In this document: positions 1-57,458 of the stretch, one piece after another | How the letters are laid out: the number at the start of each line of letters is the position of its first letter | Numbering within the stretch: the first letter of the stretch is position 1 | Assembly: GCA_015492495.1 (NCBI GenBank) | Contig: WGEY01000076.1 | Location: 1 to 57,458, forward strand | Direction: 5' to 3' | DNA: 57,458 nt | Origin: Deltaproteobacteria bacterium | GTDB taxonomy: Bacteria > Desulfobacterota > GWC2-55-46 > DRQE01 | Position numbers and translations under genes: made by a program | Notes under the pieces: generated by a model | The model's input: the letters and a program-made list of their open reading frames with translations, nothing else | Databases searched by the model: none | What the model was told of the DNA's origin: nothing

Positions 1-622
1 AGCGACAGAACGAGCATCGAAAGAATACTATACGCAGTCTTTACCTATGAAAACAAAAAACAACGAACCGCTGCCCCTTTCCTTATGACACAAAATATTT
101 GACGTTACCCCCCTCTTTGAAAATGCATGGCGAGCGCATTCCATGGGGCTTGCTGCAGGGAACTTCAAAGATAAGGGGAAGTCAAGGCCATCGAGCAGGG
201 CGGTGGTGCACCGTCCGTGGCCCCCGAACGAAAAGCCACCGGCGGAAGTGGCCGCAGCCGTAAAAGAGGGTCGGCGGCGAATGTGCCGGATCTTGAGGCT
301 CGCTCAGCGGGCTCAGGCCTGCCTGCAGCAGACAGGGAATCCTTTCATGTAAAGGAATCATCCGATTGCAGCTCGCAAACCCCGAAGCGGGCTCCGATGG
401 ACGCCTGCATGTGCAGACAAACCCGCACGCAGAGAGGCGCTTGCAATGCATGGTCAAGGAAAGCATCCGGGACGAGGCGTATCCGGTGCGGTTGGGTGGT
501 TCTGGCCGCGGAGGCCGCCCAGCCTCAAGGGCTCCGCGCAGTGGTATCGAGGTACGGCTTGCCCCTTCTGGCACGGATCGTTTCCACCGAGTCCGGCCGC
601 CGGGCAGCCCGGGACAGTGAAA
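1..622. other. Intergenic region without a supported gene
   Basis: No convincing gene is seen. Several overlapping open frames exist on both strands, but they are low-complexity, mutually overlapping and resemble no family I know, as expected from GC-rich noncoding DNA. The stretch lies 3' of the cutA operon, which runs leftward. It contains a repeat-like element at about 305-395 that resembles one at about 27058-27145. Around 124-155 it also has a segment (ATGCATGGCGAGCGCATTCC followed by GCTTGCTGCAGGG) related to the reverse complement of 27120-27150. I see no clear terminator. Confidence 0.6.
305..395 (+). repeat. Dispersed intergenic repeat, copy A (degenerate)
   Basis: It shares an ordered set of short blocks with 27058-27145: AGCGGGCTCAGG, then GGAATC with TCATGTA and GGAAT, then CCGAT, CTCGC and ACCCCG. 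The two copies have the same orientation and small gaps between blocks. The block order makes chance unlikely, but the boundaries are approximate and no coding role is evident. Confidence 0.45.
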
Positions 623-946
623 TCAACCCCTCGTGACATCGTCTATCCAAGAGAGGTAGTCCCTGTGTCCGCCTTCGATGTCGAGGGATATGACCTCAGG
701 CACATCGTAGCTGTGCAGCTCGATGATCCTGTCCTTCAGTCCGGAAAACAGCGCCTTCCTCGTCTTCATCAGGCACAGGACCTCATCCTCGTCACATACC
801 TTGTCCTGCCATGTGTAGATCGATCTTACACGCGGCACGATGTTGCAGCATGCCGCAAGCCCCTCCTCAACGACCGTCCTTCCGATCGAGGCGGCCTCCT
901 CCTCGGTAGGGGCCGTAACCATCACAACGACATAACCCGTCTCCAT
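623..946 (-). CDS. cutA: CutA-family divalent ion tolerance protein
   Basis: The 107-residue product is the usual length for CutA1, a trimeric PII-like fold protein linked in some bacteria to divalent metal tolerance; its biochemical role is unsettled. The N-terminal strand has VVMVTAPTEEEA. It is followed by the family blocks LAACCNIVPRVRSIYTW, an LMKTRKALF segment, and LHSYDVPEVISLDIEGG ending in YLSWI, all in the expected order. It starts 4 bp after the upstream M20 peptidase gene and is the last gene of a four-gene minus-strand operon. The PII-like fold is also represented by the gene at 38209, but the two are different families. The identification is firm; the function in this organism is inferred. 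Confidence 0.93.
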   Translation of the reverse strand: METGYVVVMVTAPTEEEAASIGRTVVEEGLAACCNIVPRVRSIYTWQDKVCDEDEVLCLMKTRKALFSGLKDRIIELHSYDVPEVISLDIEGGHRDYLSWIDDVTRG

Positions 947-950
947 CGAG

Positions 951-2144
951 TCAGCCCTCCCTGCCTTCGAGGTATCTGAACGTTAAAAGCGACATGAGCG
1001 TCATACCGATCGAAAGAGCGTCCTCGTCGACGTCGAACTTGGGGTTGTGCAGGGGATATGTTATCCCCTTTTCCCTGTTGCTTGTGCCAAGCCTGAAGAA
1101 CGCACCCGGTATCCTTTCCGCGAAGTATGCAAAGTCTTCCGAGCCGAGCAGTGGATCCGGCATCTCGATGGTGTTCTCCTCACCTACGACCTCGACAGCG
1201 CACCTCCTGACGAGTTCATCCATCTCCTTGTCGTTGACTACCGACGGACTGCCGAAGCTGTAGCGGAACTCATACTCGGCTCCCGAGCCCATGGTGATCC
1301 CCTTCACGGTCTGCTCGATGATCTTCGGCATCTTCCTGCGCATCACCGGATCCAGCGTCCTTACGGTCCCCTTCATCTCGACGTGGTCCGATATTATGTT
1401 GGGCGCGGTACCGCCCTTTATGACCCCGATCGATATGACGGCATGGTGCAGGGGATCAGTGCGCCTGCTCACTATATGGTGGACCGCGTTTATGACCATG
1501 GAGGCGACGTGTATGGCGTCGACCGCCTGGTGCGGCCTGGAGGCGTGTCCGCTCCTGCCCTTTATTTTTATTGTAAGGGTGTCGGACGAGGCGGTCATGA
1601 TCCCGGCCCTGTGACCGATCCTGCCGACCTCCAGCTCTGGATAACAGTGAAGCGCCGCTATTGCGGACGGGGCCGGATCCTCGAGCGCGCCGTCCTCTAT
1701 CATCTTCTTGGCCCCGCCCACGCTCGACTCCTCGGACGGCTGGAATATGAACTTGACGTTGCCGGGAAGCCTGTCCCTGAGCCTCGACAGCACTATGGCT
1801 GTGCCCATGAGTATGGCGGTATGCACGTCATGGCCGCACGCGTGCATGACACCAGGCACCTCGGACGAATACCCGGTCCCGCTCTGTTCCTGGATGGGCA
1901 GAGCGTCCATGTCCGCCCTGAGGGCCATGGTATTCACGCCAACCCCGCCTCTGAGCAGTCCGACCACGCCGTAGCCGCCGACACCGGTCTTCACCTCTAT
2001 GTCATTGTCCTCCAGCACGCCGGCCACGAAGCTCGATGTCTTCTCCTCGCGGCCGGACAGCTCCGGGTGCCTGTGTATCTCCCTGCGGAACTTTACGATC
2101 CTCTCCCTTATCGAAGCCACCTTGTCCCTTATCTCGTCAAGCAT
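951..2144 (-). CDS. M20-family amidohydrolase (N-acyl amino acid / hippurate hydrolase-like)
   Basis: This 397-residue protein matches the M20D peptidase family (hippurate hydrolase, IAA-amino acid hydrolase, N-acyl-L-amino acid amidohydrolase). These are cytoplasmic two-metal enzymes that cleave an acyl group from an amino acid. The metal-binding block MHACGHDVHTAILMG lies at about residues 100-115, PSEES near 135, and the C-terminal GSEDFAYFAERIPGAFFRLG near 345-365. The central dimerization domain begins near the GRSGHASRPH motif. The gene lies 7 bp downstream of a gamma-glutamyltransferase and 4 bp upstream of cutA, so the operon probably handles N-acylated or gamma-glutamyl amino acids. 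The precise substrate cannot be read from sequence. Confidence 0.92.
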   Translation of the reverse strand: MLDEIRDKVASIRERIVKFRREIHRHPELSGREEKTSSFVAGVLEDNDIEVKTGVGGYGVVGLLRGGVGVNTMALRADMDALPIQEQSGTGYSSEVPGVMHACGHDVHTAILMGTAIVLSRLRDRLPGNVKFIFQPSEESSVGGAKKMIEDGALEDPAPSAIAALHCYPELEVGRIGHRAGIMTASSDTLTIKIKGRSGHASRPHQAVDAIHVASMVINAVHHIVSRRTDPLHHAVISIGVIKGGTAPNIISDHVEMKGTVRTLDPVMRRKMPKIIEQTVKGITMGSGAEYEFRYSFGSPSVVNDKEMDELVRRCAVEVVGEENTIEMPDPLLGSEDFAYFAERIPGAFFRLGTSNREKGITYPLHNPKFDVDEDALSIGMTLMSLLTFRYLEGREG

Positions 2145-2151
2145 GGTTCCC

Positions 2152-3702
2152 TCACTCCACCGTTAAAGAGACACCGCCTCTCCTCACATCCCCGGCGCCA
2201 CGGTCTCTGAAGACAACGTTTGCGCCGCCGAAGTACATGTGCTTCTCATTCCAGCGGTTCACCTCTATGCCTGCGTCTCTCAAAGGCCCGAGCTCCTCGT
2301 CGCCTATGCCCTCCTCGACCTGCAACACCTCCCCGTCCCAGTGCACCCTCGGTGAGTTCACGGCATCGCACACGTCAAGCCCGTGGTCGAGAAGGTTGAG
2401 TATGACCTGCAGAATGGCGCTCCTTATCCTCTTGCTTCCACCGGTGCCGAGGACTATCTCCGGCCTCCCCTGATTCATCACTATGGTCGGCGACATCATC
2501 GAAGAAAGCCTCGTACCCGCCTTCTGCGCATGGAAGCCCATGGGGTTCAGATCCTCCTCGCCGAGCATGTTGTTCATCATCACACCGGTTCCCGGCAGCA
2601 TGTAGCCGCACCCTATACCCAGCGACGTGGTAACACTGGCCGCGTTGCCACGTTCGTCGACCACGCTTATGTGGGTGGTATTGCCGCGCCACTTCTCTTC
2701 GACCATCTCGAACGGACCTCCTATCCTCTCCCTGTATCGCGAGACGTTGACCTCGGATAGAAAGCCCTCGGCCTCCTTCGTGTCACGGACCTTTCCGTCA
2801 AACCCCTCCCTCCTTGCCAGGTTCGTAACCCTCATGACCTCGTACAGCAGCCTGAGGCCGGCGGCCGTGTTATGCCCGAGCCCCTTGATATCATATGCCT
2901 CGATGAGTTTGAGCGAGAAGGCGACGAGAGAGCCTCCGGATGAAGGCGGCGGGTTCGTGTGAATCTCCCTCCCCCTGTAGGCGAACACAAGCGGTCTTCT
3001 ACGCTCCACGGCGTACGATGCGAGGTCCTCCCTTGTAATGAGGCCCCTGGGCGGACCGAAGGTACTTACCATCGACTCTGCGAAGTCACCGGCATAAAAG
3101 GCATCGAGCCCTTCCCTTGAAAGGAGCTCGAGCGTTGCGGCAAGCTCCCTGTTGAAGATGGTGTCGCCTTCCCTTAAAAGCCGCCCCCCGGGCGCATATA
3201 CCTTCCTGCCTTCCTCGGAGATCGTAAGCATGGGCGAGAGCACCTCTATGATGCGCGCCTGGTGGTGGTTTAGCCTTACACCTTCCCTTGCGTGCCTTAC
3301 GGCCGAGGAGAGCAGAAGGTCGAGCGGCAGCGTACAGTGTCTTTGGTGCACCTCCTTGAGCCCGGCCATCGTGCCCGGAACTGCCACGGAGCCCTCGCCT
3401 ATGAAGAGCTTCTGAAAGGTCCCGGTGAAGCTGATATCCACCGGGAAGAACCTCATGTCCTCTCCCTTGCCTGGCACATCGGTGAAGAAGTCATAGAGGA
3501 CCGTGGAACCCTCTTCCGTATGGGCCATGAAAAAACCGCCGCCGCCTGGGCTTGTCAGTGCGGACTCGCAGACAAACGAGGCGAAGCACGCCGCGACAGC
3601 GGCATCAAAGGCGTTTCCCCCTGCCTCGAGCATCTCGCACCCGGCCCGTGCCGTAAGCTCGTGGCCCGCGGCCACAACCCCCCTTGTCCTTTTACCGGCC
3701 AT
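2152..3702 (-). CDS. ggt: Gamma-glutamyltransferase family Ntn-hydrolase
   Basis: The 516-residue proenzyme cleaves or transfers gamma-glutamyl groups (glutathione, gamma-glutamyl peptides). It shows the N-terminal GVVAAGHELTARAGCEMLEAGGNAFDAAVA block and FFMAHTEEG. The autocatalytic junction is GNTTHISVVDERGNAAS at about residue 340, where the Thr of TTH should become the new N-terminal nucleophile. The C-terminal MSPTIVMNQGRPEIVLGTGGS is also present. No signal peptide is visible, so it may be cytoplasmic, unlike the periplasmic E. coli enzyme. Its start overlaps the end of the upstream ligase gene by 11 bp, indicating translational coupling. Related acylases share the fold, so substrate specificity remains open. 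Confidence 0.93.
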   Translation of the reverse strand: MAGKRTRGVVAAGHELTARAGCEMLEAGGNAFDAAVAACFASFVCESALTSPGGGGFFMAHTEEGSTVLYDFFTDVPGKGEDMRFFPVDISFTGTFQKLFIGEGSVAVPGTMAGLKEVHQRHCTLPLDLLLSSAVRHAREGVRLNHHQARIIEVLSPMLTISEEGRKVYAPGGRLLREGDTIFNRELAATLELLSREGLDAFYAGDFAESMVSTFGPPRGLITREDLASYAVERRRPLVFAYRGREIHTNPPPSSGGSLVAFSLKLIEAYDIKGLGHNTAAGLRLLYEVMRVTNLARREGFDGKVRDTKEAEGFLSEVNVSRYRERIGGPFEMVEEKWRGNTTHISVVDERGNAASVTTSLGIGCGYMLPGTGVMMNNMLGEEDLNPMGFHAQKAGTRLSSMMSPTIVMNQGRPEIVLGTGGSKRIRSAILQVILNLLDHGLDVCDAVNSPRVHWDGEVLQVEEGIGDEELGPLRDAGIEVNRWNEKHMYFGGANVVFRDRGAGDVRRGGVSLTVE

Positions 3703-4840
3703 ACCCCCCTCCGGCGTGTCGGCTTAGGACTTCTTCGTCCAACTCATCGCACAGGTACCTGACCACCTCCTTCAGGTCACAGCTCCTCTTCCATTGCTCG
3801 AGCTGCCTTACGGCGCCCTCTCCCCTGTCAAGTATGTCTCTTGCAAGCAAAAGATACCTGTAGGCACCGAGTCTCTTGGCATCCAGATCCACGGTGTCAA
3901 GCAGGCCCAGTATTGCGCGCCTTGCGTCAACCGTGGTCTTTCCGTCCTCGTTTATGAACTCCGCTCCGAGCCCGTAGCGGGCCGCCCTCCACTTGTTCTC
4001 CCGCACTATGAACGGATGCGGCCTTTCGAACGGCATCCCTGCCTCATATTCCCTGTCGAACCTCGAAACGAGCGACTGTATGAGCGCGGCTATGCCGAGG
4101 GTCTCCTTTATGGTCGACGGCGCGTCACAGATGCGGACCTCCAAGGTGCCGAAGTCAGGATGAGGGCGTATGTCCCACCAGAGCTCCCTTATGGTCTCTA
4201 TGGTGCCGGTCCTCAGGTAACCGTCAACTACCTCGACATAGTCGTGCCAGTTCCTGAAGTAAAAGGGCAATCCCGCCACCGGCAGGTTCTCGAAGACCTT
4301 TGTCCTGTATGACATGAGCCCTGTGTTATGCCCTTCCCAGAACGGAGAGTTGGCCGATAGCGCAAGAAGGTGGGGTAGATACGAAAGCATCCTGTTCATT
4401 ATGTAGATGCACCGCTCGCCGTCGCTTATACCGGTGTGGACATGAAGGCCGAAGATGTTGAAACGCCTCGCCACCATCTGGAGGTTTTCTACTAGACGCC
4501 TGTAGCGGGGATTGTCCGTTACGGTCTGGTCCTTCCAGCGGGAAAAGGGGTGTGTGCCGGCGCAGCAAAGACGTGTAGAGTGGCGTGAGGCCTCGGCCAT
4601 GGCCGCTTCGAACTTCCTGAAGAGGTCCGCTTCCGCATCTTCCAATGACGAGCAGACACACGTGTTTATCTCGAGCGTGGAGCGCAGAAGTTCATGCTTT
4701 ATAGCACCCTCAAGCTCCTTGAGGCCGGCCACAACCTCATCGGAGGTATCCTTGAGGGAGAACTCCTCGCTGTCGACCAGCTGGATCTCGATCTCTATGC
4801 CGAGGGTCCGGCCTTTTGAGCCGTTGAACTCAAGAGCCAC
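3692..4840 (-). CDS. GCS2 / YbdK-type carboxylate-amine ligase
   Basis: The 382-residue protein belongs to the glutamate-cysteine ligase family 2 (YbdK-like), ATP-dependent ligases that join a carboxylate to an amine. Diagnostic elements are LGIEIEIQLVD near residue 14, LRSTLEINTCVC near 55, the metal/ATP region NIFGLHVHTGISDGERCI at about 130-147, and the FGTLEVRICDAPST block near 225. It is the first gene of the ligase-ggt-M20-cutA operon. A gamma-glutamyl ligase next to a gamma-glutamyl hydrolase suggests make-and-break handling of a gamma-glutamyl compound, but the amine partner is unknown. True GshA activity is not established for most YbdK proteins. Confidence 0.9.
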   Translation of the reverse strand: MALEFNGSKGRTLGIEIEIQLVDSEEFSLKDTSDEVVAGLKELEGAIKHELLRSTLEINTCVCSSLEDAEADLFRKFEAAMAEASRHSTRLCCAGTHPFSRWKDQTVTDNPRYRRLVENLQMVARRFNIFGLHVHTGISDGERCIYIMNRMLSYLPHLLALSANSPFWEGHNTGLMSYRTKVFENLPVAGLPFYFRNWHDYVEVVDGYLRTGTIETIRELWWDIRPHPDFGTLEVRICDAPSTIKETLGIAALIQSLVSRFDREYEAGMPFERPHPFIVRENKWRAARYGLGAEFINEDGKTTVDARRAILGLLDTVDLDAKRLGAYRYLLLARDILDRGEGAVRQLEQWKRSCDLKEVVRYLCDELDEEVLSRHAGGGYGR

Positions 4841-5190
4841 GGTATACAGCCTGCATTTGGAGCCATACGCGGCAGGACGCGCAAGGCTTCGGTTTTAATT
4901 GATTTACCATACTTCCCCGTGCATCTTAATGTACCCGGCTGTTTAAGAGCGATTGTAACAAGTTACCATCCTTTCCTGGTGAAATCAACAAACCCTCTGC
5001 TGCACCGTATTCCTGAAAAACCTCGAATCGATTGAAGACGGAAAGACGGGCGAACAGCCGGAGCGGCAAGGAGCAACCACGAGACCGCCTCCTTTATAGA
5101 TATGCCCGCCTGCTCCATGCGACACAATGCATCTAAAATTTTTTATTTCCATAAAAAAATTTTCATTTCATCGCGCCGCCTTGAGATGGC

Positions 5191-5217
5191 GTATCGCTTG
5201 GCCAATACAAGCGATAC
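5191..5217. promoter_or_regulatory. Perfect 10-bp inverted repeat, candidate activator site
   Basis: GTATCGCTTG, a 7-bp spacer, then CAAGCGATAC. The arms match perfectly. The site lies about 95 bp upstream of the sigma-54 promoter, a normal distance for an enhancer-binding protein. Its function is inferred from position only. Confidence 0.45.
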
Positions 5218-5309
5218 TTCACCGGCACAGGGCTCAACACCGCGGGATTACGGGATTTAGGCGCCCGGCCGTCACAATGCTCCCCGCTTGAAAATAATCA
5301 CTTTAAAGC

Positions 5310-5326
5310 CTGGCAAGTTTTTTGCA
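5310..5326 (+). promoter_or_regulatory. Sigma-54 (-24/-12) promoter
   Basis: CTGGCAAG followed by a T run and TTGCA gives the GG and GC dinucleotides with exactly 10 nt between them, the invariant sigma-54 spacing. Predicted transcription starts near 5337, about 100 bp before the glycosyltransferase start at 5440. Confidence 0.7.
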
Positions 5327-5439
5327 TAATACTTCGACCAAGTAAGACGAGGCACAAGCGGCGGGACCTATCCACCTTGAACATATTTCCGATCTTTCTG
5401 AAAAAAGACCGGCCACCTATCTGTAAGGCAATATAAGCG

Positions 5440-6258
5440 GTGACAGCACATAGAATAACATCCGGAAACACACAAATCTACTTAAGTATAGTAATCCCCG
5501 TCAAGGACGAAGAAGCCAACATCGAGCAGTTGGCCGGAGAGGTCTCTGCCGCGCTATCAACGCTGGACATGGGGTGGGAGTGCATCTGGGTAGACGACGG
5601 ATCACAGGACGGAACACTCTCTGTGCTGCGCACCCTGCACCAAAGCGACCCCCGCCACATGTTCATTGCGCTTGAGCGCAACCACGGCCAATCAACCGCC
5701 CTTGCAGCGGGTTTTCGACGCTCCAGAGGCTCCATAATAGCCACTCTTGACGGTGACGGACAGAACGATCCCGCGGACCTTCCGGCCCTGATCGCCCGCC
5801 TGGAGGCAGAGGATGCAGACATGGTGAACGGGGTCAGGAGGAAACGCAGGGATTCGTTCGTGCGCCGCATATCTTCCAGGATAGCCAACGGCTTCAGAAA
5901 TCTGCTCACAAGGGAAAATGTCAGCGATGTGGGCTGCTCACTCCGCGTGATGCGGAAGGAATGCCTTGAAGGGATACCCCTGTTCGAGGGTATGCACAGG
6001 TTTCTGCCCACATTGATAGGCATGATGGGCTGGAGGATTACGGAGGTCCCTGTAAACCACCGTCCGAGAGTCCGCGGAGAGACGAAGTACGGCATCAACA
6101 ACCGTCTCTGGGTCGGCTTGATGGACACCTTCGCCGTATGTTGGATGAGGGGTCGTATCATAAGGCACAGAGAGGTCAAGGAAGTAGTCTCTTCCACCAC
6201 CCCTGCCGAAGATGTCTGCGGCGTGGTCTATAAAGCGCATATGAGGGGGGTGGAGTAA
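5440..6258 (+). CDS. Family 2 glycosyltransferase (DPM1/ArnC-like)
   Basis: The 272-residue GT-A fold enzyme probably transfers a sugar from a nucleotide donor to a polyprenyl phosphate at the cytoplasmic membrane face. It shows LSIVIPVKDEEANIEQL near residue 15, the donor motif WVDDGSQDGT near 50, and GSIIATLDGDGQNDPAD near 97 carrying the DxD-like acidic residues. RFLPTLIGMMGW and HRPRVRGETKYG follow at about 187-215. There is no C-terminal pair of membrane helices like those in ArnC. The start is a GTG with a weak ribosome site, so the true start could be slightly different. The gene is followed without a gap by the LAB_N gene and then a GT39 transferase, a layout typical of lipid A or lipid-linked glycan modification. 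Confidence 0.88.
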   Translation: MTAHRITSGNTQIYLSIVIPVKDEEANIEQLAGEVSAALSTLDMGWECIWVDDGSQDGTLSVLRTLHQSDPRHMFIALERNHGQSTALAAGFRRSRGSIIATLDGDGQNDPADLPALIARLEAEDADMVNGVRRKRRDSFVRRISSRIANGFRNLLTRENVSDVGCSLRVMRKECLEGIPLFEGMHRFLPTLIGMMGWRITEVPVNHRPRVRGETKYGINNRLWVGLMDTFAVCWMRGRIIRHREVKEVVSSTTPAEDVCGVVYKAHMRGVE

Positions 6259-6531
6259 GTGAGCAAGTTTCTGCTGCCGGTAGGGTTCGCCGGACAGATG
6301 ATCTTCGCCAGCAGGTTCATAGTACAGTGGCTGGCGAGCGAAAGAGCCGGCAAGAGCGTCATGCCGCTTGCCTTCTGGTATCTCAGCATATGCGGTGGAC
6401 TCATGCTGCTTGTGTATGCCGTCTGGCGAAAGGACCCGGTCTTCATACTCGGCCAGTCACTAGGTGTGTTCATATACAGCAGGAACCTGATCCTTATAGC
6501 CCGCGAAAAACGCCGCAACAACGTCCCGTAA
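6259..6531 (+). CDS. LAB_N-domain (lipid A biosynthesis N-terminal) membrane protein
   Basis: The 90-residue product starts at a GTG directly after the stop of the glycosyltransferase. It matches the small LAB_N domain family by GFAGQMIFASRFIVQWLASER, FWYLSICGGLMLLVYAVWRKDPVF and LGQSLGVFIYSRNL, which form about three short membrane helices related to the SWEET/PQ-loop repeat. Such proteins commonly lie between a DPM1-like GT2 and an ArnT-like GT39 and are thought to help move the lipid-linked sugar. That role is inference from the family context. Confidence 0.85.
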   Translation: MSKFLLPVGFAGQMIFASRFIVQWLASERAGKSVMPLAFWYLSICGGLMLLVYAVWRKDPVFILGQSLGVFIYSRNLILIAREKRRNNVP

Positions 6532-6556
6532 GATCCATCAGGACCCCACTTCGAAC

Positions 6557-8200
6557 ATGACATCGCTGTTTACAAAGCTCAACAGCCTCGGTGAGCGGAA
6601 GGTCATGGCCGTCCTCGTGGTTGTGACGGCCGTCATCTATCTCGCCCTGATCAACGCAGATCCTACACCCAGCAAGATGGAGGCCAGGAACCTCGTCGCC
6701 GCCAGAGAGTGTGTACGGGACGGCCACTGGTTTGTTACGACCATGAACGGCGTTCCACGGATACGCAAGCCACCTCTTCCCACCTGGCTGGCCGCCCTCG
6801 CCATGAAGGCCACGGGTGATACAAGCAACATCCACGTGGCAAGGCTGCCCAACGTCGTAGTGGTGGGCATGCTGGCGCTCTTCGTATACCTCTTCGCCAG
6901 GAAGTGGCTGGACAAGTCTTTGAGCCTTACGGCCTCCCTCGTGGCCGTGACATCGCTGATAATGTGCGGCGAGGGAAGGCGCGCCACCTGGGACATCTTT
7001 ACCGTGTCCTTCGCCTTCGGCGGCATCTGGATGCTCCACAACGCGCTCGCACGTGACCACAGGGCCGGACCATGGGCTGCGGGGGCCGGTCTCATGTGGG
7101 GGTTGTCCTTTCTGAGCAAGGGACCCGTAACAATGTATTCGGTCCTCCTCCCCTTCCTGCTGGCCATGCTTATTACAGGAAGGGGCCGCAACCTCAGATG
7201 GCGGGTCGTACCGGTCGTGCTTGCGCTCGCCGTGCCCATAGGCATGTCATGGTGGACCTACATGTACTTTATCCATCCCGAGACCTTCGCCATACTGGGC
7301 TCGGAGGCAGAGGCATGGCATACCATGCACACAAAGGGGTTCTTTTACTACTCGTCCTTTCCCCTGCTCGTCTTCCCGTGGACGCTCGCACTTATAGGCT
7401 CTTTCATAGTGCCTCTTGCAAAGAACAGGAACGGAGAACGCCTTATGAGCAGTGAAAAAAGGCGTGAGATCCTATTTTTTCTCCTGTGGTTTGGCTTGTC
7501 GATGCTGCTTCTGAGCCTGGTGCCGGAGAAAAAGAACCGCTATACCATCGTCCTGCTGCTTCCGGTGTCGCTGGCGGTTGCGATCTTCCTCGGCGAGATA
7601 AGGGACAGGGGGATAGGTGATCTTCCCCGGATACTCAAGGGGCTGTGGTTTCTCCAGCTCCTGCAGGTGCCCGTAACCGGCCTGTTCCTAGCCGGGGCGG
7701 TCATATACCTTGTCCTGAGGACAGGCGCCCCTCCGTATGTCCTGGTATTCATCCCCGTGCTCGTGGCAGCCTACTGGACGATGTGGAGGAACAGGCGTTC
7801 AGTGGAGTTCTTTGTGGTGGGTTCGGTTCTGGCGATAGCGTTCCTTGCCGTCGCGGGCGGTATAATAACCAAAGACGCCTTCAACAAGGACCCGAGGTAT
7901 GACATAGGGAGGCTGGCGCAGGTCGCCAGGATCACGTCGGGACACAGGCTGTACACGCTTCATCTGGGCGAAAAGATCATCTGGAACATCCGGCGCACAA
8001 GTACATTGGTCGGCCGGGATTCCACGATCGAGAATTTTCCCGCCATGATGCTCATAAAGCAGGCTCACCTCGAAAGGTTCAGGCAATGGACAGCCGAGGG
8101 CGGCATATCATACAAGGAGATCTACCGTTTCATCTACGGTACCAAGGAGGAGGGTTACATACTCTTTGAGCTGTCAAAAAAGGACGGCATGCCTTCTTAG
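6557..8200 (+). CDS. ArnT-like family 39 glycosyltransferase
   Basis: The 547-residue integral membrane protein is in the PMT/ArnT superfamily, which uses polyprenyl-phosphate sugars on the periplasmic side. The N-terminal region has EARNLVAARECVRDG followed by a periplasmic loop with RIRKPPLPTWLAALAMK, the classical loop carrying the catalytic acidic residue and the K/R-x-PP-L motif. About ten hydrophobic helices follow, including WGLSFLSKGPVTMYSVLLPFLL and FLLWFGLSMLLLSLVPEKKNRY, before a soluble C-terminal segment. It begins 25 bp after the LAB_N gene and ends the operon. The acceptor could be lipid A or another glycolipid; this is not determinable here. Confidence 0.88.
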   Translation: MTSLFTKLNSLGERKVMAVLVVVTAVIYLALINADPTPSKMEARNLVAARECVRDGHWFVTTMNGVPRIRKPPLPTWLAALAMKATGDTSNIHVARLPNVVVVGMLALFVYLFARKWLDKSLSLTASLVAVTSLIMCGEGRRATWDIFTVSFAFGGIWMLHNALARDHRAGPWAAGAGLMWGLSFLSKGPVTMYSVLLPFLLAMLITGRGRNLRWRVVPVVLALAVPIGMSWWTYMYFIHPETFAILGSEAEAWHTMHTKGFFYYSSFPLLVFPWTLALIGSFIVPLAKNRNGERLMSSEKRREILFFLLWFGLSMLLLSLVPEKKNRYTIVLLLPVSLAVAIFLGEIRDRGIGDLPRILKGLWFLQLLQVPVTGLFLAGAVIYLVLRTGAPPYVLVFIPVLVAAYWTMWRNRRSVEFFVVGSVLAIAFLAVAGGIITKDAFNKDPRYDIGRLAQVARITSGHRLYTLHLGEKIIWNIRRTSTLVGRDSTIENFPAMMLIKQAHLERFRQWTAEGGISYKEIYRFIYGTKEEGYILFELSKKDGMPS

Positions 8201-8435
8201 TACCGGTGCGGGAGTCTTCGTGGATACATCCCCGCCTACTGGGACGTTCGCTCCGGCACCTGAGGGACATCAACCCTCCGCCTACAAGCAGCGTAACGAC
8301 CCACGCATCGCGCAATACATGCCCTTTAGTGTTACGAGCACCACGCCTTCCTTTGAAGCCATGAGTGAGCCGAAGCGACGGGATCTACTCGACGGTATTT
8401 ACCCGCCCATGCATGCGCCCGATCCCTCGTGTACT

Positions 8436-9614
8436 TCAGTCCGCCTGTTTCCTCAAAAACGTCGGGGTATCATATATATCCTCGTCAGCGCCGTAGAAGC
8501 CACCGAGCTTTCCGACCCTCTCCAGTTCGCTCTTGCCCAGCTCGAGTGTTCTCTCCATCTCCTTGCCGCCTCTGGCCGCTACAGCCGGCATGTCGAGGTT
8601 GTCCACGGCCACCGCTGTGTTTATCCCTCCGCTCTTGTAGACCTTGTTTTCCTCGGCCTGTCCGAAGCCGGTGGCTATGACCGTGACCCTTATCTCCTCG
8701 CACATCGTCTCATCGATCACGGCACCTATGATTATGTTGGCGTCGGGATGGGCCTCTTCATAGACAAGGCTTGACGCCTCGTTCATGTCGTGCAGTGTAA
8801 GGTCGGATGAACCTGTGACATTGATGAGCACTCCCTTTGCCCCCTGTATGGAGATATCCTCGAGAAGCGGACTCGATATGGCCATCCGCGCAGCCTCCAT
8901 ACCACGGTTCTCCCCCCTTGCAACACCGCTTCCCATGAGAGCCTGCCCCATCTCGGACATTATGGTCTTCACGTCTGCAAAGTCCACATTCACGAGGCCG
9001 GGCACGGTGATCACGTCGCTTATTCCCTTTACGGCCTGGAAGAGCACCTCGTCGGCCTTCTTGAATGCATCGGTAAGGGACGTGTTCTTGCCGGCGATCG
9101 AGAGGAGCCGCTGGTTGGGTATGGTGATGACCGTATCAACCACCTCCTTGAGGGCCTTGAGCCCGTCTTCGGCGACCTTCATCTTGCGCGCCCCTTCGAA
9201 GGAGAACGGTTTGGTGACCACACCCACGACCAGGGCACCGCATTCCTTGGCGGCTTCAGCCACTACTGGCGCCCCGCCGGTACCTGTACCGCCCCCCATG
9301 CCGGCGGTGATGAATATCATGTCCGCCCCCTGGCATACATCCTTTATCTGCTCCTTGCTCTCGAGCGCGGCGTTCCTTCCGATCTCCGGGTTCGCCCCTG
9401 CCCCGAGCCCCTTGGTAAGGTCGGCCCCGAGCTGTACCTTTATGTCGGCAAGCGATGAAACGAGCGCCTGGCTGTCTGTGTTGGCAGCCACGAAGCTCAC
9501 ACCTTCGAGCCCTGAGATTATCATCGTATCCACGGCGTTACCGCCGCAACCACCGACCCCGATGACCTTGATCTTGGCCCCCCTGTTAAAGCTGTCCGCC
9601 ATATCGAATACCAT
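8436..9614 (-). CDS. ftsZ: Cell division protein FtsZ
   Basis: This 392-residue tubulin-like GTPase forms the Z ring. It shows [17 protein letters not shown] at the N-terminus, the tubulin signature [18 protein letters not shown] near residue 110, and the T7 loop [17 protein letters not shown] near 205. The C-terminal conserved peptide [15 protein letters not shown], which binds FtsA, is also present. The ATG at 9614 is preceded by AAAGGAGG at a 5-nt spacing; a GTG at 9620 lies inside that ribosome site and is unlikely. The gene is the last of the dcw cluster, 82 bp after ftsA. Confidence 0.98.
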
Positions 9615-9696
9615 ACGCACCTCCTTTTTGTTTGCCTTCCGGCCCTATATTGGAATACTATGGTTAACCCCCTGGCGCCATCCCTCCTTACCTTAC

Positions 9697-10923
9697 TCAG
9701 AAAAACTCACTCACCCACCCCTTCATTCTGTAGAGGAGCTTGTTGAATACGTTGTCACCTCCCCTGCGGAACTGGGTCTCCGATGTGTGCTTTGATCCGT
9801 ACCTTACAAGGCCCACGCCGGTCGAATACATGGGGCTTTTTACGACATCCACAAGCCCGCTGATGTTGTCCGGCACCCCGCTCCTTACCGGCAGGCCGAA
9901 GACCTGCTCGGCGAGTTCTGTCACACCTCTCATGGAAGCGGTTCCACCGGTAAGCACGATCCCGGACGAGATGTATCCGTCGAAACCGGACTTCATGATC
10001 TCCCGCTTTATGAGCTCAAAGAGTTCCTCGACCCTGGGCTCTATTATCTCGCCGAGGATATGTCGTGACACCGTCCTGGGCTTGTGCCCCCCGACAGCCG
10101 GCACCTCTATGGTCTCACCCTCGTCTATCATCGATGCTATGGCGCAGCCGAACTTCTTCTTTATCTTTTCGGCCTCGGACATCGGCGTCCGCAGCCCCAC
10201 GGCTATGTCACCGGTGACCTGGTTGCCGCCGAGGGCAATGACCGTGGTGTACTTTATGGTTCCACCGTGGAATATCGCGATGTCGGTTGTACCGCCCCCT
10301 ATATCGATCATGGCCACCCCGAGGTCTCTTTCATCCTCGCCGAGAACGGCCTCGCTGCTTGCGATCTGCTGCAGCGCGATATCGGCCACGTCGAGCCCGG
10401 CCTTGTTGGCGCATTTTACGATATTCTGGGCCGACGTTACGGCGGCAGTCACGACGTGCACCTTCACCTCGAGCCTTATGCCGTTCATGCCGAGCGGCGC
10501 CTGTATGCCGCCCTGGTCGTCTATTATGTACTCCTGGGGGATTACGTGTATGACCTCCCTGTCGGTGGGGATCGCGACCGCCTGCGCAGCCTCGATGACC
10601 CTGTCCACGTCGGCCTTGGTGATCTCGCCGTCCTTTACCGCGATCACTCCGTGGCTGTTGAAGGCCCTTATGTGGCCGCCGGAGATGCCGGCGTAAACAC
10701 TGTTTATCTCGCAGCCGGCCATCAACTCCGCCTCCTCCACGGCCTTCTTTATCGACTCGACCGTGCTCTCGATGTTTACGACCACCCCCTTTCTCAGCCC
10801 CTTGGACGGATGGGTGCCTATCCCCACTATCTCCAGCCCATCCTCGGTCTGCTCGCCGACTATGACGCATATCTTGGTGGTGCCTATGTCGAGCCCGACT
10901 ATCAGATTGTCCTTCCTTGCCAT
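9697..10923 (-). CDS. ftsA: Cell division protein FtsA
   Basis: The 408-residue actin-like ATPase anchors FtsZ to the membrane. The phosphate-1 motif IVGLDIGTTKICVIVGE is at residues 8-24. The 1C domain follows, then MIDIGGGTTDIAIFHGG near 205 and GIVLTGGTASMRGVTELAEQVF near 320. The C-terminal amphipathic helix ends in LLYRMKGWVSEFF and should bind the membrane. The start abuts the ftsQ stop codon, and an AGGGGGG element upstream may be the ribosome site. Confidence 0.98.
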   Translation of the reverse strand: MARKDNLIVGLDIGTTKICVIVGEQTEDGLEIVGIGTHPSKGLRKGVVVNIESTVESIKKAVEEAELMAGCEINSVYAGISGGHIRAFNSHGVIAVKDGEITKADVDRVIEAAQAVAIPTDREVIHVIPQEYIIDDQGGIQAPLGMNGIRLEVKVHVVTAAVTSAQNIVKCANKAGLDVADIALQQIASSEAVLGEDERDLGVAMIDIGGGTTDIAIFHGGTIKYTTVIALGGNQVTGDIAVGLRTPMSEAEKIKKKFGCAIASMIDEGETIEVPAVGGHKPRTVSRHILGEIIEPRVEELFELIKREIMKSGFDGYISSGIVLTGGTASMRGVTELAEQVFGLPVRSGVPDNISGLVDVVKSPMYSTGVGLVRYGSKHTSETQFRRGGDNVFNKLLYRMKGWVSEFF

Positions 10924-11760
10924 TTAAGTAATCCCCCCTTCCTTGACTCCTGCGGTGGCGAACCTCACAATCACACCCCGGTCGTTGTTCAGATCTATAG
11001 ACTCTATGCCGTCGAGATTCCCGTCCCTTGCTTCTATGACCTTCTCAAGGTCCGAGAACTTCTCGCTGAACCGCTGCCTTCCGAGCTCAAGCCTTATACC
11101 TTCGTTCAGGGTGACCACGGAGAACCCGTATGTCGGATCCGCGTGTATCTCCGATATGTTGTCGAGGTTATACCTGCGCCCCTGCCTCAATACGTCTATC
11201 AGCGCCATCAGGGCCGGACCGAAGGTGCTCTTCCAGTCCCCGCCGAGCCTGTCAAGCCCGGTTACGACCGGGATGTCGAGCCTATCGTCTGGAGAGTACC
11301 TCTTGAAGATGACCCCGTTCTCGTCCATGACAAAAAGCCCCTTGATGTTTACGAGTACGAGAGGCCTCCTCTCCGCCACCCATATATCAACGGTGTCCGG
11401 CAGCACCTTGGTCACACGGGCCTCTTCCACATACGGATGGGTCTTGATCGAGGCCTCGGCCCGGCCTTTCCTGATCCTGAGTATGTTTTCACCCCTGTAT
11501 ATCCCGGCAAGCTCCAGTATCTCATCCTCCGAAACCCTCTTGATGCCGGTAATGTTGATGGTCCTGACCTTCAGATGCGGGGTGTCAAGGAGCTCGCCGT
11601 ACATGAACCATCCGGCAAGTGCCAGACAGAAGAGCACCGATACTGCCACGAGTGCAGCGGCCGCAGCTGTAAAGACGCTTTTATACCTGCTGACAAACGG
11701 CTCCCTCCTCTTTCTGTTCGCCTGGGGCCTTTTCTTCCTCCTCTGGCGCGTTCCTTTCAT
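10924..11760 (-). CDS. ftsQ: Cell division protein FtsQ
   Basis: The 278-residue bitopic protein of the FtsQLB complex has a very basic cytoplasmic N-terminus of about 28 residues. A single membrane helix lies at about residues 32-53. A POTRA domain opens with LKVRTINITGIKRVSEDEILELAG and includes HPYVEEARVTKVLPDTVDIWVAERRP, the standard FtsQ signature. It lies directly between ddl (2 bp) and ftsA (0 bp), as in most dcw clusters. Confidence 0.95.
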   Translation of the reverse strand: MKGTRQRRKKRPQANRKRREPFVSRYKSVFTAAAAALVAVSVLFCLALAGWFMYGELLDTPHLKVRTINITGIKRVSEDEILELAGIYRGENILRIRKGRAEASIKTHPYVEEARVTKVLPDTVDIWVAERRPLVLVNIKGLFVMDENGVIFKRYSPDDRLDIPVVTGLDRLGGDWKSTFGPALMALIDVLRQGRRYNLDNISEIHADPTYGFSVVTLNEGIRLELGRQRFSEKFSDLEKVIEARDGNLDGIESIDLNNDRGVIVRFATAGVKEGGIT

Positions 11761-11762
11761 GG

Positions 11763-12704
11763 TCAGTGTCCCTTGAGTCCGGCGCCGAGAAGCATCTCCT
11801 CGACCAGGTCCTCATACCCCACACCGGCCGCCGCCGCGGCCATGGGGAACAGGCTCAGTCCGGTCATCCCGGGAACGGTGTTCACCTCAAGGACATAAGG
11901 CCTCCGTTCATTATCCAGAACAACGTCAACCCTCGCTCCTCCACGGCAGCCGAGGGCGGTGTAGGCATCCATGGCCACCCTCTTGACCAGGGCCTCCGTG
12001 TGATCATCCAACGCCGCGGGGGCCTTGAATTCGGTCCTGCCCTTCACATACTTGGCCTCGAAGTTGTATATGCGTTCCCTTGGCATTATCTCCACAACGG
12101 GAAATACCCTTCGGTCGAGGATCGCCACCGTGAGCTCGCGGCCCTCGATGAAGTCTTCGACGAGCACCGTGTCATCATGGCTCCTGGCCTCCTCAATGGC
12201 CTCCTGGAGCAGTGCCTTGTCCTCAACGAGACTCACGCCTATGGTCGAGCCCTCGCGGGCGGGCTTCACTATGAGCGGCGGATCCATCTCCGGCACGGTT
12301 CCCTCGCCGTTCTTGAGCACCCTGAACCCCGGCGTGGGTATGGAGTGGTGGCGCAAAAAGACCTTTGTCGCCGCCTTGTCCATCGCCAGGGCGCTCGACA
12401 GAACCCCCGAGCCGGTGTACGGTATCCCCATCAACTCCAAGAGCCCCTGGACCATGCCGTCCTCTCCGTAGCGTCCGTGCAGGGCTATGAAGGCGACCTC
12501 TACTCCGTAGTCCTTAAGCCGCTCTGCCGTGTCGCGGCCCGCATCAATGGTCACCACATCGTATCCGCAGCCGGAAAGCGCCCCGGCGACGGCCGCTCCG
12601 CTCTTCAACGATATCTCCCTTTCCCTGGAAAGCCCCCCCATGAGCACGCCTATCCTCTTCTTTTTGAAGAGCGCTCTTTTCCGTTCCATCTCCTTTTTAT
12701 CCAA
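11763..12704 (-). CDS. ddl: D-alanine--D-alanine ligase
   Basis: The 313-residue ATP-grasp enzyme makes the D-Ala-D-Ala dipeptide used by MurF. It shows IGVLMGGLSREREISLKSG, then LHGRYGEDGMVQGLLELMGIPYTG (binding loop), and AMDKAATKVFLR. PLIVKPAREGSTIGVS is the ATP-binding block, and YVLEVNTVPGMTGLSLFP carries the metal-binding Glu/Asn. The chosen TTG start has only a weak ribosome site; an ATG five codons in sits directly against AAGGAG and is too close to it. The start is therefore uncertain by a few residues. Confidence 0.95.
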   Translation of the reverse strand: MDKKEMERKRALFKKKRIGVLMGGLSREREISLKSGAAVAGALSGCGYDVVTIDAGRDTAERLKDYGVEVAFIALHGRYGEDGMVQGLLELMGIPYTGSGVLSSALAMDKAATKVFLRHHSIPTPGFRVLKNGEGTVPEMDPPLIVKPAREGSTIGVSLVEDKALLQEAIEEARSHDDTVLVEDFIEGRELTVAILDRRVFPVVEIMPRERIYNFEAKYVKGRTEFKAPAALDDHTEALVKRVAMDAYTALGCRGGARVDVVLDNERRPYVLEVNTVPGMTGLSLFPMAAAAAGVGYEDLVEEMLLGAGLKGH

Positions 12705-12743
12705 GACGATTCCCGGCCGGATGCGCAGTAAAAGGCCGCAGGA

Positions 12744-13652
12744 TCAATCCTCGCCCACGACCCTCACCTCGGGCTCGAGCACAATCCCCTTGAGCCCGAA
12801 CACCCTGTCCCTTGCCAGGGCCATCAGGGCCAGCACATCCCTGGCCTTCGCCTCACCCCTGTTGATTATGTAGTTCGCATGCACATCGGATATCTGAGCA
12901 TCGCCTATGCGGTACCCCTTGAGCCCGGCCTCCTCTATGAGCCTTCCAGCATACCCCCCTTCGGGGTTCCTGAATATGGAGCCTGCGCTGGGATATCCTA
13001 CAGAACCCGTATCCTCGCGTCTTTTCCTGAGCCTGTCCATCTCCTCCTCGATTTCACTTCGCTCCTTCTTCTCGAACCGCATATGCACCCTGACTATGAC
13101 GGAATCCTTCGGCAGCGAGGTCTTTCTGTAGGAAAAGGAGAGTTCGGCCGCCGGAATAAAGCCCTTCTTGCCCTTGCGGTCAATCACCTCTACGCCTTCT
13201 ACGACACCGCTCATATCGCGTCCGTAGGCCCCTGCGTTCATTGCCACGGCTCCGCCAACCGTCCCAGGTATCCCGGCCGCGAACTCCAACCCGCCGAGCG
13301 AGCGCTCCTTGAGACGGTTCACCAACGCGGCGAGCCCCACACCGCTCTCTACGACAACGGTCGTTTCATCCGACCACGTGATATCCTCAAAGCCCTCGGT
13401 CATGTTCACCACGATCCCCCTTATGCCGCCGTCCCTCACGACAAGGTTGGTCCCACCCCCCAGCACAAAGAGCGGAAAGTTCTTCGTGGTGGCAAAAACC
13501 ATTATGTCGCGAAGGTCTGCTTCATCCCTCGGAAACGCCATGACATCGGCAGGCCCGCCTACCCTGATGGATGTATACCGGCTCATCGGGACGTTGAACA
13601 GGACCTTCCCCTTGAAACGCTGTACAAAAAACAACTGATACTGCTCTCCCAA
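12744..13652 (-). CDS. murB: UDP-N-acetylenolpyruvoylglucosamine reductase
   Basis: The 302-residue flavoenzyme reduces the enolpyruvyl ether to UDP-MurNAc. The FAD-binding part shows SIRVGGPADVMAFPRDEADL, PLFVLGGGTNLVVRDGGIRGIV and LEFAAGIPGTVGGAVAMNAGAYG. SVGYPSAGSIFRNPEGGYAGRLIEEAGLKG near 225 has the catalytic Ser of type II MurB proteins, and HANYIINRGEAKARDV closes the substrate domain. It lies between murC and ddl with short gaps. Confidence 0.97.
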   Translation of the reverse strand: MGEQYQLFFVQRFKGKVLFNVPMSRYTSIRVGGPADVMAFPRDEADLRDIMVFATTKNFPLFVLGGGTNLVVRDGGIRGIVVNMTEGFEDITWSDETTVVVESGVGLAALVNRLKERSLGGLEFAAGIPGTVGGAVAMNAGAYGRDMSGVVEGVEVIDRKGKKGFIPAAELSFSYRKTSLPKDSVIVRVHMRFEKKERSEIEEEMDRLRKRREDTGSVGYPSAGSIFRNPEGGYAGRLIEEAGLKGYRIGDAQISDVHANYIINRGEAKARDVLALMALARDRVFGLKGIVLEPEVRVVGED

Positions 13653-13688
13653 CTCCGTTGCTCCTTATCCTGAAAAGTAAACCCGGCG

Positions 13689-15104
13689 TCAGGTGCCCCT
13701 GCTCCGTCGCTCCTGCCCGCCGCTGCCGTACTTCCTCTGCAGTATATCCAGTATACTGTCGGAGACCCGCCAGACGTCACCGGCCCCGAGCGTTATGACC
13801 ATGTCCCCGGGCCTTGTGATAGCTTCGAGGTGCGCCGGTATCTGGCTTATATCGGGTATATACCATACGTTCCTGTGACCGTGGTCCTTTACCGCGTGGT
13901 AGAGGTTCTCCGATGAAAGGCCCTGTATCTCTTCTTCACCAGCACCGTAGATATCCGTCAGAACAAGGACGTCCGCATCGTTGAACGCGGTGAGAAAGTC
14001 CCTGAAAAGGTCCCTTGTCCTCGTGTACCTGTGCGGCTGGAAGACGACAACGGCCCTCCTTCTCCAGCCGTCCTTTATGGACTTAAGCACCGCCTTTATC
14101 TCGACCGGATGGTGCGCGTAATCGTCTATCACCATGATGTCCGCAGCCGTCCCCTTGAGCTCGAACCTCCTCTCCACCCCCTTGAACCCCTCGAGCCCTT
14201 CGATCGTATCCTCGACCGATATGCCCAGCTCCCTCGCAACGGCCACGGCGGCAAGGGCGTTGCACACATTGTGCTCGCCGGGAAGGTTTATGGTTATCGT
14301 CCCCAGGGGGCTTCCGCAGGCAATGGCCTCAAAGGAGGTCCTGCCCTCGCGCTGCTCTATGCCCACCGCACGTATATCCGCCTGCGCGGAAAGCCCGTAG
14401 GTTATGTACCTCCTTGAAATGGACGGCAGTATGGACTGGATGACGGGATGGTCCAGACAGACGATGCAGCAGCCGTAAAAGGGCACCTTGTTCATGAAGT
14501 CGATGTAGGAGCCCTTGACCTCGTCCATGCTCCTGTAGTGATCCATGTGCTCCCTGTCTATGTTGGTGACCACGGCTATGGCCGGGGTAAGCTTTAGAAA
14601 GCTCCCGTCGCTCTCGTCGGCCTCGGCCACGAGAAAGTCCCCCTCTCCGAGCGTGGCGTTGGAGCCGGTGGAGTTCAGCCTTCCGCCGGTGACCACGGTG
14701 GGGTCCACCCCGGCGTGTGCGAGTATGGCGGCGACCATGGAGGTGGTCGTGGTCTTACCGTGCGTGCCGGCGATCGCTATACCGTACTTCATGCGCATGA
14801 GCTCGGCGAGCATCTCGGCCCGCGGTATTATGGGTATCTGAAGGCTTCTCGCCTCCTCGATCTCGGGGTTGTCCATCCTCACGGCCGAGGAGTAGACGAC
14901 ACAGTCCGCGCCCTTCACATTTCCTTTCTTGTGTCCTATGTGGACCTCGGCGCCGAGCGAAGCGAGCCTCCTGGTCACCCCGGTGCTCCTTATGTCCGAG
15001 CCTGAGACCGTGTAGCCCATATTTATCAACACCTCGGCTATGCCGTTCATGCCGCTTCCGCCGATGCCGACGAAGTGCACCTTCTTGATACTTCCTCTGT
15101 ACAT
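13689..15104 (-). CDS. murC: UDP-N-acetylmuramate--L-alanine ligase
   Basis: The 471-residue Mur ligase adds L-Ala to UDP-MurNAc. VHFVGIGGSGMNGIAEVLINMG forms the N-terminal Rossmann domain and binds the UDP moiety. GIAIAGTHGKTTTTSMVAAIL is the P-loop near residue 110. The central domain shows NIDREHMDHY, and the C-terminal domain has MVIDDYAHHPVEIKAVL and FQPHRYTRTRDLF. Its ATG lies 1 bp after the murG stop, so the two are co-translated. Confidence 0.97.
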   Translation of the reverse strand: MYRGSIKKVHFVGIGGSGMNGIAEVLINMGYTVSGSDIRSTGVTRRLASLGAEVHIGHKKGNVKGADCVVYSSAVRMDNPEIEEARSLQIPIIPRAEMLAELMRMKYGIAIAGTHGKTTTTSMVAAILAHAGVDPTVVTGGRLNSTGSNATLGEGDFLVAEADESDGSFLKLTPAIAVVTNIDREHMDHYRSMDEVKGSYIDFMNKVPFYGCCIVCLDHPVIQSILPSISRRYITYGLSAQADIRAVGIEQREGRTSFEAIACGSPLGTITINLPGEHNVCNALAAVAVARELGISVEDTIEGLEGFKGVERRFELKGTAADIMVIDDYAHHPVEIKAVLKSIKDGWRRRAVVVFQPHRYTRTRDLFRDFLTAFNDADVLVLTDIYGAGEEEIQGLSSENLYHAVKDHGHRNVWYIPDISQIPAHLEAITRPGDMVITLGAGDVWRVSDSILDILQRKYGSGGQERRSRGT

Positions 15105-15105
15105 G

Positions 15106-16194
15106 CTACGCCTTCCCGGTCAAGAGTTTCGTGTAGTCATCGACTATCGTCTCTGAGGCCCGCGGCCTTGACAGGGCGCTTGCCGCCTCCCTTATCTTCC
15201 TGAGCTCAGAGGGGTTCTCAAAAAACCTCCTGATAACCTCTGCAAGCGTGCTACCTGTAAGTTCGTCCTGCCTAAGCATCACCGCCGCCCCCCTCTCCAC
15301 GAGAGTTCTTGCGTTCACCTCCTGGTGGGCGTCCGTGGAAAACGGGTACGGAACGAGTATCGCCGGCAGCCCCAGCGCCATTATCTCCGCGATGCTGGTG
15401 GCGCCGGCCCTGCATATTATGAGATCACAGGCGCTGTAGGCCTTTGCCATGTCGTCTATGAAGTTGTGGAGCTCCACCTTGAGCCCCTTGCGCCTGTACG
15501 CCTCTTCCACCTGTCTGTAGCCGAGGGAGCCGGCCTGGTGTACGACCCTCAGGTTCCCCCATATGTCCGTAAGGTACTCGGTGGCATCCAGGAAGGCGGC
15601 GTTTATGGCCGTGGCCCCCTGGCTCCCGCCGAAGACGAAGATCGAGAATCGGCCGTTCCTGCGGGCACGGTCCTGCCTCGTTACATCCAGGATATCCCTC
15701 CTAACCGGATTTCCGGTAAGTACAGTGCGACCCTTCGGGAAGTACCTTTCGGCCTCTTCGAACGCGGTGTATATCCTGTCCACGAACCTGCCGAGTATCC
15801 TGTTCGTGAGCCCCGGGACGGCGTTCTGCTCGAGGATCGCCGTCTTTATGCCGAGGAGGCTGGCGGCAAGGACCACGGGCCCTGACGAGTAGCTGCCGCT
15901 GCCTATCACACCGTCGGGCCTTATCCTCCTGAGAAGCCTCAAGGCCTTCAACGTCGCGAGGGCCGCCTTCAGGAACGCCCTTATCCTGTCTTTACCCTTC
16001 CTCTTCTTTATCCCCTCCACATCCAGGACCTCGAGGGTGTAGCCGTGAGAGGGCACCACCCTGGTCTCGAGCCCGCGCCTGCTGCCGATGAAGGTTATCT
16101 CGACCGAGCCGTTCCTCCTCCTGAGCTCCTCGGCAAGCGCGAGCGCCGGAAAGATGTGTCCGCCTGTGCCTCCTCCCGCTATAACCACCCTCAA
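15106..16194 (-). CDS. murG: Lipid II synthase MurG (GT28)
   Basis: The 362-residue GT-B enzyme transfers GlcNAc to lipid I on the cytoplasmic face. It starts with VVIAGGGTGGHIFPALALAEEL, has GSYSSGPVVLAASLLGIKTAILEQNAVPGLTNR in the N-domain, and FVFGGSQGATAINAAF at the domain junction. The donor-binding stretch CDLIICRAGATSIAEIMALGLPAILVPYP lies near residue 260. The gene overlaps ftsW by 4 bp. Confidence 0.97.
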   Translation of the reverse strand: MRVVIAGGGTGGHIFPALALAEELRRRNGSVEITFIGSRRGLETRVVPSHGYTLEVLDVEGIKKRKGKDRIRAFLKAALATLKALRLLRRIRPDGVIGSGSYSSGPVVLAASLLGIKTAILEQNAVPGLTNRILGRFVDRIYTAFEEAERYFPKGRTVLTGNPVRRDILDVTRQDRARRNGRFSIFVFGGSQGATAINAAFLDATEYLTDIWGNLRVVHQAGSLGYRQVEEAYRRKGLKVELHNFIDDMAKAYSACDLIICRAGATSIAEIMALGLPAILVPYPFSTDAHQEVNARTLVERGAAVMLRQDELTGSTLAEVIRRFFENPSELRKIREAASALSRPRASETIVDDYTKLLTGKA

Positions 16195-17291
16195 GCCTCG
16201 TTCCCCTTTATGCAGATATTCAATATGATGCCCACCGCTATCATGCTGACTACAAGAGATGTGCCGCCGTAACTCACGAACGGAAGCGGCAGCCCCTTGG
16301 GCGGAAGGATCCCCATGACGACGGCCATGTTGATCAGCGCCTGGAGCGATACCATGAGGGTAAGCCCCAGTGCGAGATACTTGCCGAAGAGGTCCTTTGT
16401 CCTTAAGGCGATCATCGTGCCGCTTACAAGAAAACCTACGTACAGCGATATGATTATGCCCACGCCTATTAGACCGAGCTCCTCCCCTATCACGGAGAAT
16501 ATGAAGTCCGTGTGCGCCTCGGGCAGGTAGAAGAGCTTCTGTCTGCCCTCACCCAGCCCGGTCCCCCATATACCGCCGGAGCCGAAGGCGAGAAGCGACT
16601 GTATTATCTGGAAGCCCGCCCCGCCCGGGTCCTTCCAGGGGTCGAGGAATGCAGCTATCCTCTGCATCATGTACCCGAAGTTGGAAACAACCATGTAGAG
16701 CGCCGGCATCATCATGACGGCTAGCCCCAGCAGATAGCGCAGCCTCACCCCGGCCGTAAAGCTCATGATATAGACGAGCATCGTGAGTGTTACGGCGGTG
16801 CCGAAGTCCGGCTCGGCCATGATCAGGGCAATGACCGCCCCTGGCACCACCACATGGGGCAGGAACCCCGGGGAGAAGGTCTTTATGACGTCTTTTTTGG
16901 CCTCGAGCGAATAAGCAAGAAAGATTATGACAGCGAGCTTTGCGAACTCCGAGGGCTGGAAGGTCACGCCTCCGAGCGCGAGCCATCTCCTGGCGCCCCC
17001 TACCTTGTGTCCGATGCCCGGGACGAATATCAGGGCAAGCAACACGATTGCAAGCGCCAGTATGGGATAGGCGAGCCTTCTGTACAACCTGTAGTGTATC
17101 CTTGAAAACACGATGAAGAGGACCATCCCGGCAAGGACGAAGCCGAGGTGCTTTTTGACGAAGAAGTACTCGTCCCCGAACTTCTTCATGGCCACGATGA
17201 AGCTTGTGGAATACACCATCACAGCGCCTGCGGCCACCAGCCCGAGCGTTGTTACGATAAGCAACCTGTCGGCGTTCCTTCCGCGTATCAC
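16191..17291 (-). CDS. ftsW: SEDS peptidoglycan glycosyltransferase FtsW
   Basis: This 366-residue polytopic membrane protein of the SEDS family polymerizes septal peptidoglycan together with FtsI. It has about ten helices. Signature segments are WLALGGVTFQPSEFAKLAVIIFLAYSL, MAEPDFGTAVTLTMLVY (catalytic Asp region), GTGLGEGRQKLFYLPEAHTDFIFSVIGEELG and PLPFVSYGGTSLV near the C-terminus. It overlaps murD and murG by 4 bp each, a sign of tight translational coupling. Confidence 0.97.
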   Translation of the reverse strand: MIRGRNADRLLIVTTLGLVAAGAVMVYSTSFIVAMKKFGDEYFFVKKHLGFVLAGMVLFIVFSRIHYRLYRRLAYPILALAIVLLALIFVPGIGHKVGGARRWLALGGVTFQPSEFAKLAVIIFLAYSLEAKKDVIKTFSPGFLPHVVVPGAVIALIMAEPDFGTAVTLTMLVYIMSFTAGVRLRYLLGLAVMMMPALYMVVSNFGYMMQRIAAFLDPWKDPGGAGFQIIQSLLAFGSGGIWGTGLGEGRQKLFYLPEAHTDFIFSVIGEELGLIGVGIIISLYVGFLVSGTMIALRTKDLFGKYLALGLTLMVSLQALINMAVVMGILPPKGLPLPFVSYGGTSLVVSMIAVGIILNICIKGNEA

Positions 17292-18676
17292 AGCGCCTCC
17301 ACCAATCCCCTGAACCTTTCCCCGCGTTCCCTGAAGTCGGTGAACATGTCGAAGCTCGAACAGGCGGGGGAGAATAGTACCGTATCCCCGGGCCCGGCCG
17401 AGGCCGACGCGATCCTCACCGCGTCTTCAAGGTCCGCCGCCTGTACGGTATCCGTAACATGGGCGAAGGTATCCGCCAGCTTCGTTCGGGACTCGCCCAT
17501 CGCCACGAGAAGCCTTACCTTTTCCCTTACGAGGTCCTTCAAGAAGCCGTAATCACTGCCCTTGTCCCTGCCGCCGGCGATCAACACCACCCCCCGCCCG
17601 TTCGGCATGCTCTCGAGCGCCCTGAAAAGAGAGCCTGTGTTGGTCGACTTCGAATCATTGATGTAACGCACCCCCGCAACCTCTCTTACGAACTCCATCC
17701 TGTGCGGGAGGCCCTTGAAACCCCTTATCGCATCGAGCAACTTATCCCTCTCCACGCCCACGGCCCTGGCCGCGGCGATGACGGCCATTATGTTCTCGAT
17801 GTTGTGGATCCCTGTAAGCGGTACGCCTTCCAGGGGATAGGACTCCTTCTTCTTAAAGGGTCCGTTCACGACCACCCTGTCTCCGTCGAGGTAAAGCCCC
17901 TCACAAGAACCATCGTAGGCGGTAAAGGGCACGATGGTCGCCCTGAAAGCACCCTCTTCCATGGCCGCGGCGATGACGGGGTCCGCGGAGTTTACGACCG
18001 CATAGTCCGCCGGCCCCTGGTTTGAGAAGATGCTGAGCTTTGTAGCGGCGTAATCGTCGAAGTTCTCGTACCTATCGAGGTGGTCATGGGTCACATTCAA
18101 GAGCACCGCCACATGGGGCCTGAAGGTGGATACCGTTTCGAGCTGAAAGCTGCTTATCTCGAGAACGCACCAATCATACCTCTCCTCGCTGTCGAAGTAC
18201 TCTGTTACGGGTATGCCGATATTGCCGCCCACAAAGACCCTGCGTCCGTCCCTCCTGAGGACCTCCGAAAGGAGCGCCGTGGTGGTGGACTTGCCGTTCG
18301 TACCGGTTACAGCAAGGACCGGGACATCCATCGAGCGATAGAAGAGCTCGATGTCGCTCATGACCTCTACGCCGCGGTCTCTGGCCTCCCTGATAAGCTC
18401 CATGGTCGACGGGACCCCGGGGCTTACAAGGATCAGGTCCGAGCCGAAAAAACTCTCCTTTACGTGTCCCCCGGACTCGACCCTGACGCCGAGCCTCTTG
18501 AGGTCTTCTGTGCCCCGAAGGCCTGACTCGGGCCGGATGTCCGTTGCGGTCACCACGGCCCCGCACCTTTTGAGAAACCGCGCCGCCGCAACCCCGGTCC
18601 TGCCAAGGCCCACGACCAGGGTCCTCCTGCCGGAGAGCCAGCCACAGTCCGCCTTATTCAACTCCTTCGGGATCAT
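17288..18676 (-). CDS. murD: UDP-MurNAc-L-alanine--D-glutamate ligase
   Basis: The 462-residue ligase adds D-Glu. It shows [21 protein letters not shown] at the N-terminus, the P-loop [21 protein letters not shown], and [19 protein letters not shown]-terminal blocks are [19 protein letters not shown] and [18 protein letters not shown] place the start at the ATG of 18676, which overlaps the mraY stop as ATGA, rather than the longer frame to 18760, whose extra 28 residues lie inside mraY and resemble no MurD N-terminus. Confidence 0.96.
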
Positions 18677-19746
18677 CTCAGCTTCAGTGTGCTTATAGCA
18701 ACCAGCGCAAGTATTATGGATATTATCCAGAACCTCACGATAATCTTGGGCTCCGCCCATCCTTTCAGCTCGAAGTGGTGGTGTATGGGGGCCATTGCGA
18801 ATATCCTCCTGCCGGTCAACTTGAAGGAGACCACCTGGCAGATGACACTGAGTGTTTCCACCACAAAAACCCCGCCTACGAGCAAAAGCAGTATCTCGTT
18901 CTTCGTAAGGATCGCGAGCGTGCCGAGCCCGCCTCCCAGTGAAAGGGCGCCTATGTCACCCATGAAGACTTGTGCCGGATAGGCGTTGAACCACAAAAAA
19001 CCCATGCTCGCCCCGACCATGGCGCCGGCGAAGACCGCAAGCTCTCCCACGCCGGAGACGTACATTATCTGAAGGTAGTTGGCGATCTTCACGTGTCCCG
19101 TAATATAGGCGAAGAGCATATAGGTGGCCGACGCTATGAGCACCGGACCTATGGCAAGGCCGTCGAGGCCGTCGGTCAGGTTGACCGCGTTGGACGCCCC
19201 GGTGATCACAAGCGCAGCGAAGGGTATATAGCCGATTCCCAGGTCTATGTACACCCCCTTGAAGAACGGGATCGTGATCGCTGTATCGAACTCGCTTATG
19301 TAGAGAAGTATCGCCGCCGCAAGGGCCACGACCGTCTGGGCAAGAAACTTCCATCCTGCGCTCAGCCCCTTGGGGTCCTTCAATATCACCTTTCGGTAGT
19401 CGTCTATGAACCCTATCGCACCCATACCGAGCGTCACGAACGAGAGAAGCCATACATAATGGTTCTTGAGGTTCGTCCACAGTGCGACGGAACCGATCAC
19501 AGCCGTGAGTATGATCGCCCCGCCCATGGTGGGGGTGCCGGCCTTCAGCTTGTGGGTGGGCGGGCCGTCATCCCTTATAACCTCACCGACCTGCATCACC
19601 TTGAGTCTCCTTATGAGGTAGGGGCCTATAACGAAACTTATGACCAGGGCCGTGACCGTCGCATAGATGGTCCTGAAGGTTATGTACTGAAATACGTTGA
19701 ATACCGTATGGTATTTGGCCAGCGGATATAGGAAATGAAACAGCAC
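18673..19746 (-). CDS. mraY: Phospho-MurNAc-pentapeptide translocase
   Basis: The 357-residue polytopic enzyme makes lipid I from UDP-MurNAc-pentapeptide and undecaprenyl phosphate. Typical segments are [33 protein letters not shown] (aspartate pair), [11 protein letters not shown] (third catalytic Asp), [21 protein letters not shown] and [18 protein letters not shown]. The last block is the family histidine motif. The gene sits 7 bp after murF and overlaps murD. Confidence 0.98.
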
Positions 19747-19753
19747 TTGCCCC

Positions 19754-21193
19754 TTAACGCCTCCTTTTAGACCGTATGAGCCCTTCTACGACCTCTTCCA
19801 TACGGGTTGACCTTGAGCCCTTGACGAGCACGGTATCCCCTTCCTTGAGGAGAGACCTCAATGCATCGAGTGTTTCCTCGTTGCCTTCAAACGAATACAC
19901 GCGGTCCTTACCCATCCCCGCTGTAACGGCCCCGTCCCCTACCACCTCCGCCCACCTGCCCACTGCGATCAACAGGTCGATGCCGCTTCCGGCTGCGAAC
20001 TCTCCGATGTCCCTGTGGGCATCGAGCGTCAACTCGCCGAGCTCGAGCATATCCCCCAGAACGGCCACCTTCCTCCCCTTCGCGGCCCCGAGTGTCTTGA
20101 GCGCCGCCACGACGGAGTCCGGGTTTGCATTGTATGTGTCATCGAGTATGGTCCATTCTCCAGCCCTTATGACCTCCATCCTCCCGCCCGGAGGTGAGAA
20201 GGCCTCCAACCCCTCCCGGATATCCACGATATCGGTTTCGAGGGGAAGGACCACGGCGATCGAGGCCGCACCGTTGTATGTATTGGAAAAGAGCGGGGAG
20301 CGGAACCTCACACGAATCCGCCTGCCCCTGACCTCGTAGTCCACAGATATTCCATCGGTTTCTTCCGTGGAAAAATCCTTTATCACCACGTCCGCGCCGC
20401 CGGTCCGGCCGAACGTCACACTTTCAATCCCCTCATCGTCCATTAGGACGGAAACCCACGGCTCGTCGATGTTCACAACCCGCACCCCGCCCGGCCTTAG
20501 CGAGGAATAAAGCTCCATCTTTTCACTCCTGATGCGCTCCACCGAGCCGAACCCCTCCAAGTGGGCTGTGCCTATGTTGGTGATGACCGCTATATCCGGC
20601 CTGCAGATGGCCGCAAGACGTTTCATCTCGCCCGGCTCGCTTATCCCAAGCTCCACCACGCATACCTCGTGCGAGCTCTTGAGCGCAGCGAGGGTAAGGG
20701 GAAGGCCGACCAGGTTGTTCATGTTACCCGGGGTCTTCAAAACATCCATGGAGCGCGACAGTATCGAGGCTATCATCTCCTTTGTCGTGGTCTTGCCGCT
20801 GCTGCCGCCGACGGCCACAAGCGGCACCCCGTGTCTCTTCCTTATGAATGACGCCAGGTCTCCAAGGGCCCTCAGGGTGTCGCCCACGACCACGATATTG
20901 GAATCACGCCTTCTCTCATCCCCGACGGCCTGTTCCTTACCGGCCTGTTCCCTGTATATGTCACGGTACACGTCATCGATGAAGACCTCTACGACCGCCC
21001 CGCATGCGCCGTTGTCGAGGGCCGCCGAGACGAAACGGTGTCCGTCGTGCCTCTTCCCCCTTATGGCGAAGAAGAGATCCCCGGACCTGACGGACCTCGA
21101 ATCCGTGGATATGCCACGGACCTCGTGCTCCGCCGAGCCCTTGAGGAGCCTTCCGCCGGTTGCGGCCACGATATCTCCAAGGGTGAGCGCCAT
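19754..21193 (-). CDS. murF: UDP-MurNAc-tripeptide--D-Ala-D-Ala ligase
   Basis: The 479-residue ligase adds D-Ala-D-Ala. It opens with [19 protein letters not shown] and a [25 protein letters not shown] block that binds the UDP part. The P-loop is [20 protein letters not shown], then [18 protein letters not shown] and [17 protein letters not shown]. An AAGG element lies 7 nt before the ATG at 21193. Longer in-frame starts exist up to 21331, but the added residues are Arg/Ser-rich and unlike the family. This leaves an unusually long gap after murE. Confidence 0.96.
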
Positions 21194-21468
21194 GTCTCGG
21201 CCTTGCGATCTTTCCTTTGCAAAAATCATACAGCTACCGGCACGTATCAGTGGACCTCTGGAAAACCGCCTTTTTGATCTCTTTATGAGAGCGGACGAAG
21301 CCAGTAATGAGCGAGTGGGGCTGCGCCGCAACGGATTCCGACCATTCGATCGATTTCATCAAATAGATCTCTTCGCCACACCACGCAACGACAACCCCGA
21401 TCTTTTGGCTCTTTCAGGGCCTGCCTTTGCTATCTGTCAAGCGGCCACAAGGTTCATCCAGGGGGTCT
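21194..21468. other. Atypical 275-bp spacer between murE and murF
   Basis: All other dcw junctions here are short or overlapping, so this spacer stands out. On the minus strand it has a GC-rich block near 21300-21340 flanked by GATC-containing imperfect palindromes. It also holds a 42-codon open frame at 21365-21237 of no recognised family. The stretch with TTGCG and GCGAAG resembles small dispersed repeats seen in many proteobacterial genomes. No promoter or terminator is clear. Confidence 0.4.
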
Positions 21469-22992
21469 TCATCCCCTACAAGCGAAGCGGTCCCGGCCCG
21501 TTACGCCCTTCCCGATAAGCTCCTCCAACACCTTGCGGTCATCGAAGTACCGCCTGGTCCCCCTTACTATCTGGTAATCCTCGTGCCCCTTTCCTGCGAC
21601 GAGCACCGTATCACCGGCCCGCGCTACCTCGACCGCCATGGCTATAGCCTCGCCCCTGTCGGGTATCACAAGGTAACCCTTGTCCTCCGTACCCACGCGT
21701 CCGTCGAACCTCCTTACACCGCATATGCCCCTCTCGATATGGGCTATGATCTCGAGCGGGTCTTCATCCCTGGGGTTGTCCGAGGTTATTATCGTTACAT
21801 CCGAAATCTTGGTGGCGATACTACCCATAAGCGGTCTCTTGGCCCTGTCCCTGTTGCCGCCGCACCCGAACACGGTTATCAACCTTCCCCGCCCCTTGAG
21901 GCCCGAAAGTACGTTCAGGGCCCTTTCCAGGGCATCGGGGGTATGGGCGTAATCAACGTAGGCACGGATGGCACTCTGCGGGCATATCCTTTGAAGCCTT
22001 CCGGGCACGCAATGGAGCGCCCTGATCCCTCTCTCAATGGCATCCGGGGCGAGCCCCAGCGCACACGCTCCACCCACCGCAGCCATGATGTTGTACATGT
22101 TGAACTCTCCGACGAGTGGTGAAGAGACCTTGACCGCACCCGCCGGTGTGTTCAGTACTGCCTCTATTCCCTCGGCCGAGATGTCACAGTCCACCGGATG
22201 TATCTCCGCCTTCCCTTTAAGCGAGTAGCCGAAGAAGTCCTTTACCCTCTTTGCAAGCGCCCCGCCCCGTTCGTCATCCATGTTTATTACGGATATCCCC
22301 TCCCCGTAAGCCCCGGGGCTGAAGAGCAAGGACTTGGCCCGGAAGTACTCCTCCATGGTTCCGTGGTAGTCGAGGTGTTCGGGCGAAAGGTTGGTGAATA
22401 TCTTTACGTCGAAGCGGCAACCCTCGACCCTCTTCTGCACGAGCGCATGTGAAGAGACCTCCATGACACAGTGGGTCGTACCTGTATCCACCATCTCTCT
22501 GAGCAGCGCCTGGAGCTCCGGGGCCTGCGGCGTTGTCAGAGGGGCCGGAATGGATACCGAGCCGTACCTGTAATTCACCGTGCCGACGAGCCCGCTCCGA
22601 AGGCCCGCCGCCTTGAATATGGATTCAATGAGGTACGCCACCGTTGTCTTTCCGTTGGTCCCGGTAACGCCGACCATCCTGAGCGCTGAGGAGGGTGCGC
22701 CGAAGAAGGCGTCGGACAGGCGTGCAAGGGCGCTCCTCGAATCCCTGACCACAACCTGTGCACAGCCGGCATCGTTCACCATTTCCTCCGTGACGGCGCA
22801 GACCGCCCCCCTACGGGCTGCGTCCCTTATGAAGTCCCGGCCGTCGGCAACCTCCCCCCGTAAGGCCACAAAGAGGGAGCGGGCTTCGACCTTCCTCGAG
22901 TCCACGGTTATACCGGTCACCTCGACATCCTGGATGCCGCCTTCAGAGGTGCGGACGTATTCTATGCACTCCAAAAGCTCTCTCAGTTTCAT
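21469..22992 (-). CDS. murE: UDP-MurNAc-tripeptide synthetase (meso-DAP-adding)
   Basis: The 507-residue ligase adds the third stem residue. It shows GITVDSRKVEARSLFVALRGEVADG, then VGVTGTNGKTTVAYLIESIF, MEVSSHALVQKRVEG and FTNLSPEHLDYHGTMEEYF. The C-terminal domain has YAHTPDALERALNVL, VFGCGGNRDRAKRPLMG and the SDNPRDEDP motif. DNPR is the specificity motif for meso-diaminopimelate, so a Gram-negative-type stem peptide is expected. The gene lies 27 bp after ftsI. Confidence 0.97.
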   Translation of the reverse strand: MKLRELLECIEYVRTSEGGIQDVEVTGITVDSRKVEARSLFVALRGEVADGRDFIRDAARRGAVCAVTEEMVNDAGCAQVVVRDSRSALARLSDAFFGAPSSALRMVGVTGTNGKTTVAYLIESIFKAAGLRSGLVGTVNYRYGSVSIPAPLTTPQAPELQALLREMVDTGTTHCVMEVSSHALVQKRVEGCRFDVKIFTNLSPEHLDYHGTMEEYFRAKSLLFSPGAYGEGISVINMDDERGGALAKRVKDFFGYSLKGKAEIHPVDCDISAEGIEAVLNTPAGAVKVSSPLVGEFNMYNIMAAVGGACALGLAPDAIERGIRALHCVPGRLQRICPQSAIRAYVDYAHTPDALERALNVLSGLKGRGRLITVFGCGGNRDRAKRPLMGSIATKISDVTIITSDNPRDEDPLEIIAHIERGICGVRRFDGRVGTEDKGYLVIPDRGEAIAMAVEVARAGDTVLVAGKGHEDYQIVRGTRRYFDDRKVLEELIGKGVTGRDRFACRG

Positions 22993-23019
22993 CTTACCTC
23001 CGGAAAAACCGGACCGGCC

Positions 23020-24978
23020 TCATTGGAAGACCACCGTAACACCGCCCTTCTCCGGTATAGGTCCGCCCGGCGAAGGGCTCTGGGAAACGGCCCTTCCGCT
23101 TCCCCTTATGTCCACCTCGAGAGACCTCTCACCGGCTATCCTGAGCACCGAACGTATGGTCTTACCCCTGAAGTCCGGTATCCTCTCGGGATGATCCACC
23201 GCAGTGCCGTGCCGTACCGACGCCTTGTTGCTTAAACGCGCCTCAACGACCCTGCCTGAGGGAGGGCCCTCCGGAGAGGAGCCTTCCGGGAAAACACCCA
23301 GGTATGCCAGACTCTCCTTTGCTATCTCCTTGAAGACGGGCGCCGCGACTAAACCGCCGGCGAATGATCCCTGCGGCTCGTCGAGTGTCACGAGGATCGA
23401 AAGCCTCGGTTCTTCGGCCGGAACAAAACCTATGAAGGACGAAACGTACTTGCCGGGCGCATAACCCTTTCTTTCAGGGTCGGGCTTCTGTGCCGTTCCG
23501 GTCTTACCGGCCACCTTGAAGCCTCCGTCGAGCGAGGCAAGCTCCCCGGTGCCGCCCGGGGCTGTAACGCTCGTCAATACCCTCGCCACCTCTCTGGACG
23601 TATCCTCGGACAATACCCGTCTCAGTATCACGGGTGTGAACTCCTCCACCACCACCCCGTCCGAGTTTCTTATGTACTTTACCACACGGGGTTTCATCAG
23701 GAACCCGCCGTTCGCAATGGCCGAGATGGCGCCTACAAGCTGTAAGGAGGTGGCCGATATGCCCTGACCGAAGGATATCGTGCCAAGGGCCACGTCGGAC
23801 CACCTGGTGTAATGCCTGAGCGAACCGGCAGACTCCCCGGGCAGATCCACCCCGGTCTTTTCGCCGAAGCCGAAGGCCTTGAGGTATCTGTAGAAGCTCC
23901 GCTTCCCGAGCCTTTCGCCTATCTTGACCGCCCCTATGTTGCTCGAGTGCTTGATGATGTTATATACCGAGAGCCAGCCGAACTTCTTTGTGTCGTGAAA
24001 GACCGCATCCGCCACCCTGTATTTGCCGTTCTCACAGAAGAATATGTCGTTGGGATCGAGGATGCCCTCTTCAAGCACGGCGGCGAGTAAAAACACCTTG
24101 AGTATCGAGCCCGGCTCGAACATGTCGGTTACCGCACGGTTACGCCACTGGTGGGGACGGAAGCTCCTGATATCATTCGGGTCATAGGTGGGAGCGTTCG
24201 CCATGGCCAGTATCTCGCCGGTATGCGGCTCCATTACAACGACGGTGCCCCCCTTTGCACCGTGCTCGGCCACCGCCTTCCTGAGGGCCTTCTCGGCTAT
24301 GTACTGTATGGTCCTGTCTATGGTAAGGACGACGTCCATACCGCGGACCCCGTCCTCCACGTCCTCAAAGAGGAGGAGCTTACCGGTGGCGTCCTTCTCC
24401 GCCTTGACCGTCATGGTCGAGCCCCTGAGGTACTTGTCGTAGTAGAGCTCGACGCCCTCCAGCCCGTCGGAGTCTATCCCTGTAAACCCTATCAGGTTCG
24501 CCGCCAGGGAGCGGTGGGGGTAGAATCTGCGACTTTCCTTGACGGTATCGACTCCGCCGAGTGTCCTTATGAGCTCCCTCTGTTCGGAGCCGAGGTCGAC
24601 CTGCCTTTTCAACCAGATAAAGTGCCTCTTTTTCGACGAGGCCAGGCGCCTCCTTAACACGCGTCTGTCAACGGCGAGAAGCGGTGCAAGGGCGCTGGAG
24701 ACCTTCGACGAATCCTCTATCCTGTTCGGTTGTGCGTACACCGAGTCGACCTCTATGCTCACAGCGAGCTCTTCGAGATTTCTGTCAAAGACCCGCCCCC
24801 TCCTGGACGGTATCTTGACCGTTCTCTGATGCTGAAGCCTCGCCCTCTGCTCGAGGGCCTTGCCTTCGATGACCTGAAGGTGAAACGCCCTGAAGAACAC
24901 AACGCCGTAGAATGAAACCAGAACCACCAGGACCAGCACTATCCTGAACTTCAGCCATCCGTCCGTATTCTTCTTCAT
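23020..24978 (-). CDS. ftsI: Septal penicillin-binding protein FtsI/PBP3 with C-terminal PASTA domain
   Basis: The 652-residue class B PBP cross-links septal peptidoglycan with FtsW. A short cytoplasmic tail and one membrane helix (about residues 12-30) precede the dimerization domain. The transpeptidase shows the SxxK motif in MFEPGSILKVFLLAAVLE near 285, SxN in IKHSSNIGAVKIGERLG, and KTG in FKVAGKTGTAQKPDPE. The last 60 residues, from IPDFRGKTIRSVLRIAGE, form a PASTA domain, absent from E. coli FtsI but common in deltaproteobacterial and Gram-positive homologues. The start overlaps ftsL by 4 bp. Confidence 0.96.
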   Translation of the reverse strand: MKKNTDGWLKFRIVLVLVVLVSFYGVVFFRAFHLQVIEGKALEQRARLQHQRTVKIPSRRGRVFDRNLEELAVSIEVDSVYAQPNRIEDSSKVSSALAPLLAVDRRVLRRRLASSKKRHFIWLKRQVDLGSEQRELIRTLGGVDTVKESRRFYPHRSLAANLIGFTGIDSDGLEGVELYYDKYLRGSTMTVKAEKDATGKLLLFEDVEDGVRGMDVVLTIDRTIQYIAEKALRKAVAEHGAKGGTVVVMEPHTGEILAMANAPTYDPNDIRSFRPHQWRNRAVTDMFEPGSILKVFLLAAVLEEGILDPNDIFFCENGKYRVADAVFHDTKKFGWLSVYNIIKHSSNIGAVKIGERLGKRSFYRYLKAFGFGEKTGVDLPGESAGSLRHYTRWSDVALGTISFGQGISATSLQLVGAISAIANGGFLMKPRVVKYIRNSDGVVVEEFTPVILRRVLSEDTSREVARVLTSVTAPGGTGELASLDGGFKVAGKTGTAQKPDPERKGYAPGKYVSSFIGFVPAEEPRLSILVTLDEPQGSFAGGLVAAPVFKEIAKESLAYLGVFPEGSSPEGPPSGRVVEARLSNKASVRHGTAVDHPERIPDFRGKTIRSVLRIAGERSLEVDIRGSGRAVSQSPSPGGPIPEKGGVTVVFQ

Positions 24979-25319
24979 TTAATACGTACGATCCGATCGC
25001 CGGAGGCGTATACGAGCCCAAGCTCCTCTACGGCTATCCTCTCAATCCTCTCGGGCGACTTGAGTCTCATGAGCTCGACCCTGAGCCGCTTGTTCCTTTC
25101 CGTCTCAACGGCCCTGGCCTCGTTCAGCGCTGATATCTCGTAGCCGAGGTTTACAACCGTAAGCCTGCACCAGAGATAGAGAAATATCACGGCAACGATG
25201 ATGACCACCGCGGAGATCGAGAAGTACAGAAACCCCATGTCCTTGAGGTCCCTTCTCGACCTTACATCCTGCTCCTTCAACAAGTATCCGGAGCCTGTCT
25301 TCACAGCCGCTCGAGCCAT
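24975..25319 (-). CDS. ftsL: Cell division protein FtsL
   Basis: The 114-residue bitopic protein has one membrane helix at about residues 30-52. A short coiled coil follows from LGYEISALNEARAVETERNKRLRVELMRL, and it ends in SPERIERIAVEELGLVYASGDRIVRI, the typical FtsL-type juxtaposition. Sequence conservation in this family is low. The call rests on length, topology and position between rsmH and ftsI. Confidence 0.9.
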   Translation of the reverse strand: MARAAVKTGSGYLLKEQDVRSRRDLKDMGFLYFSISAVVIIVAVIFLYLWCRLTVVNLGYEISALNEARAVETERNKRLRVELMRLKSPERIERIAVEELGLVYASGDRIVRIK

Positions 25320-25330
25320 GCGCTCCCCTC

Positions 25331-26272
25331 TTAATGAACAACCCTTTCTACAGCCCTCAACTTGGCGCTCCTTGCCCTGGGGTTCGACTCCACCTCGTCC
25401 CTGCCGGGCACCACGACCTTCTTAGTTAGGATTCTGACCAGCGGATGCCTGCCGCAGACACAACGGGGCACGTCCCTGGGGCAGATGCACCCTGAAGATA
25501 TCTCTCTGAAGGTATTCTTTACTATCCTGTCCTCGAGGGAATGGAAGGATATGACGACCATTCTTCCACCTGGCCTCAGGCAACAGACCCCCTGCCTGAG
25601 CCCGGCTTCAAGGTTTTCCAGCTCGTTGTTTACCGCTATCCTCAATGCCTGGAAGACCCTGGTCGCAGGGTGAATCTTTCCGTGCCTGTACCTTGGCGGG
25701 AGGCTCATGAGAACGATCCGGGCCAACTGTCCGGTCGTCTCAACGGGCACCTTCTCCCTTGACCTGACAATCGCCTTTGCTATGGTTCTGGCCCGTCTTT
25801 CTTCTCCGTAGGTGCGGAATATCCTTTCCAGCTCTTCGGCGGGGAGGCCGTTTACCAGATCATAAGCCGAGGTCTTGATGCGCCTGTCCATCCTCATGTC
25901 AAGCCGGGAATCGTGCATGAAGCTGAACCCTCTTTCGGCTCTTTCGAGCTGGTAAGATGAGACCCCCACATCCAGAACCATCCCGTCTACCTCCCCCACG
26001 CCGAGCCGTTCGAGAACGGCCTTTACATCCCTGTAGTTTTCCCTAAGAATAATGACCCTGGCACCGAACGGCTCAAGAAGACGCCGTGCCTCTTCAAGCG
26101 CATCCTCATCAACGTCCAGTCCTATGACCCTGCCGTCCGGCGACGAGGCCTTCAGCATCTCCAGCGCATGCCCGCCGCCGCCGAGGGTGCAATCCACGTA
26201 CACCCCCCCCGGTCTGCAACCGAGGAACCTTACAACCTCAGCGGGCATCACCGGCAGATGCACAGTGCCCAT
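25331..26272 (-). CDS. rsmH: 16S rRNA (cytosine1402-N4)-methyltransferase RsmH
   Basis: The 313-residue SAM-dependent methyltransferase modifies C1402 of 16S rRNA. It shows HLPVMPAEVVRFLG, then YVDCTLGGGGHALEML (SAM motif), and GMVLDVGVSSYQLERAERGFSF. Later blocks are PATRVFQALRIAVNNELENLE and VVISFHSLEDRIVKNTFRE. It follows mraZ by 2 bp. The SPRAR-like end SNPRARSAKLRAVERV is family-typical. Confidence 0.97.
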   Translation of the reverse strand: MGTVHLPVMPAEVVRFLGCRPGGVYVDCTLGGGGHALEMLKASSPDGRVIGLDVDEDALEEARRLLEPFGARVIILRENYRDVKAVLERLGVGEVDGMVLDVGVSSYQLERAERGFSFMHDSRLDMRMDRRIKTSAYDLVNGLPAEELERIFRTYGEERRARTIAKAIVRSREKVPVETTGQLARIVLMSLPPRYRHGKIHPATRVFQALRIAVNNELENLEAGLRQGVCCLRPGGRMVVISFHSLEDRIVKNTFREISSGCICPRDVPRCVCGRHPLVRILTKKVVVPGRDEVESNPRARSAKLRAVERVVH

Positions 26273-26274
26273 AC

Positions 26275-26709
26275 CTAAAGTCCCAGACGTTCGAGCATGT
26301 TACCTATCTCCTCTTTGGATACCATGGCCTCAGCGGCATCCCACGTGGCCTTGCTCCATATCTCGAACTGCTTGAAGGCGCCGACCAAGACTACCTCCTT
26401 TTCGAGCTTCGCGTACTCCCTGAGCGCCTGAGGGATGAGGATCCTTCCAAGCCTGTCGATCGTGCAGTCCGCGGCGCTCGAATAAAAGAACCGCAGGAAG
26501 GCCCTTGTATCCTTCTTGAACTCCGGAAGCCCCGCGATCCTCTCCTCGAGTATGCCCCACTCCTCATAGGGATATGCAATGAGACAACCGTCGTATGTGG
26601 TTACCACAAGGCGGTTGTCGTACCTCTCGTTGAGCACCTCCCTGTACTTCGCGGGTATGCTCAACCTTCCCTTTGAGTCGATAGTATGCTCGAACCGGCC
26701 CCTGAACAT
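26275..26709 (-). CDS. mraZ: Transcriptional regulator MraZ
   Basis: The 144-residue protein has two AbrB/MraZ-like swapped-hairpin domains, beginning FRGRFEHTIDSKGRLSIPAKYREVL and ATDCT-like DCTIDRLGRILIPQALREYA. In several bacteria MraZ binds repeats in its own promoter and represses the dcw operon. Here three 10-bp AGTG repeats lie just upstream, consistent with autoregulation. It is the first gene of the cluster. Confidence 0.96.
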   Translation of the reverse strand: MFRGRFEHTIDSKGRLSIPAKYREVLNERYDNRLVVTTYDGCLIAYPYEEWGILEERIAGLPEFKKDTRAFLRFFYSSAADCTIDRLGRILIPQALREYAKLEKEVVLVGAFKQFEIWSKATWDAAEAMVSKEEIGNMLERLGL

Positions 26710-26772
26710 GGGGAACCTTCCCTTCCGAGTCCTTGATTTTTCTACGGTTTGGTACTATATCGGAAGATATCC

Positions 26773-26802
26773 ATAACACTTTATACCACTATATTCCACT
26801 TA
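26773..26802 (-). promoter_or_regulatory. Candidate MraZ operator: three 10-bp direct repeats
   Basis: Read on the minus strand: TAAGTGGAAT, ATAGTGGTAT, AAAGTGTTAT, head to tail with no gap. One-turn spacing of a (T/A)AGTG core is the known architecture of MraZ sites (AAAGTG-type repeats in mycoplasmas, TGGG-type in E. coli). The array begins just after the predicted transcription start and lies 64-93 bp before mraZ. Confidence 0.65.
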
Positions 26803-26809
26803 ATGGCTA

Positions 26810-26838
26810 ACTATAGTCTTGATAAGGCTTTTTGTCAA
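26810..26838 (-). promoter_or_regulatory. Sigma-70 promoter of the dcw cluster
   Basis: A consensus -35 TTGACA (26833-26838), a 17-bp spacer and -10 TATAGT (26810-26815) are read leftward. It is the strongest sigma-70 promoter visible near the cluster and lies directly upstream of the MraZ repeats. Confidence 0.75.
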
Positions 26839-26864
26839 GGAATTTCTGGGTTTCTGAGGACAAA

Positions 26865-26892
26865 TGCGGATAAGTTGAAAAGCTGTGGATAA
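26865..26892 (-). promoter_or_regulatory. Two DnaA-box-like sites upstream of mraZ
   Basis: On the minus strand a perfect TTATCCACA (26884-26892) and a one-mismatch TTATCCGCA (26865-26873) lie in the same orientation, 19 bp apart, just upstream of the -35 of the dcw promoter. Function is inferred; two 9-mers can occur by chance, but the perfect box, pairing and position are suggestive. Confidence 0.45.
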
Positions 26893-27612
26893 CTGCGGCC
26901 CCCTTGCCTCTCGACATGCTGATCCCCGTGCTGGATACTGCATAAAGCCGTGTTCCGCCAAAAAACATCCGATCAATCACAGGAAAGCCCTGAAGGCTCC
27001 GGCGGCGTCACCGCGGGCTGACCCCCGGAGACCTCTGCAGGATTGAAGACCCCTGTAGCGGGCTCAGGGAATCTTCTCATGTACGGAATTACCCGATCAT
27101 ATTTCGCTCGCTGACCCCGCAGCTTGCTGCAGGGGATACGCTCGCGATGCATGTTCATGGACCCGGCCCTGCCTGCGTGGCTCGCTCCGGCTATCACACG
27201 GGCGGTAGATCCGTCCTTGACGATACCCCGTGATACCGCGCAAGGCCCCATACCGAAGCCTTCATTTCTCGTCTCGCCAGGGGTTTCTTGGGCACACCAA
27301 CGTTACGGCATCTCGGGCAGGGAGCGATCTTACACGGCTCCCTGGCGATGTACGTGCCGCCCTGAAAACAGATACGGAACAGGGGCTGGAACCGTGTCTA
27401 CTGCATGTGGTCAGAGGTCCAGCTGCTGTAACGGCTGTGAAAGGGGTCGAAAACCTGGATTGAGCGCGGATTAGAGGAGATCAGACCGTACCAACCATTT
27501 ATTATATAGATCAATCAGAGAGCTTCGACTACACCACGACACACAATACACTTGACGGCCCCGGCGGAACGAAACCGCGCGGACAGGAGGAACCCCACAA
27601 GCCAAAGCGGAT
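26893..27612. other. Intergenic region between rnpB and the dcw promoter
   Basis: These 720 bp hold no supported gene. Open frames on both strands overlap one another and match no family I recognise. A dispersed repeat copy lies at about 27058-27145, with a small GC hairpin CCCCGCAGC/GCTGCAGGGG at about 27115-27136. The distal end is the 3' flank of rnpB; no terminator with a T run is obvious. Confidence 0.55.
27058..27145 (+). repeat. Dispersed intergenic repeat, copy B
   Basis: It carries AGCGGGCTCAGG, GGAATC, TCATGTA, GGAAT, CCGAT, CTCGC and ACCCCG in the same order as 305-395. It continues into a hairpin-forming GCAGCTTGCTGCAGG and ATACGCTCGCGATGCAT. The last part is related in inverted orientation to 124-155. 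The limits are approximate. Confidence 0.45.
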
Positions 27613-28091
<479 letters not shown>

Positions 28092-28250
28092 TTCGTTATC
28101 CGGCTCTGTTCTTATCGGCTCTGTCAACCCTGGATCAAACAACCTGGTGAAACGCCTCCTGCCTCGCGTTATAGGGACCCATCGACGCAGCGGCTGGCGA
28201 ACCTCCGGGCATTGCGTCCCATTTGCGTCTTAATTAACAATAATTGTCGT

Positions 28251-28811
28251 CTATACGCCGTCTATGGCCTCGTTTGCAAGCCTGTCAGCCTCGGCGTTCC
28301 TTTCCCTCGCTATGTGGGTTATCCTGAACTCATCGAACCTTTCTATGAGCCCGCGGGCCTCTCTGTAAAGCGGCTTGAGCCGCTCGTTCTTAACCCTGTA
28401 CTGACCGTTTATCTGCCTTACGATGAGCTCCGAATCGGCGAATACATGTACCTTTCTGCCCCCGAGCGCCAACGCCTCCTCGAGTGCGGTTACGAGCGCC
28501 GTGTACTCGGCCACGTTGTTCGTCGTGACACCTATCCTTTTTTTGACACTCTTGACCGTCCTGCCGTTTGCGTCCTTTATGACGGCGCCTATCCCGGCCT
28601 GACCGGGATTTCCCCTTGCCGCGCCGTCGACGTAGAGGTTCAGTACGACGGTCTCGCCGAAGAGCCCGGAGACGGCCGCATCGAGCAGCTCCCTTGCAGC
28701 CTCTTCCGTTATGTCAAGTTTTTTTATCGTCTCCCTCAGATCGAGGGTCTTACGGAGCTCTTCGAGAAACCCTTTAAGGAGGCGCGAGCTCTCGTCTCTA
28801 CGGGAGGTCAT
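28251..28811 (-). CDS. rnhA: Ribonuclease HI-family protein
   Basis: The 186-residue protein has an extra N-terminal alpha-helical region of about 55 residues and a C-terminal RNase H fold. Catalytic acidic residues are visible: Asp in LYVDGAARGNPG, Glu in NNVAEYTALVTALEEAL, Asp in VHVFADSELIVRQINGQY, and a final Asp in ARERNAEADRLANEAI. It degrades RNA in RNA-DNA hybrids. The GAARGNPG form resembles the archaeal/YqgC-like subgroup rather than E. coli RnhA. It lies 3 bp after the zinc-ribbon gene, so the two are one unit. Confidence 0.92.
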   Translation of the reverse strand: MTSRRDESSRLLKGFLEELRKTLDLRETIKKLDITEEAARELLDAAVSGLFGETVVLNLYVDGAARGNPGQAGIGAVIKDANGRTVKSVKKRIGVTTNNVAEYTALVTALEEALALGGRKVHVFADSELIVRQINGQYRVKNERLKPLYREARGLIERFDEFRITHIARERNAEADRLANEAIDGV

Positions 28812-28814
28812 GTG

Positions 28815-29564
28815 TCAGGCAACCCCGGAGGTGTCTGATGCTTCGCCTTCTTGACCGGCATCCTCGAAGTAGAGGATGCGGTGGCAGTGCGGGCAGGTTA
28901 TTATCTCGTCAGGACCGCGCCTGAGCTGTATATACACCTGGGGGGGTATCTGTATGTAACAGCCGAGACAGGTCTCATCCCTGACGTTTACTATCCCCAC
29001 CCCTCCGCGTCTCGACTTTATCCTCTCATAGTTCTTAAGAAGATGCGGCTTCAGCTCCTTTGAAACCGCCTCTCTCCGTAATGCCTTGTCCTGCCTTGCC
29101 CTCTCCCACTCCGCCTCCTTGTCCCCGAGGCCGTCCTTGAGGGCCTTGAGCTCCCCGGCCTTCTTCTCCAGTTCATTTTCCTTTTCGGCCAGCTCCTTTC
29201 CCCTCTTTTCTATCTTTTCGTTGAGCGCATCCAGCTCCATGCTGACGAGCCTTGCCGCCTTTTCAGCGCTCGTTATCTCCTTGGTGACGGCCTTGTACTG
29301 CCTGTCGTTGGTTATCTCGGAAAGCCTCTGCTTGTCCTTTTCTATCTTCTCACGTTTCTGCCTTAAGACATCTTCCTTGTCCTTCTTTTCGTTGGAGAGC
29401 GCCTCCACCTCGCCCCTCAAGGCCACTGTCTCCTCATCGATCCTTTCGAGTTCCTTTCCTGCGCTTTCGAGTTTCCTGCGGTATCGTTCCTCTTCCTTGT
29501 CTATTGCGTCGAGCTCAAGGTCTATCTTCTGTATCTCACAGAGCAACTTGATGGAATTCGGCAA
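28815..29564 (-). CDS. Coiled-coil protein with C-terminal C4 zinc ribbon (DUF164-like)
   Basis: The 249-residue product has a long, highly charged coiled coil (about residues 10-175). It ends in a zinc ribbon with CLGCYIQIPPQVYIQLRRG and ITCPHCHRILYF, giving CxxC and CxxC pairs about 20 residues apart. The family is widespread, and homologues are often next to RNase H or Nif3-like genes; a role in RNA or translation control is only suspected. I choose the TTG at 29564 because GGAGG lies 5 nt before it. The longer frame to 29678 would read through the tRNA gene and is rejected. Confidence 0.88.
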   Translation of the reverse strand: MPNSIKLLCEIQKIDLELDAIDKEEERYRRKLESAGKELERIDEETVALRGEVEALSNEKKDKEDVLRQKREKIEKDKQRLSEITNDRQYKAVTKEITSAEKAARLVSMELDALNEKIEKRGKELAEKENELEKKAGELKALKDGLGDKEAEWERARQDKALRREAVSKELKPHLLKNYERIKSRRGGVGIVNVRDETCLGCYIQIPPQVYIQLRRGPDEIITCPHCHRILYFEDAGQEGEASDTSGVA

Positions 29565-29617
29565 TCTCTCCTCCGGCTTGTGGCGAGGACCATTCAGCAG
29601 TCCCCCCTTGTATCTTT

Positions 29618-29693
29618 TGGTGGGCCCACCTGGACTCGAACCAGGGACCGACCGGTTATGAGCCGGTGGCTCTTCCAACTGAGCTATGGGCCC
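29618..29693 (-). tRNA. tRNA with CAT anticodon (Ile2 or elongator Met)
   Basis: The 76-nt cloverleaf has acceptor GGGCCCA/TGGGCCC with an encoded CCA, and D arm GCTC/GAGC. The anticodon stem is ACCGG/CCGGT around loop CTCATAA (CAT at 29658-29660), and the T arm is CCTGG/CCAGG with loop TTCGAGT. The G1-C72 pair excludes initiator tRNA. The anticodon arm resembles lysidine-modified tRNA-Ile2, but elongator Met cannot be excluded by eye. Confidence 0.95.
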
Positions 29694-29738
29694 GATGCAC
29701 TTCGCTCAGGGATAGCGCTGGAAACACCTGATTAGGAT

Positions 29739-29768
29739 ATTGTAAGTAAATCACCGGTGTCTTGTCAA
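29739..29768 (-). promoter_or_regulatory. Sigma-70 promoter of the tRNA / zinc-ribbon / RNase H unit
   Basis: TTGACA (29763-29768), an 18-bp spacer and TACAAT (29739-29744) on the minus strand, about 45 bp before the tRNA. The -35 context TTCCTTGACAA is the same as at the dcw promoter. Confidence 0.7.
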
Positions 29769-29857
29769 GGAATTCTCCGGCTCCGACATGTTTTTGTCCC
29801 GGCCTTGACGACAGGAACCTTTCATTGTAGCCTTTCACACAGGAAGGATAAGGCAAT

Positions 29858-30289
29858 ATGGGCTCCGTCAGGTACGAAATAGACATCAAGGCGCCCCCGG
29901 AAAAGGTCTTCACCATCATAGAGGACGTTGAGGCCTTCCCGAGGTACTCGAGCTTTATCGACGAGGTCAAACAAACGGCCTCCGGCACATACCAGTGGAA
30001 GGTCGATCTCATGGGTATGCGACTCGACTGGGAGGCCGAGGTGACCGAATCCGTAAGGCCGAAGAGGTTTGCATGGCGCTCTGTACGCGGCACCTTCAAC
30101 AGGGGAAGCTACACGCTCGAGCCCACCGCCGAGGGCACGCACGTAAGCTTCGAGATGGAATACCACCTGACGGACTCGATACTGGAACGCATCGCCTCAC
30201 CCCTTGCATCCCGACTTGTATCGTGCATCTACGGTGAGTTCCTCGAAAATATTAGGAAGGAGCTGGAAAGGAATGAAAATAAGGCATGA
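29858..30289 (+). CDS. SRPBCC-family protein (COQ10/RatA-like)
   Basis: The 143-residue START/Bet v1-like domain shows VRYEIDIKAPPEKVFTIIEDVEAFPRYSSF at the N-terminus. It also has RLDWEAEVTES, PKRFAWRSVRGTFNRGSYTLEP, and a C-terminal amphipathic helix. This pattern is typical of COQ10-type polyketide cyclase/lipid-transport proteins (also annotated RatA). Such proteins bind hydrophobic ligands, often quinones. It stands alone between the tRNA promoter and the metal island. The specific ligand is unknown. Confidence 0.88.
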   Translation: MGSVRYEIDIKAPPEKVFTIIEDVEAFPRYSSFIDEVKQTASGTYQWKVDLMGMRLDWEAEVTESVRPKRFAWRSVRGTFNRGSYTLEPTAEGTHVSFEMEYHLTDSILERIASPLASRLVSCIYGEFLENIRKELERNENKA

Positions 30290-30323
30290 GAAGAGACGGC
30301 TCATTGCGGGTTATAAAAACACC

Positions 30324-30352
30324 TTGACATTCTACTTCATGTAGAATACAAT
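30324..30352 (+). promoter_or_regulatory. Promoter with BlaI-type operator in the spacer (regulator gene)
   Basis: TTGACA (30324-30329) and TACAAT (30347-30352) are 17 bp apart. The spacer is filled exactly by the inverted repeat TTCTAC-TTCAT-GTAGAA (30330-30346). Repressor binding there would block RNA polymerase and gives autoregulation of the regulator gene at 30378. Confidence 0.8.
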
Positions 30353-30377
30353 TTGATTCAACACGACGAGTACTGCC

Positions 30378-30812
30378 ATGAATAATAAGAAGATCGCAAA
30401 GACATTCAAGACCGGCGGCAAGGGCCTGGGCAAGGTGCTGGGGCGCCTTGAAGAGGAAGTGATGTGTGCCCTGTGGAAAAGGGGCGAGAGCTGCGGTAAA
30501 GAGGTATTGAGAGAGATACAGAAGAGGCGGAAGATAGCCTACACAACGGTCCTTACTGTTCTGGAAAGGCTCGCCAGGAAAGGGCTTGTCCACAAGAGGA
30601 AGGAGAACGGCGGCTACCTCTTCAGTCCGGCCCATACGAAGGAAGAGTTTTACGGCACGGTCTCCGAAGAGGTGTTGAAGGGGGTTATCGACCTCTCCAG
30701 CACCTATGCCGCGGCGTCTTTCGTCGACATTCTGGCGGATAAGGACCCGGGTGAGCTTGACAGGCTCGCCAGGCTCATCGAGGCGAAGAAGCAGGAACTC
30801 AGGAAGGATTAA
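30378..30812 (+). CDS. BlaI/MecI/CopY-family repressor
   Basis: The 144-residue protein has the winged-helix domain of the BlaI/MecI family: LGRLEEEVMCALWKRGESCGKEVLREI, then RRKIAYTTVLTVLERLARKGLVHKRKENGGYLFSPAHTKEEF. A C-terminal dimerization helix ends in LARLIEAKKQEL. Family members are inactivated by proteolysis (BlaI, MecI) or by metal exchange (CopY). This one lacks the CxCxxxxCxC copper motif of CopY, so signalling through the adjacent M56 protease is more likely. Operators lie in its own promoter and in that of the efflux operon. Confidence 0.93.
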   Translation: MNNKKIAKTFKTGGKGLGKVLGRLEEEVMCALWKRGESCGKEVLREIQKRRKIAYTTVLTVLERLARKGLVHKRKENGGYLFSPAHTKEEFYGTVSEEVLKGVIDLSSTYAAASFVDILADKDPGELDRLARLIEAKKQELRKD

Positions 30813-30821
30813 AAGACAGAG

Positions 30822-31754
30822 ATGGCATACCCCTTGGCGTTCATCCTCTTGTTTGTAACGGGCAGCATGGCGGGGCTCGTTCTCGGTCTGCCGCACCTTG
30901 TTGACCTTACGGCCAGGCTGCTGGCATGGTGCCGGAGCATCATGCTTTTGTGCCTTCCCTACGCGTCCGTAATAAAGGCAGGTTTTCTTTGGTCTGGCAC
31001 GCTTATTGTCGGCGGCGGCGTTCTGTACGCGCTCTTTAAAGGGGCTGCGGGGCTTGTGCGCGCACGCATGGCGCTCAGAAGGCTTCCGCTCGTGGACAGG
31101 GGGCTCGGCGTATCCCTGATAAAGGATGACAACCTCAAGGTGGCTTTCACGCACGGGCTGCTGCGACCCAGGATATACCTCTCCACTGGCCTCATAAAGG
31201 GACTTTCGAGGGACGAGCTGAGGGCGGTCCTTCTACACGAGGCACACCACAGAAGGTACAGGGATCCGCTCCGCTTTTTTTTCATGTCATTTTTAAGGGA
31301 CCTCGTCTTCTACCTCCCTCTCGCCGGCTGGTTCGCCAGCGAATTCATGGAGCGCAAGGAAAAGGCCGCTGATGACAGTGTCGTAAGCCGCACCGGGGAC
31401 ACGCTCGGGCTTGCGAGCGCGCTTCTGAAGGTTGCGCGTGCAACACCCGTTGAAATAACCGCGTTGTCCGCATCCATAAAGGGAAAGGGAAGCGGTTCGA
31501 TCGAGGACAGGATAAGGCGGCTTGTAGACGACGAGGAATGCAAACATAAAAGTGGCTCACGGCCAGTGTCGGCAAGGCTTGTTGCCTCAAGCGTTGCGAT
31601 AGCAATACTTCTACTACTTAGCGTGTCGCTCCCCATATTCGCATCCGGCACGCCGGGTAAGGGCGACTGCAACAACATGGCCAGCTGCTCCATGGCGTCG
31701 GGGGCGGTCGAAAAACAGGCGGGTTCCTGCTGCACCGGGCGCTGCGGCAAATAG
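30822..31754 (+). CDS. BlaR1/MecR1-type M56 membrane metalloprotease with Cys-rich tail
   Basis: The 310-residue protein has about four membrane helices. A cytoplasmic gluzincin site LLHEAHHRRYRDPLRF (HExxH near residue 140) follows RIYLSTGLIKGLSRDELRAV, as in BlaR1. Unlike BlaR1 and MecR1 it has no penicillin-binding domain. After a last helix near residues 245-275 it ends in about 35 residues with five Cys (DC, SC, SCC, RC) plus Met and His-poor Gly/Ser linkers. It starts 9 bp after the repressor gene. The tail is extracytoplasmic if the topology follows BlaR1 and may be the metal-sensing element; this is inference. Confidence 0.88.
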   Translation: MAYPLAFILLFVTGSMAGLVLGLPHLVDLTARLLAWCRSIMLLCLPYASVIKAGFLWSGTLIVGGGVLYALFKGAAGLVRARMALRRLPLVDRGLGVSLIKDDNLKVAFTHGLLRPRIYLSTGLIKGLSRDELRAVLLHEAHHRRYRDPLRFFFMSFLRDLVFYLPLAGWFASEFMERKEKAADDSVVSRTGDTLGLASALLKVARATPVEITALSASIKGKGSGSIEDRIRRLVDDEECKHKSGSRPVSARLVASSVAIAILLLLSVSLPIFASGTPGKGDCNNMASCSMASGAVEKQAGSCCTGRCGK

Positions 31755-31764
31755 AGGTATTTTT

Positions 31765-31800
31765 TTGCCATCTTATTCTACGCTGCGTAGAATAAGATGG
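31765..31800 (+). promoter_or_regulatory. Promoter with extended BlaI-type operator (efflux operon)
   Basis: TTGCCA (31765-31770) and TAGAAT (31788-31793) are 17 bp apart. A perfect inverted repeat with 15-bp arms around CTG (31768-31800) covers the spacer and -10. Its core is TTCTAC-N5-GTAGAA, identical in arms and spacing to the site at 30330-30346. The hairpin could also act as a weak terminator for the regulator genes. Confidence 0.8.
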
Positions 31801-31838
31801 TGAGGTGATGACAAGACGATACGATATGATATGATATT

Positions 31839-33188
31839 ATGATGAACAAAGCCAAAGTACTCACCAAAGCCCAAGTGCTTATCAAGGCATGTATCCTGGT
31901 GGTCTCGACCACTGTGGTGTTGCAGGGTGCTGCTGTCACTTCATCGCTGGCATCAGCCTCGGCGGCTGCAAAAGACAACGGGGCGGCGCAGCAGACCGTA
32001 ACGCTCAATGGACTCATTGCTTACGCCCTGGAGAACAACCCGAGGCTCAAGGCCGCCAGGCTCAAGTGGAAGAGCAAGATAGAAGAGTACCCGCAGGCCA
32101 CCTCTTACGATGACCCGGTGCTCTCCTACACGCATCCCATAGAAAAGATAGAGACGCGCCTCGGCCCGCAGGAGCGCACGGTCGGCCTGAGCCAGAAGAT
32201 ACCGTTTCCCGGAAAGCTCACGCTCAGGGGCGAGATCGTCAAAAGGGAAATAGCCATCGCCCGGACGGAGTATGAAAAGCTCAGGCGGGATCTCATCGCC
32301 GAGGTAAAGAAGGCCTACTACGAGATCTATTACATAGACCGGGCCACAGAGCTCGCCGAGGAGAACAAGGCCGTGCTCGACTACTTCTTCGAGGTAAGCA
32401 AGGCCAACTACGGGCTGGACGTATCCGAGCTCGACGAACTGGTGCGGGCCGAGAAGCTTGCAGCACAGGCCTCGTTCGACCTCATAGTGCTTAAGGACAT
32501 GCGTGAGGGCGCGGTATCAAGGCTCAACATCCTCCTGAACCGCGATCCCGCGCATACCATCCCGAAGGTAGAGGAGCCAGTGTTCAAACCCCTCACCCAC
32601 TCGCCCGAGGAGCTCTACAGTTGGGCCGCCAAGAACTACGAGGCGCTCAAGATCGCAGGCCTCAAGGTGGAAAAAAACGAGCTCAGCTCGAGGCTCTCGC
32701 GCTACAGCTACCTTCCGAACTTCCGGGTGGGGCTGAACTATTCCGAAATAGGCAGTCCGGCCATGGCGGTCGAGGACGGAGGCAGGGACGCAGTGAGCGC
32801 AACACTCGGCATAACGATACCCATCTGGTTCGGCAAAAACAGGGCCGCCGTAAGGCAGTCTGATATAGACCGCGCAAGGACCGTCATAGAAAAACAGGCC
32901 GTCACAAACGAGATACAGAACGAAGTCAGACGGGTCTACTACAACCTGGCCCGGGCCGAACGGCTCGTCAAGCTATACGGCGAATCCCTCGTGCCCGAGG
33001 CAAAGGAGGCGCTCGAGTTCGCGGAGGCCAGGTACAAGACCGGAAAGGAGATGCTCGGCAGGATCCTTGAAACACAGAGCCTGTCGATCAGCTTCCGCAT
33101 GGTCTACTACAGGGCGCTCGCCGACTATCTGAAGAGCGTGGCGGAGCTCGAAAGGCTCACCGCAAAGGAGCTTTATCAACAGCCATAA
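31839..33188 (+). CDS. cusC: CusC/CzcC-like TolC-family outer-membrane channel
   Basis: The 449-residue protein has a basic N-terminus with a hydrophobic signal segment at about residues 15-45, cut near ASASAAA. Two OEP repeats follow, with long helices such as LIAEVKKAYYEIYYIDRATELAEENKAVLDYFFEVSKANY and NEVRRVYYNLARAERLVKLYGESLVPEAKEALEFAEARYKTGK. It would form the outer-membrane duct of the tripartite pump with the next two genes. No lipobox is seen. It lacks a clear ribosome site, and its mRNA leader is only about 40 nt. Confidence 0.9.
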   Translation: MMNKAKVLTKAQVLIKACILVVSTTVVLQGAAVTSSLASASAAAKDNGAAQQTVTLNGLIAYALENNPRLKAARLKWKSKIEEYPQATSYDDPVLSYTHPIEKIETRLGPQERTVGLSQKIPFPGKLTLRGEIVKREIAIARTEYEKLRRDLIAEVKKAYYEIYYIDRATELAEENKAVLDYFFEVSKANYGLDVSELDELVRAEKLAAQASFDLIVLKDMREGAVSRLNILLNRDPAHTIPKVEEPVFKPLTHSPEELYSWAAKNYEALKIAGLKVEKNELSSRLSRYSYLPNFRVGLNYSEIGSPAMAVEDGGRDAVSATLGITIPIWFGKNRAAVRQSDIDRARTVIEKQAVTNEIQNEVRRVYYNLARAERLVKLYGESLVPEAKEALEFAEARYKTGKEMLGRILETQSLSISFRMVYYRALADYLKSVAELERLTAKELYQQP

Positions 33189-33210
33189 TCGACCCGGAGG
33201 ATTACTGGTC

Positions 33211-34881
33211 ATGTCAAAACGTACAGCAGCAACCATAGCAGTAATAGCGGGTATCATCGTCGGCTCCATCGGCATGTACCTTGCGTCAGGATACATCACG
33301 TCCGGAAAGGGGGCCGAAGAGGCGACACAACCCGCCGCGGCGAAGAAAGGGAAGAAGATACTCTACTGGCGGGCGCCAATGGACCCGACCTACATATCCG
33401 ACAAACCAGGCAAGTCACCCATGGGCATGGACCTCATACCGGTGTACGAGGGTGAGGAGGAAGTGACGGAACCGGGCACGGTGAAGATAGACCCTGTCAC
33501 CGTGCAGACCATAGGGGTGAGGACCGCACCGGTAAGGCGGATGGAGCTTAAGAAGACCGTAAGGACCATAGGAAGGGTCGACTACAACGAAAAGAAGATC
33601 TACCGCCTGCACACGAAGGTGGACGGGTGGATAGAAAAGCTCTACGCGGACTTCACCGGACAGATGGTCAGGAAAGGGCAGAGGCTACTTGAGATCTACA
33701 GCCCCACGCTCGTCTCCGCCCAGGAGGAGTATCTTCTGGCGCGGAAGTACGCCGGCCGCATGAAAGAGATCGGAAGGGAGTCCATTGTAGGCCTGAGCAG
33801 GCGTAGGCTCGAGCTCTGGGATGTGCCGGAGCGGCAGATAAGGGAGCTTGAAAAAAGGGGCAGTATCATGAAGACCCTTCAGATAGTCTCACCCACAACA
33901 GGGGTAATCGTCGAAAAACCCGTTACAGAGGGGATGTACGTTAAACCAGGCACGGACCTCTACACTGTGGCCGACATATCGAGGGTTTGGGTCTATGCCG
34001 ACGTCTACGAATACGAGATACCATGGATAAAGGCCGGCCAGGAGGCGGAGATGACGCTACTATCCTTCCCGGGAGAGGTCTTCAAGGGAAAGGTGGACTT
34101 CGTCTATCCGTTCATGGAGCCCAAGACACGCACCGTCCGGGTGAGGCTTGAGGTGGACAACCCTGGCTTCAGGCTCAAGCCGGATATGTACGCGAACGTG
34201 ACGCTCAAACCGGTCATAAGCAAAGACGCCGTGGCCGTGCCCACGGAGGCGGTCATAAGGTCCGGTGAGAGGAACATAGTGATACTCAGCAGGGGAGACG
34301 GCAAGTTCAGCCCGCGCGAGATAACGCTCGGCGCCGAGGCCGAAGGCTACTACGAGGTCATAGAGGGGCTCGACGAAGGGGATGTGGTCGTCACGTCAGC
34401 ACAGTTCCTCATAGACTCCGAGAGCAAGCTGAAGGAGGCCATCGGAAAGATGCTGGAGACCAAAAAGTCGGAAGATCCCATGGACCACGGAACAATGGAA
34501 CACGGGAGTATGGACCACGAGGACATGGAGAAGATGGACCATATGGAACACGGCAACATGGACCACGAGGGCATGGAGAAGATGGACCATATGGAACACG
34601 ACAACATGGACCACGAGGGCATGGGGAAGATGGACCACATGGAACACGGCAACATGGACCACGAGGGCATGGAGAAGATGGACCATATGGAACACGACAA
34701 CATGGACCACGAGGGCATGGAGAAGATGGACCATATGGAACACGACAACATGGACCACGAGGGCATTGGGAAGATGGACCATATGGAACACGGCAACATG
34801 GACCACGAGGGCATGGGGAAGATGGACCATATGGAACACGGCAACATGGAAGGCATGATGCACAAGGAAGACAGCCGCTGA
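33211..34881 (+). CDS. cusB: CusB-like periplasmic adaptor with His/Met repeat tail
   Basis: The 556-residue membrane-fusion protein has an N-terminal helix at about residues 8-30. A heavy-metal-binding domain at 51-80 (YWRAPMDPTYISDKPGKSPMGMDLIPVY) is also found at the start of many CusB proteins. Barrel-sandwich and beta-barrel domains follow, with GWIEKLYADFTGQMVRKGQRLLEIYSPTLVSAQEEYL and VWVYADVYEYEIPWIKAGQEA. Residues 433-544 are seven near-perfect 16-residue repeats rich in Met, His, Asp and Glu, followed by NMEGMMHKEDSR. E. coli CusB has no such tail; it may store metal or feed it to the pump. The gene is 22 bp after cusC. Confidence 0.92.
   Translation: MSKRTAATIAVIAGIIVGSIGMYLASGYITSGKGAEEATQPAAAKKGKKILYWRAPMDPTYISDKPGKSPMGMDLIPVYEGEEEVTEPGTVKIDPVTVQTIGVRTAPVRRMELKKTVRTIGRVDYNEKKIYRLHTKVDGWIEKLYADFTGQMVRKGQRLLEIYSPTLVSAQEEYLLARKYAGRMKEIGRESIVGLSRRRLELWDVPERQIRELEKRGSIMKTLQIVSPTTGVIVEKPVTEGMYVKPGTDLYTVADISRVWVYADVYEYEIPWIKAGQEAEMTLLSFPGEVFKGKVDFVYPFMEPKTRTVRVRLEVDNPGFRLKPDMYANVTLKPVISKDAVAVPTEAVIRSGERNIVILSRGDGKFSPREITLGAEAEGYYEVIEGLDEGDVVVTSAQFLIDSESKLKEAIGKMLETKKSEDPMDHGTMEHGSMDHEDMEKMDHMEHGNMDHEGMEKMDHMEHDNMDHEGMGKMDHMEHGNMDHEGMEKMDHMEHDNMDHEGMEKMDHMEHDNMDHEGIGKMDHMEHGNMDHEGMGKMDHMEHGNMEGMMHKEDSR
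34507..34842 (+). repeat. Seven 48-bp in-frame tandem repeats (His/Met-rich)
   Basis: The units begin at 34507, 34555, 34603, 34651, 34699, 34747 and 34795. Each encodes a 16-residue unit of the type NMDHEGMEKMDHMEHG, with E/G, M/I and G/D variants. Near-identity at the DNA level points to recent slippage or unequal recombination, so copy number is probably variable. Confidence 0.97.
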
Positions 34882-35057
34882 ACGAACGGTCGGCTTACGG
34901 CCACACAGGGGAAAACACCAAACGAAGTTCCCCGTAGCAGGCCACAGGGACGGCGGACGGGATTCACGTGCGATGCGTGCCAGATGATATTCACCTGTCA
35001 ATCCACAGCAAGCTGCACAAATGCGCTCGCTGGGCATATTCACCATAAGGTTTTCAC

Positions 35058-38000
35058 ATGCTCAAAAAGATAATTGAACTTTCGATAAACAACCGATTCC
35101 TGGTGATACTCTTCGTCGTCTTCGTCATAGGCTGGGGCATAATTGCGATAAAAAAGACCCCGCTTGACGCCATCCCGGACCTGTCCGACGTGCAGGTCAT
35201 AATCTACACGGAATACCCCGGCCAGGCGCCGCAGGTGGTCGAAGACCAGGTAACCTACCCGCTTACAACGGCGATGCTCAGCGTGCCCTATGCAAAGGTG
35301 GTAAGGGGCTATTCGTTCTTCGGATTCTCCTTTGTGTACATAATCTTCGAGGACGGCACAGACATATACTGGGCCAGGAGCAGGGTCCTCGAGTACCTGA
35401 ACTTCGTCGCAGGAAGGCTCCCCCAGGGTGTAACACCGAGCCTCGGTCCGGACGCCACGGGTGTCGGCTGGGTGTACGAGTACGCGCTCGTCGACAAGAC
35501 CGGCAAGTACGATCTCTCGGAACTGAGGAGCTTGCAGGACTGGTACTTGCGCTATGAACTGCAGACTGTGCCGGGGGTCTCGGAGGTCGCAAGCATCGGC
35601 GGATACGTGAAGCAGTACCAGGTCGAGGTCGACCCCAACAAGCTCCTTGCCTACAACATACCGCTCGGCAAGGTCAAGCACGCCATAATGCGCTCTAACA
35701 ATGACGTGGGCGGAAGGCTCGTTGAGATGGCCGAGACCGAGTTCATGGTCCGGGGACTGGGCTACATAAAGTCCATAGAAGACATAGAAAACATCGCCAT
35801 AGGCACGGACTCCGACGGCACGCCGATCACCGTGAAGGACGTGGCCCACGTGCATCTCGGTCCGGAGCTACGAAGGGGCATTGTCGAGCTCAACGGCGAG
35901 GGAGAGGTTGCAGGCGGCATCGTGATCATGCGTTACGGCGAGAACGCGCTCAAGGTCATAGAGAACGTAAAGGAAAAGCTCGAAGCCCTCAAGCAGGGTC
36001 TCCCCGAAGGCGTTGAGATAGTGACGGTCTACGACCGTTCCGGTCTCATACACAGGGCCATCGAGACGCTAAAGGAGAAGCTCATCGAGGAGGGGATCGT
36101 CGTCTCCATAATCTGCATAATCTTCCTCCTGCACTTCAGAAGCTCGCTTGTCGCCATATTCACCCTTCCGGTTAGCATCCTCATGGCCTTCATCGTAATG
36201 TACTACCAGGGCATAAACGCAAACATCATGAGCCTCGGCGGTATAGCCATAGCAATAGGCGCGATGATAGACGCCGCCATTGTAATGGTAGAGAACGCCC
36301 ACAAGCACATCGAGCACGAAAAGGAAAACGGGGGAGACAGGGACCACTGGCGGATCATACTGGATGCATCCAAGGAGGTGGGGCCCGCGCTCTTCTTCTC
36401 GCTCCTTATAATAACGGTATCCTTCATGCCGGTCTTCACGCTCCAGGCTCAGGAGGGCAGGCTCTTCAGCCCACTTGCATACACCAAGACCTATGCAATG
36501 GCAGCCTCGGCCATACTGTCCTTGACCGTGCTACCGGTGCTGATGGGGTACTTCATAAGGGGTAAAATACTTCCCGAGGCGCGTAACCCCGTCAACCGGT
36601 TCCTACTCTTCGTATACCGCCCTATAGTCCATTTCGTCTTGAAGTTCAAAAAAAGCGTTCTGATCGCTGCGGTGCTCGTGCTGGTAGCCACTCTCATACC
36701 CTTCAAGAAGCTCGGCGGCGAATTCATGCCGCCCCTGAACGAGGGCGACCTACTCTACATGCCCACGACCATGCCGGGCATATCCATAACCAAGGCGAGG
36801 GAGATACTACAGCAGACCGACAAAATCCTCAAGACCTTCCCCGAGGTCCACCATGTCTTCGGCAAGATCGGAAGGGCCGAGACCGCCACGGACCCGGCGC
36901 CTCTCTCCATGCTCGAAACAACCATAATGCTCAAGCCAAAGGAGGAGTGGCGCGAGGGCATGACCATAGAAAAGCTCATAGAGGAGATGGACAGGGCCAT
37001 AAAGTTTCCGGGGGTCACGAACGCATGGACCATGCCCATTAAGACGAGGGTCGACATGCTCTCAACCGGCATCAAGACGCCGGTGGGCATAAAGGTCGCC
37101 GGCGATGACCTTGAAACCCTCGAAGAACTCGGCAAAAAGATAGAGGCGGTCGTAAGGGATATCCCCGGCACCCTCTCGGTCTACTCCGAGAGGGTCGTCG
37201 GCGGGAACTACCTCGACTACGAGATAGACAGGCTTGAGGCCGCAAGGTACGGCCTTACGGTGGGAGACGTGCAGGACATAATACAGTCGGCCATAGGAGG
37301 AATGAACATCACCACCACGATAGAGGGGCTAGAGAGGTATCCGGTCAACCTGAGATACGGAAGGGAGCTCAGGGACGATCTGTCGAAGCTCAGGCGCATA
37401 CTGATACCCACGCCCAGCGGCGCGCAGATACCGATCACACAGGTCGCACGTATAAGCATAAAAAAGGGTCCCCCGTCCATAAAGAGCGAGAACGCAAGGC
37501 TGAACGCCTGGATATACGTGGACATAAAGGACATAGACGTTGGCACCTATGTAAAGAACGCCAAGGCGGTACTGGCTGAAAAAATAACCATACCGGCCGG
37601 GTACTCGATAACGTGGAGCGGCCAGTACGAGTACATGGAGAGGGCCAAAGAGAGGCTGAAGCTCGTGGTGCCCCTCACCCTGGCGATCATCTTCCTGCTC
37701 CTGTACTTCAACTTCTCGAGCATCGTGGAGAGCGCGATCATCATGCTTTCCCTTCCCTTCGCGCTCGTCGGCGGGGTGTGGCTCATGTACCTCCTGGGCT
37801 ACAATATGAGCGTCGCCGTCGGCGTGGGATTCATAGCCCTCGCGGGGGTCGCCGCGGAGACCGGTGTGGTCATGCTCATATACCTCGACCACGCGTACGA
37901 GAAGCGCTACTACAGCGGCAGGATGAACACCATCGAAGACCTGCATGCAGCGATAGTTGAAGGCGCGGCCGAGAGGGTCCGCCCCAAGATGATGACGGTT

Positions 38001-38195
38001 CTTGCAACAATCGGCGGACTCGTACCCATCATGTGGGGTACGGGTACGGGATCGCAGGTCATGAAGCGTATCGCGGCACCAATGGTCGGCGGAATGGTAT
38101 CGGCCACGGTGCTCACCCTGGTGGTCATACCAGCGGTCTACGCCCTGTGGAAGGGCCGCGGACTGAGAAAAATGATGGGATCGGAGAAGGAATGA
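35058..38195 (+). CDS. cusA: CusA/CzcA-family heavy-metal RND pump
   Basis: The 1045-residue inner-membrane proton antiporter has 12 helices and two large periplasmic loops. It shows LDAIPDLSDVQVIIYTEYPGQAPQVVEDQVTYPL, FGFSFVYIIFEDGTDIYWARSRV, and helix 4 with GGIAIAIGAMIDAAIVMVENAHK (proton relay). The pore loop has MPTTMPGISITKA, TDPAPLSMLETTIMLKP and DMLSTGIKTPVGIKV, where Met residues align with the Cu(I)/Ag(I) methionine sites of CusA. That favours monovalent over divalent metals. It starts 176 bp after cusB, a gap without evident signals, and is followed 13 bp later by a PII-like gene. Confidence 0.95.
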   Translation: MLKKIIELSINNRFLVILFVVFVIGWGIIAIKKTPLDAIPDLSDVQVIIYTEYPGQAPQVVEDQVTYPLTTAMLSVPYAKVVRGYSFFGFSFVYIIFEDGTDIYWARSRVLEYLNFVAGRLPQGVTPSLGPDATGVGWVYEYALVDKTGKYDLSELRSLQDWYLRYELQTVPGVSEVASIGGYVKQYQVEVDPNKLLAYNIPLGKVKHAIMRSNNDVGGRLVEMAETEFMVRGLGYIKSIEDIENIAIGTDSDGTPITVKDVAHVHLGPELRRGIVELNGEGEVAGGIVIMRYGENALKVIENVKEKLEALKQGLPEGVEIVTVYDRSGLIHRAIETLKEKLIEEGIVVSIICIIFLLHFRSSLVAIFTLPVSILMAFIVMYYQGINANIMSLGGIAIAIGAMIDAAIVMVENAHKHIEHEKENGGDRDHWRIILDASKEVGPALFFSLLIITVSFMPVFTLQAQEGRLFSPLAYTKTYAMAASAILSLTVLPVLMGYFIRGKILPEARNPVNRFLLFVYRPIVHFVLKFKKSVLIAAVLVLVATLIPFKKLGGEFMPPLNEGDLLYMPTTMPGISITKAREILQQTDKILKTFPEVHHVFGKIGRAETATDPAPLSMLETTIMLKPKEEWREGMTIEKLIEEMDRAIKFPGVTNAWTMPIKTRVDMLSTGIKTPVGIKVAGDDLETLEELGKKIEAVVRDIPGTLSVYSERVVGGNYLDYEIDRLEAARYGLTVGDVQDIIQSAIGGMNITTTIEGLERYPVNLRYGRELRDDLSKLRRILIPTPSGAQIPITQVARISIKKGPPSIKSENARLNAWIYVDIKDIDVGTYVKNAKAVLAEKITIPAGYSITWSGQYEYMERAKERLKLVVPLTLAIIFLLLYFNFSSIVESAIIMLSLPFALVGGVWLMYLLGYNMSVAVGVGFIALAGVAAETGVVMLIYLDHAYEKRYYSGRMNTIEDLHAAIVEGAAERVRPKMMTVLATIGGLVPIMWGTGTGSQVMKRIAAPMVGGMVSATVLTLVVIPAVYALWKGRGLRKMMGSEKE

Positions 38196-38208
38196 ACGGG
38201 AGGTTTGT

Positions 38209-38574
38209 ATGAAGGAGATAAAGGCGTACATACGGGAGTTAAAGGCTGAAGAAGTGATACATGCGCTCGAGGAGGCAGGGGTGCCTGGAGTGACCGCGAT
38301 AGAGGTCAAGCGGATCGGGCCGGATATCGCCCCTGAAAAGGCCCGCTACTCCATAGACTACGGAGAAAAAATCTGCCCGATCACGAAGATTGAGATCGTC
38401 TGCAGCGATGGGGACGTGGTAAGGCTGGTCGATGTCATACAGAAGACCGCATACACGGGTCACAGGGGTGACGGCGCTATATTCGTCTCCAATATAGAGC
38501 ACGCCGTAAAGATAAGGACCGGCGAGTGGGGCGAAGGCGCGTTGCTTCCCGGACCGCAGGGAGAACAGGGGTGA
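38209..38574 (+). CDS. PII-family signalling protein linked to metal efflux (PII-NG-like)
   Basis: The 121-residue protein has the PII fold: MKEIKAYIRELKAEEVIHALEEAGVPGVTAIEV, a T-loop region, ITKIEIVCSDGDVVRLVDVIQKTAYTG, and the C-terminal block HRGDGAIFVSNIEHAVKIRTGE. Three changes from GlnB/GlnK stand out. The T-loop lacks the YRG uridylylation site, the ATP-contacting Lys in GDGKIF is replaced by Ala, and Arg before IRTGE is Lys. A separate PII group associated with CusABC-type pumps has been described. The position 13 bp after cusA fits it, and ammonium regulation is unlikely. Confidence 0.88.
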   Translation: MKEIKAYIRELKAEEVIHALEEAGVPGVTAIEVKRIGPDIAPEKARYSIDYGEKICPITKIEIVCSDGDVVRLVDVIQKTAYTGHRGDGAIFVSNIEHAVKIRTGEWGEGALLPGPQGEQG

Positions 38575-38636
38575 GGAAGGGACCTCGGCTCTGCAACCGG
38601 ACCCAAACCGCAAAAAAACGAAGAAAGGAGGATGAA

Positions 38637-38975
38637 ATGAGGATAATTAGTATATCGAAGCTGCTTGTAGGGCTCTTACTTGCCGTCTCGCTCCTGGCCG
38701 CACCAGCCGTGGCCGCGGACAAGATGGAGATGAAGGGGCACGGCATGATGGACCATGGAATGATGACGAAGGATGCGAAGAAGAAACACCACGCCATGAT
38801 GCGCGACATGATGGGCATGCTCAAGGAGACCATGGCCATAGTGAGGGACCTTTCCGGCGCCCCGACCCCGGCACAGAAAAAGAGGCTGGATGAAATGATC
38901 AAGCGCATGGATGAGATAATGGAGGTGCACAAAAAGATGATGAAGGGAAAAGGCGGTGAAAAGACAGGGATGTAG
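38637..38975 (+). CDS. Small secreted Met/His-rich protein
   Basis: The 112-residue product has a clear signal peptide (LLVGLLLAVSLLAAPAVAA, cut near residue 26). A Met/His/Lys-rich mature part opens with DKMEMKGHGMMDHGMMTKDAKKKHHAMM. A short helical region follows with MLKETMAIVRDLSGAPTPAQKKRLDEMIKRMDEIMEVHKKMM. The ATG at 38637 is preceded by GAAAGGAGG at good spacing. Its composition and place in the metal operon suggest a periplasmic Cu/Ag chaperone or buffer. A partial paralogue lies at 40027-40233. Confidence 0.8.
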   Translation: MRIISISKLLVGLLLAVSLLAAPAVAADKMEMKGHGMMDHGMMTKDAKKKHHAMMRDMMGMLKETMAIVRDLSGAPTPAQKKRLDEMIKRMDEIMEVHKKMMKGKGGEKTGM

Positions 38976-39054
38976 TTGCTTCACCGGGAACTCTCTTGCC
39001 CGCTGGGGTCGTCTCATTCCGGAAAAAAAGAGCTATAATAGAGAGGTGTAACAT

Positions 39055-39492
39055 ATGAAAACCAAGGCATTGCATCGGTCATCGACCCGGTTCGATTGCG
39101 TGTGGATAAAGGCCGCATTCTTTACAGGCGTACTCCTATCGGTGATGATTCTCACGCAGAGATATTCGTATTCAGGGCAGTCCCCGGTGGTCATGCCGGT
39201 CAAATCGAACGAGGTCTGCATGGTGACCGACCGGGTCATGGGCAGACCGCAGATACCCGTCGAGGTGGACGGCAAGGTGTACTACGGCTGTTGCCAGGGA
39301 TGCAAGAGACGTCTGAAGAACGACGTCAATCTGCGTTTCGCAACGGATCCCCTCACCGGCCGAAGGGTGGACAAGGCAAAGGCCGTAATCATCGAGGGGA
39401 CAAGAGGAGAGGCCCTTTACTTTGAATCGATCGACACGGCCATGAGATACCGCGTCTCGGCTGCGAAAGGAGAGAAACAACAGAAACCCTGA
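39055..39492 (+). CDS. YHS/TRASH-like membrane-anchored or secreted protein
   Basis: The 145-residue product has one hydrophobic segment at about residues 20-40. A Cys-rich domain follows: VCMVTDRVMGRPQIPVEVDGKVYYGCCQGCKRRLKNDVNLRF. The layout, with a Cys near the start, then YYGCCQGC, matches YHS/TRASH metal-binding domains, which often accompany copper and heavy-metal transporters. A GAGAGG ribosome site and a TATAAT at 39034-39039 lie just upstream, but no good -35 is seen, so it may be read from the efflux operon as well. Its metal-binding function is inferred. Confidence 0.75.
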   Translation: MKTKALHRSSTRFDCVWIKAAFFTGVLLSVMILTQRYSYSGQSPVVMPVKSNEVCMVTDRVMGRPQIPVEVDGKVYYGCCQGCKRRLKNDVNLRFATDPLTGRRVDKAKAVIIEGTRGEALYFESIDTAMRYRVSAAKGEKQQKP

Positions 39493-39512
39493 CCAGGAGC
39501 CCGGTTCATACG

Positions 39513-40026
39513 ATGACGGGGTTGACCCGCGCTTTGCTGCCCGGACTCGGCGGGATGGCCAATATCCACCCGCTGCCGGTGCACTTCCCCATAGCCCTTT
39601 ACAGCGCCTTTTTCCCCACGGAGCTTATAGTGGTGGTGTTCAAGAAAAAAGAGCTCCGGGATGCGGCCGAGTGGCTCCTTTACCTGGGCACGCTCGGGGC
39701 CATCGGTACGGTTGCAACGGGGCTCCGTGCCCCGGCACGGTCGCCCATGCCGGCGATGTCCATGCAGTCATGCAGAGCCACAGAAACATGGGGCTTGTCG
39801 TGCTCGCACTTGGTGCGGTACTCTCCGGGTGGAGAAGCATAGTGGGTGCCAGATTCTCCCCCAAGGCCCAGACGGCGCATCCCGCCGTCGCCTTCATCAT
39901 GGTCACCGCCATGGGCTTCGGCGCGGACATGGAGGGCTCACGGTCTACAGGCACGGTGTCTCGGTGGAGGCCATGTGCACGCGGTGCCGCACGAACATTG
40001 ACTATGCATTGGTTGAGGGAAGTACA
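39513..40026 (+). pseudogene. DUF2231-like membrane protein broken by two frameshifts
   Basis: Family-typical pieces occur in all three forward frames in the right order. Frame of 39513: HPLPVHFPIALYSAFFPTELIV and RDAAEWLLYLGTLGAIGTVATG. Second frame, from about 39730: GTVAHAGDVHAVMQSHRNMGLVVLALGAVL and VAFIMVTAMGFGADM. Third frame, from about 39935: GGLTVYRHGVSVEAM. One lost base at each junction explains the shifts; the second looks like a lost G in ACATGGGAGGG. Sequencing error is possible, but two events favour decay. The third frame stays open into the next gene. Confidence 0.75.
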
Positions 40027-40233
40027 ATGAGTATATCGAAGCTGCACTTGGCAGGAATCGTGGTGGCTCAGTACCGGATGGTGCACGAGCTTGCCGAGAT
40101 GATGAAGGAGCTGCTCTCCATAGTGAGGGACTCTTCCGGACCGCACCTGACTCCCCACGAAAAGAGGCTTACACAAATGCTTCAGCGGCTGGAGGATATC
40201 ACCAGGAAAAACGAGGATATACTTGATGCTTGA
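40027..40233 (+). CDS. Small paralogue of the Met/His-rich protein, signal peptide degraded
   Basis: The 68-residue product starts MSISKLHLAGIVVAQ and continues HELAEMMKELLSIVRDSSGPHLTPHEKRLTQMLQRLEDI. This aligns with the helical half of the protein at 38637 (MKETMAIVRDLSG, TPAQKKRLDEMIKRMDEI). The shared ISISKL start, also visible in DNA (AGTATATCGAAGCTGC), shows a duplication. The Met/His-rich segment and most of the signal peptide are missing, so it may be non-functional. It begins in the frame left open by the DUF2231 remnant. Confidence 0.6.
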   Translation: MSISKLHLAGIVVAQYRMVHELAEMMKELLSIVRDSSGPHLTPHEKRLTQMLQRLEDITRKNEDILDA

Positions 40234-40538
40234 CGTACATACTATCGCGGAAAGGAGGGGATGGATATGAGGAGACGTTTTCTTGTACCTAGGGTCGCCC
40301 ACTGCGACGAAGGACACAGTACCGCGTCCCGGGCATGACGTTAAACTGCCCCTTAGTGATACCATACGGGTCTTGAAATGCACGGAAAGGCGCCTGTCCC
40401 GGCCGGAACGTTACATCCTGTATGGTCCGCTGCTCCAGGGACCATACAGGCGGGACCGTGGCTTTGCGGAACGGAAGCGCTTTGACCGTCAAGGTGAAGA
40501 CACTCACCGCCCTGCACGGCCGATGGGAGGGAATACGG
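40234..40538. other. Noncoding stretch with a gene-start remnant and a hairpin
   Basis: An AAAGGAGGGG ribosome site at about 40250 precedes an ATG at 40261, but the frame (MDMRRRFLVPRV...) stops after 25 codons, so it looks like the remnant of a lost gene. A perfect 12-bp inverted repeat follows: CCTGTATGGTCC at 40417-40428 and GGACCATACAGG at 40439-40450. It is not followed by a T run, so it is not a standard terminator. Confidence 0.5.
40417..40450. repeat. Perfect 12-bp inverted repeat (hairpin)
   Basis: CCTGTATGGTCC, a 10-nt loop, then GGACCATACAGG. It lies about 90 bp before the small membrane protein gene at 40539. It could be a regulator site or RNA hairpin; nothing distinguishes these by eye. 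Confidence 0.6.
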
Positions 40539-40715
40539 ATGACGACAGGTACTGTTTTGTGGTTTATCATCATAGGGGTGCTCTTCTACCTCATGATGAA
40601 AAGGGGCGGGTGTTGCGGTGGAGGGCACGGACATGCTCACGGCCCGGGATCCGGAAAAAGGTCCAGACATAAGGAAGAGGAGCACGGGCCCGGCGACAAG
40701 GGCGGCTGCCACTGA
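40539..40715 (+). CDS. Small single-helix membrane protein with Cys/His-rich tail
   Basis: The 58-residue product has one membrane helix (TVLWFIIIGVLFYLMM) and a tail with GGCCGGGHGHAHGPG, a Lys/Glu/His stretch and a final GGCH. A GGGAGG site precedes the ATG at 8 nt. Short membrane proteins with Cys/His tails are common beside copper exporters (DUF2933-like), and CopA follows. Metal binding is an inference from composition. Low complexity makes homology unreliable. Confidence 0.7.
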   Translation: MTTGTVLWFIIIGVLFYLMMKRGGCCGGGHGHAHGPGSGKRSRHKEEEHGPGDKGGCH

Positions 40716-40726
40716 AAATGCACAGC

Positions 40727-40763
40727 GATCGCCTGCATGCATGCGGCACGCAGGCAGGCGATC
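40727..40763. repeat. Perfect 10-bp inverted repeat before copA
   Basis: GATCGCCTGC at 40727-40736 and GCAGGCGATC at 40754-40763 surround an ATGCATGCGG-type loop. It lies 12 bp after the small membrane protein stop and could terminate or attenuate transcription, though no T run follows. Confidence 0.55.
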
Positions 40764-40781
40764 TTCTGCAGACGATTAGGT

Positions 40782-40818
40782 TGCCCTAAGGGTCATCGGA
40801 ACTGTGACCCTCAGGGCA
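40782..40818. promoter_or_regulatory. 14-bp inverted repeat upstream of copA
   Basis: TGCCCTAAGGGTCA and TGACCCTCAGGGCA flank a 9-nt centre with a single mismatch. Each arm contains its own small palindrome (CCCTAAGGG, CCCTCAGGG). It lies 48 bp before the copA ATG and is a candidate metal-regulator operator or leader hairpin. Confidence 0.5.
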
Positions 40819-40866
40819 CCGCCCGAGCGCACCCTTTACGCAAGCTTTCAGGAGGATGGAGAGAAG

Positions 40867-43518
40867 ATGGCAAAAGACCCGGTATGCGGCATGGATGTAG
40901 ATCCGAAGGAAGCAGCCGGCAGGACCGTCTACAAGGGCAAGACATATTACTTCTGCAGCTCGAGCTGCAAGGACAGCTTCGACGGCGACCCGGAGGCCGT
41001 GCTGACACCGGCAAAGGAACCCTCCACTCCTGCAAAAAAAGGCCCTGAGCGGACCGCAGGGCTCAAGAAGATAGACCTGCCCATAACCGGCATGAGCTGC
41101 GCCTCATGCGCGGCCAAGATAGAAAAGGGGCTCGCCGGGCTCAGCGGCATAGTCAAGGCGAGTGTGAACTTCGCGACCGAGAAGGTCTCCATAACGTATG
41201 ATCCCTCCGAGGTCCACCTCACCGACTTCATAAAGACCATAAAGGAGCTCGGCTACAACGCCGGCGTGGAGACCGTAACGCTGCCCATCCAGGGTATGAG
41301 CTGTGCTTCCTGCGTGGAGAAGATCGAGAAGGCGCTCAACGGCCTCGACGGGGTCGTAAGCGCCTCCGTGAACTTCGCGACCGAAAAGGCGACCGTGAAC
41401 TATATCCCCATCGCCGTCGGCACCGAGGAGATGGTGAAGGCGGTAAGGGGTATAGGCTACGACGTCGTAGAGGTAAGGAAGGAAGAAGACATCCTCGAAA
41501 GGGAGGAACGGGCGAAAAAAGAGGCCTTCAGAAGGCTCAAGACCAAGGTCATAGCCGGCGCCGTGCTTACAGTACCCATCTTTCTTTTGACCTACCCCGA
41601 TCTTTTCGGCCTGAGCGCCATCTTCGGCTTTTCAAGGCGTACATACTTCATTCTCATGTTCGTGCTCGCATCCCCTGTCCAGTTCTGGTGCGGAAGGCAG
41701 TTCTACAGCGGGGCCTGGGCCGCTGCCCGGCACAGGACCACCGACATGAACACACTCATAGCCGTCGGAACATCCGCCGCCTACCTCTACAGCCTCGCAG
41801 CCACCTTCTTCCCCGGCTTCTTCGAGGCAAGGGGTTTCGAGGCGGAGGTATACTTCGACACGGCAGCGGCCATAATAGTCCTCATACTACTCGGACGTCT
41901 CCTCGAGGCAAGGGCCAAGGGCCAGACCTCTGAGGCGATAAAGAAGCTGATCGGCATGCAGGCCAAGACAGCTCGCGTTATAAGGGACGGCAGGGAGGTG
42001 GACATCCCCGTGGAGGATGTCCAGGTCGGTGACACCGTCATTGTAAGGCCCGGCGAAAAGATACCCGTGGACGGGGTGGTAGTCGAAGGATACTCTTCGG
42101 TCGACGAGTCCATGATAAGCGGCGAGAGCATGCCCGTTGAGAAAAAGGCGGGTGACGAGGTCATAGGGGCGACTATCAACAGGACCGGCTCCTTCAGGTT
42201 CAGGGCCACACGGGTGGGCAAGGAGACCGCGCTTGCGCAGATAATAAAGATGGTCGAGGAGGCCCAGACAACCAAGCCCCCGATAGCCAGGATGGCGGAC
42301 CTCATAGCGAGCTACTTCGTGCCGGCCGTCATAGGCATAGCGATCATCACTTTTATTGTATGGTACCTCTTCGGCCCGGAACCATCCTTCACCTACGGGC
42401 TCCTTAACTTCGTAGCCGTCCTCATAATCGCCTGTCCCTGCGCACTCGGGCTCGCAACCCCTACCTCCATAATGGTCGGAACCGGCAAGGGTGCAGAGAA
42501 CGGGATACTCATAAGGGGCGGCGAGTCACTCGAGACGGCCCACAAACTCACGGCTATAATCCTCGACAAGACCGGAACACTTACAAAGGGCGAGCCCTCG
42601 CTGACAGACGTGGTAAGGCCCCATGGAGAGGACTTCAAAGAGGACGAGATACTCTTCTATGCGGCATCTGCTGAAAAGGGCTCGGAGCACCCGCTCGGCG
42701 AGGCCATCATAAACGGCGCCAAGGAGCGCGGCATCGATGCGGCGACACCCGAAGGTTTCAACGCTATACCCGGCCACGGCATAGAGGCCGTGGTCAGCGG
42801 AAGGAAGGTGCTACTTGGCAACATCAAACTCATGCAGGACAAGGGGGTGGATACCCGGGGGCTTGAAGAAGAGGCCGAAAGGCTCTCCGACGAAGGCAAG
42901 ACCCCCATGTACCTTGCCGTGGACGGCGTGGCGGCAGGTCTTATAGCCGTCGCCGACACGCTCAAGGAGTATTCGAGGGAGGCGGTCAAGGCCCTTCACA
43001 ACCTCGGCCTCGAGGTGGCGATCCTCACCGGCGACAACAGGCGGACCGCAGAGGCCATAGCAAAGGCCGTGGGCATCGACAGGGTGCTGGCGGAGGTGTT
43101 GCCCGAAGACAAGGCCAATGAGGTGAAAAAGCTCCAGGCAGAGGGCAAGGTTGTCGCAATGGTGGGCGACGGTATAAACGACGCGCCTGCGCTGGCGCAG
43201 GCGGACGTGGGCATAGCGATAGGAACCGGTGCGGACGTGGCCATGGAGGCATCGGACATAACGCTCATAAGCGGGGACCTGAGGGGTATCGTCACCGCCA
43301 TAGCGCTCAGCAGGGCCACGATAAGAAACATCAAGCAGAACCTCTTCTGGGCCTTCTTCTACAACTCATCGCTCATCCCGATAGCTGCGGGCGTCCTGTA
43401 TCCCTTCTTCGAGATACTCCTAAACCCGATATTCGCCGCCGCAGCCATGGGACTGAGCTCGGTGAGCGTTGTAACAAACGCCCTCAGGCTCAGGTGGTTC
43501 AAGCCGCCTGTAACATAG
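40867..43518 (+). CDS. copA: Cu(I)-exporting P1B-type ATPase with YHS and two HMA domains
   Basis: The 883-residue pump has an N-terminal YHS domain (residues 1-45: DPVCGMDVD and YYFCSSSC). Two HMA domains with GMSCASC lie near 76-81 and 143-148, then eight helices. ATPase motifs are [11 protein letters not shown] near 523, the phosphorylation site [12 protein letters not shown] near 567, SEHPLGEAI (HP motif), and [18 protein letters not shown] and [21 protein letters not shown]. The final helices have [15 protein letters not shown] and [12 protein letters not shown], as in Cu(I) pumps (class P1B-1). The ATG at 40867 has AGGAGG 9 nt upstream; the frame is open earlier, but those residues are unlike the family. 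Confidence 0.96.
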
Positions 43519-43606
43519 GTGCAGTAGCCCGCTTGAAAGCGCATGGACCGGCATCCGGAAGCACGCGGAATACGGCCCGGTCCTATAAAAAGGAAGGACA
43601 ACCGCC

Positions 43607-44689
43607 ATGAAAGAGGGAACCATCGGTGCCTTGAGGATACTACATGACTTCTCGAAGGCCATAAGCTCCACCCTGGACGTAGACATGGTAGTAGAGACGA
43701 TCCTGGAAAAGACATCGGCAATGATGGGTACCGACAAGGTGCTCCTCCTGCTCCTCGACGGCGAAGATAACACCCTGTACGTCCGAGGTTCCGCAGGTTT
43801 TTCCGAAGGGGAGCTCAGGGCCACGCGCTTCTACAACGTGGGCTCCTTCGACCACTGCATAGTGTACAAGGGAAGCGTCATCACCTTGAAGGAAATCCTT
43901 CCCCGTGGCTATTACAGAAGGATTGCAGCCATCATGCCCGTGCTTGACGGTATGGTCTTCGCTCCCCTGGAGACGGGCGGCAGGGCCCGGGGCCTGCTCG
44001 GCATAGAGGCCGCCAGACGGAGACTGTCGAAGGTGGAGCTGGAGATACTCTGCTCCATCGCCAGCCAGTCGGCCGTGGGTATTGAGAACGGAAAACTGTA
44101 CAGGAAGCTGCACGATGCCTTTCTCCATACAGCCGAGGCCCTTGCCGAGGCCATCACGAGCAGGGACCCCTACACCGGCGGCCATACCAGACGGGTCGTG
44201 GAATACTCACAAAAGCTCTCCTCCTCACTAGGCCTGTCCCCGGAGGAAGAGGAGGATCTGAAGCTTGCGGCGATCCTGCACGACGTGGGAAAGATCGGAA
44301 TAGACGACGCGATATTGAGAAAGGGAGGGCTTCTATCCGAACGGGAGGAGGCCCTTATGAGGATGCACCCCGAGATAGGGGCGAGGATCCTGGGGTTCGT
44401 CGAGGAGATGCACGGTGTCATACCCGGCGTACTCTACCATCACGAAAGGTTCGACGGAACGGGCTACCCCGAGGGGCTGAAGGGAGACGAAATTCCACTC
44501 CAGGCCAAGATAATAGCGGTCGCCGACGCCTATGACGCACTGACCACCGAAAGGCCGTACAAAAAGGCCCTGGACCGGGACGAGGCCATAGAAGAGGTGC
44601 GTAGATCCTGCGGGTCTCACTTCGACCCTTCGATAGCCGGGCCCTTCTGCGAGCTCATGAAGGAAGAAAGTCCAGTCGGCAAGGACTGA
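43607..44689 (+). CDS. GAF-HD-GYP protein (probable c-di-GMP phosphodiesterase)
   Basis: The 360-residue cytoplasmic protein has an N-terminal GAF domain (about residues 10-160, LHDFSKAISSTLDVDMVVETIL and GLLGIEAARRRLSKVELEILCSIASQSAVGIEN). A C-terminal HD-GYP domain follows with AITSRDPYTGGHTRRVVEYS, AAILHDVGKIGIDDAILRKGG, HHERFDGTGYPEGLKGDEIPLQAKIIAVADAYDAL. All HD-GYP metal ligands and the GYP triplet are present, so cyclic-di-GMP hydrolysis is plausible. It lies 88 bp after copA on the same strand; the signal sensed by GAF is unknown. Confidence 0.92.
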   Translation: MKEGTIGALRILHDFSKAISSTLDVDMVVETILEKTSAMMGTDKVLLLLLDGEDNTLYVRGSAGFSEGELRATRFYNVGSFDHCIVYKGSVITLKEILPRGYYRRIAAIMPVLDGMVFAPLETGGRARGLLGIEAARRRLSKVELEILCSIASQSAVGIENGKLYRKLHDAFLHTAEALAEAITSRDPYTGGHTRRVVEYSQKLSSSLGLSPEEEEDLKLAAILHDVGKIGIDDAILRKGGLLSEREEALMRMHPEIGARILGFVEEMHGVIPGVLYHHERFDGTGYPEGLKGDEIPLQAKIIAVADAYDALTTERPYKKALDRDEAIEEVRRSCGSHFDPSIAGPFCELMKEESPVGKD

Positions 44690-44901
44690 TTGGCCGGGCA
44701 AAAGGTGCGCACCGGATGCGACCGATGCGGCATGCAAGCCCGTAACACATTGATCAGACAGGTGCGGGGAAGACACGGGACGAAGGATGCTGCGGCGCCT
44801 TCCTGTGTATGGTTGCGGCGCTGCATGCAACGTATGGTCCACGGCAGGACGGTACGTTAATCCTTGGACAACAACCGACAAAAGGAAAGCGAGGCCGGAC
44901 A

Positions 44902-45258
44902 ATGAAGAAGCGTGTTATTGTTCTTCTATTCAGCGTGGTGACGGTCCTTTATCACCTCGCAGCAGATGCAAACGCCGAGACCCACATGTCAAGGGGCGAA
45001 GCACTCTATAACAGGCACTGCTCACGCTGCCACGGCGAGAAGGCCGCGGGCACAGACAAGGGGCCGCCGCTTGTACACAGGATATATCACCCGAGCCACC
45101 ACTCGAACATCAGCTTTCACATGGCGGTCACGAGAGGCGTCAAGGCCCACCACTGGAACTTCGGCGACATGCCAAAGATAAAAGGGCTGGACATGGAAAA
45201 GACGCGCCTTATCATATACTACCTAAGGCGCCTTCAGAAGGACGCGGGTATCTTCTGA
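44902..45258 (+). CDS. Small secreted cytochrome c
   Basis: The 118-residue product has a signal peptide (VIVLLFSVVTVLYHLAADANA). A class I haem site follows: GEALYNRHCSRCHGEKAAGTDKGPPLVHRIYHPSHHSNISF. The likely axial Met is in WNFGDMPKIKG. The His-rich HPSHHSN loop is unusual and could bind metal. The ATG is preceded by AGGAAAGCGAGG. It probably shuttles electrons in the periplasm; its partner is unknown. Confidence 0.88.
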   Translation: MKKRVIVLLFSVVTVLYHLAADANAETHMSRGEALYNRHCSRCHGEKAAGTDKGPPLVHRIYHPSHHSNISFHMAVTRGVKAHHWNFGDMPKIKGLDMEKTRLIIYYLRRLQKDAGIF

Positions 45259-45317
45259 CTCCTGATCAATGGTAGCCTAACCAGGTGGCGGTCATACCGT
45301 TACCCTTCGAGCGAGAT

Positions 45318-46394
45318 ATGGATACGATGAAGAAGGATCCTGTATGCAAAATGTCCGTGGATGAAGACGAGGCCCTCTCAACGGAATGTGACGGCATGGT
45401 GTATTACTTCTGTTCCGAAGGCTGCAGGGATGTATTTCTCAGGACAAAGGCATGCAAACTCCCGCGAACATCCTATGACCTCATAATCATCGGAGGCGGT
45501 CCGGCCGGTATGACCGCCGGGGTATACGCGGCCACCCTCAAGATGGACGCCCTGCTCATAACAAAAGACCTCGGCGGCCAGGCCATTGACAGTACAAAGA
45601 TAGAGAATTACATGGGTTACGACTTCATAACCGGACCCGAGCTCATAGAAAAGTTCAAGTACCAGTTGATCCACTCGTATTATCTGAACCACCTGATGAG
45701 CGAGGTTGAGAGGATCGAATCCGCTGGCGGCGGATTCCTTATCACGACCTCCGAGCTCAAGAAGTACTTCGCCAGGACACTTATCATAGCCACCGGCATG
45801 TCCAGGAGGAGGCTGGGCGTACCCGGCGAGGAGAAGTTCCAGAGAAAGGGGGTCTTCTACGGAAACATCCAGGATGTAAGCTTCGTTCAGGGAGAGGACG
45901 TGGCGGTCGTTGGAGGCGGAAACACAGCGCTGCAAATCGTTGAAAACCTGCATACCGTCGCAAGGAAGATACACCTTGTCAGCACCACGCAGCTCACGGC
46001 AGATCCTGCTGTAATTGAAAGGGTACGTGGCTTCAGGAACTTCCACGAATATACCGGATACAACGTGGTCGAGTTCAAGGGTGACGCGACACTCTCCGGC
46101 ATCACGGTAAGGAAAAAGGCGGAAAAGGATGAGCTGCACATCCCTGTCAAGGGTGTCTTCATTGCCATAGGGCTGCATCCCAACTCCTCGCTCGTCTCTC
46201 ACCTTGTAGAGATCAACGAAAGGGGTGAGATCGTAATAGAGCCCGACTGTTCCACCTCCCGCCGGGGGATATTCGCTGCAGGGGATGTCACAAACGCCTT
46301 TGGAAAACGAATCATCATAGCATCCGGCGAAGGCGCAAAGGCGGCGCTCGCCGCAAGGCAATATGTACTCGGATTGCGGCGTAAGAGCTCATGA
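45318..46394 (+). CDS. YHS-domain / thioredoxin reductase-like flavoprotein fusion
   Basis: The 358-residue product begins with a YHS domain (KDPVCKMSVDEDEAL and YYFCSEGC, residues about 5-45). It continues as a pyridine nucleotide-disulfide oxidoreductase: FAD motif DLIIIGGGPAGMTAGVYAATL, NADPH motif VAVVGGGNTALQIVENL, and FAD closing motif GIFAAGDVTNAFGKR. The CxxC normally found between the two halves is absent; the equivalent stretch reads GVFYGNIQDVSFVQGEDV. It therefore cannot be a standard thioredoxin reductase. Possible roles are a ferredoxin/flavodoxin-type reductase or a metal-handling oxidoreductase. The start is uncertain: ATG 45318 or 45327, or a GTG at 45285. Confidence 0.82.
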   Translation: MDTMKKDPVCKMSVDEDEALSTECDGMVYYFCSEGCRDVFLRTKACKLPRTSYDLIIIGGGPAGMTAGVYAATLKMDALLITKDLGGQAIDSTKIENYMGYDFITGPELIEKFKYQLIHSYYLNHLMSEVERIESAGGGFLITTSELKKYFARTLIIATGMSRRRLGVPGEEKFQRKGVFYGNIQDVSFVQGEDVAVVGGGNTALQIVENLHTVARKIHLVSTTQLTADPAVIERVRGFRNFHEYTGYNVVEFKGDATLSGITVRKKAEKDELHIPVKGVFIAIGLHPNSSLVSHLVEINERGEIVIEPDCSTSRRGIFAAGDVTNAFGKRIIIASGEGAKAALAARQYVLGLRRKSS

Positions 46395-46488
46395 AAAGGT
46401 GTGGATGGAAACAGATGACGAGCAGTCCCGGATGCATAACGGAGGGGTGTTGGTTACACTATCAACCCGCTCACAGAGGAGGTGACCC

Positions 46489-46833
46489 GTGTCCGATATA
46501 AAGCACCACAAGATAAGGTTTGTTGAACGGCCTGAAATGGATCCGGCCGAGCTCGAGGCAGAGCTCAAGAAGATCGATGGCATGATCGACGCAAAGATAG
46601 ACGCGGACCACCGCGAGGTCTCGGTCGAGTACGATCTTCTCAAGTGCAGGGAAGAGGATATCGAGCGCTGGATGACCGAGGCGGGGTTCGTCCTCGATGA
46701 CAGCCTCAGGGAGAGGGTCAGGAGGGGCTGGATACGTTATACAGAGGAGAACGAGCTCGATGCGCTGAGGTCCAGGCCCCTTTCGTGCTGCGACTCGGAA
46801 GAGATAGAGCGCAGGAAAAAGGAGCTCGAGTAG
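46489..46833 (+). CDS. Small HMA-fold-like protein without CxxC
   Basis: The 114-residue product starts at GTG, preceded by GGAGGTGA at ideal spacing. The middle, ELEAELKKIDGMIDAKIDADHREVSVEYDLLKCREEDIERWMTEAGF, has the beta-alpha-beta-beta-alpha pattern of HMA domains, with DGMIDAKID and EVSVEYD as the usual strands. The metal-binding CxxC is missing, and only scattered Cys (LKC, SCC) remain. The tail is charged. It ends 6 bp before the norD stop, facing it. It may sense or bind something other than soft metal; function is unknown. Confidence 0.75.
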   Translation: MSDIKHHKIRFVERPEMDPAELEAELKKIDGMIDAKIDADHREVSVEYDLLKCREEDIERWMTEAGFVLDDSLRERVRRGWIRYTEENELDALRSRPLSCCDSEEIERRKKELE

Positions 46834-46839
46834 ACGGCG

Positions 46840-48882
46840 CTAAAGCCTCCTGACCATCCTTGCATACAGCTCCGGAAGCCTCATGGCGAGCCTGTCGATC
46901 CCGGACACCACGGCGTAGTTGCCCCTTCCGAAAAGGCGCGGCAGGTACTCGTGCGCGCTTGTGTCGACGGTAAGACAGAAGGGCACTATCCCCTCCCTCT
47001 CGGCCTCCTTCACCGCCATCCTTGTATCCTCTATCCCGTACCTGCCCTCGTAGATGTCGAGGTCATTGGGCTTCCCGTCGGAGAGGATGAAGAGAAGCCT
47101 AACCCTCGAAGACTCGCCTTTCAAAAGGACGGTGGCATGCCTTACGGCGGGCCCCATCCTCGTGTAATGGTACGGAATGAGCCCACCTATGCGTTCCTTT
47201 ATACTCCTACAGTACCGCTCGGAAAACCCCTTGATCCGATAGAGCCTGCAGTCCCTTCTCGTCCTGCCGGAAAAACCGTATATGGCATGCCTGTCCAGGA
47301 GCCCCTCGGTGGCCTCGCAGAAGATCACGAGCGCCTCCTTTTCGTGGTCTATGACCCGCCTGTCCCTTACCCACGCATCGGTGGACATGCTGAGGTCGAC
47401 AAGAAAGAGGACGGATATGTCCCTGTCGATCCTCCTGTAAGAAGTATAGAGCCTCTCGTCCGGCTGCCTGCCGGCTTCCATGTCGGCCACAGCCTCCACC
47501 GCGGAGTCTATGTCTATGGAATCACCGTCCCACTGGCGCCTTACGAACATGGCGGCAGGGGTGATGGATTCGAACCTGCGCTTCACCTCCCTTACGATGC
47601 CGCTGTTCTCCTTGAGGACCGCATCGGCGAAGTCACCGTCGAGGCCATCGACGTCCACTTCCCTGACCGTTGAAAAACCACCCCTGAAGGAAAGGCTCCT
47701 GTAGTCCCATTCATGATAGAGAAACACCTTTTCTGTTGCGACCCCTTCTTCTTCGACGCCCTCCGCCGGCCCCCGGTCCACTTCCAGATCCGCGTCGAAC
47801 GAGGCGTTCGTACTCCTTTCGACCTCGGCGACCGTGAGCTCCTCCATCTGGTCGGCCTTCTTTGCGCTGTCGTCGTCCCTTTCGTCGTCAAAGGGACGCC
47901 TGACGTTTATGAACTCGGCCCACGAAAGCACCTTTTCGTATATGTTGAGCATCAACCCCTGCTCGTTGGCCTCCTCGTCCACCTCCCGCCTGTGCGCGAT
48001 GTAACGGCTGCGTTCATCCGGCCCCTTTTCCCCGTCCCCGCCGCCCTCGCCCCTCTCTGGACCCTTTCGCACGGCCTCCACGCCGTCCCCGCGGTCGCAC
48101 TCAAGCCTCTGCGGAACGAGCCTTCCCCAGGGTGGAAACGGGACCATGGCCCTGTAGTCTCCGAGCTTGACCCCCTCGCCGAGCCACTCTTCCCTGATCC
48201 TCCCGGCAATAGCAAGGCTCTCCCACGGGGAGCCGGCCGGTGCGGCCGCGGAACCGTCCGTAAAGGTGGCAGCAATGGACTCCATGAGATACGACTCCAC
48301 CCTTCGCTCGGCTGTGCCGAGGTACTTCGATGCAGGCCTCCTCGTTACAAGGTGCTCGGCCATCCGCTCCCAGCCGCGCAGCACCCCGGGGAATTCCCTC
48401 CTGATGAGAAAGAAGAGCCTCGTGTTCTCCGTTATCCAGAAAATGTCGGCAAGGAGCCTGTCCCTTTCGAGCAGCCCGCGGTTTAATGCGGCCGCATTGA
48501 GGGTGCCCCACCTCGCCTGCGCCGAAAGGAAGAAGACAAGGAGCCTTGCAAGCCCCTCCTGTTGCCCCCGGTCCGGCATATCAACGAGACTGACCGGAAG
48601 ATAAATCGTACGGCCGTCGCACCAGCCGTAGCCGTACTCAGGCAGGACGGACGGATGCGCCATCCTGTGCAGCACCGGACGGTACGGGCAGGGTCGCGGA
48701 TCACCCTTCAGGTCCACGACCCTGACCTCCCTGCCCGCGACCATGGAGGCAAGGAGCCCGAAGCGCCTGAGGTGTTCCCTCGTGTGGAACGGGGCCCTTT
48801 CCGGCTCCCACCTTTTGATACGGCGGTTGTTTACGAGCCTTATGACCCTGTCGACACCCTTTCCCGCAAGCTCTTCTATCAT
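46840..48882 (-). CDS. norD: NorD, VWA protein for NO reductase activation
   Basis: The 680-residue cytoplasmic protein has a C-terminal von Willebrand A domain with MIDAS VLFLVDLSMSTDAW, YGFSGRTRRDC and LLFILSDGKPNDLDIYEGRYG, diagnostic for NorD/CbbO. The N-terminal half has an alpha-helical region and an acidic/Gly-rich linker near 280-350. NorD works with the NorQ ATPase, probably to insert the non-haem iron of NorB. It follows norQ by 18 bp. Confidence 0.93.
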   Translation of the reverse strand: MIEELAGKGVDRVIRLVNNRRIKRWEPERAPFHTREHLRRFGLLASMVAGREVRVVDLKGDPRPCPYRPVLHRMAHPSVLPEYGYGWCDGRTIYLPVSLVDMPDRGQQEGLARLLVFFLSAQARWGTLNAAALNRGLLERDRLLADIFWITENTRLFFLIRREFPGVLRGWERMAEHLVTRRPASKYLGTAERRVESYLMESIAATFTDGSAAAPAGSPWESLAIAGRIREEWLGEGVKLGDYRAMVPFPPWGRLVPQRLECDRGDGVEAVRKGPERGEGGGDGEKGPDERSRYIAHRREVDEEANEQGLMLNIYEKVLSWAEFINVRRPFDDERDDDSAKKADQMEELTVAEVERSTNASFDADLEVDRGPAEGVEEEGVATEKVFLYHEWDYRSLSFRGGFSTVREVDVDGLDGDFADAVLKENSGIVREVKRRFESITPAAMFVRRQWDGDSIDIDSAVEAVADMEAGRQPDERLYTSYRRIDRDISVLFLVDLSMSTDAWVRDRRVIDHEKEALVIFCEATEGLLDRHAIYGFSGRTRRDCRLYRIKGFSERYCRSIKERIGGLIPYHYTRMGPAVRHATVLLKGESSRVRLLFILSDGKPNDLDIYEGRYGIEDTRMAVKEAEREGIVPFCLTVDTSAHEYLPRLFGRGNYAVVSGIDRLAMRLPELYARMVRRL

Positions 48883-48900
48883 ACGCCCCCTGTCGATTTT

Positions 48901-49728
48901 TCAGAAGATTGCCTCCACCATGTCTGTTACCGCCTTTTGCAGGTCCCTGTCGTCGGTGAGCGTGTTCACTATGGCGACGGTGCAGGCCGTCCGTGGCGGC
49001 AGCCCGCCCCCGATGAGACCCGCCGCATGGACAAGCAGCCTGGTGCCGGGAGGCGTATCAAGCCCCGAGTCCGCAAGCTCCCTGATCTTTCTGCCGAGCC
49101 CGACGAGCCTACGGGCGAGATCCCTGTCCACGCCGCCTTCCCTTTCGACTATCTCCGCCTCCATCTCCTCAGGGGGATAGTCGAACTCGATGGTCACGAA
49201 CCTCTGGCGCGTGCTGGGCTTCAAGTCCTTCAGTATGTGCTGGTAGCCGGGGTTGTAGGATACGACGAGCATGAAGCTCTCCGGGGCCTTGAGCTCCTCG
49301 CCGGTCTTCTCGACGGCGAGGATCCTCCTGTCATCGGCAAGGGGGTGTATCACGACCGTCGTGTCCTTGCGGGCCTCGACGATCTCGTCGAGGTAGCATA
49401 TCCCGCCTTCCCTCACGGCCCTGGTAAGGGGACCGTCCACCCAAACGGTCTCCCTGCCCTTTATGAGGAACCTTCCCACCAGGTCCGAGGCGGTAAGGTC
49501 GTCATGGCATGAGACCGTGTGGACCGCAAGCCCCAGACGGTGGGCCATATGCACCACGAAACGCGTCTTGCCGCAACCCGTCGGCCCCTTAAGGAGCACC
49601 GGCATCCTGCTCCTGAAGGCCGCCTCGAAGACCTCGACCTCCGGGCCTACGGGCAGATAAAACGGCGCCGTCCCGTCCGAGGTACCATAGCCCACCGGCC
49701 CTTCCCTAAGCCCCTTGGTTGCTTCCAT
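48901..49728 (-). CDS. norQ: NorQ/CbbQ-family MoxR AAA+ ATPase
   Basis: The 275-residue ATPase shows Walker A VLLKGPTGCGKTRFVVHMAHRLG near residue 42, then HDDLTASDLVGRFLIKG and Walker B GGICYLDEIVEARKDTTVVIHPLAD. Sensor 1 is FMLVVSYNPGYQ, and ARG finger-like residues occur in TRQRFVTIEFDYP. The C-terminal CbbQ domain is present. Its start codon abuts norB's stop. It is the partner of NorD. Confidence 0.94.
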   Translation of the reverse strand: MEATKGLREGPVGYGTSDGTAPFYLPVGPEVEVFEAAFRSRMPVLLKGPTGCGKTRFVVHMAHRLGLAVHTVSCHDDLTASDLVGRFLIKGRETVWVDGPLTRAVREGGICYLDEIVEARKDTTVVIHPLADDRRILAVEKTGEELKAPESFMLVVSYNPGYQHILKDLKPSTRQRFVTIEFDYPPEEMEAEIVEREGGVDRDLARRLVGLGRKIRELADSGLDTPPGTRLLVHAAGLIGGGLPPRTACTVAIVNTLTDDRDLQKAVTDMVEAIF

Positions 49729-51060
49729 TTATACCTCCCTTCTACCCTTGCCCGGGGTGAAGAAGTCATACAGGTACACCGCAAGCCCCAGGGCGAAGAT
49801 GAAGCCGAAAATAAGCCTCAACCCGTAGAAGAGCCGCATGTAGCCCTGGGTCTCCATGTATGGCATGGCAAGGACCCTCTGCAGATAGGTCTGCACTATG
49901 CCCGCCCCTGTGAGCGAGAGCGCTATGAACATCATGGATACGACCATCGTCCAGAAGGCGAAGACCTCGGCCTTCTGGTGCGTTATCTCCGTCACCTTCC
50001 TCAGGTTGGGCACGGCGTACGAGGCCATCGCAAGCACTATCATGGCGTACGCCCCGAAGAACGCCAGGTGGCCGTGGCTGGCCGTAACCTGCGTGCCGTG
50101 TGTGTAGTAGTTTATCTGCGGCAGCGTGTGCATGAAGCCCCACACGCCGGCACCCAGGAACGACATCACCGCTGCGCCGGCTGTCCAGAGCACCGCCGCG
50201 CGGTTGGGATGGCTCCTGGTCCTCTTAGACACCATCTTGAACGAAAAGGCAACCATTGCCACGAACGGAAGCGGCTCCAAGGCCGAGAACCACGCCCCCC
50301 ATGTCTGCCAGAACTCGGGCGTGCCTATCCAGTAGTAATGGTGTCCGGTGCCGATGATGCCGGTGACAAAGGTGAGCCCTATGATGAGGTACAGCCACTT
50401 CTCTGCAACCTCCCTGTCTATGCCAGTGAGCTTTATCAGGAGAAACGACAGCAAGGCGGCCATTATGAGCTCCCAGACCCCCTCGACCCAGAGGTGTACG
50501 ACCCACCACCAGTAGTACTTGTCAACGGTCATGTTGGCCGGCTTGAAGAAGGCGAAGAGATAGAAGAGCGCAAGCCCCAGGAATCCGCCGAAGAACACTA
50601 TTGATATGGTGCTCCTCTTCCTGCCCTTGAGTATCGTCATGAGCATGTTGAAAAGGAAGAGCAGCGCCACTATGACTATGCCGACCTTCACGCTGTCGGG
50701 CTGCTCCAGAAACTCCCTTCCGTCGTGTATCCTGAAGAGATAGCCCACGATAGCCGTAACCCCGCCTATCAGGAAGAGCCAAAACTGCACCCAGGCTATC
50801 TTTATGCTGAATATCTCGCCCTCGACCTCCTCGGGCATCATGTAGTAGGCCGAGCCCATGAAACCGAAGAGTATCCAGACTACGAGGAGGTTTATGTGGA
50901 TCATGCGCCCTATGTTGAACGGGATGGCCGGAAAGAGCAGGTCAGGCCACAGGTACTGCGAGCCTATTATGAGTCCGAAGAGTATCTGCAGCCCGAAGAG
51001 TATCATTGCCACTACAAAGTACGGATATGCGATACGCTGTGATTCGTACTGGTACTTCAT
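49729..51060 (-). CDS. norB: Nitric oxide reductase large subunit NorB (cNOR type)
   Basis: The 443-residue haem-copper-superfamily protein has 12 membrane helices. Expected residues are present: RMIHINLLVVWILFGFMGSAYYMMPEE (haem b ligand His), HLWVEGVWELIMAALL (Fe-B ligand His and the conserved Glu), GTGHHYYWIG (His pair), and ASHGHLAFFGAYA with haem ligands. The length is that of cNOR, without the quinol-oxidase N-terminal extension of qNOR. With NorC it reduces two NO to N2O at the periplasmic side. Confidence 0.96.
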   Translation of the reverse strand: MKYQYESQRIAYPYFVVAMILFGLQILFGLIIGSQYLWPDLLFPAIPFNIGRMIHINLLVVWILFGFMGSAYYMMPEEVEGEIFSIKIAWVQFWLFLIGGVTAIVGYLFRIHDGREFLEQPDSVKVGIVIVALLFLFNMLMTILKGRKRSTISIVFFGGFLGLALFYLFAFFKPANMTVDKYYWWWVVHLWVEGVWELIMAALLSFLLIKLTGIDREVAEKWLYLIIGLTFVTGIIGTGHHYYWIGTPEFWQTWGAWFSALEPLPFVAMVAFSFKMVSKRTRSHPNRAAVLWTAGAAVMSFLGAGVWGFMHTLPQINYYTHGTQVTASHGHLAFFGAYAMIVLAMASYAVPNLRKVTEITHQKAEVFAFWTMVVSMMFIALSLTGAGIVQTYLQRVLAMPYMETQGYMRLFYGLRLIFGFIFALGLAVYLYDFFTPGKGRREV

Positions 51061-51106
51061 AATCCATCTCTCCTTGCGGTTGATGTTGGTTGTGGACCGG
51101 CCGCAG

Positions 51107-51523
51107 CTATCCCTCTATGTTCGGCGGCCACCCGGCGGTGTCGACCTCTCCGAGCCACTTGAAGAACTCGACTAGTGCGTCGATGTCCTCCCTGGAAAGG
51201 TCGAACCTTGGCATCTTCCTCGTCGTGCCCCATCCCTGTACCGCCGCGGTCTCGAGCACGGTCCTCACGAACTCCTCACCGCGCCTTTCGATGACATTTC
51301 CGAGCTCAGGGGCGTAGTATGCGCCCTCGCCGAAGAGTGTGTGACAGTCGATGCAGGCGTGTCTCTCCCAGACCTTCTTGCCGTATGCGACCTGTGCGGT
51401 TATCTTCTCCGGGTGCGTCCTCTCCGGAAAAGAGACATGGGACAGGTACGTGAGCACCAAAAGCACGGCCCACACGATCACCGATGCCCCGATGAACATG
51501 TTTCTTGCAGAAGCCTTGGTCAT
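51107..51523 (-). CDS. norC: Nitric oxide reductase cytochrome c subunit NorC
   Basis: The 138-residue subunit has one N-terminal membrane anchor (NMFIGASVIVWAVLLVLTYLSHVSF). A class I cytochrome domain follows: YGKKVWERHACIDCHTLFGEGAYYAPELGNV and a TTRKMPRFDLS Met ligand. The ATG at 51523 has GGAGG 7 nt upstream; a longer frame to 51616 has no ribosome site and reads into the promoter region. norB begins 46 bp downstream. Confidence 0.95.
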   Translation of the reverse strand: MTKASARNMFIGASVIVWAVLLVLTYLSHVSFPERTHPEKITAQVAYGKKVWERHACIDCHTLFGEGAYYAPELGNVIERRGEEFVRTVLETAAVQGWGTTRKMPRFDLSREDIDALVEFFKWLGEVDTAGWPPNIEG

Positions 51524-51846
51524 AACAACGCCTCCTTCTATGTGATTGTTAAGGATAAGAGAAGAGTGGAATGTACTTTGTCCCCAGATATAGCACGACC
51601 GCCCCGGTGCCGCCATGACTTACCTCAGGCTGGTGTTGACATATGTCAGTTGCACGATCCTGCCGCGGAGGCGCAGGCAGCGGGGGATGCGACTGTGCTA
51701 TCGTGTCAAGGATGCGAATGCAACAACCCACGCGGGAAAGGGTCGTGAGCGGTGATGCAGGAAACGTCTGTGGATGCGATTTACGGTTGGATGCGTGATG
51801 GGGTAACGCGGGTTTTAAGACAGTCCGGCCATGTCACCGGTAAAGG
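51524..51846. other. norC upstream region
   Basis: These 323 bp between norC and the FGE-fold gene at 51847 contain no gene. They hold the FNR/Dnr-like palindrome at 51636-51649. No good -10/-35 pair is clear by eye, which is common for activator-dependent promoters. Confidence 0.55.
51636..51649 (-). promoter_or_regulatory. FNR/Dnr/HcpR-type palindrome upstream of norC
   Basis: TTGACATATGTCAG contains the perfect 12-bp palindrome TGACATATGTCA and fits the CRP/FNR-family pattern TTGAC-N4-GTCAA with one end mismatch. It lies 113 bp upstream of the norC ATG. Family members (Dnr, NnrR, HcpR) control NO reductase genes. Confidence 0.6.
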
Positions 51847-52524
51847 TCATGCATCCTTTGCACACCTGAAGCCGAGGTTGTTGATTGTGGTCCTCGGGCT
51901 GTACCCCACCCTGAAGAAGGTCTGGGCGAAGCGGTGGGTGAGCCCCCAGGAGCCTCCCCTCACGACCTTGGTCTTTTCGTCGAAGTCCGAGGATGTCCAC
52001 TCCCATACATTCCCGGCCATGTCGTATATGCCGTAAGGGCTCTTACCCGTTTCGTACCTGCCGACCGGGGTCGTCCCTACTATGCCGGAAAGGCTCGTGT
52101 TGGCCCTGTCTCCGCTGAACTCATCACCCCAGGGATAACGCCGTCCGTCGGTTCCCCTTGCGGCCTTCTCCCACTCGGCCTCGGTGGGGAGCCTTTTACC
52201 GGCCCACTCGCAGTAGGCGCGGGCGTCGTCATAGCTTACGAAGACCACCGGGTGTTTCTTTTTCTCCTCGCTGTAACCGTAGACGATCCAGTCCCTGGGC
52301 TCCTTGCGGCCAGTTTCGGCGACGAACTCCCTGTACCGTGCGTTTGTGACCTCGTACCTGTCCATGTAGAAGGCCTTAAGGAAGACCTTTTCGGTGCCCC
52401 CGGCGCCCATTATGAACTCCCCGGCCGGAACAAGCACCATGTCTTCGGGCACCCCCCTGGAACAGGCCGCAACCGCCAGCACAACGAGTATGTAGAAGAG
52501 ACTTCTCAGCTTAAGGGTCGACAC
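51847..52524 (-). CDS. FGE/SUMF1-fold lipoprotein 1
   Basis: The 225-residue protein has a lipoprotein signal (LVVLAVAACSRG, lipobox AVAAC) and one FGE-sulfatase domain. That domain shows DMVLVPAGEFIMGAGG, YEVTNARYREFV, KRLPTEAEWEKAARG, YPWGDEF, YDMAGNVWEWTSSD and a final GFRCAKD. The position of the catalytic Cys pair of true formylglycine-generating enzymes is VVRGGSWGLTHRFAQTFFRV, with no Cys. So it is probably not an oxidase, but a ligand-binding or scaffolding relative, as proposed for NirV. Its partners are the adjacent genes. Confidence 0.87.
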   Translation of the reverse strand: MSTLKLRSLFYILVVLAVAACSRGVPEDMVLVPAGEFIMGAGGTEKVFLKAFYMDRYEVTNARYREFVAETGRKEPRDWIVYGYSEEKKKHPVVFVSYDDARAYCEWAGKRLPTEAEWEKAARGTDGRRYPWGDEFSGDRANTSLSGIVGTTPVGRYETGKSPYGIYDMAGNVWEWTSSDFDEKTKVVRGGSWGLTHRFAQTFFRVGYSPRTTINNLGFRCAKDA

Positions 52525-52527
52525 GCC

Positions 52528-53346
52528 TCACCTCTCCGGTTCAACTTCTGCGGACCTTGCGCACCTGAACCCCCCGTCATCGCCCGCGCCGTCGGGCAGG
52601 TAATAGTTCCGGTTGGCCCCGCGTGCGAATATCTTGTTCATTATGTAATGCCCGCTCATGCCTCCGAGGCCGCCTCTAAGGACCTTGTACTTCCTTCCGA
52701 AGTCCTTGTTCTTGGATGTATTGCCCGGGTAGGGCTCGTACCAGTCCTCCACCCACTCCATGACGTTCCCGGCCATGTCGTACACGCCGTAGGGGCTCCT
52801 GTCCGTTGGGTAGCTCCCCACCGGCTTGACCTCGCCGGTATTGAGGTTTGCCTTCTTCTCGTCGTATTCATTGCCCCAGGGGTAGATGTTGCCGTCCGGG
52901 CCCCTTGCGGCCTTCTCCCACTCGGCCTCGGTGGGGAGCCTTTTACCGGCCCACTTGCAGTATGCGTGGGCCTCGTACCATGTCACATAGGTCACGGGAT
53001 GGTCGGCCTCGCCGTCGGGAAAGGTACCGTTCTCCCACGTCGGCGGAGGGGTGTAGCCGGTCTCGTCAAGGTACTTCTTGTACTGCGCGTTCGTCACCTC
53101 GTAGGTATCGATGTAGTAGCCTTCGAGGAAGACCCTCCTCATGGGGGTCTCGTCCTCGTAGTACCTCTCCTTTCTGAGGCCGAACTCCTTGCCGAGCCCC
53201 TCGGTATCGACCTCCTCGCTGCCCATTATGAACTCGCCGGGGGGGATGTAGACCATCCCCTCGATGCGCGGGGCCCTGTCCTTAGAGCATGAAAGCAGCA
53301 CAGCGGCCGCAACCATAAAAAAGAACACATCAGCAATCCTCTTCAT
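52528..53346 (-). CDS. FGE/SUMF1-fold lipoprotein 2
   Basis: The 272-residue protein has a signal with lipobox LLSC (MVAAAVLLSCSKD) and one FGE domain: MVYIPPGEFIMGSEEVDTEGLGKEFGLRKERYYEDETP, YEVTNAQYKKYL, KRLPTEAEWEKAARGPDGNIYPWGNEYDEKKANL, YDMAGNVMEWVEDWY. The catalytic region reads KVLRGGLGGMSGHYIMNKIFARGANRNYYLP, without Cys. The ATG at 53346 has an AAGGA site. It shares a 137-bp stretch of about 97 percent identity with gene 3. Confidence 0.87.
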   Translation of the reverse strand: MKRIADVFFFMVAAAVLLSCSKDRAPRIEGMVYIPPGEFIMGSEEVDTEGLGKEFGLRKERYYEDETPMRRVFLEGYYIDTYEVTNAQYKKYLDETGYTPPPTWENGTFPDGEADHPVTYVTWYEAHAYCKWAGKRLPTEAEWEKAARGPDGNIYPWGNEYDEKKANLNTGEVKPVGSYPTDRSPYGVYDMAGNVMEWVEDWYEPYPGNTSKNKDFGRKYKVLRGGLGGMSGHYIMNKIFARGANRNYYLPDGAGDDGGFRCARSAEVEPER

Positions 53347-53360
53347 CGCCGTTCCTTTCC

Positions 53361-54176
53361 TTATTGCGAGTCGGCGGCGCACCTGAAGCCGCCGTCGTAT
53401 CCAGCGGCCCAAGGCATGTAGTAGCTGCGGTTCGAGCCGCGCGCAGATATACTGTTTAACATGTAATGGCCGCCCTCGCCGCTGGCGTCGCCCCTGAGGA
53501 CCTTGTACTTCCTTCCGAAGTCCTTGTTCTTGGATGTATTACCCGGGTAGGGCTCGTACCAGTCCTCGACCCACTCCATGACGTTCCCGGCCATGTCGTA
53601 CACGCCGTAGGGGCTCCTGTCAGTTGGATAGCTCCCCACGGCGACCGGTCCGGGGGAGCTGAAGTTGGCCTTTTTTATGTCGAAGTCGTCGCCCCAGGGG
53701 TAGATGTTGCCATTAGGTCCCCTTGCTGCCTTCTCCCACTCGGCCTCGGTGGGGAGCCTTTTACCGGCCCACTCGCAGTAGGCGCGGGCGTCGAACCAGG
53801 AGACGTTCGTCACCGGATGGTCACCGGTACCCTCCGGGTACGTACCGTTGGTCCACGTCACAGGCGGCCTGTGCGGGGCCTTGTCCACGAACTCCTTGTA
53901 CCGGGCGTTCGTGACCTCGTACCTGTCGATATAAAAACCCTTGATGAAGACCCTCCGCTTCGGTGACTCGTCCTCGTAGAAGCGCCCCTTCCTCAGGCCG
54001 AACTCCTTGCCGAGCCCCTCCACGTCGGAGGCGTCGCTGCCCATTATGAACTCGCCGGGGGGGATATAGACCATCCCCTCCCTTTCGGGAGCAGACCCGT
54101 TTCTGGAGCACGAAAAGGACGCAAACGCCGCGGCAAGCAACACTGCTATGCCAATAATAACCCTACTCATCACCAC
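53361..54176 (-). CDS. FGE/SUMF1-fold lipoprotein 3
   Basis: The 271-residue protein has signal and lipobox (LLAAAFASFSCSRN) and an FGE domain almost colinear with gene 2: GSDASDVEGLGKEFGLRKGRFYEDESPKRR, YEVTNARYKEFVDKAPHRPP, KRLPTEAEWEKAARGPNGNIYPWGDDFDIKKANF. The region expected to hold catalytic Cys reads VLRGDASGEGGHYMLNSISARGSNRSYYMP. It starts with GTG at 54176 after GAGGG; an ATG two codons later is possible. Confidence 0.87.
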   Translation of the reverse strand: MVMSRVIIGIAVLLAAAFASFSCSRNGSAPEREGMVYIPPGEFIMGSDASDVEGLGKEFGLRKGRFYEDESPKRRVFIKGFYIDRYEVTNARYKEFVDKAPHRPPVTWTNGTYPEGTGDHPVTNVSWFDARAYCEWAGKRLPTEAEWEKAARGPNGNIYPWGDDFDIKKANFSSPGPVAVGSYPTDRSPYGVYDMAGNVMEWVEDWYEPYPGNTSKNKDFGRKYKVLRGDASGEGGHYMLNSISARGSNRSYYMPWAAGYDGGFRCAADSQ

Positions 54177-54185
54177 GCCGTTCCC

Positions 54186-55187
54186 TCAGGGTGCATCGGC
54201 CGCGCAGCGGAAGCCGAAGCTGTCGTTCTTTGTATTCGGGTCGAAGAAGGAGCGGTTGTAGGTGGGCGCCGATATGCCGCAGCCGTAGAACATGCAGTCC
54301 CACCAAGAGCCGCCCTTCAGGATCTTGTACTTGCTCCCGAACTCAGGGCTCACGTAATCCGAGCCCGCATGCGGCAGGTACTCGTCATCGACCCACTCCC
54401 AGACGTTGCCGCTCATGTCGTAGAGCCCGTACGGGCTTTTACCGGCCTCGAAGGAGCCCACGGGCATGGTGCCCTCGTGGCCCCTGAGGGGGTTGTTCGA
54501 CTTGTTCAGGTCCCACTCGTCGCCCCAGGGGTATATGCGTCCGTCGGTGCCCCTTGCGGCCTTCTCCCACTCAGCCTCCCTCGGAAGCCTCTTGCCCCGC
54601 CACCTGCAGTAGGCGTCTGCATCATACCAGCTCACGTATATCACCGGGTGATTCCCCTTGCCCGGCGGATAGTCCGTACCGGTCCAGTCGTCGGGCGGCG
54701 CATGGCCTGTCGCGTCGACGAACTCCTTGTAGTCGCGGTTCGTCACCTCGTATTTGTCTATGTAAAACGCACCGATGTAGCTCGTAAGCGCGGGCTTCTC
54801 ATCCCTGAGCCTGTCGTCCGTGCCCATGAGGAACTCCCCCGCAGGTATGAGGACCATGCCTTCGAGGTCGGGCTTTGGGTGCCTTTCAGGGCCGTCGAAT
54901 CCCTTGTGCGGCTGCGAGGTATCGGCCGCAGCCTCGGCGGTGCCCTCTATAGACCATCCTCCGGCAGCAGGCTTGAGCGGATGGCCCGCCGCTCCGTGGC
55001 ACCTCAGGCATTCCTTGAGCCTCGACGCATCCTCCTTCTTGTACTTGGGCCTCGTGTGGCAGCCCACGCAGGTCTCGGCCCGGGCCGATACGGGCATGGA
55101 GGCCACGTACAAAAGGGCGCCGAGTGAAATCAAGATGCCGCATGCCAATCCAACGGCCCTCACGGTGCTGACGCAACTCCTGATCAT
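54186..55187 (-). CDS. Two-haem cytochrome fused to FGE/SUMF1 domain
   Basis: The 333-residue protein has a signal segment (LACGILISLGALLYVASMPVSA). Two haem sites (CVGCHTRPKYK and CLRCHGAAGHP) lie within residues 40-70. An FGE domain follows from EGMVLIPAGEFLMGTDDRL: YEVTNRDYKEFVDATGHAPP, KRLPREAEWEKAARGTDG, YPWGDEWDLNKSN, YDMSGNVWEWVDDEYLP. Unlike its three neighbours it has two Cys in GGSWWDCMFYGCG, five residues apart, the spacing of the active Cys pair in formylglycine-generating enzyme. Its start overlaps the cytochrome gene upstream by 4 bp. Confidence 0.88.
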   Translation of the reverse strand: MIRSCVSTVRAVGLACGILISLGALLYVASMPVSARAETCVGCHTRPKYKKEDASRLKECLRCHGAAGHPLKPAAGGWSIEGTAEAAADTSQPHKGFDGPERHPKPDLEGMVLIPAGEFLMGTDDRLRDEKPALTSYIGAFYIDKYEVTNRDYKEFVDATGHAPPDDWTGTDYPPGKGNHPVIYVSWYDADAYCRWRGKRLPREAEWEKAARGTDGRIYPWGDEWDLNKSNNPLRGHEGTMPVGSFEAGKSPYGLYDMSGNVWEWVDDEYLPHAGSDYVSPEFGSKYKILKGGSWWDCMFYGCGISAPTYNRSFFDPNTKNDSFGFRCAADAP

Positions 55188-55633
55188 TTGAAACCCGGAT
55201 CCACTCTCCTAAGCCTCTTGTGTGACACAATCCCCTCGTATTCGCAGTTACAGAGTTCCCTGAGATACCCGACCAGCGCCTTTATCTCCTCGTCCGTAAG
55301 CGTGGCACCCCACGGAGGCATGAGCGGGCTCTTGGCCACGCGCGTGCCGCCGCCCCTTATGACGTCCTCGAACTGCTCGTCGGACCTTGTGGACATGAAC
55401 GAGGCGTCCGTGTGGTCCCTGGGGTTTATCGACATGTCGGGGGTGGAGTTCACGCCGTCACCCCTTCCTTCGAGGCCGTGGCACTGGCTGCACCAGTGGC
55501 GGTAGAGCGCCTTGGCGTCTATCTCCTTTTCTGAAGCCGCGCTCTCCGCCGTAGCAGCGCTGAGCGGGGTGATGGAAAGGAAGACCGGAAGGAGGACTAA
55601 GACAGCCGAAAGATATCTCAGGAACCTTGACAC
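55184..55633 (-). CDS. Class I cytochrome c, first gene of the FGE/nor region
   Basis: The 149-residue protein has a signal peptide (YLSAVLVLLPVFLSITPLSAATA). One haem domain follows: ALYRHWCSQCHGLEGRGDGVNSTPDMSINPRDHTDASFM, Met candidates in SPLMPPWGATLTDEEIKALVGYLREL, and a short C-terminal extension with CNCEYEGIVS. It probably passes electrons to or from the haem-FGE fusion translated with it. Four-base overlap with that gene indicates coupling. Confidence 0.9.
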   Translation of the reverse strand: MSRFLRYLSAVLVLLPVFLSITPLSAATAESAASEKEIDAKALYRHWCSQCHGLEGRGDGVNSTPDMSINPRDHTDASFMSTRSDEQFEDVIRGGGTRVAKSPLMPPWGATLTDEEIKALVGYLRELCNCEYEGIVSHKRLRRVDPGFK

Positions 55634-55665
55634 TTTACCTTTCCCAAGTGGTCGTGGGGTTTTAA

Positions 55666-55709
55666 TACCTTCAAGATTTTAAGGTACTTGAATTCAGCCG
55701 TATTGTCAA
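55666..55709 (-). promoter_or_regulatory. Candidate regulated promoter of the cytochrome/FGE operon
   Basis: On the minus strand TTGACA (55704-55709) is followed after 17 bp by a weak -10 TACCTT (55681-55686). Two overlapping inverted repeats cover the -10 area: TACCTT/AAGGTA (55666-55671, 55681-55686) and TTCAAG/CTTGAA (55670-55675, 55687-55692). A poor -10 with dyads suggests control by an activator or repressor. Confidence 0.45.
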
Positions 55710-55907
55710 GGAAGGCCTCGGACGCCGACGGTCTGCGGGCACTACTTCTCCCCCTGCCAGAAGATGCGCCACCCGCCGAACATGCTTTTGAAGAAAGAGG
55801 GAGCTGAGACCGGACGCGCATGGTGTCGGATTTTTTTACACTTTTCGAAAGGATCGAAAGACCAGCGGCAACATGCCAGAGGGTAATGGGAAAAGGATGT
55901 CTTGCAA

Positions 55908-55948
55908 TAAAAAACCACCCACCTATCCTTGACGGAGCGGCGGGTGGT
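55908..55948 (-). terminator. Rho-independent terminator of the PEP-CTERM gene
   Basis: On the minus strand ACCACCCGCC pairs with GGTGGGTGGT (10 bp, one G-U), followed at once by six T. It lies 34 bp after the PEP-CTERM stop codon. Confidence 0.85.
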
Positions 55949-55981
55949 CGTGTCTTTCGGGTCACTCCTGCCGGCAACTTC

Positions 55982-56653
55982 TCAGTTTTTAAACCTCCTC
56001 CTCAACACCGCAACCCCTGCAAGGCCACTTCCAAGGAGAAGGAGGGTGGCAGGCTCGGGGACGGGGGTTACGGCGGCATCAATGGTTGCGGTAAATGTCG
56101 TGTTGTCATACCCTTCATACCCGTTTGCATCGATTGCAAAATCAACGTATGCCCCCAGTGATACAGGCACGGTTATGGAGTAGTTCACCGAAGGAGGTCC
56201 ATAGGTACTGCCAGGATATGCATCCACGACCTGGCTGAACACTTCCACTCCATCCACAAGTATCCTTCCAACGACACCTCCCATAAGGACGGGATCGTTA
56301 TCCTGGAGGAGCCCCGAAATGGTGACTGTTCCTGTTGTCTCGCTCACCCAGCGGCGCACTGCCCAATGAATAGATCCCGGATGACCACCTGTATCCCAGA
56401 GCACGGTCCACGGTGGCTGAGTAGAAGATTCCTCCCACCACCCCGCAGGATCGAACAGGGTCATCTGCATAAAGGTGCTATAATCCCCTGGAGTTGTGTA
56501 GTAGCCGTAGTACCAGTCGTCCTGCCCCTGCACACTGGAGAATTCACTCACTGAGTCTGCGACCGGAACTGCATATGCTGTGGCATAGGAGAACAACAGG
56601 GTAAATATACAGAGCACGGAGAGCCTTGCCACCCTTGTAAACCTCTTCATCAT
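55982..56653 (-). CDS. PEP-CTERM-sorted extracellular protein
   Basis: The 223-residue protein has a signal peptide (VLCIFTLLFSYATAYAVP). A beta-rich, Trp/Tyr-rich central region follows (WYYGYYTTPGDYSTFMQM, DTGGHPGSIHWAVRRWVSETTGTVTISG). It ends with the sorting tag PVPEPATLLLLGSGLAGVAVLRRRFKN. PEP-CTERM tags are processed by an EpsH/XrtA exosortase during export, usually in bacteria making exopolysaccharide. The function of the mature domain is not recognised. It has its own sigma-54 promoter and terminator, so it is a single-gene unit. Confidence 0.93.
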   Translation of the reverse strand: MMKRFTRVARLSVLCIFTLLFSYATAYAVPVADSVSEFSSVQGQDDWYYGYYTTPGDYSTFMQMTLFDPAGWWEESSTQPPWTVLWDTGGHPGSIHWAVRRWVSETTGTVTISGLLQDNDPVLMGGVVGRILVDGVEVFSQVVDAYPGSTYGPPSVNYSITVPVSLGAYVDFAIDANGYEGYDNTTFTATIDAAVTPVPEPATLLLLGSGLAGVAVLRRRFKN

Positions 56654-56988
56654 TTTTGTTCTTACCTCCTTTCCCTATATGAATCTTAAGCACAAAAACC
56701 CGAACCCATGAAAGAACCCTCTTCCACAGATCCTGGTCTTAAACACGGCAGTACCCCTTTAAAACCTCCAAGAGAGGCTAAAAGCGAGTGAGTGATCGAG
56801 CGCAATGTGGTTGCCATAATTACACCCTTAGAACAGTTTTTTAAAAGGGGTTTTTATTTTTCTCTAAAGCAAATTCCATGCCAATTTTCTAACAGCTTGA
56901 TTCTATTGATGAATCTAAAAACCACTCCCCAGCCATCTTAAAAAATGCCAGCGATTTCTGACAAACTGTAAAATTTTCCGACACCTCT
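56654..56988. other. Upstream region of the PEP-CTERM gene
   Basis: It is AT-rich and without a gene. It holds the sigma-54 promoter (56869-56883), an implied 5' leader of about 200 nt, and a GATTC-N7-GAATC inverted repeat at 56899-56915 just upstream of the promoter. Confidence 0.55.
56869..56883 (-). promoter_or_regulatory. Sigma-54 (-24/-12) promoter of the PEP-CTERM gene
   Basis: On the minus strand TGGCATGGAATTTGC has GG and GC separated by exactly 10 nt. Many PEP-CTERM genes are driven by sigma-54 with the PrsK/PrsR pair, so motif and target agree. Confidence 0.75.
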
Positions 56989-57087
56989 ATGAAACAGCCG
57001 AACACCGTTCCAGGGCCGTCCACCTACCTGCTCATGGGCTCGGGCATAGCGGGGGTCATCGCATGGAGAAGAAGGCGGGGAAGGTAA
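56989..57087 (+). pseudogene. Orphan PEP-CTERM sorting tail
   Basis: A 32-codon frame reads MKQPNTVPGPSTYLLMGSGIAGVIAWRRRRGR. This has the PEP-CTERM layout: a VPGPST motif in place of VPEPAT, a hydrophobic helix with GSGIAG, and a terminal Arg cluster. It has no signal peptide or mature domain, so it is probably the end of a lost or rearranged gene. It lies on the opposite strand to the intact gene. Confidence 0.6.
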
Positions 57088-57203
57088 CGTCCTTTTCGGG
57101 GATGAATGGAATCAAAGGCCCGGCTTTTAAGCTCCTGCGGCTGGCCGGCGGAATGCAACGCCGGGCTCGTTTGAAGGTGGAGATCCCTTGCCTTCGGAAA
57201 GCT

Positions 57204-57458
57204 TCAATCACACGCCTTCCTGCCGTACCCGCCGCCTCCAGGCGTCTCTATTACGATGGAATCGCCCCTTTCAACCTCCAGGAACACCCTGTGCCCCAGC
57301 TTCCTCGTGGTCCCGTCGGCCTTTTTAAGAAGGTTTTTCCCCTTCCTACCGCACCCGCCGCCGACGAGGCCGTACGGCGCGCGCACCCTGCGCTCCGATA
57401 TGATCGACACCTTCGCGGGCCTCAGGAAACGGACCTCCCTCACGAGCCCGTCCCCGCC
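57204..57458 (-). CDS. Hydantoinase B/oxoprolinase-family subunit, C-terminal fragment (cut by window edge)
   Basis: The visible 84 codons run to the right edge and read GGDGLVREVRFLRPAKVSII, then RRVRAPYGLVGGGCGRKGKN and DSIVIETPGGGGYG. These are the conserved C-terminus of HyuB/N-methylhydantoinase B and 5-oxoprolinase subunits, ATP-dependent cyclic amide hydrolases. Because the upstream part is missing, the substrate is unknown. A GTG inside this frame is not the start. 5-Oxoproline would fit the gamma-glutamyl operon at the other end, but they are far apart. Confidence 0.85.
   Translation of the reverse strand, partial: GGDGLVREVRFLRPAKVSIISERRVRAPYGLVGGGCGRKGKNLLKKADGTTRKLGHRVFLEVERGDSIVIETPGGGGYGRKACD

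Follow-up and report, generated by a model that had tools for sequence, protein, structure and literature searches.

A candidate copper/silver switch combining a BlaI-family repressor and an M56 membrane protease with a Cys4 tail at a deltaproteobacterial Cus pump locus

The closest described relatives of the regulatory pair analyzed here are the BlaI-BlaR1 and MecI-MecR1 systems of staphylococci and Bacillus licheniformis. They share with it the protein families, the adjacency of the two genes, autoregulation through a dyad, and a protease with a cytoplasm-facing HExxH...ExxxD active site. BlaR1 and MecR1, however, carry a C-terminal penicillin-binding sensor, whereas the protease described below has a tail of 38 residues with four cysteines (Cys4) instead. 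Another relative is CopY/CopR from Gram-positive bacteria, a BlaI-fold repressor of copper export genes with a related half-site (TAC/GTA); it has no protease partner, whereas the repressor considered here is paired with an M56 protease. A BlaI-family regulator encoded next to a BlaR1-family membrane protease is also linked to copper genes in Synechocystis sp. PCC 6803. In this cyanobacterium, copper activates the protease PetP and the regulator PetR is then degraded; the PetRP system governs the switch between plastocyanin and cytochrome c6, with PetR acting in addition as an activator of petJ (Garcia-Canas et al., PNAS 2021, via PMC7896320, PMC12292863, PMC13421787). A survey from 2023 noted BlaR homologues in marine heterotrophs, with a role yet to be elucidated (PMC10141476). 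In the open-licence literature, we found no description of a BlaI/M56 pair controlling a Cus pump. Copper control by BlaI/BlaR1-type proteins is thus already known; what would be new here is the combination of copper efflux with a Cys4 tail. Among BlaI-family precedents, the first-pass annotation of this DNA had named CopY for copper but missed PetR/PetP, the published case of proteolytic control.

The locus lies in a stretch of 57,458 nucleotides from an uncultured deltaproteobacterium, called the window below (Table 1). Its two regulatory genes had been annotated as a BlaI/BlaR1-type pair, and the families PF03965 and PF05569 are confirmed. PF03965 (Penicillinase_R) covers residues 21-135 of the 144 residues of the repressor, the score of 77.9 bits comparing with a cut-off of 22.6, and its best solved relatives are BlaI/MecI-type repressors. 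The profile of the protease matches BlaR1 structures, and the top Foldseek matches of its predicted fold are BlaR1 as well. Its active-site motif H139EAHH143, D148, and E180KAAD184 corresponds to HEXXH, Asp210, and E242XXXD of the S. aureus protein, and, as in BlaR1 and MecR1, the HExxH and ExxxD motifs lie between transmembrane helices. Each protein is the single member of its family in the genome. The label BlaR1, however, has to be qualified: Pfam and NCBIfam searches detected no penicillin-binding domain in the protease, and the Cys4 tail had been overlooked. In a plasmid search, all M56 matches were distant and covered less than 80% of the query.

Table 1. Features of the regulator-pump locus in the window, and loci of the second pair in related genomes
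Feature	Coordinates	Strand	Evidence or remark
blaI promoter, TTGACA (30324-30329), 17-bp spacer, TACAAT (30347-30352)	30324..30352	+	promoter scan, 11/12 matches
Operator 1 (predicted), TTCTACTTCATGTAGAA	30330..30346	.	fills blaI promoter spacer; exact match; kept in relatives
BlaI-family repressor, 144 aa, without C-terminal CxC	30378..30812	+	PF03965, 77.9 bits
BlaR1-like M56 membrane protease, 310 aa	30822..31754	+	PF05569, 52.3 bits
Protease C-terminal tail, residues 273-310, predicted periplasmic	31638..31751	+	alignments; topology from hydropathy and charge
T-tract between protease stop codon and operator 2	31760..31766	+	17/17 aligned pump-side loci
Operator 2 (predicted), 33-bp dyad with TTCTACGCTGCGTAGAA at 31776-31792	31768..31800	.	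before cusC in relatives too
cusC, outer-membrane factor	31839..33188	+	PF02321
cusB, periplasmic adaptor, heavy-metal-binding domain, Met/His-rich repeat tail	33211..34881	+	PF16576, PF19335
cusA, RND transporter	35058..38195	+	TIGR00914, 1310 bits
P-II-like protein, just after cusA, probably same operon	38209..38574	+	PF00543; gene spacing
TRASH-domain exported protein	39055..39492	+	PF08394, weak (24.0 of 27 bits)
Second BlaI-M56 pair	L074:728-2204 (G054); L081 (G242); L037; L039		own CusC/CusB/CusA adjacent in L074 and L039

The pattern TTCTAC-N5-GTAGAA had been proposed as a common operator of the regulator and pump promoters. Both copies are exact, they are the only two in the window, and none occurs in 100 dinucleotide shuffles of it. 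The regulator copy fills the 17-bp spacer between TTGACA and TACAAT, as annotated, so that a predicted dyad operator stands in the repressor's own promoter, a feature of the BlaI/MecI/CopY superfamily. The perfect 33-bp dyad claimed on the pump side likewise holds and consists of two 16-bp arms around one central base. The whole genome (2.26 Mb) contains only three exact sites, all of them promoter or intergenic and located ahead of regulator or metal genes; the third is G000:C43:170-186. Two degenerate sites were set aside. A dyad with two mismatches at 40584, upstream of the CopA gene of the window, lies within a short coding frame and was put down to chance, and a dyad with one mismatch at G000:C32:13809 has no recognized metal gene downstream.

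The two operators differ in how well the surrounding promoter is conserved. At the regulator, TTGAC[A/T], the operator, and a TATAAT-like box (TTGAC[A/T]-17-TA) are found in all 18 aligned loci, the window included. On the pump side, the operator had been placed between TTGCCA and TAGAAT, and the promoter scan recovers these boxes (31765-31793, overlapping operator 2), but this assignment is not conserved in relatives, the final T of TAGAAT being kept in merely 3 of the 17 aligned loci. Because the pump-side -35 and -10 boxes are so variable, the start of cusC transcription is uncertain. The features that are conserved across the aligned loci are the dyad itself and a T-tract some 9-12 nt upstream of it. 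The T-tract was considered as a terminator and rejected, since it has no consistent hairpin upstream and no terminator was detected. Operator 2 may act on initiation or as a roadblock. In the latter variant of our explanation, operator 2 would not lie in a separate cusC promoter, and bound BlaI would block read-through from the blaI promoter or from a promoter further upstream. The poorly kept -10 box is consistent with such a roadblock, as are the position of the GGAGG ribosome-binding site, which in several relatives begins at the end of the dyad or a few bases off, and the cusC start codon of the N4 system described below, whose ATG lies 1 nt past the dyad. The promoter-like sequence of the window itself, TTGCCA-17-TAGAAT with 10 of 12 matches, argues against it, and we regard the variant as possible but doubtful.

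The arrangement recurs throughout the class. A single-sequence scan retrieved no protease loci from relatives, and an alignment-based scan retrieved 14. The aligned set comprised window-type relatives from the first search and loci from deltaproteobacterial MAGs, several of the relatives being groundwater MAGs. All 17 loci of the pump-side alignment have the dyad; at locus L008 (genome G242) the pump-side copy is seen only with two mismatches. A search of related genomes for the dyad, suggested with the first-pass annotation, agrees with its proposal: N5 dyads (at most one mismatch) stand on both sides of 23 of the 24 window-type pairs whose flanks are intact, and the remaining pair, L125, has the pump-side dyad only. 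These 24 come from 29 loci examined, the other five being two N4-type pairs (L126, L134), a truncated N4-type locus (L123), a locus at a contig end (L130), and a protease without an adjacent BlaI (L132). A profile search covering 59 genomes of the class detected the protease in 44. Exact dyads are present in 40 of these 44 and in 3 of the 15 genomes without a detected protease, a co-occurrence that the Fisher test (p = 6e-7) overstates because related genomes are not independent. One genome in which no protease was detected, the 600-contig assembly G323, carries an exact dyad immediately upstream of a cusC-type gene, and the protease may be absent merely from the assembly. A reversed control pattern gives up to three matches per genome, so a lone exact site needs cautious reading.

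The genes behind the operators point to copper and silver. Pfam and NCBIfam confirm the annotated pump as CusC, CusB, and CusA. In E. coli CusA, three methionines carry Cu(I)/Ag(I); in a full-length alignment, M568, M618, and M667 of the window protein align with them. In CusB, tandem Met-Asp-His and Met-Glu-His repeats bring the last 141 residues (34456-34878) to 32 Met and 24 His, and this extension likely binds Cu/Ag. At the third genomic site, the dyad fills the 17-bp spacer between TTGACA and TATAGT exactly as at blaI. It is followed by genes for a small Gly/His-rich protein, DUF5676, YHS, and the start of a heavy-metal-associated-domain protein, probably a CopA ATPase that is truncated where the contig ends. 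Together with this one, ten exact sites outside the regulator-pump locus were examined closely. Downstream of them are YHS/HMA (CopA-type) ATPases, TRASH-domain proteins, the DUF5676 cluster, and a single small exported protein, a homologue of which often sits between the protease and cusC. TTGACA abuts the dyad in nine of the ten, and in L062 the two are separated by one base. Homologues of the TRASH protein stand behind dyad promoters of their own at L066, L068, L070-L072, L145, L150, and L152. Further dyads in other genomes mostly precede the same gene classes, and those at L148 and L160 have no recognized metal gene adjacent.

Two other observations concern the neighborhood of the copper genes. 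A pyridine nucleotide-disulphide oxidoreductase with an N-terminal YHS domain (45285-46394) is encoded near the YHS-HMA CopA ATPase (40804-43518). In addition, a conserved micro-ORF with a product of about 22 residues resembling MKRFMVPRVAHCSEGCxxxSRA precedes GGGCA[T/A/C]GACNNTAAACTGCCC in the window (40262-40365), at L001:272-375, and at L089-L108. This element stands before copper genes in the window, and in relatives it is often found upstream of bacteriohemerythrin-like genes. Its 21-nt core (at most two mismatches) is found in 41 of the 59 genomes of the class, and the reversed control gives no match. The element matches no Rfam family, its predicted stem shows no covariation, and a codon read as TGA in the window is CGA or AGA in several genomes.

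Based on these comparisons, we consider it likely that the locus encodes an autoregulated Cu/Ag switch in which a BlaI repressor and an M56 protease with a Cys4 tail derepress the Cus pump. At low metal, a BlaI dimer would occupy the dyads of the blaI promoter, of the region upstream of cusC, and of the C43 cluster, keeping expression low. Excess periplasmic Cu(I)/Ag(I) would be bound by the Cys4 tail, possibly with the help of C37 and C44 of the protease. The metal-bound tail would then activate the cytoplasmic HExxH protease, BlaI would be inactivated, and the pump, the other copper genes, and the regulators would be expressed until the metal drops. In this scheme, the binding of BlaI to DNA and of metal to the tail, the nature of that metal, and the cleavage of BlaI are inferred. 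Protease-coupled BlaI control of Cu/Ag export, as proposed in the first-pass annotation, remains the best reading of the sequence data, given the twin operators across the class, the mostly copper-related regulon, the lack of a beta-lactam sensor, and the Cys4 tail. The likeness to PetR/PetP does not extend to the targets: PetR/PetP acts on the choice of electron carrier, whereas the window pair would repress a Cus pump and other copper genes. Similarly, E. coli CusRS controls a CusCBA-type pump through a membrane sensor on the periplasmic side, but it consists of a histidine kinase and an activating response regulator, whereas here the same task would fall to a protease and a repressor.

The candidate sensor is the tail of the protease. 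The positively charged region of the protein coincides with the protease domain, and therefore the 38 residues past the last transmembrane helix are predicted to be periplasmic. C283, C289, C304, and C308 are invariant in both alignments (A1 and A2), and the conserved C37 and C44 are predicted to lie on the same side of the membrane. This short Cys-rich tail, which takes the place of the penicillin sensor, probably senses copper outside the cytoplasm. In the AlphaFold model the tail is below pLDDT 50, hence we claim no metal site from it. Most relatives have several histidines in the tail, in contrast to the window copy, which has none; this counts against a metal-sensing tail. The same circuit could also respond to thiol oxidation, envelope stress, or another soft metal (Hg, Cd, Zn), the copper genes responding since such stresses coincide with copper. 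Four cysteines could indeed form disulfides or bind other soft metals, and the tails of the related N4 systems differ, but CusA with its Cu/Ag methionines, the CopA-type ATPases, and the YHS and TRASH proteins fit Cu/Ag best, which makes another signal improbable.

Sensing by BlaI itself, as in CopY, with the protease as an accessory, is very unlikely. BlaI and CopY belong to one superfamily, and the best NCBIfam match of the repressor is TIGR02698 (CopY/TcrY), although at 43.9 bits it is far under the cut-off of 122. However, CopY binds metal via CxC motifs, which the window repressor lacks; its C-terminal half has no cysteines, all of them being located in the N-terminal DNA-binding half, and the protease stays adjacent to BlaI at nearly all loci. 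With neither a penicillin-binding domain in the protease nor a CxC motif in the repressor, sensing is assigned to the protease and not to BlaI. A classical beta-lactam or cell-wall sensor that neighbors the pump by chance has next to no probability, even though both proteins belong to beta-lactam resistance superfamilies, because the protease has no penicillin-binding domain and there is no beta-lactamase among the dyad-bearing genes examined.

Two genomes also contain a second BlaI-M56 pair, whose Cys-rich tail is of another kind (CNHEYCLS and similar). The operators of this pair have the form TTCTAC-N4-GTAGAA; one lies at the blaI end, and the other follows the protease gene. Each of these genomes has two exact N4 sites, and the ten other genomes searched, among them that of the window, have none. 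N4 matches the classical TACANNTGTA spacing and N5 is one base longer; thus, the arms of the window operators are one base wider apart than those of CopY and of the staphylococcal and Bacillus licheniformis systems. The difference in spacing likely keeps the paralogous systems apart.

On balance, we lean towards a distinct metal-sensing lineage of BlaI-BlaR1 systems, whose short tail of the Cys4 (often Cys4/His) type would lie in the periplasm, bind Cu(I)/Ag(I), and drive transmembrane activation of the protease, with paralogs in one cell separated by N5 versus N4 operators. Transmembrane signaling of the BlaR1 type is not yet fully understood, and the sensor known so far consists of a large penicillin-binding domain. 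With a naturally occurring candidate sensor of 38 residues, the problem narrows to a few ligand residues open to point mutation, and the N5/N4 pair provides a simple test of how BlaI-type repressors recognize operator spacing. The textbook expectation for the control of such efflux is a two-component system of the CusRS type. The switch described here would instead add to PetR/PetP another, non-photosynthetic example of copper control via BlaI proteolysis, serving efflux across a whole bacterial class.
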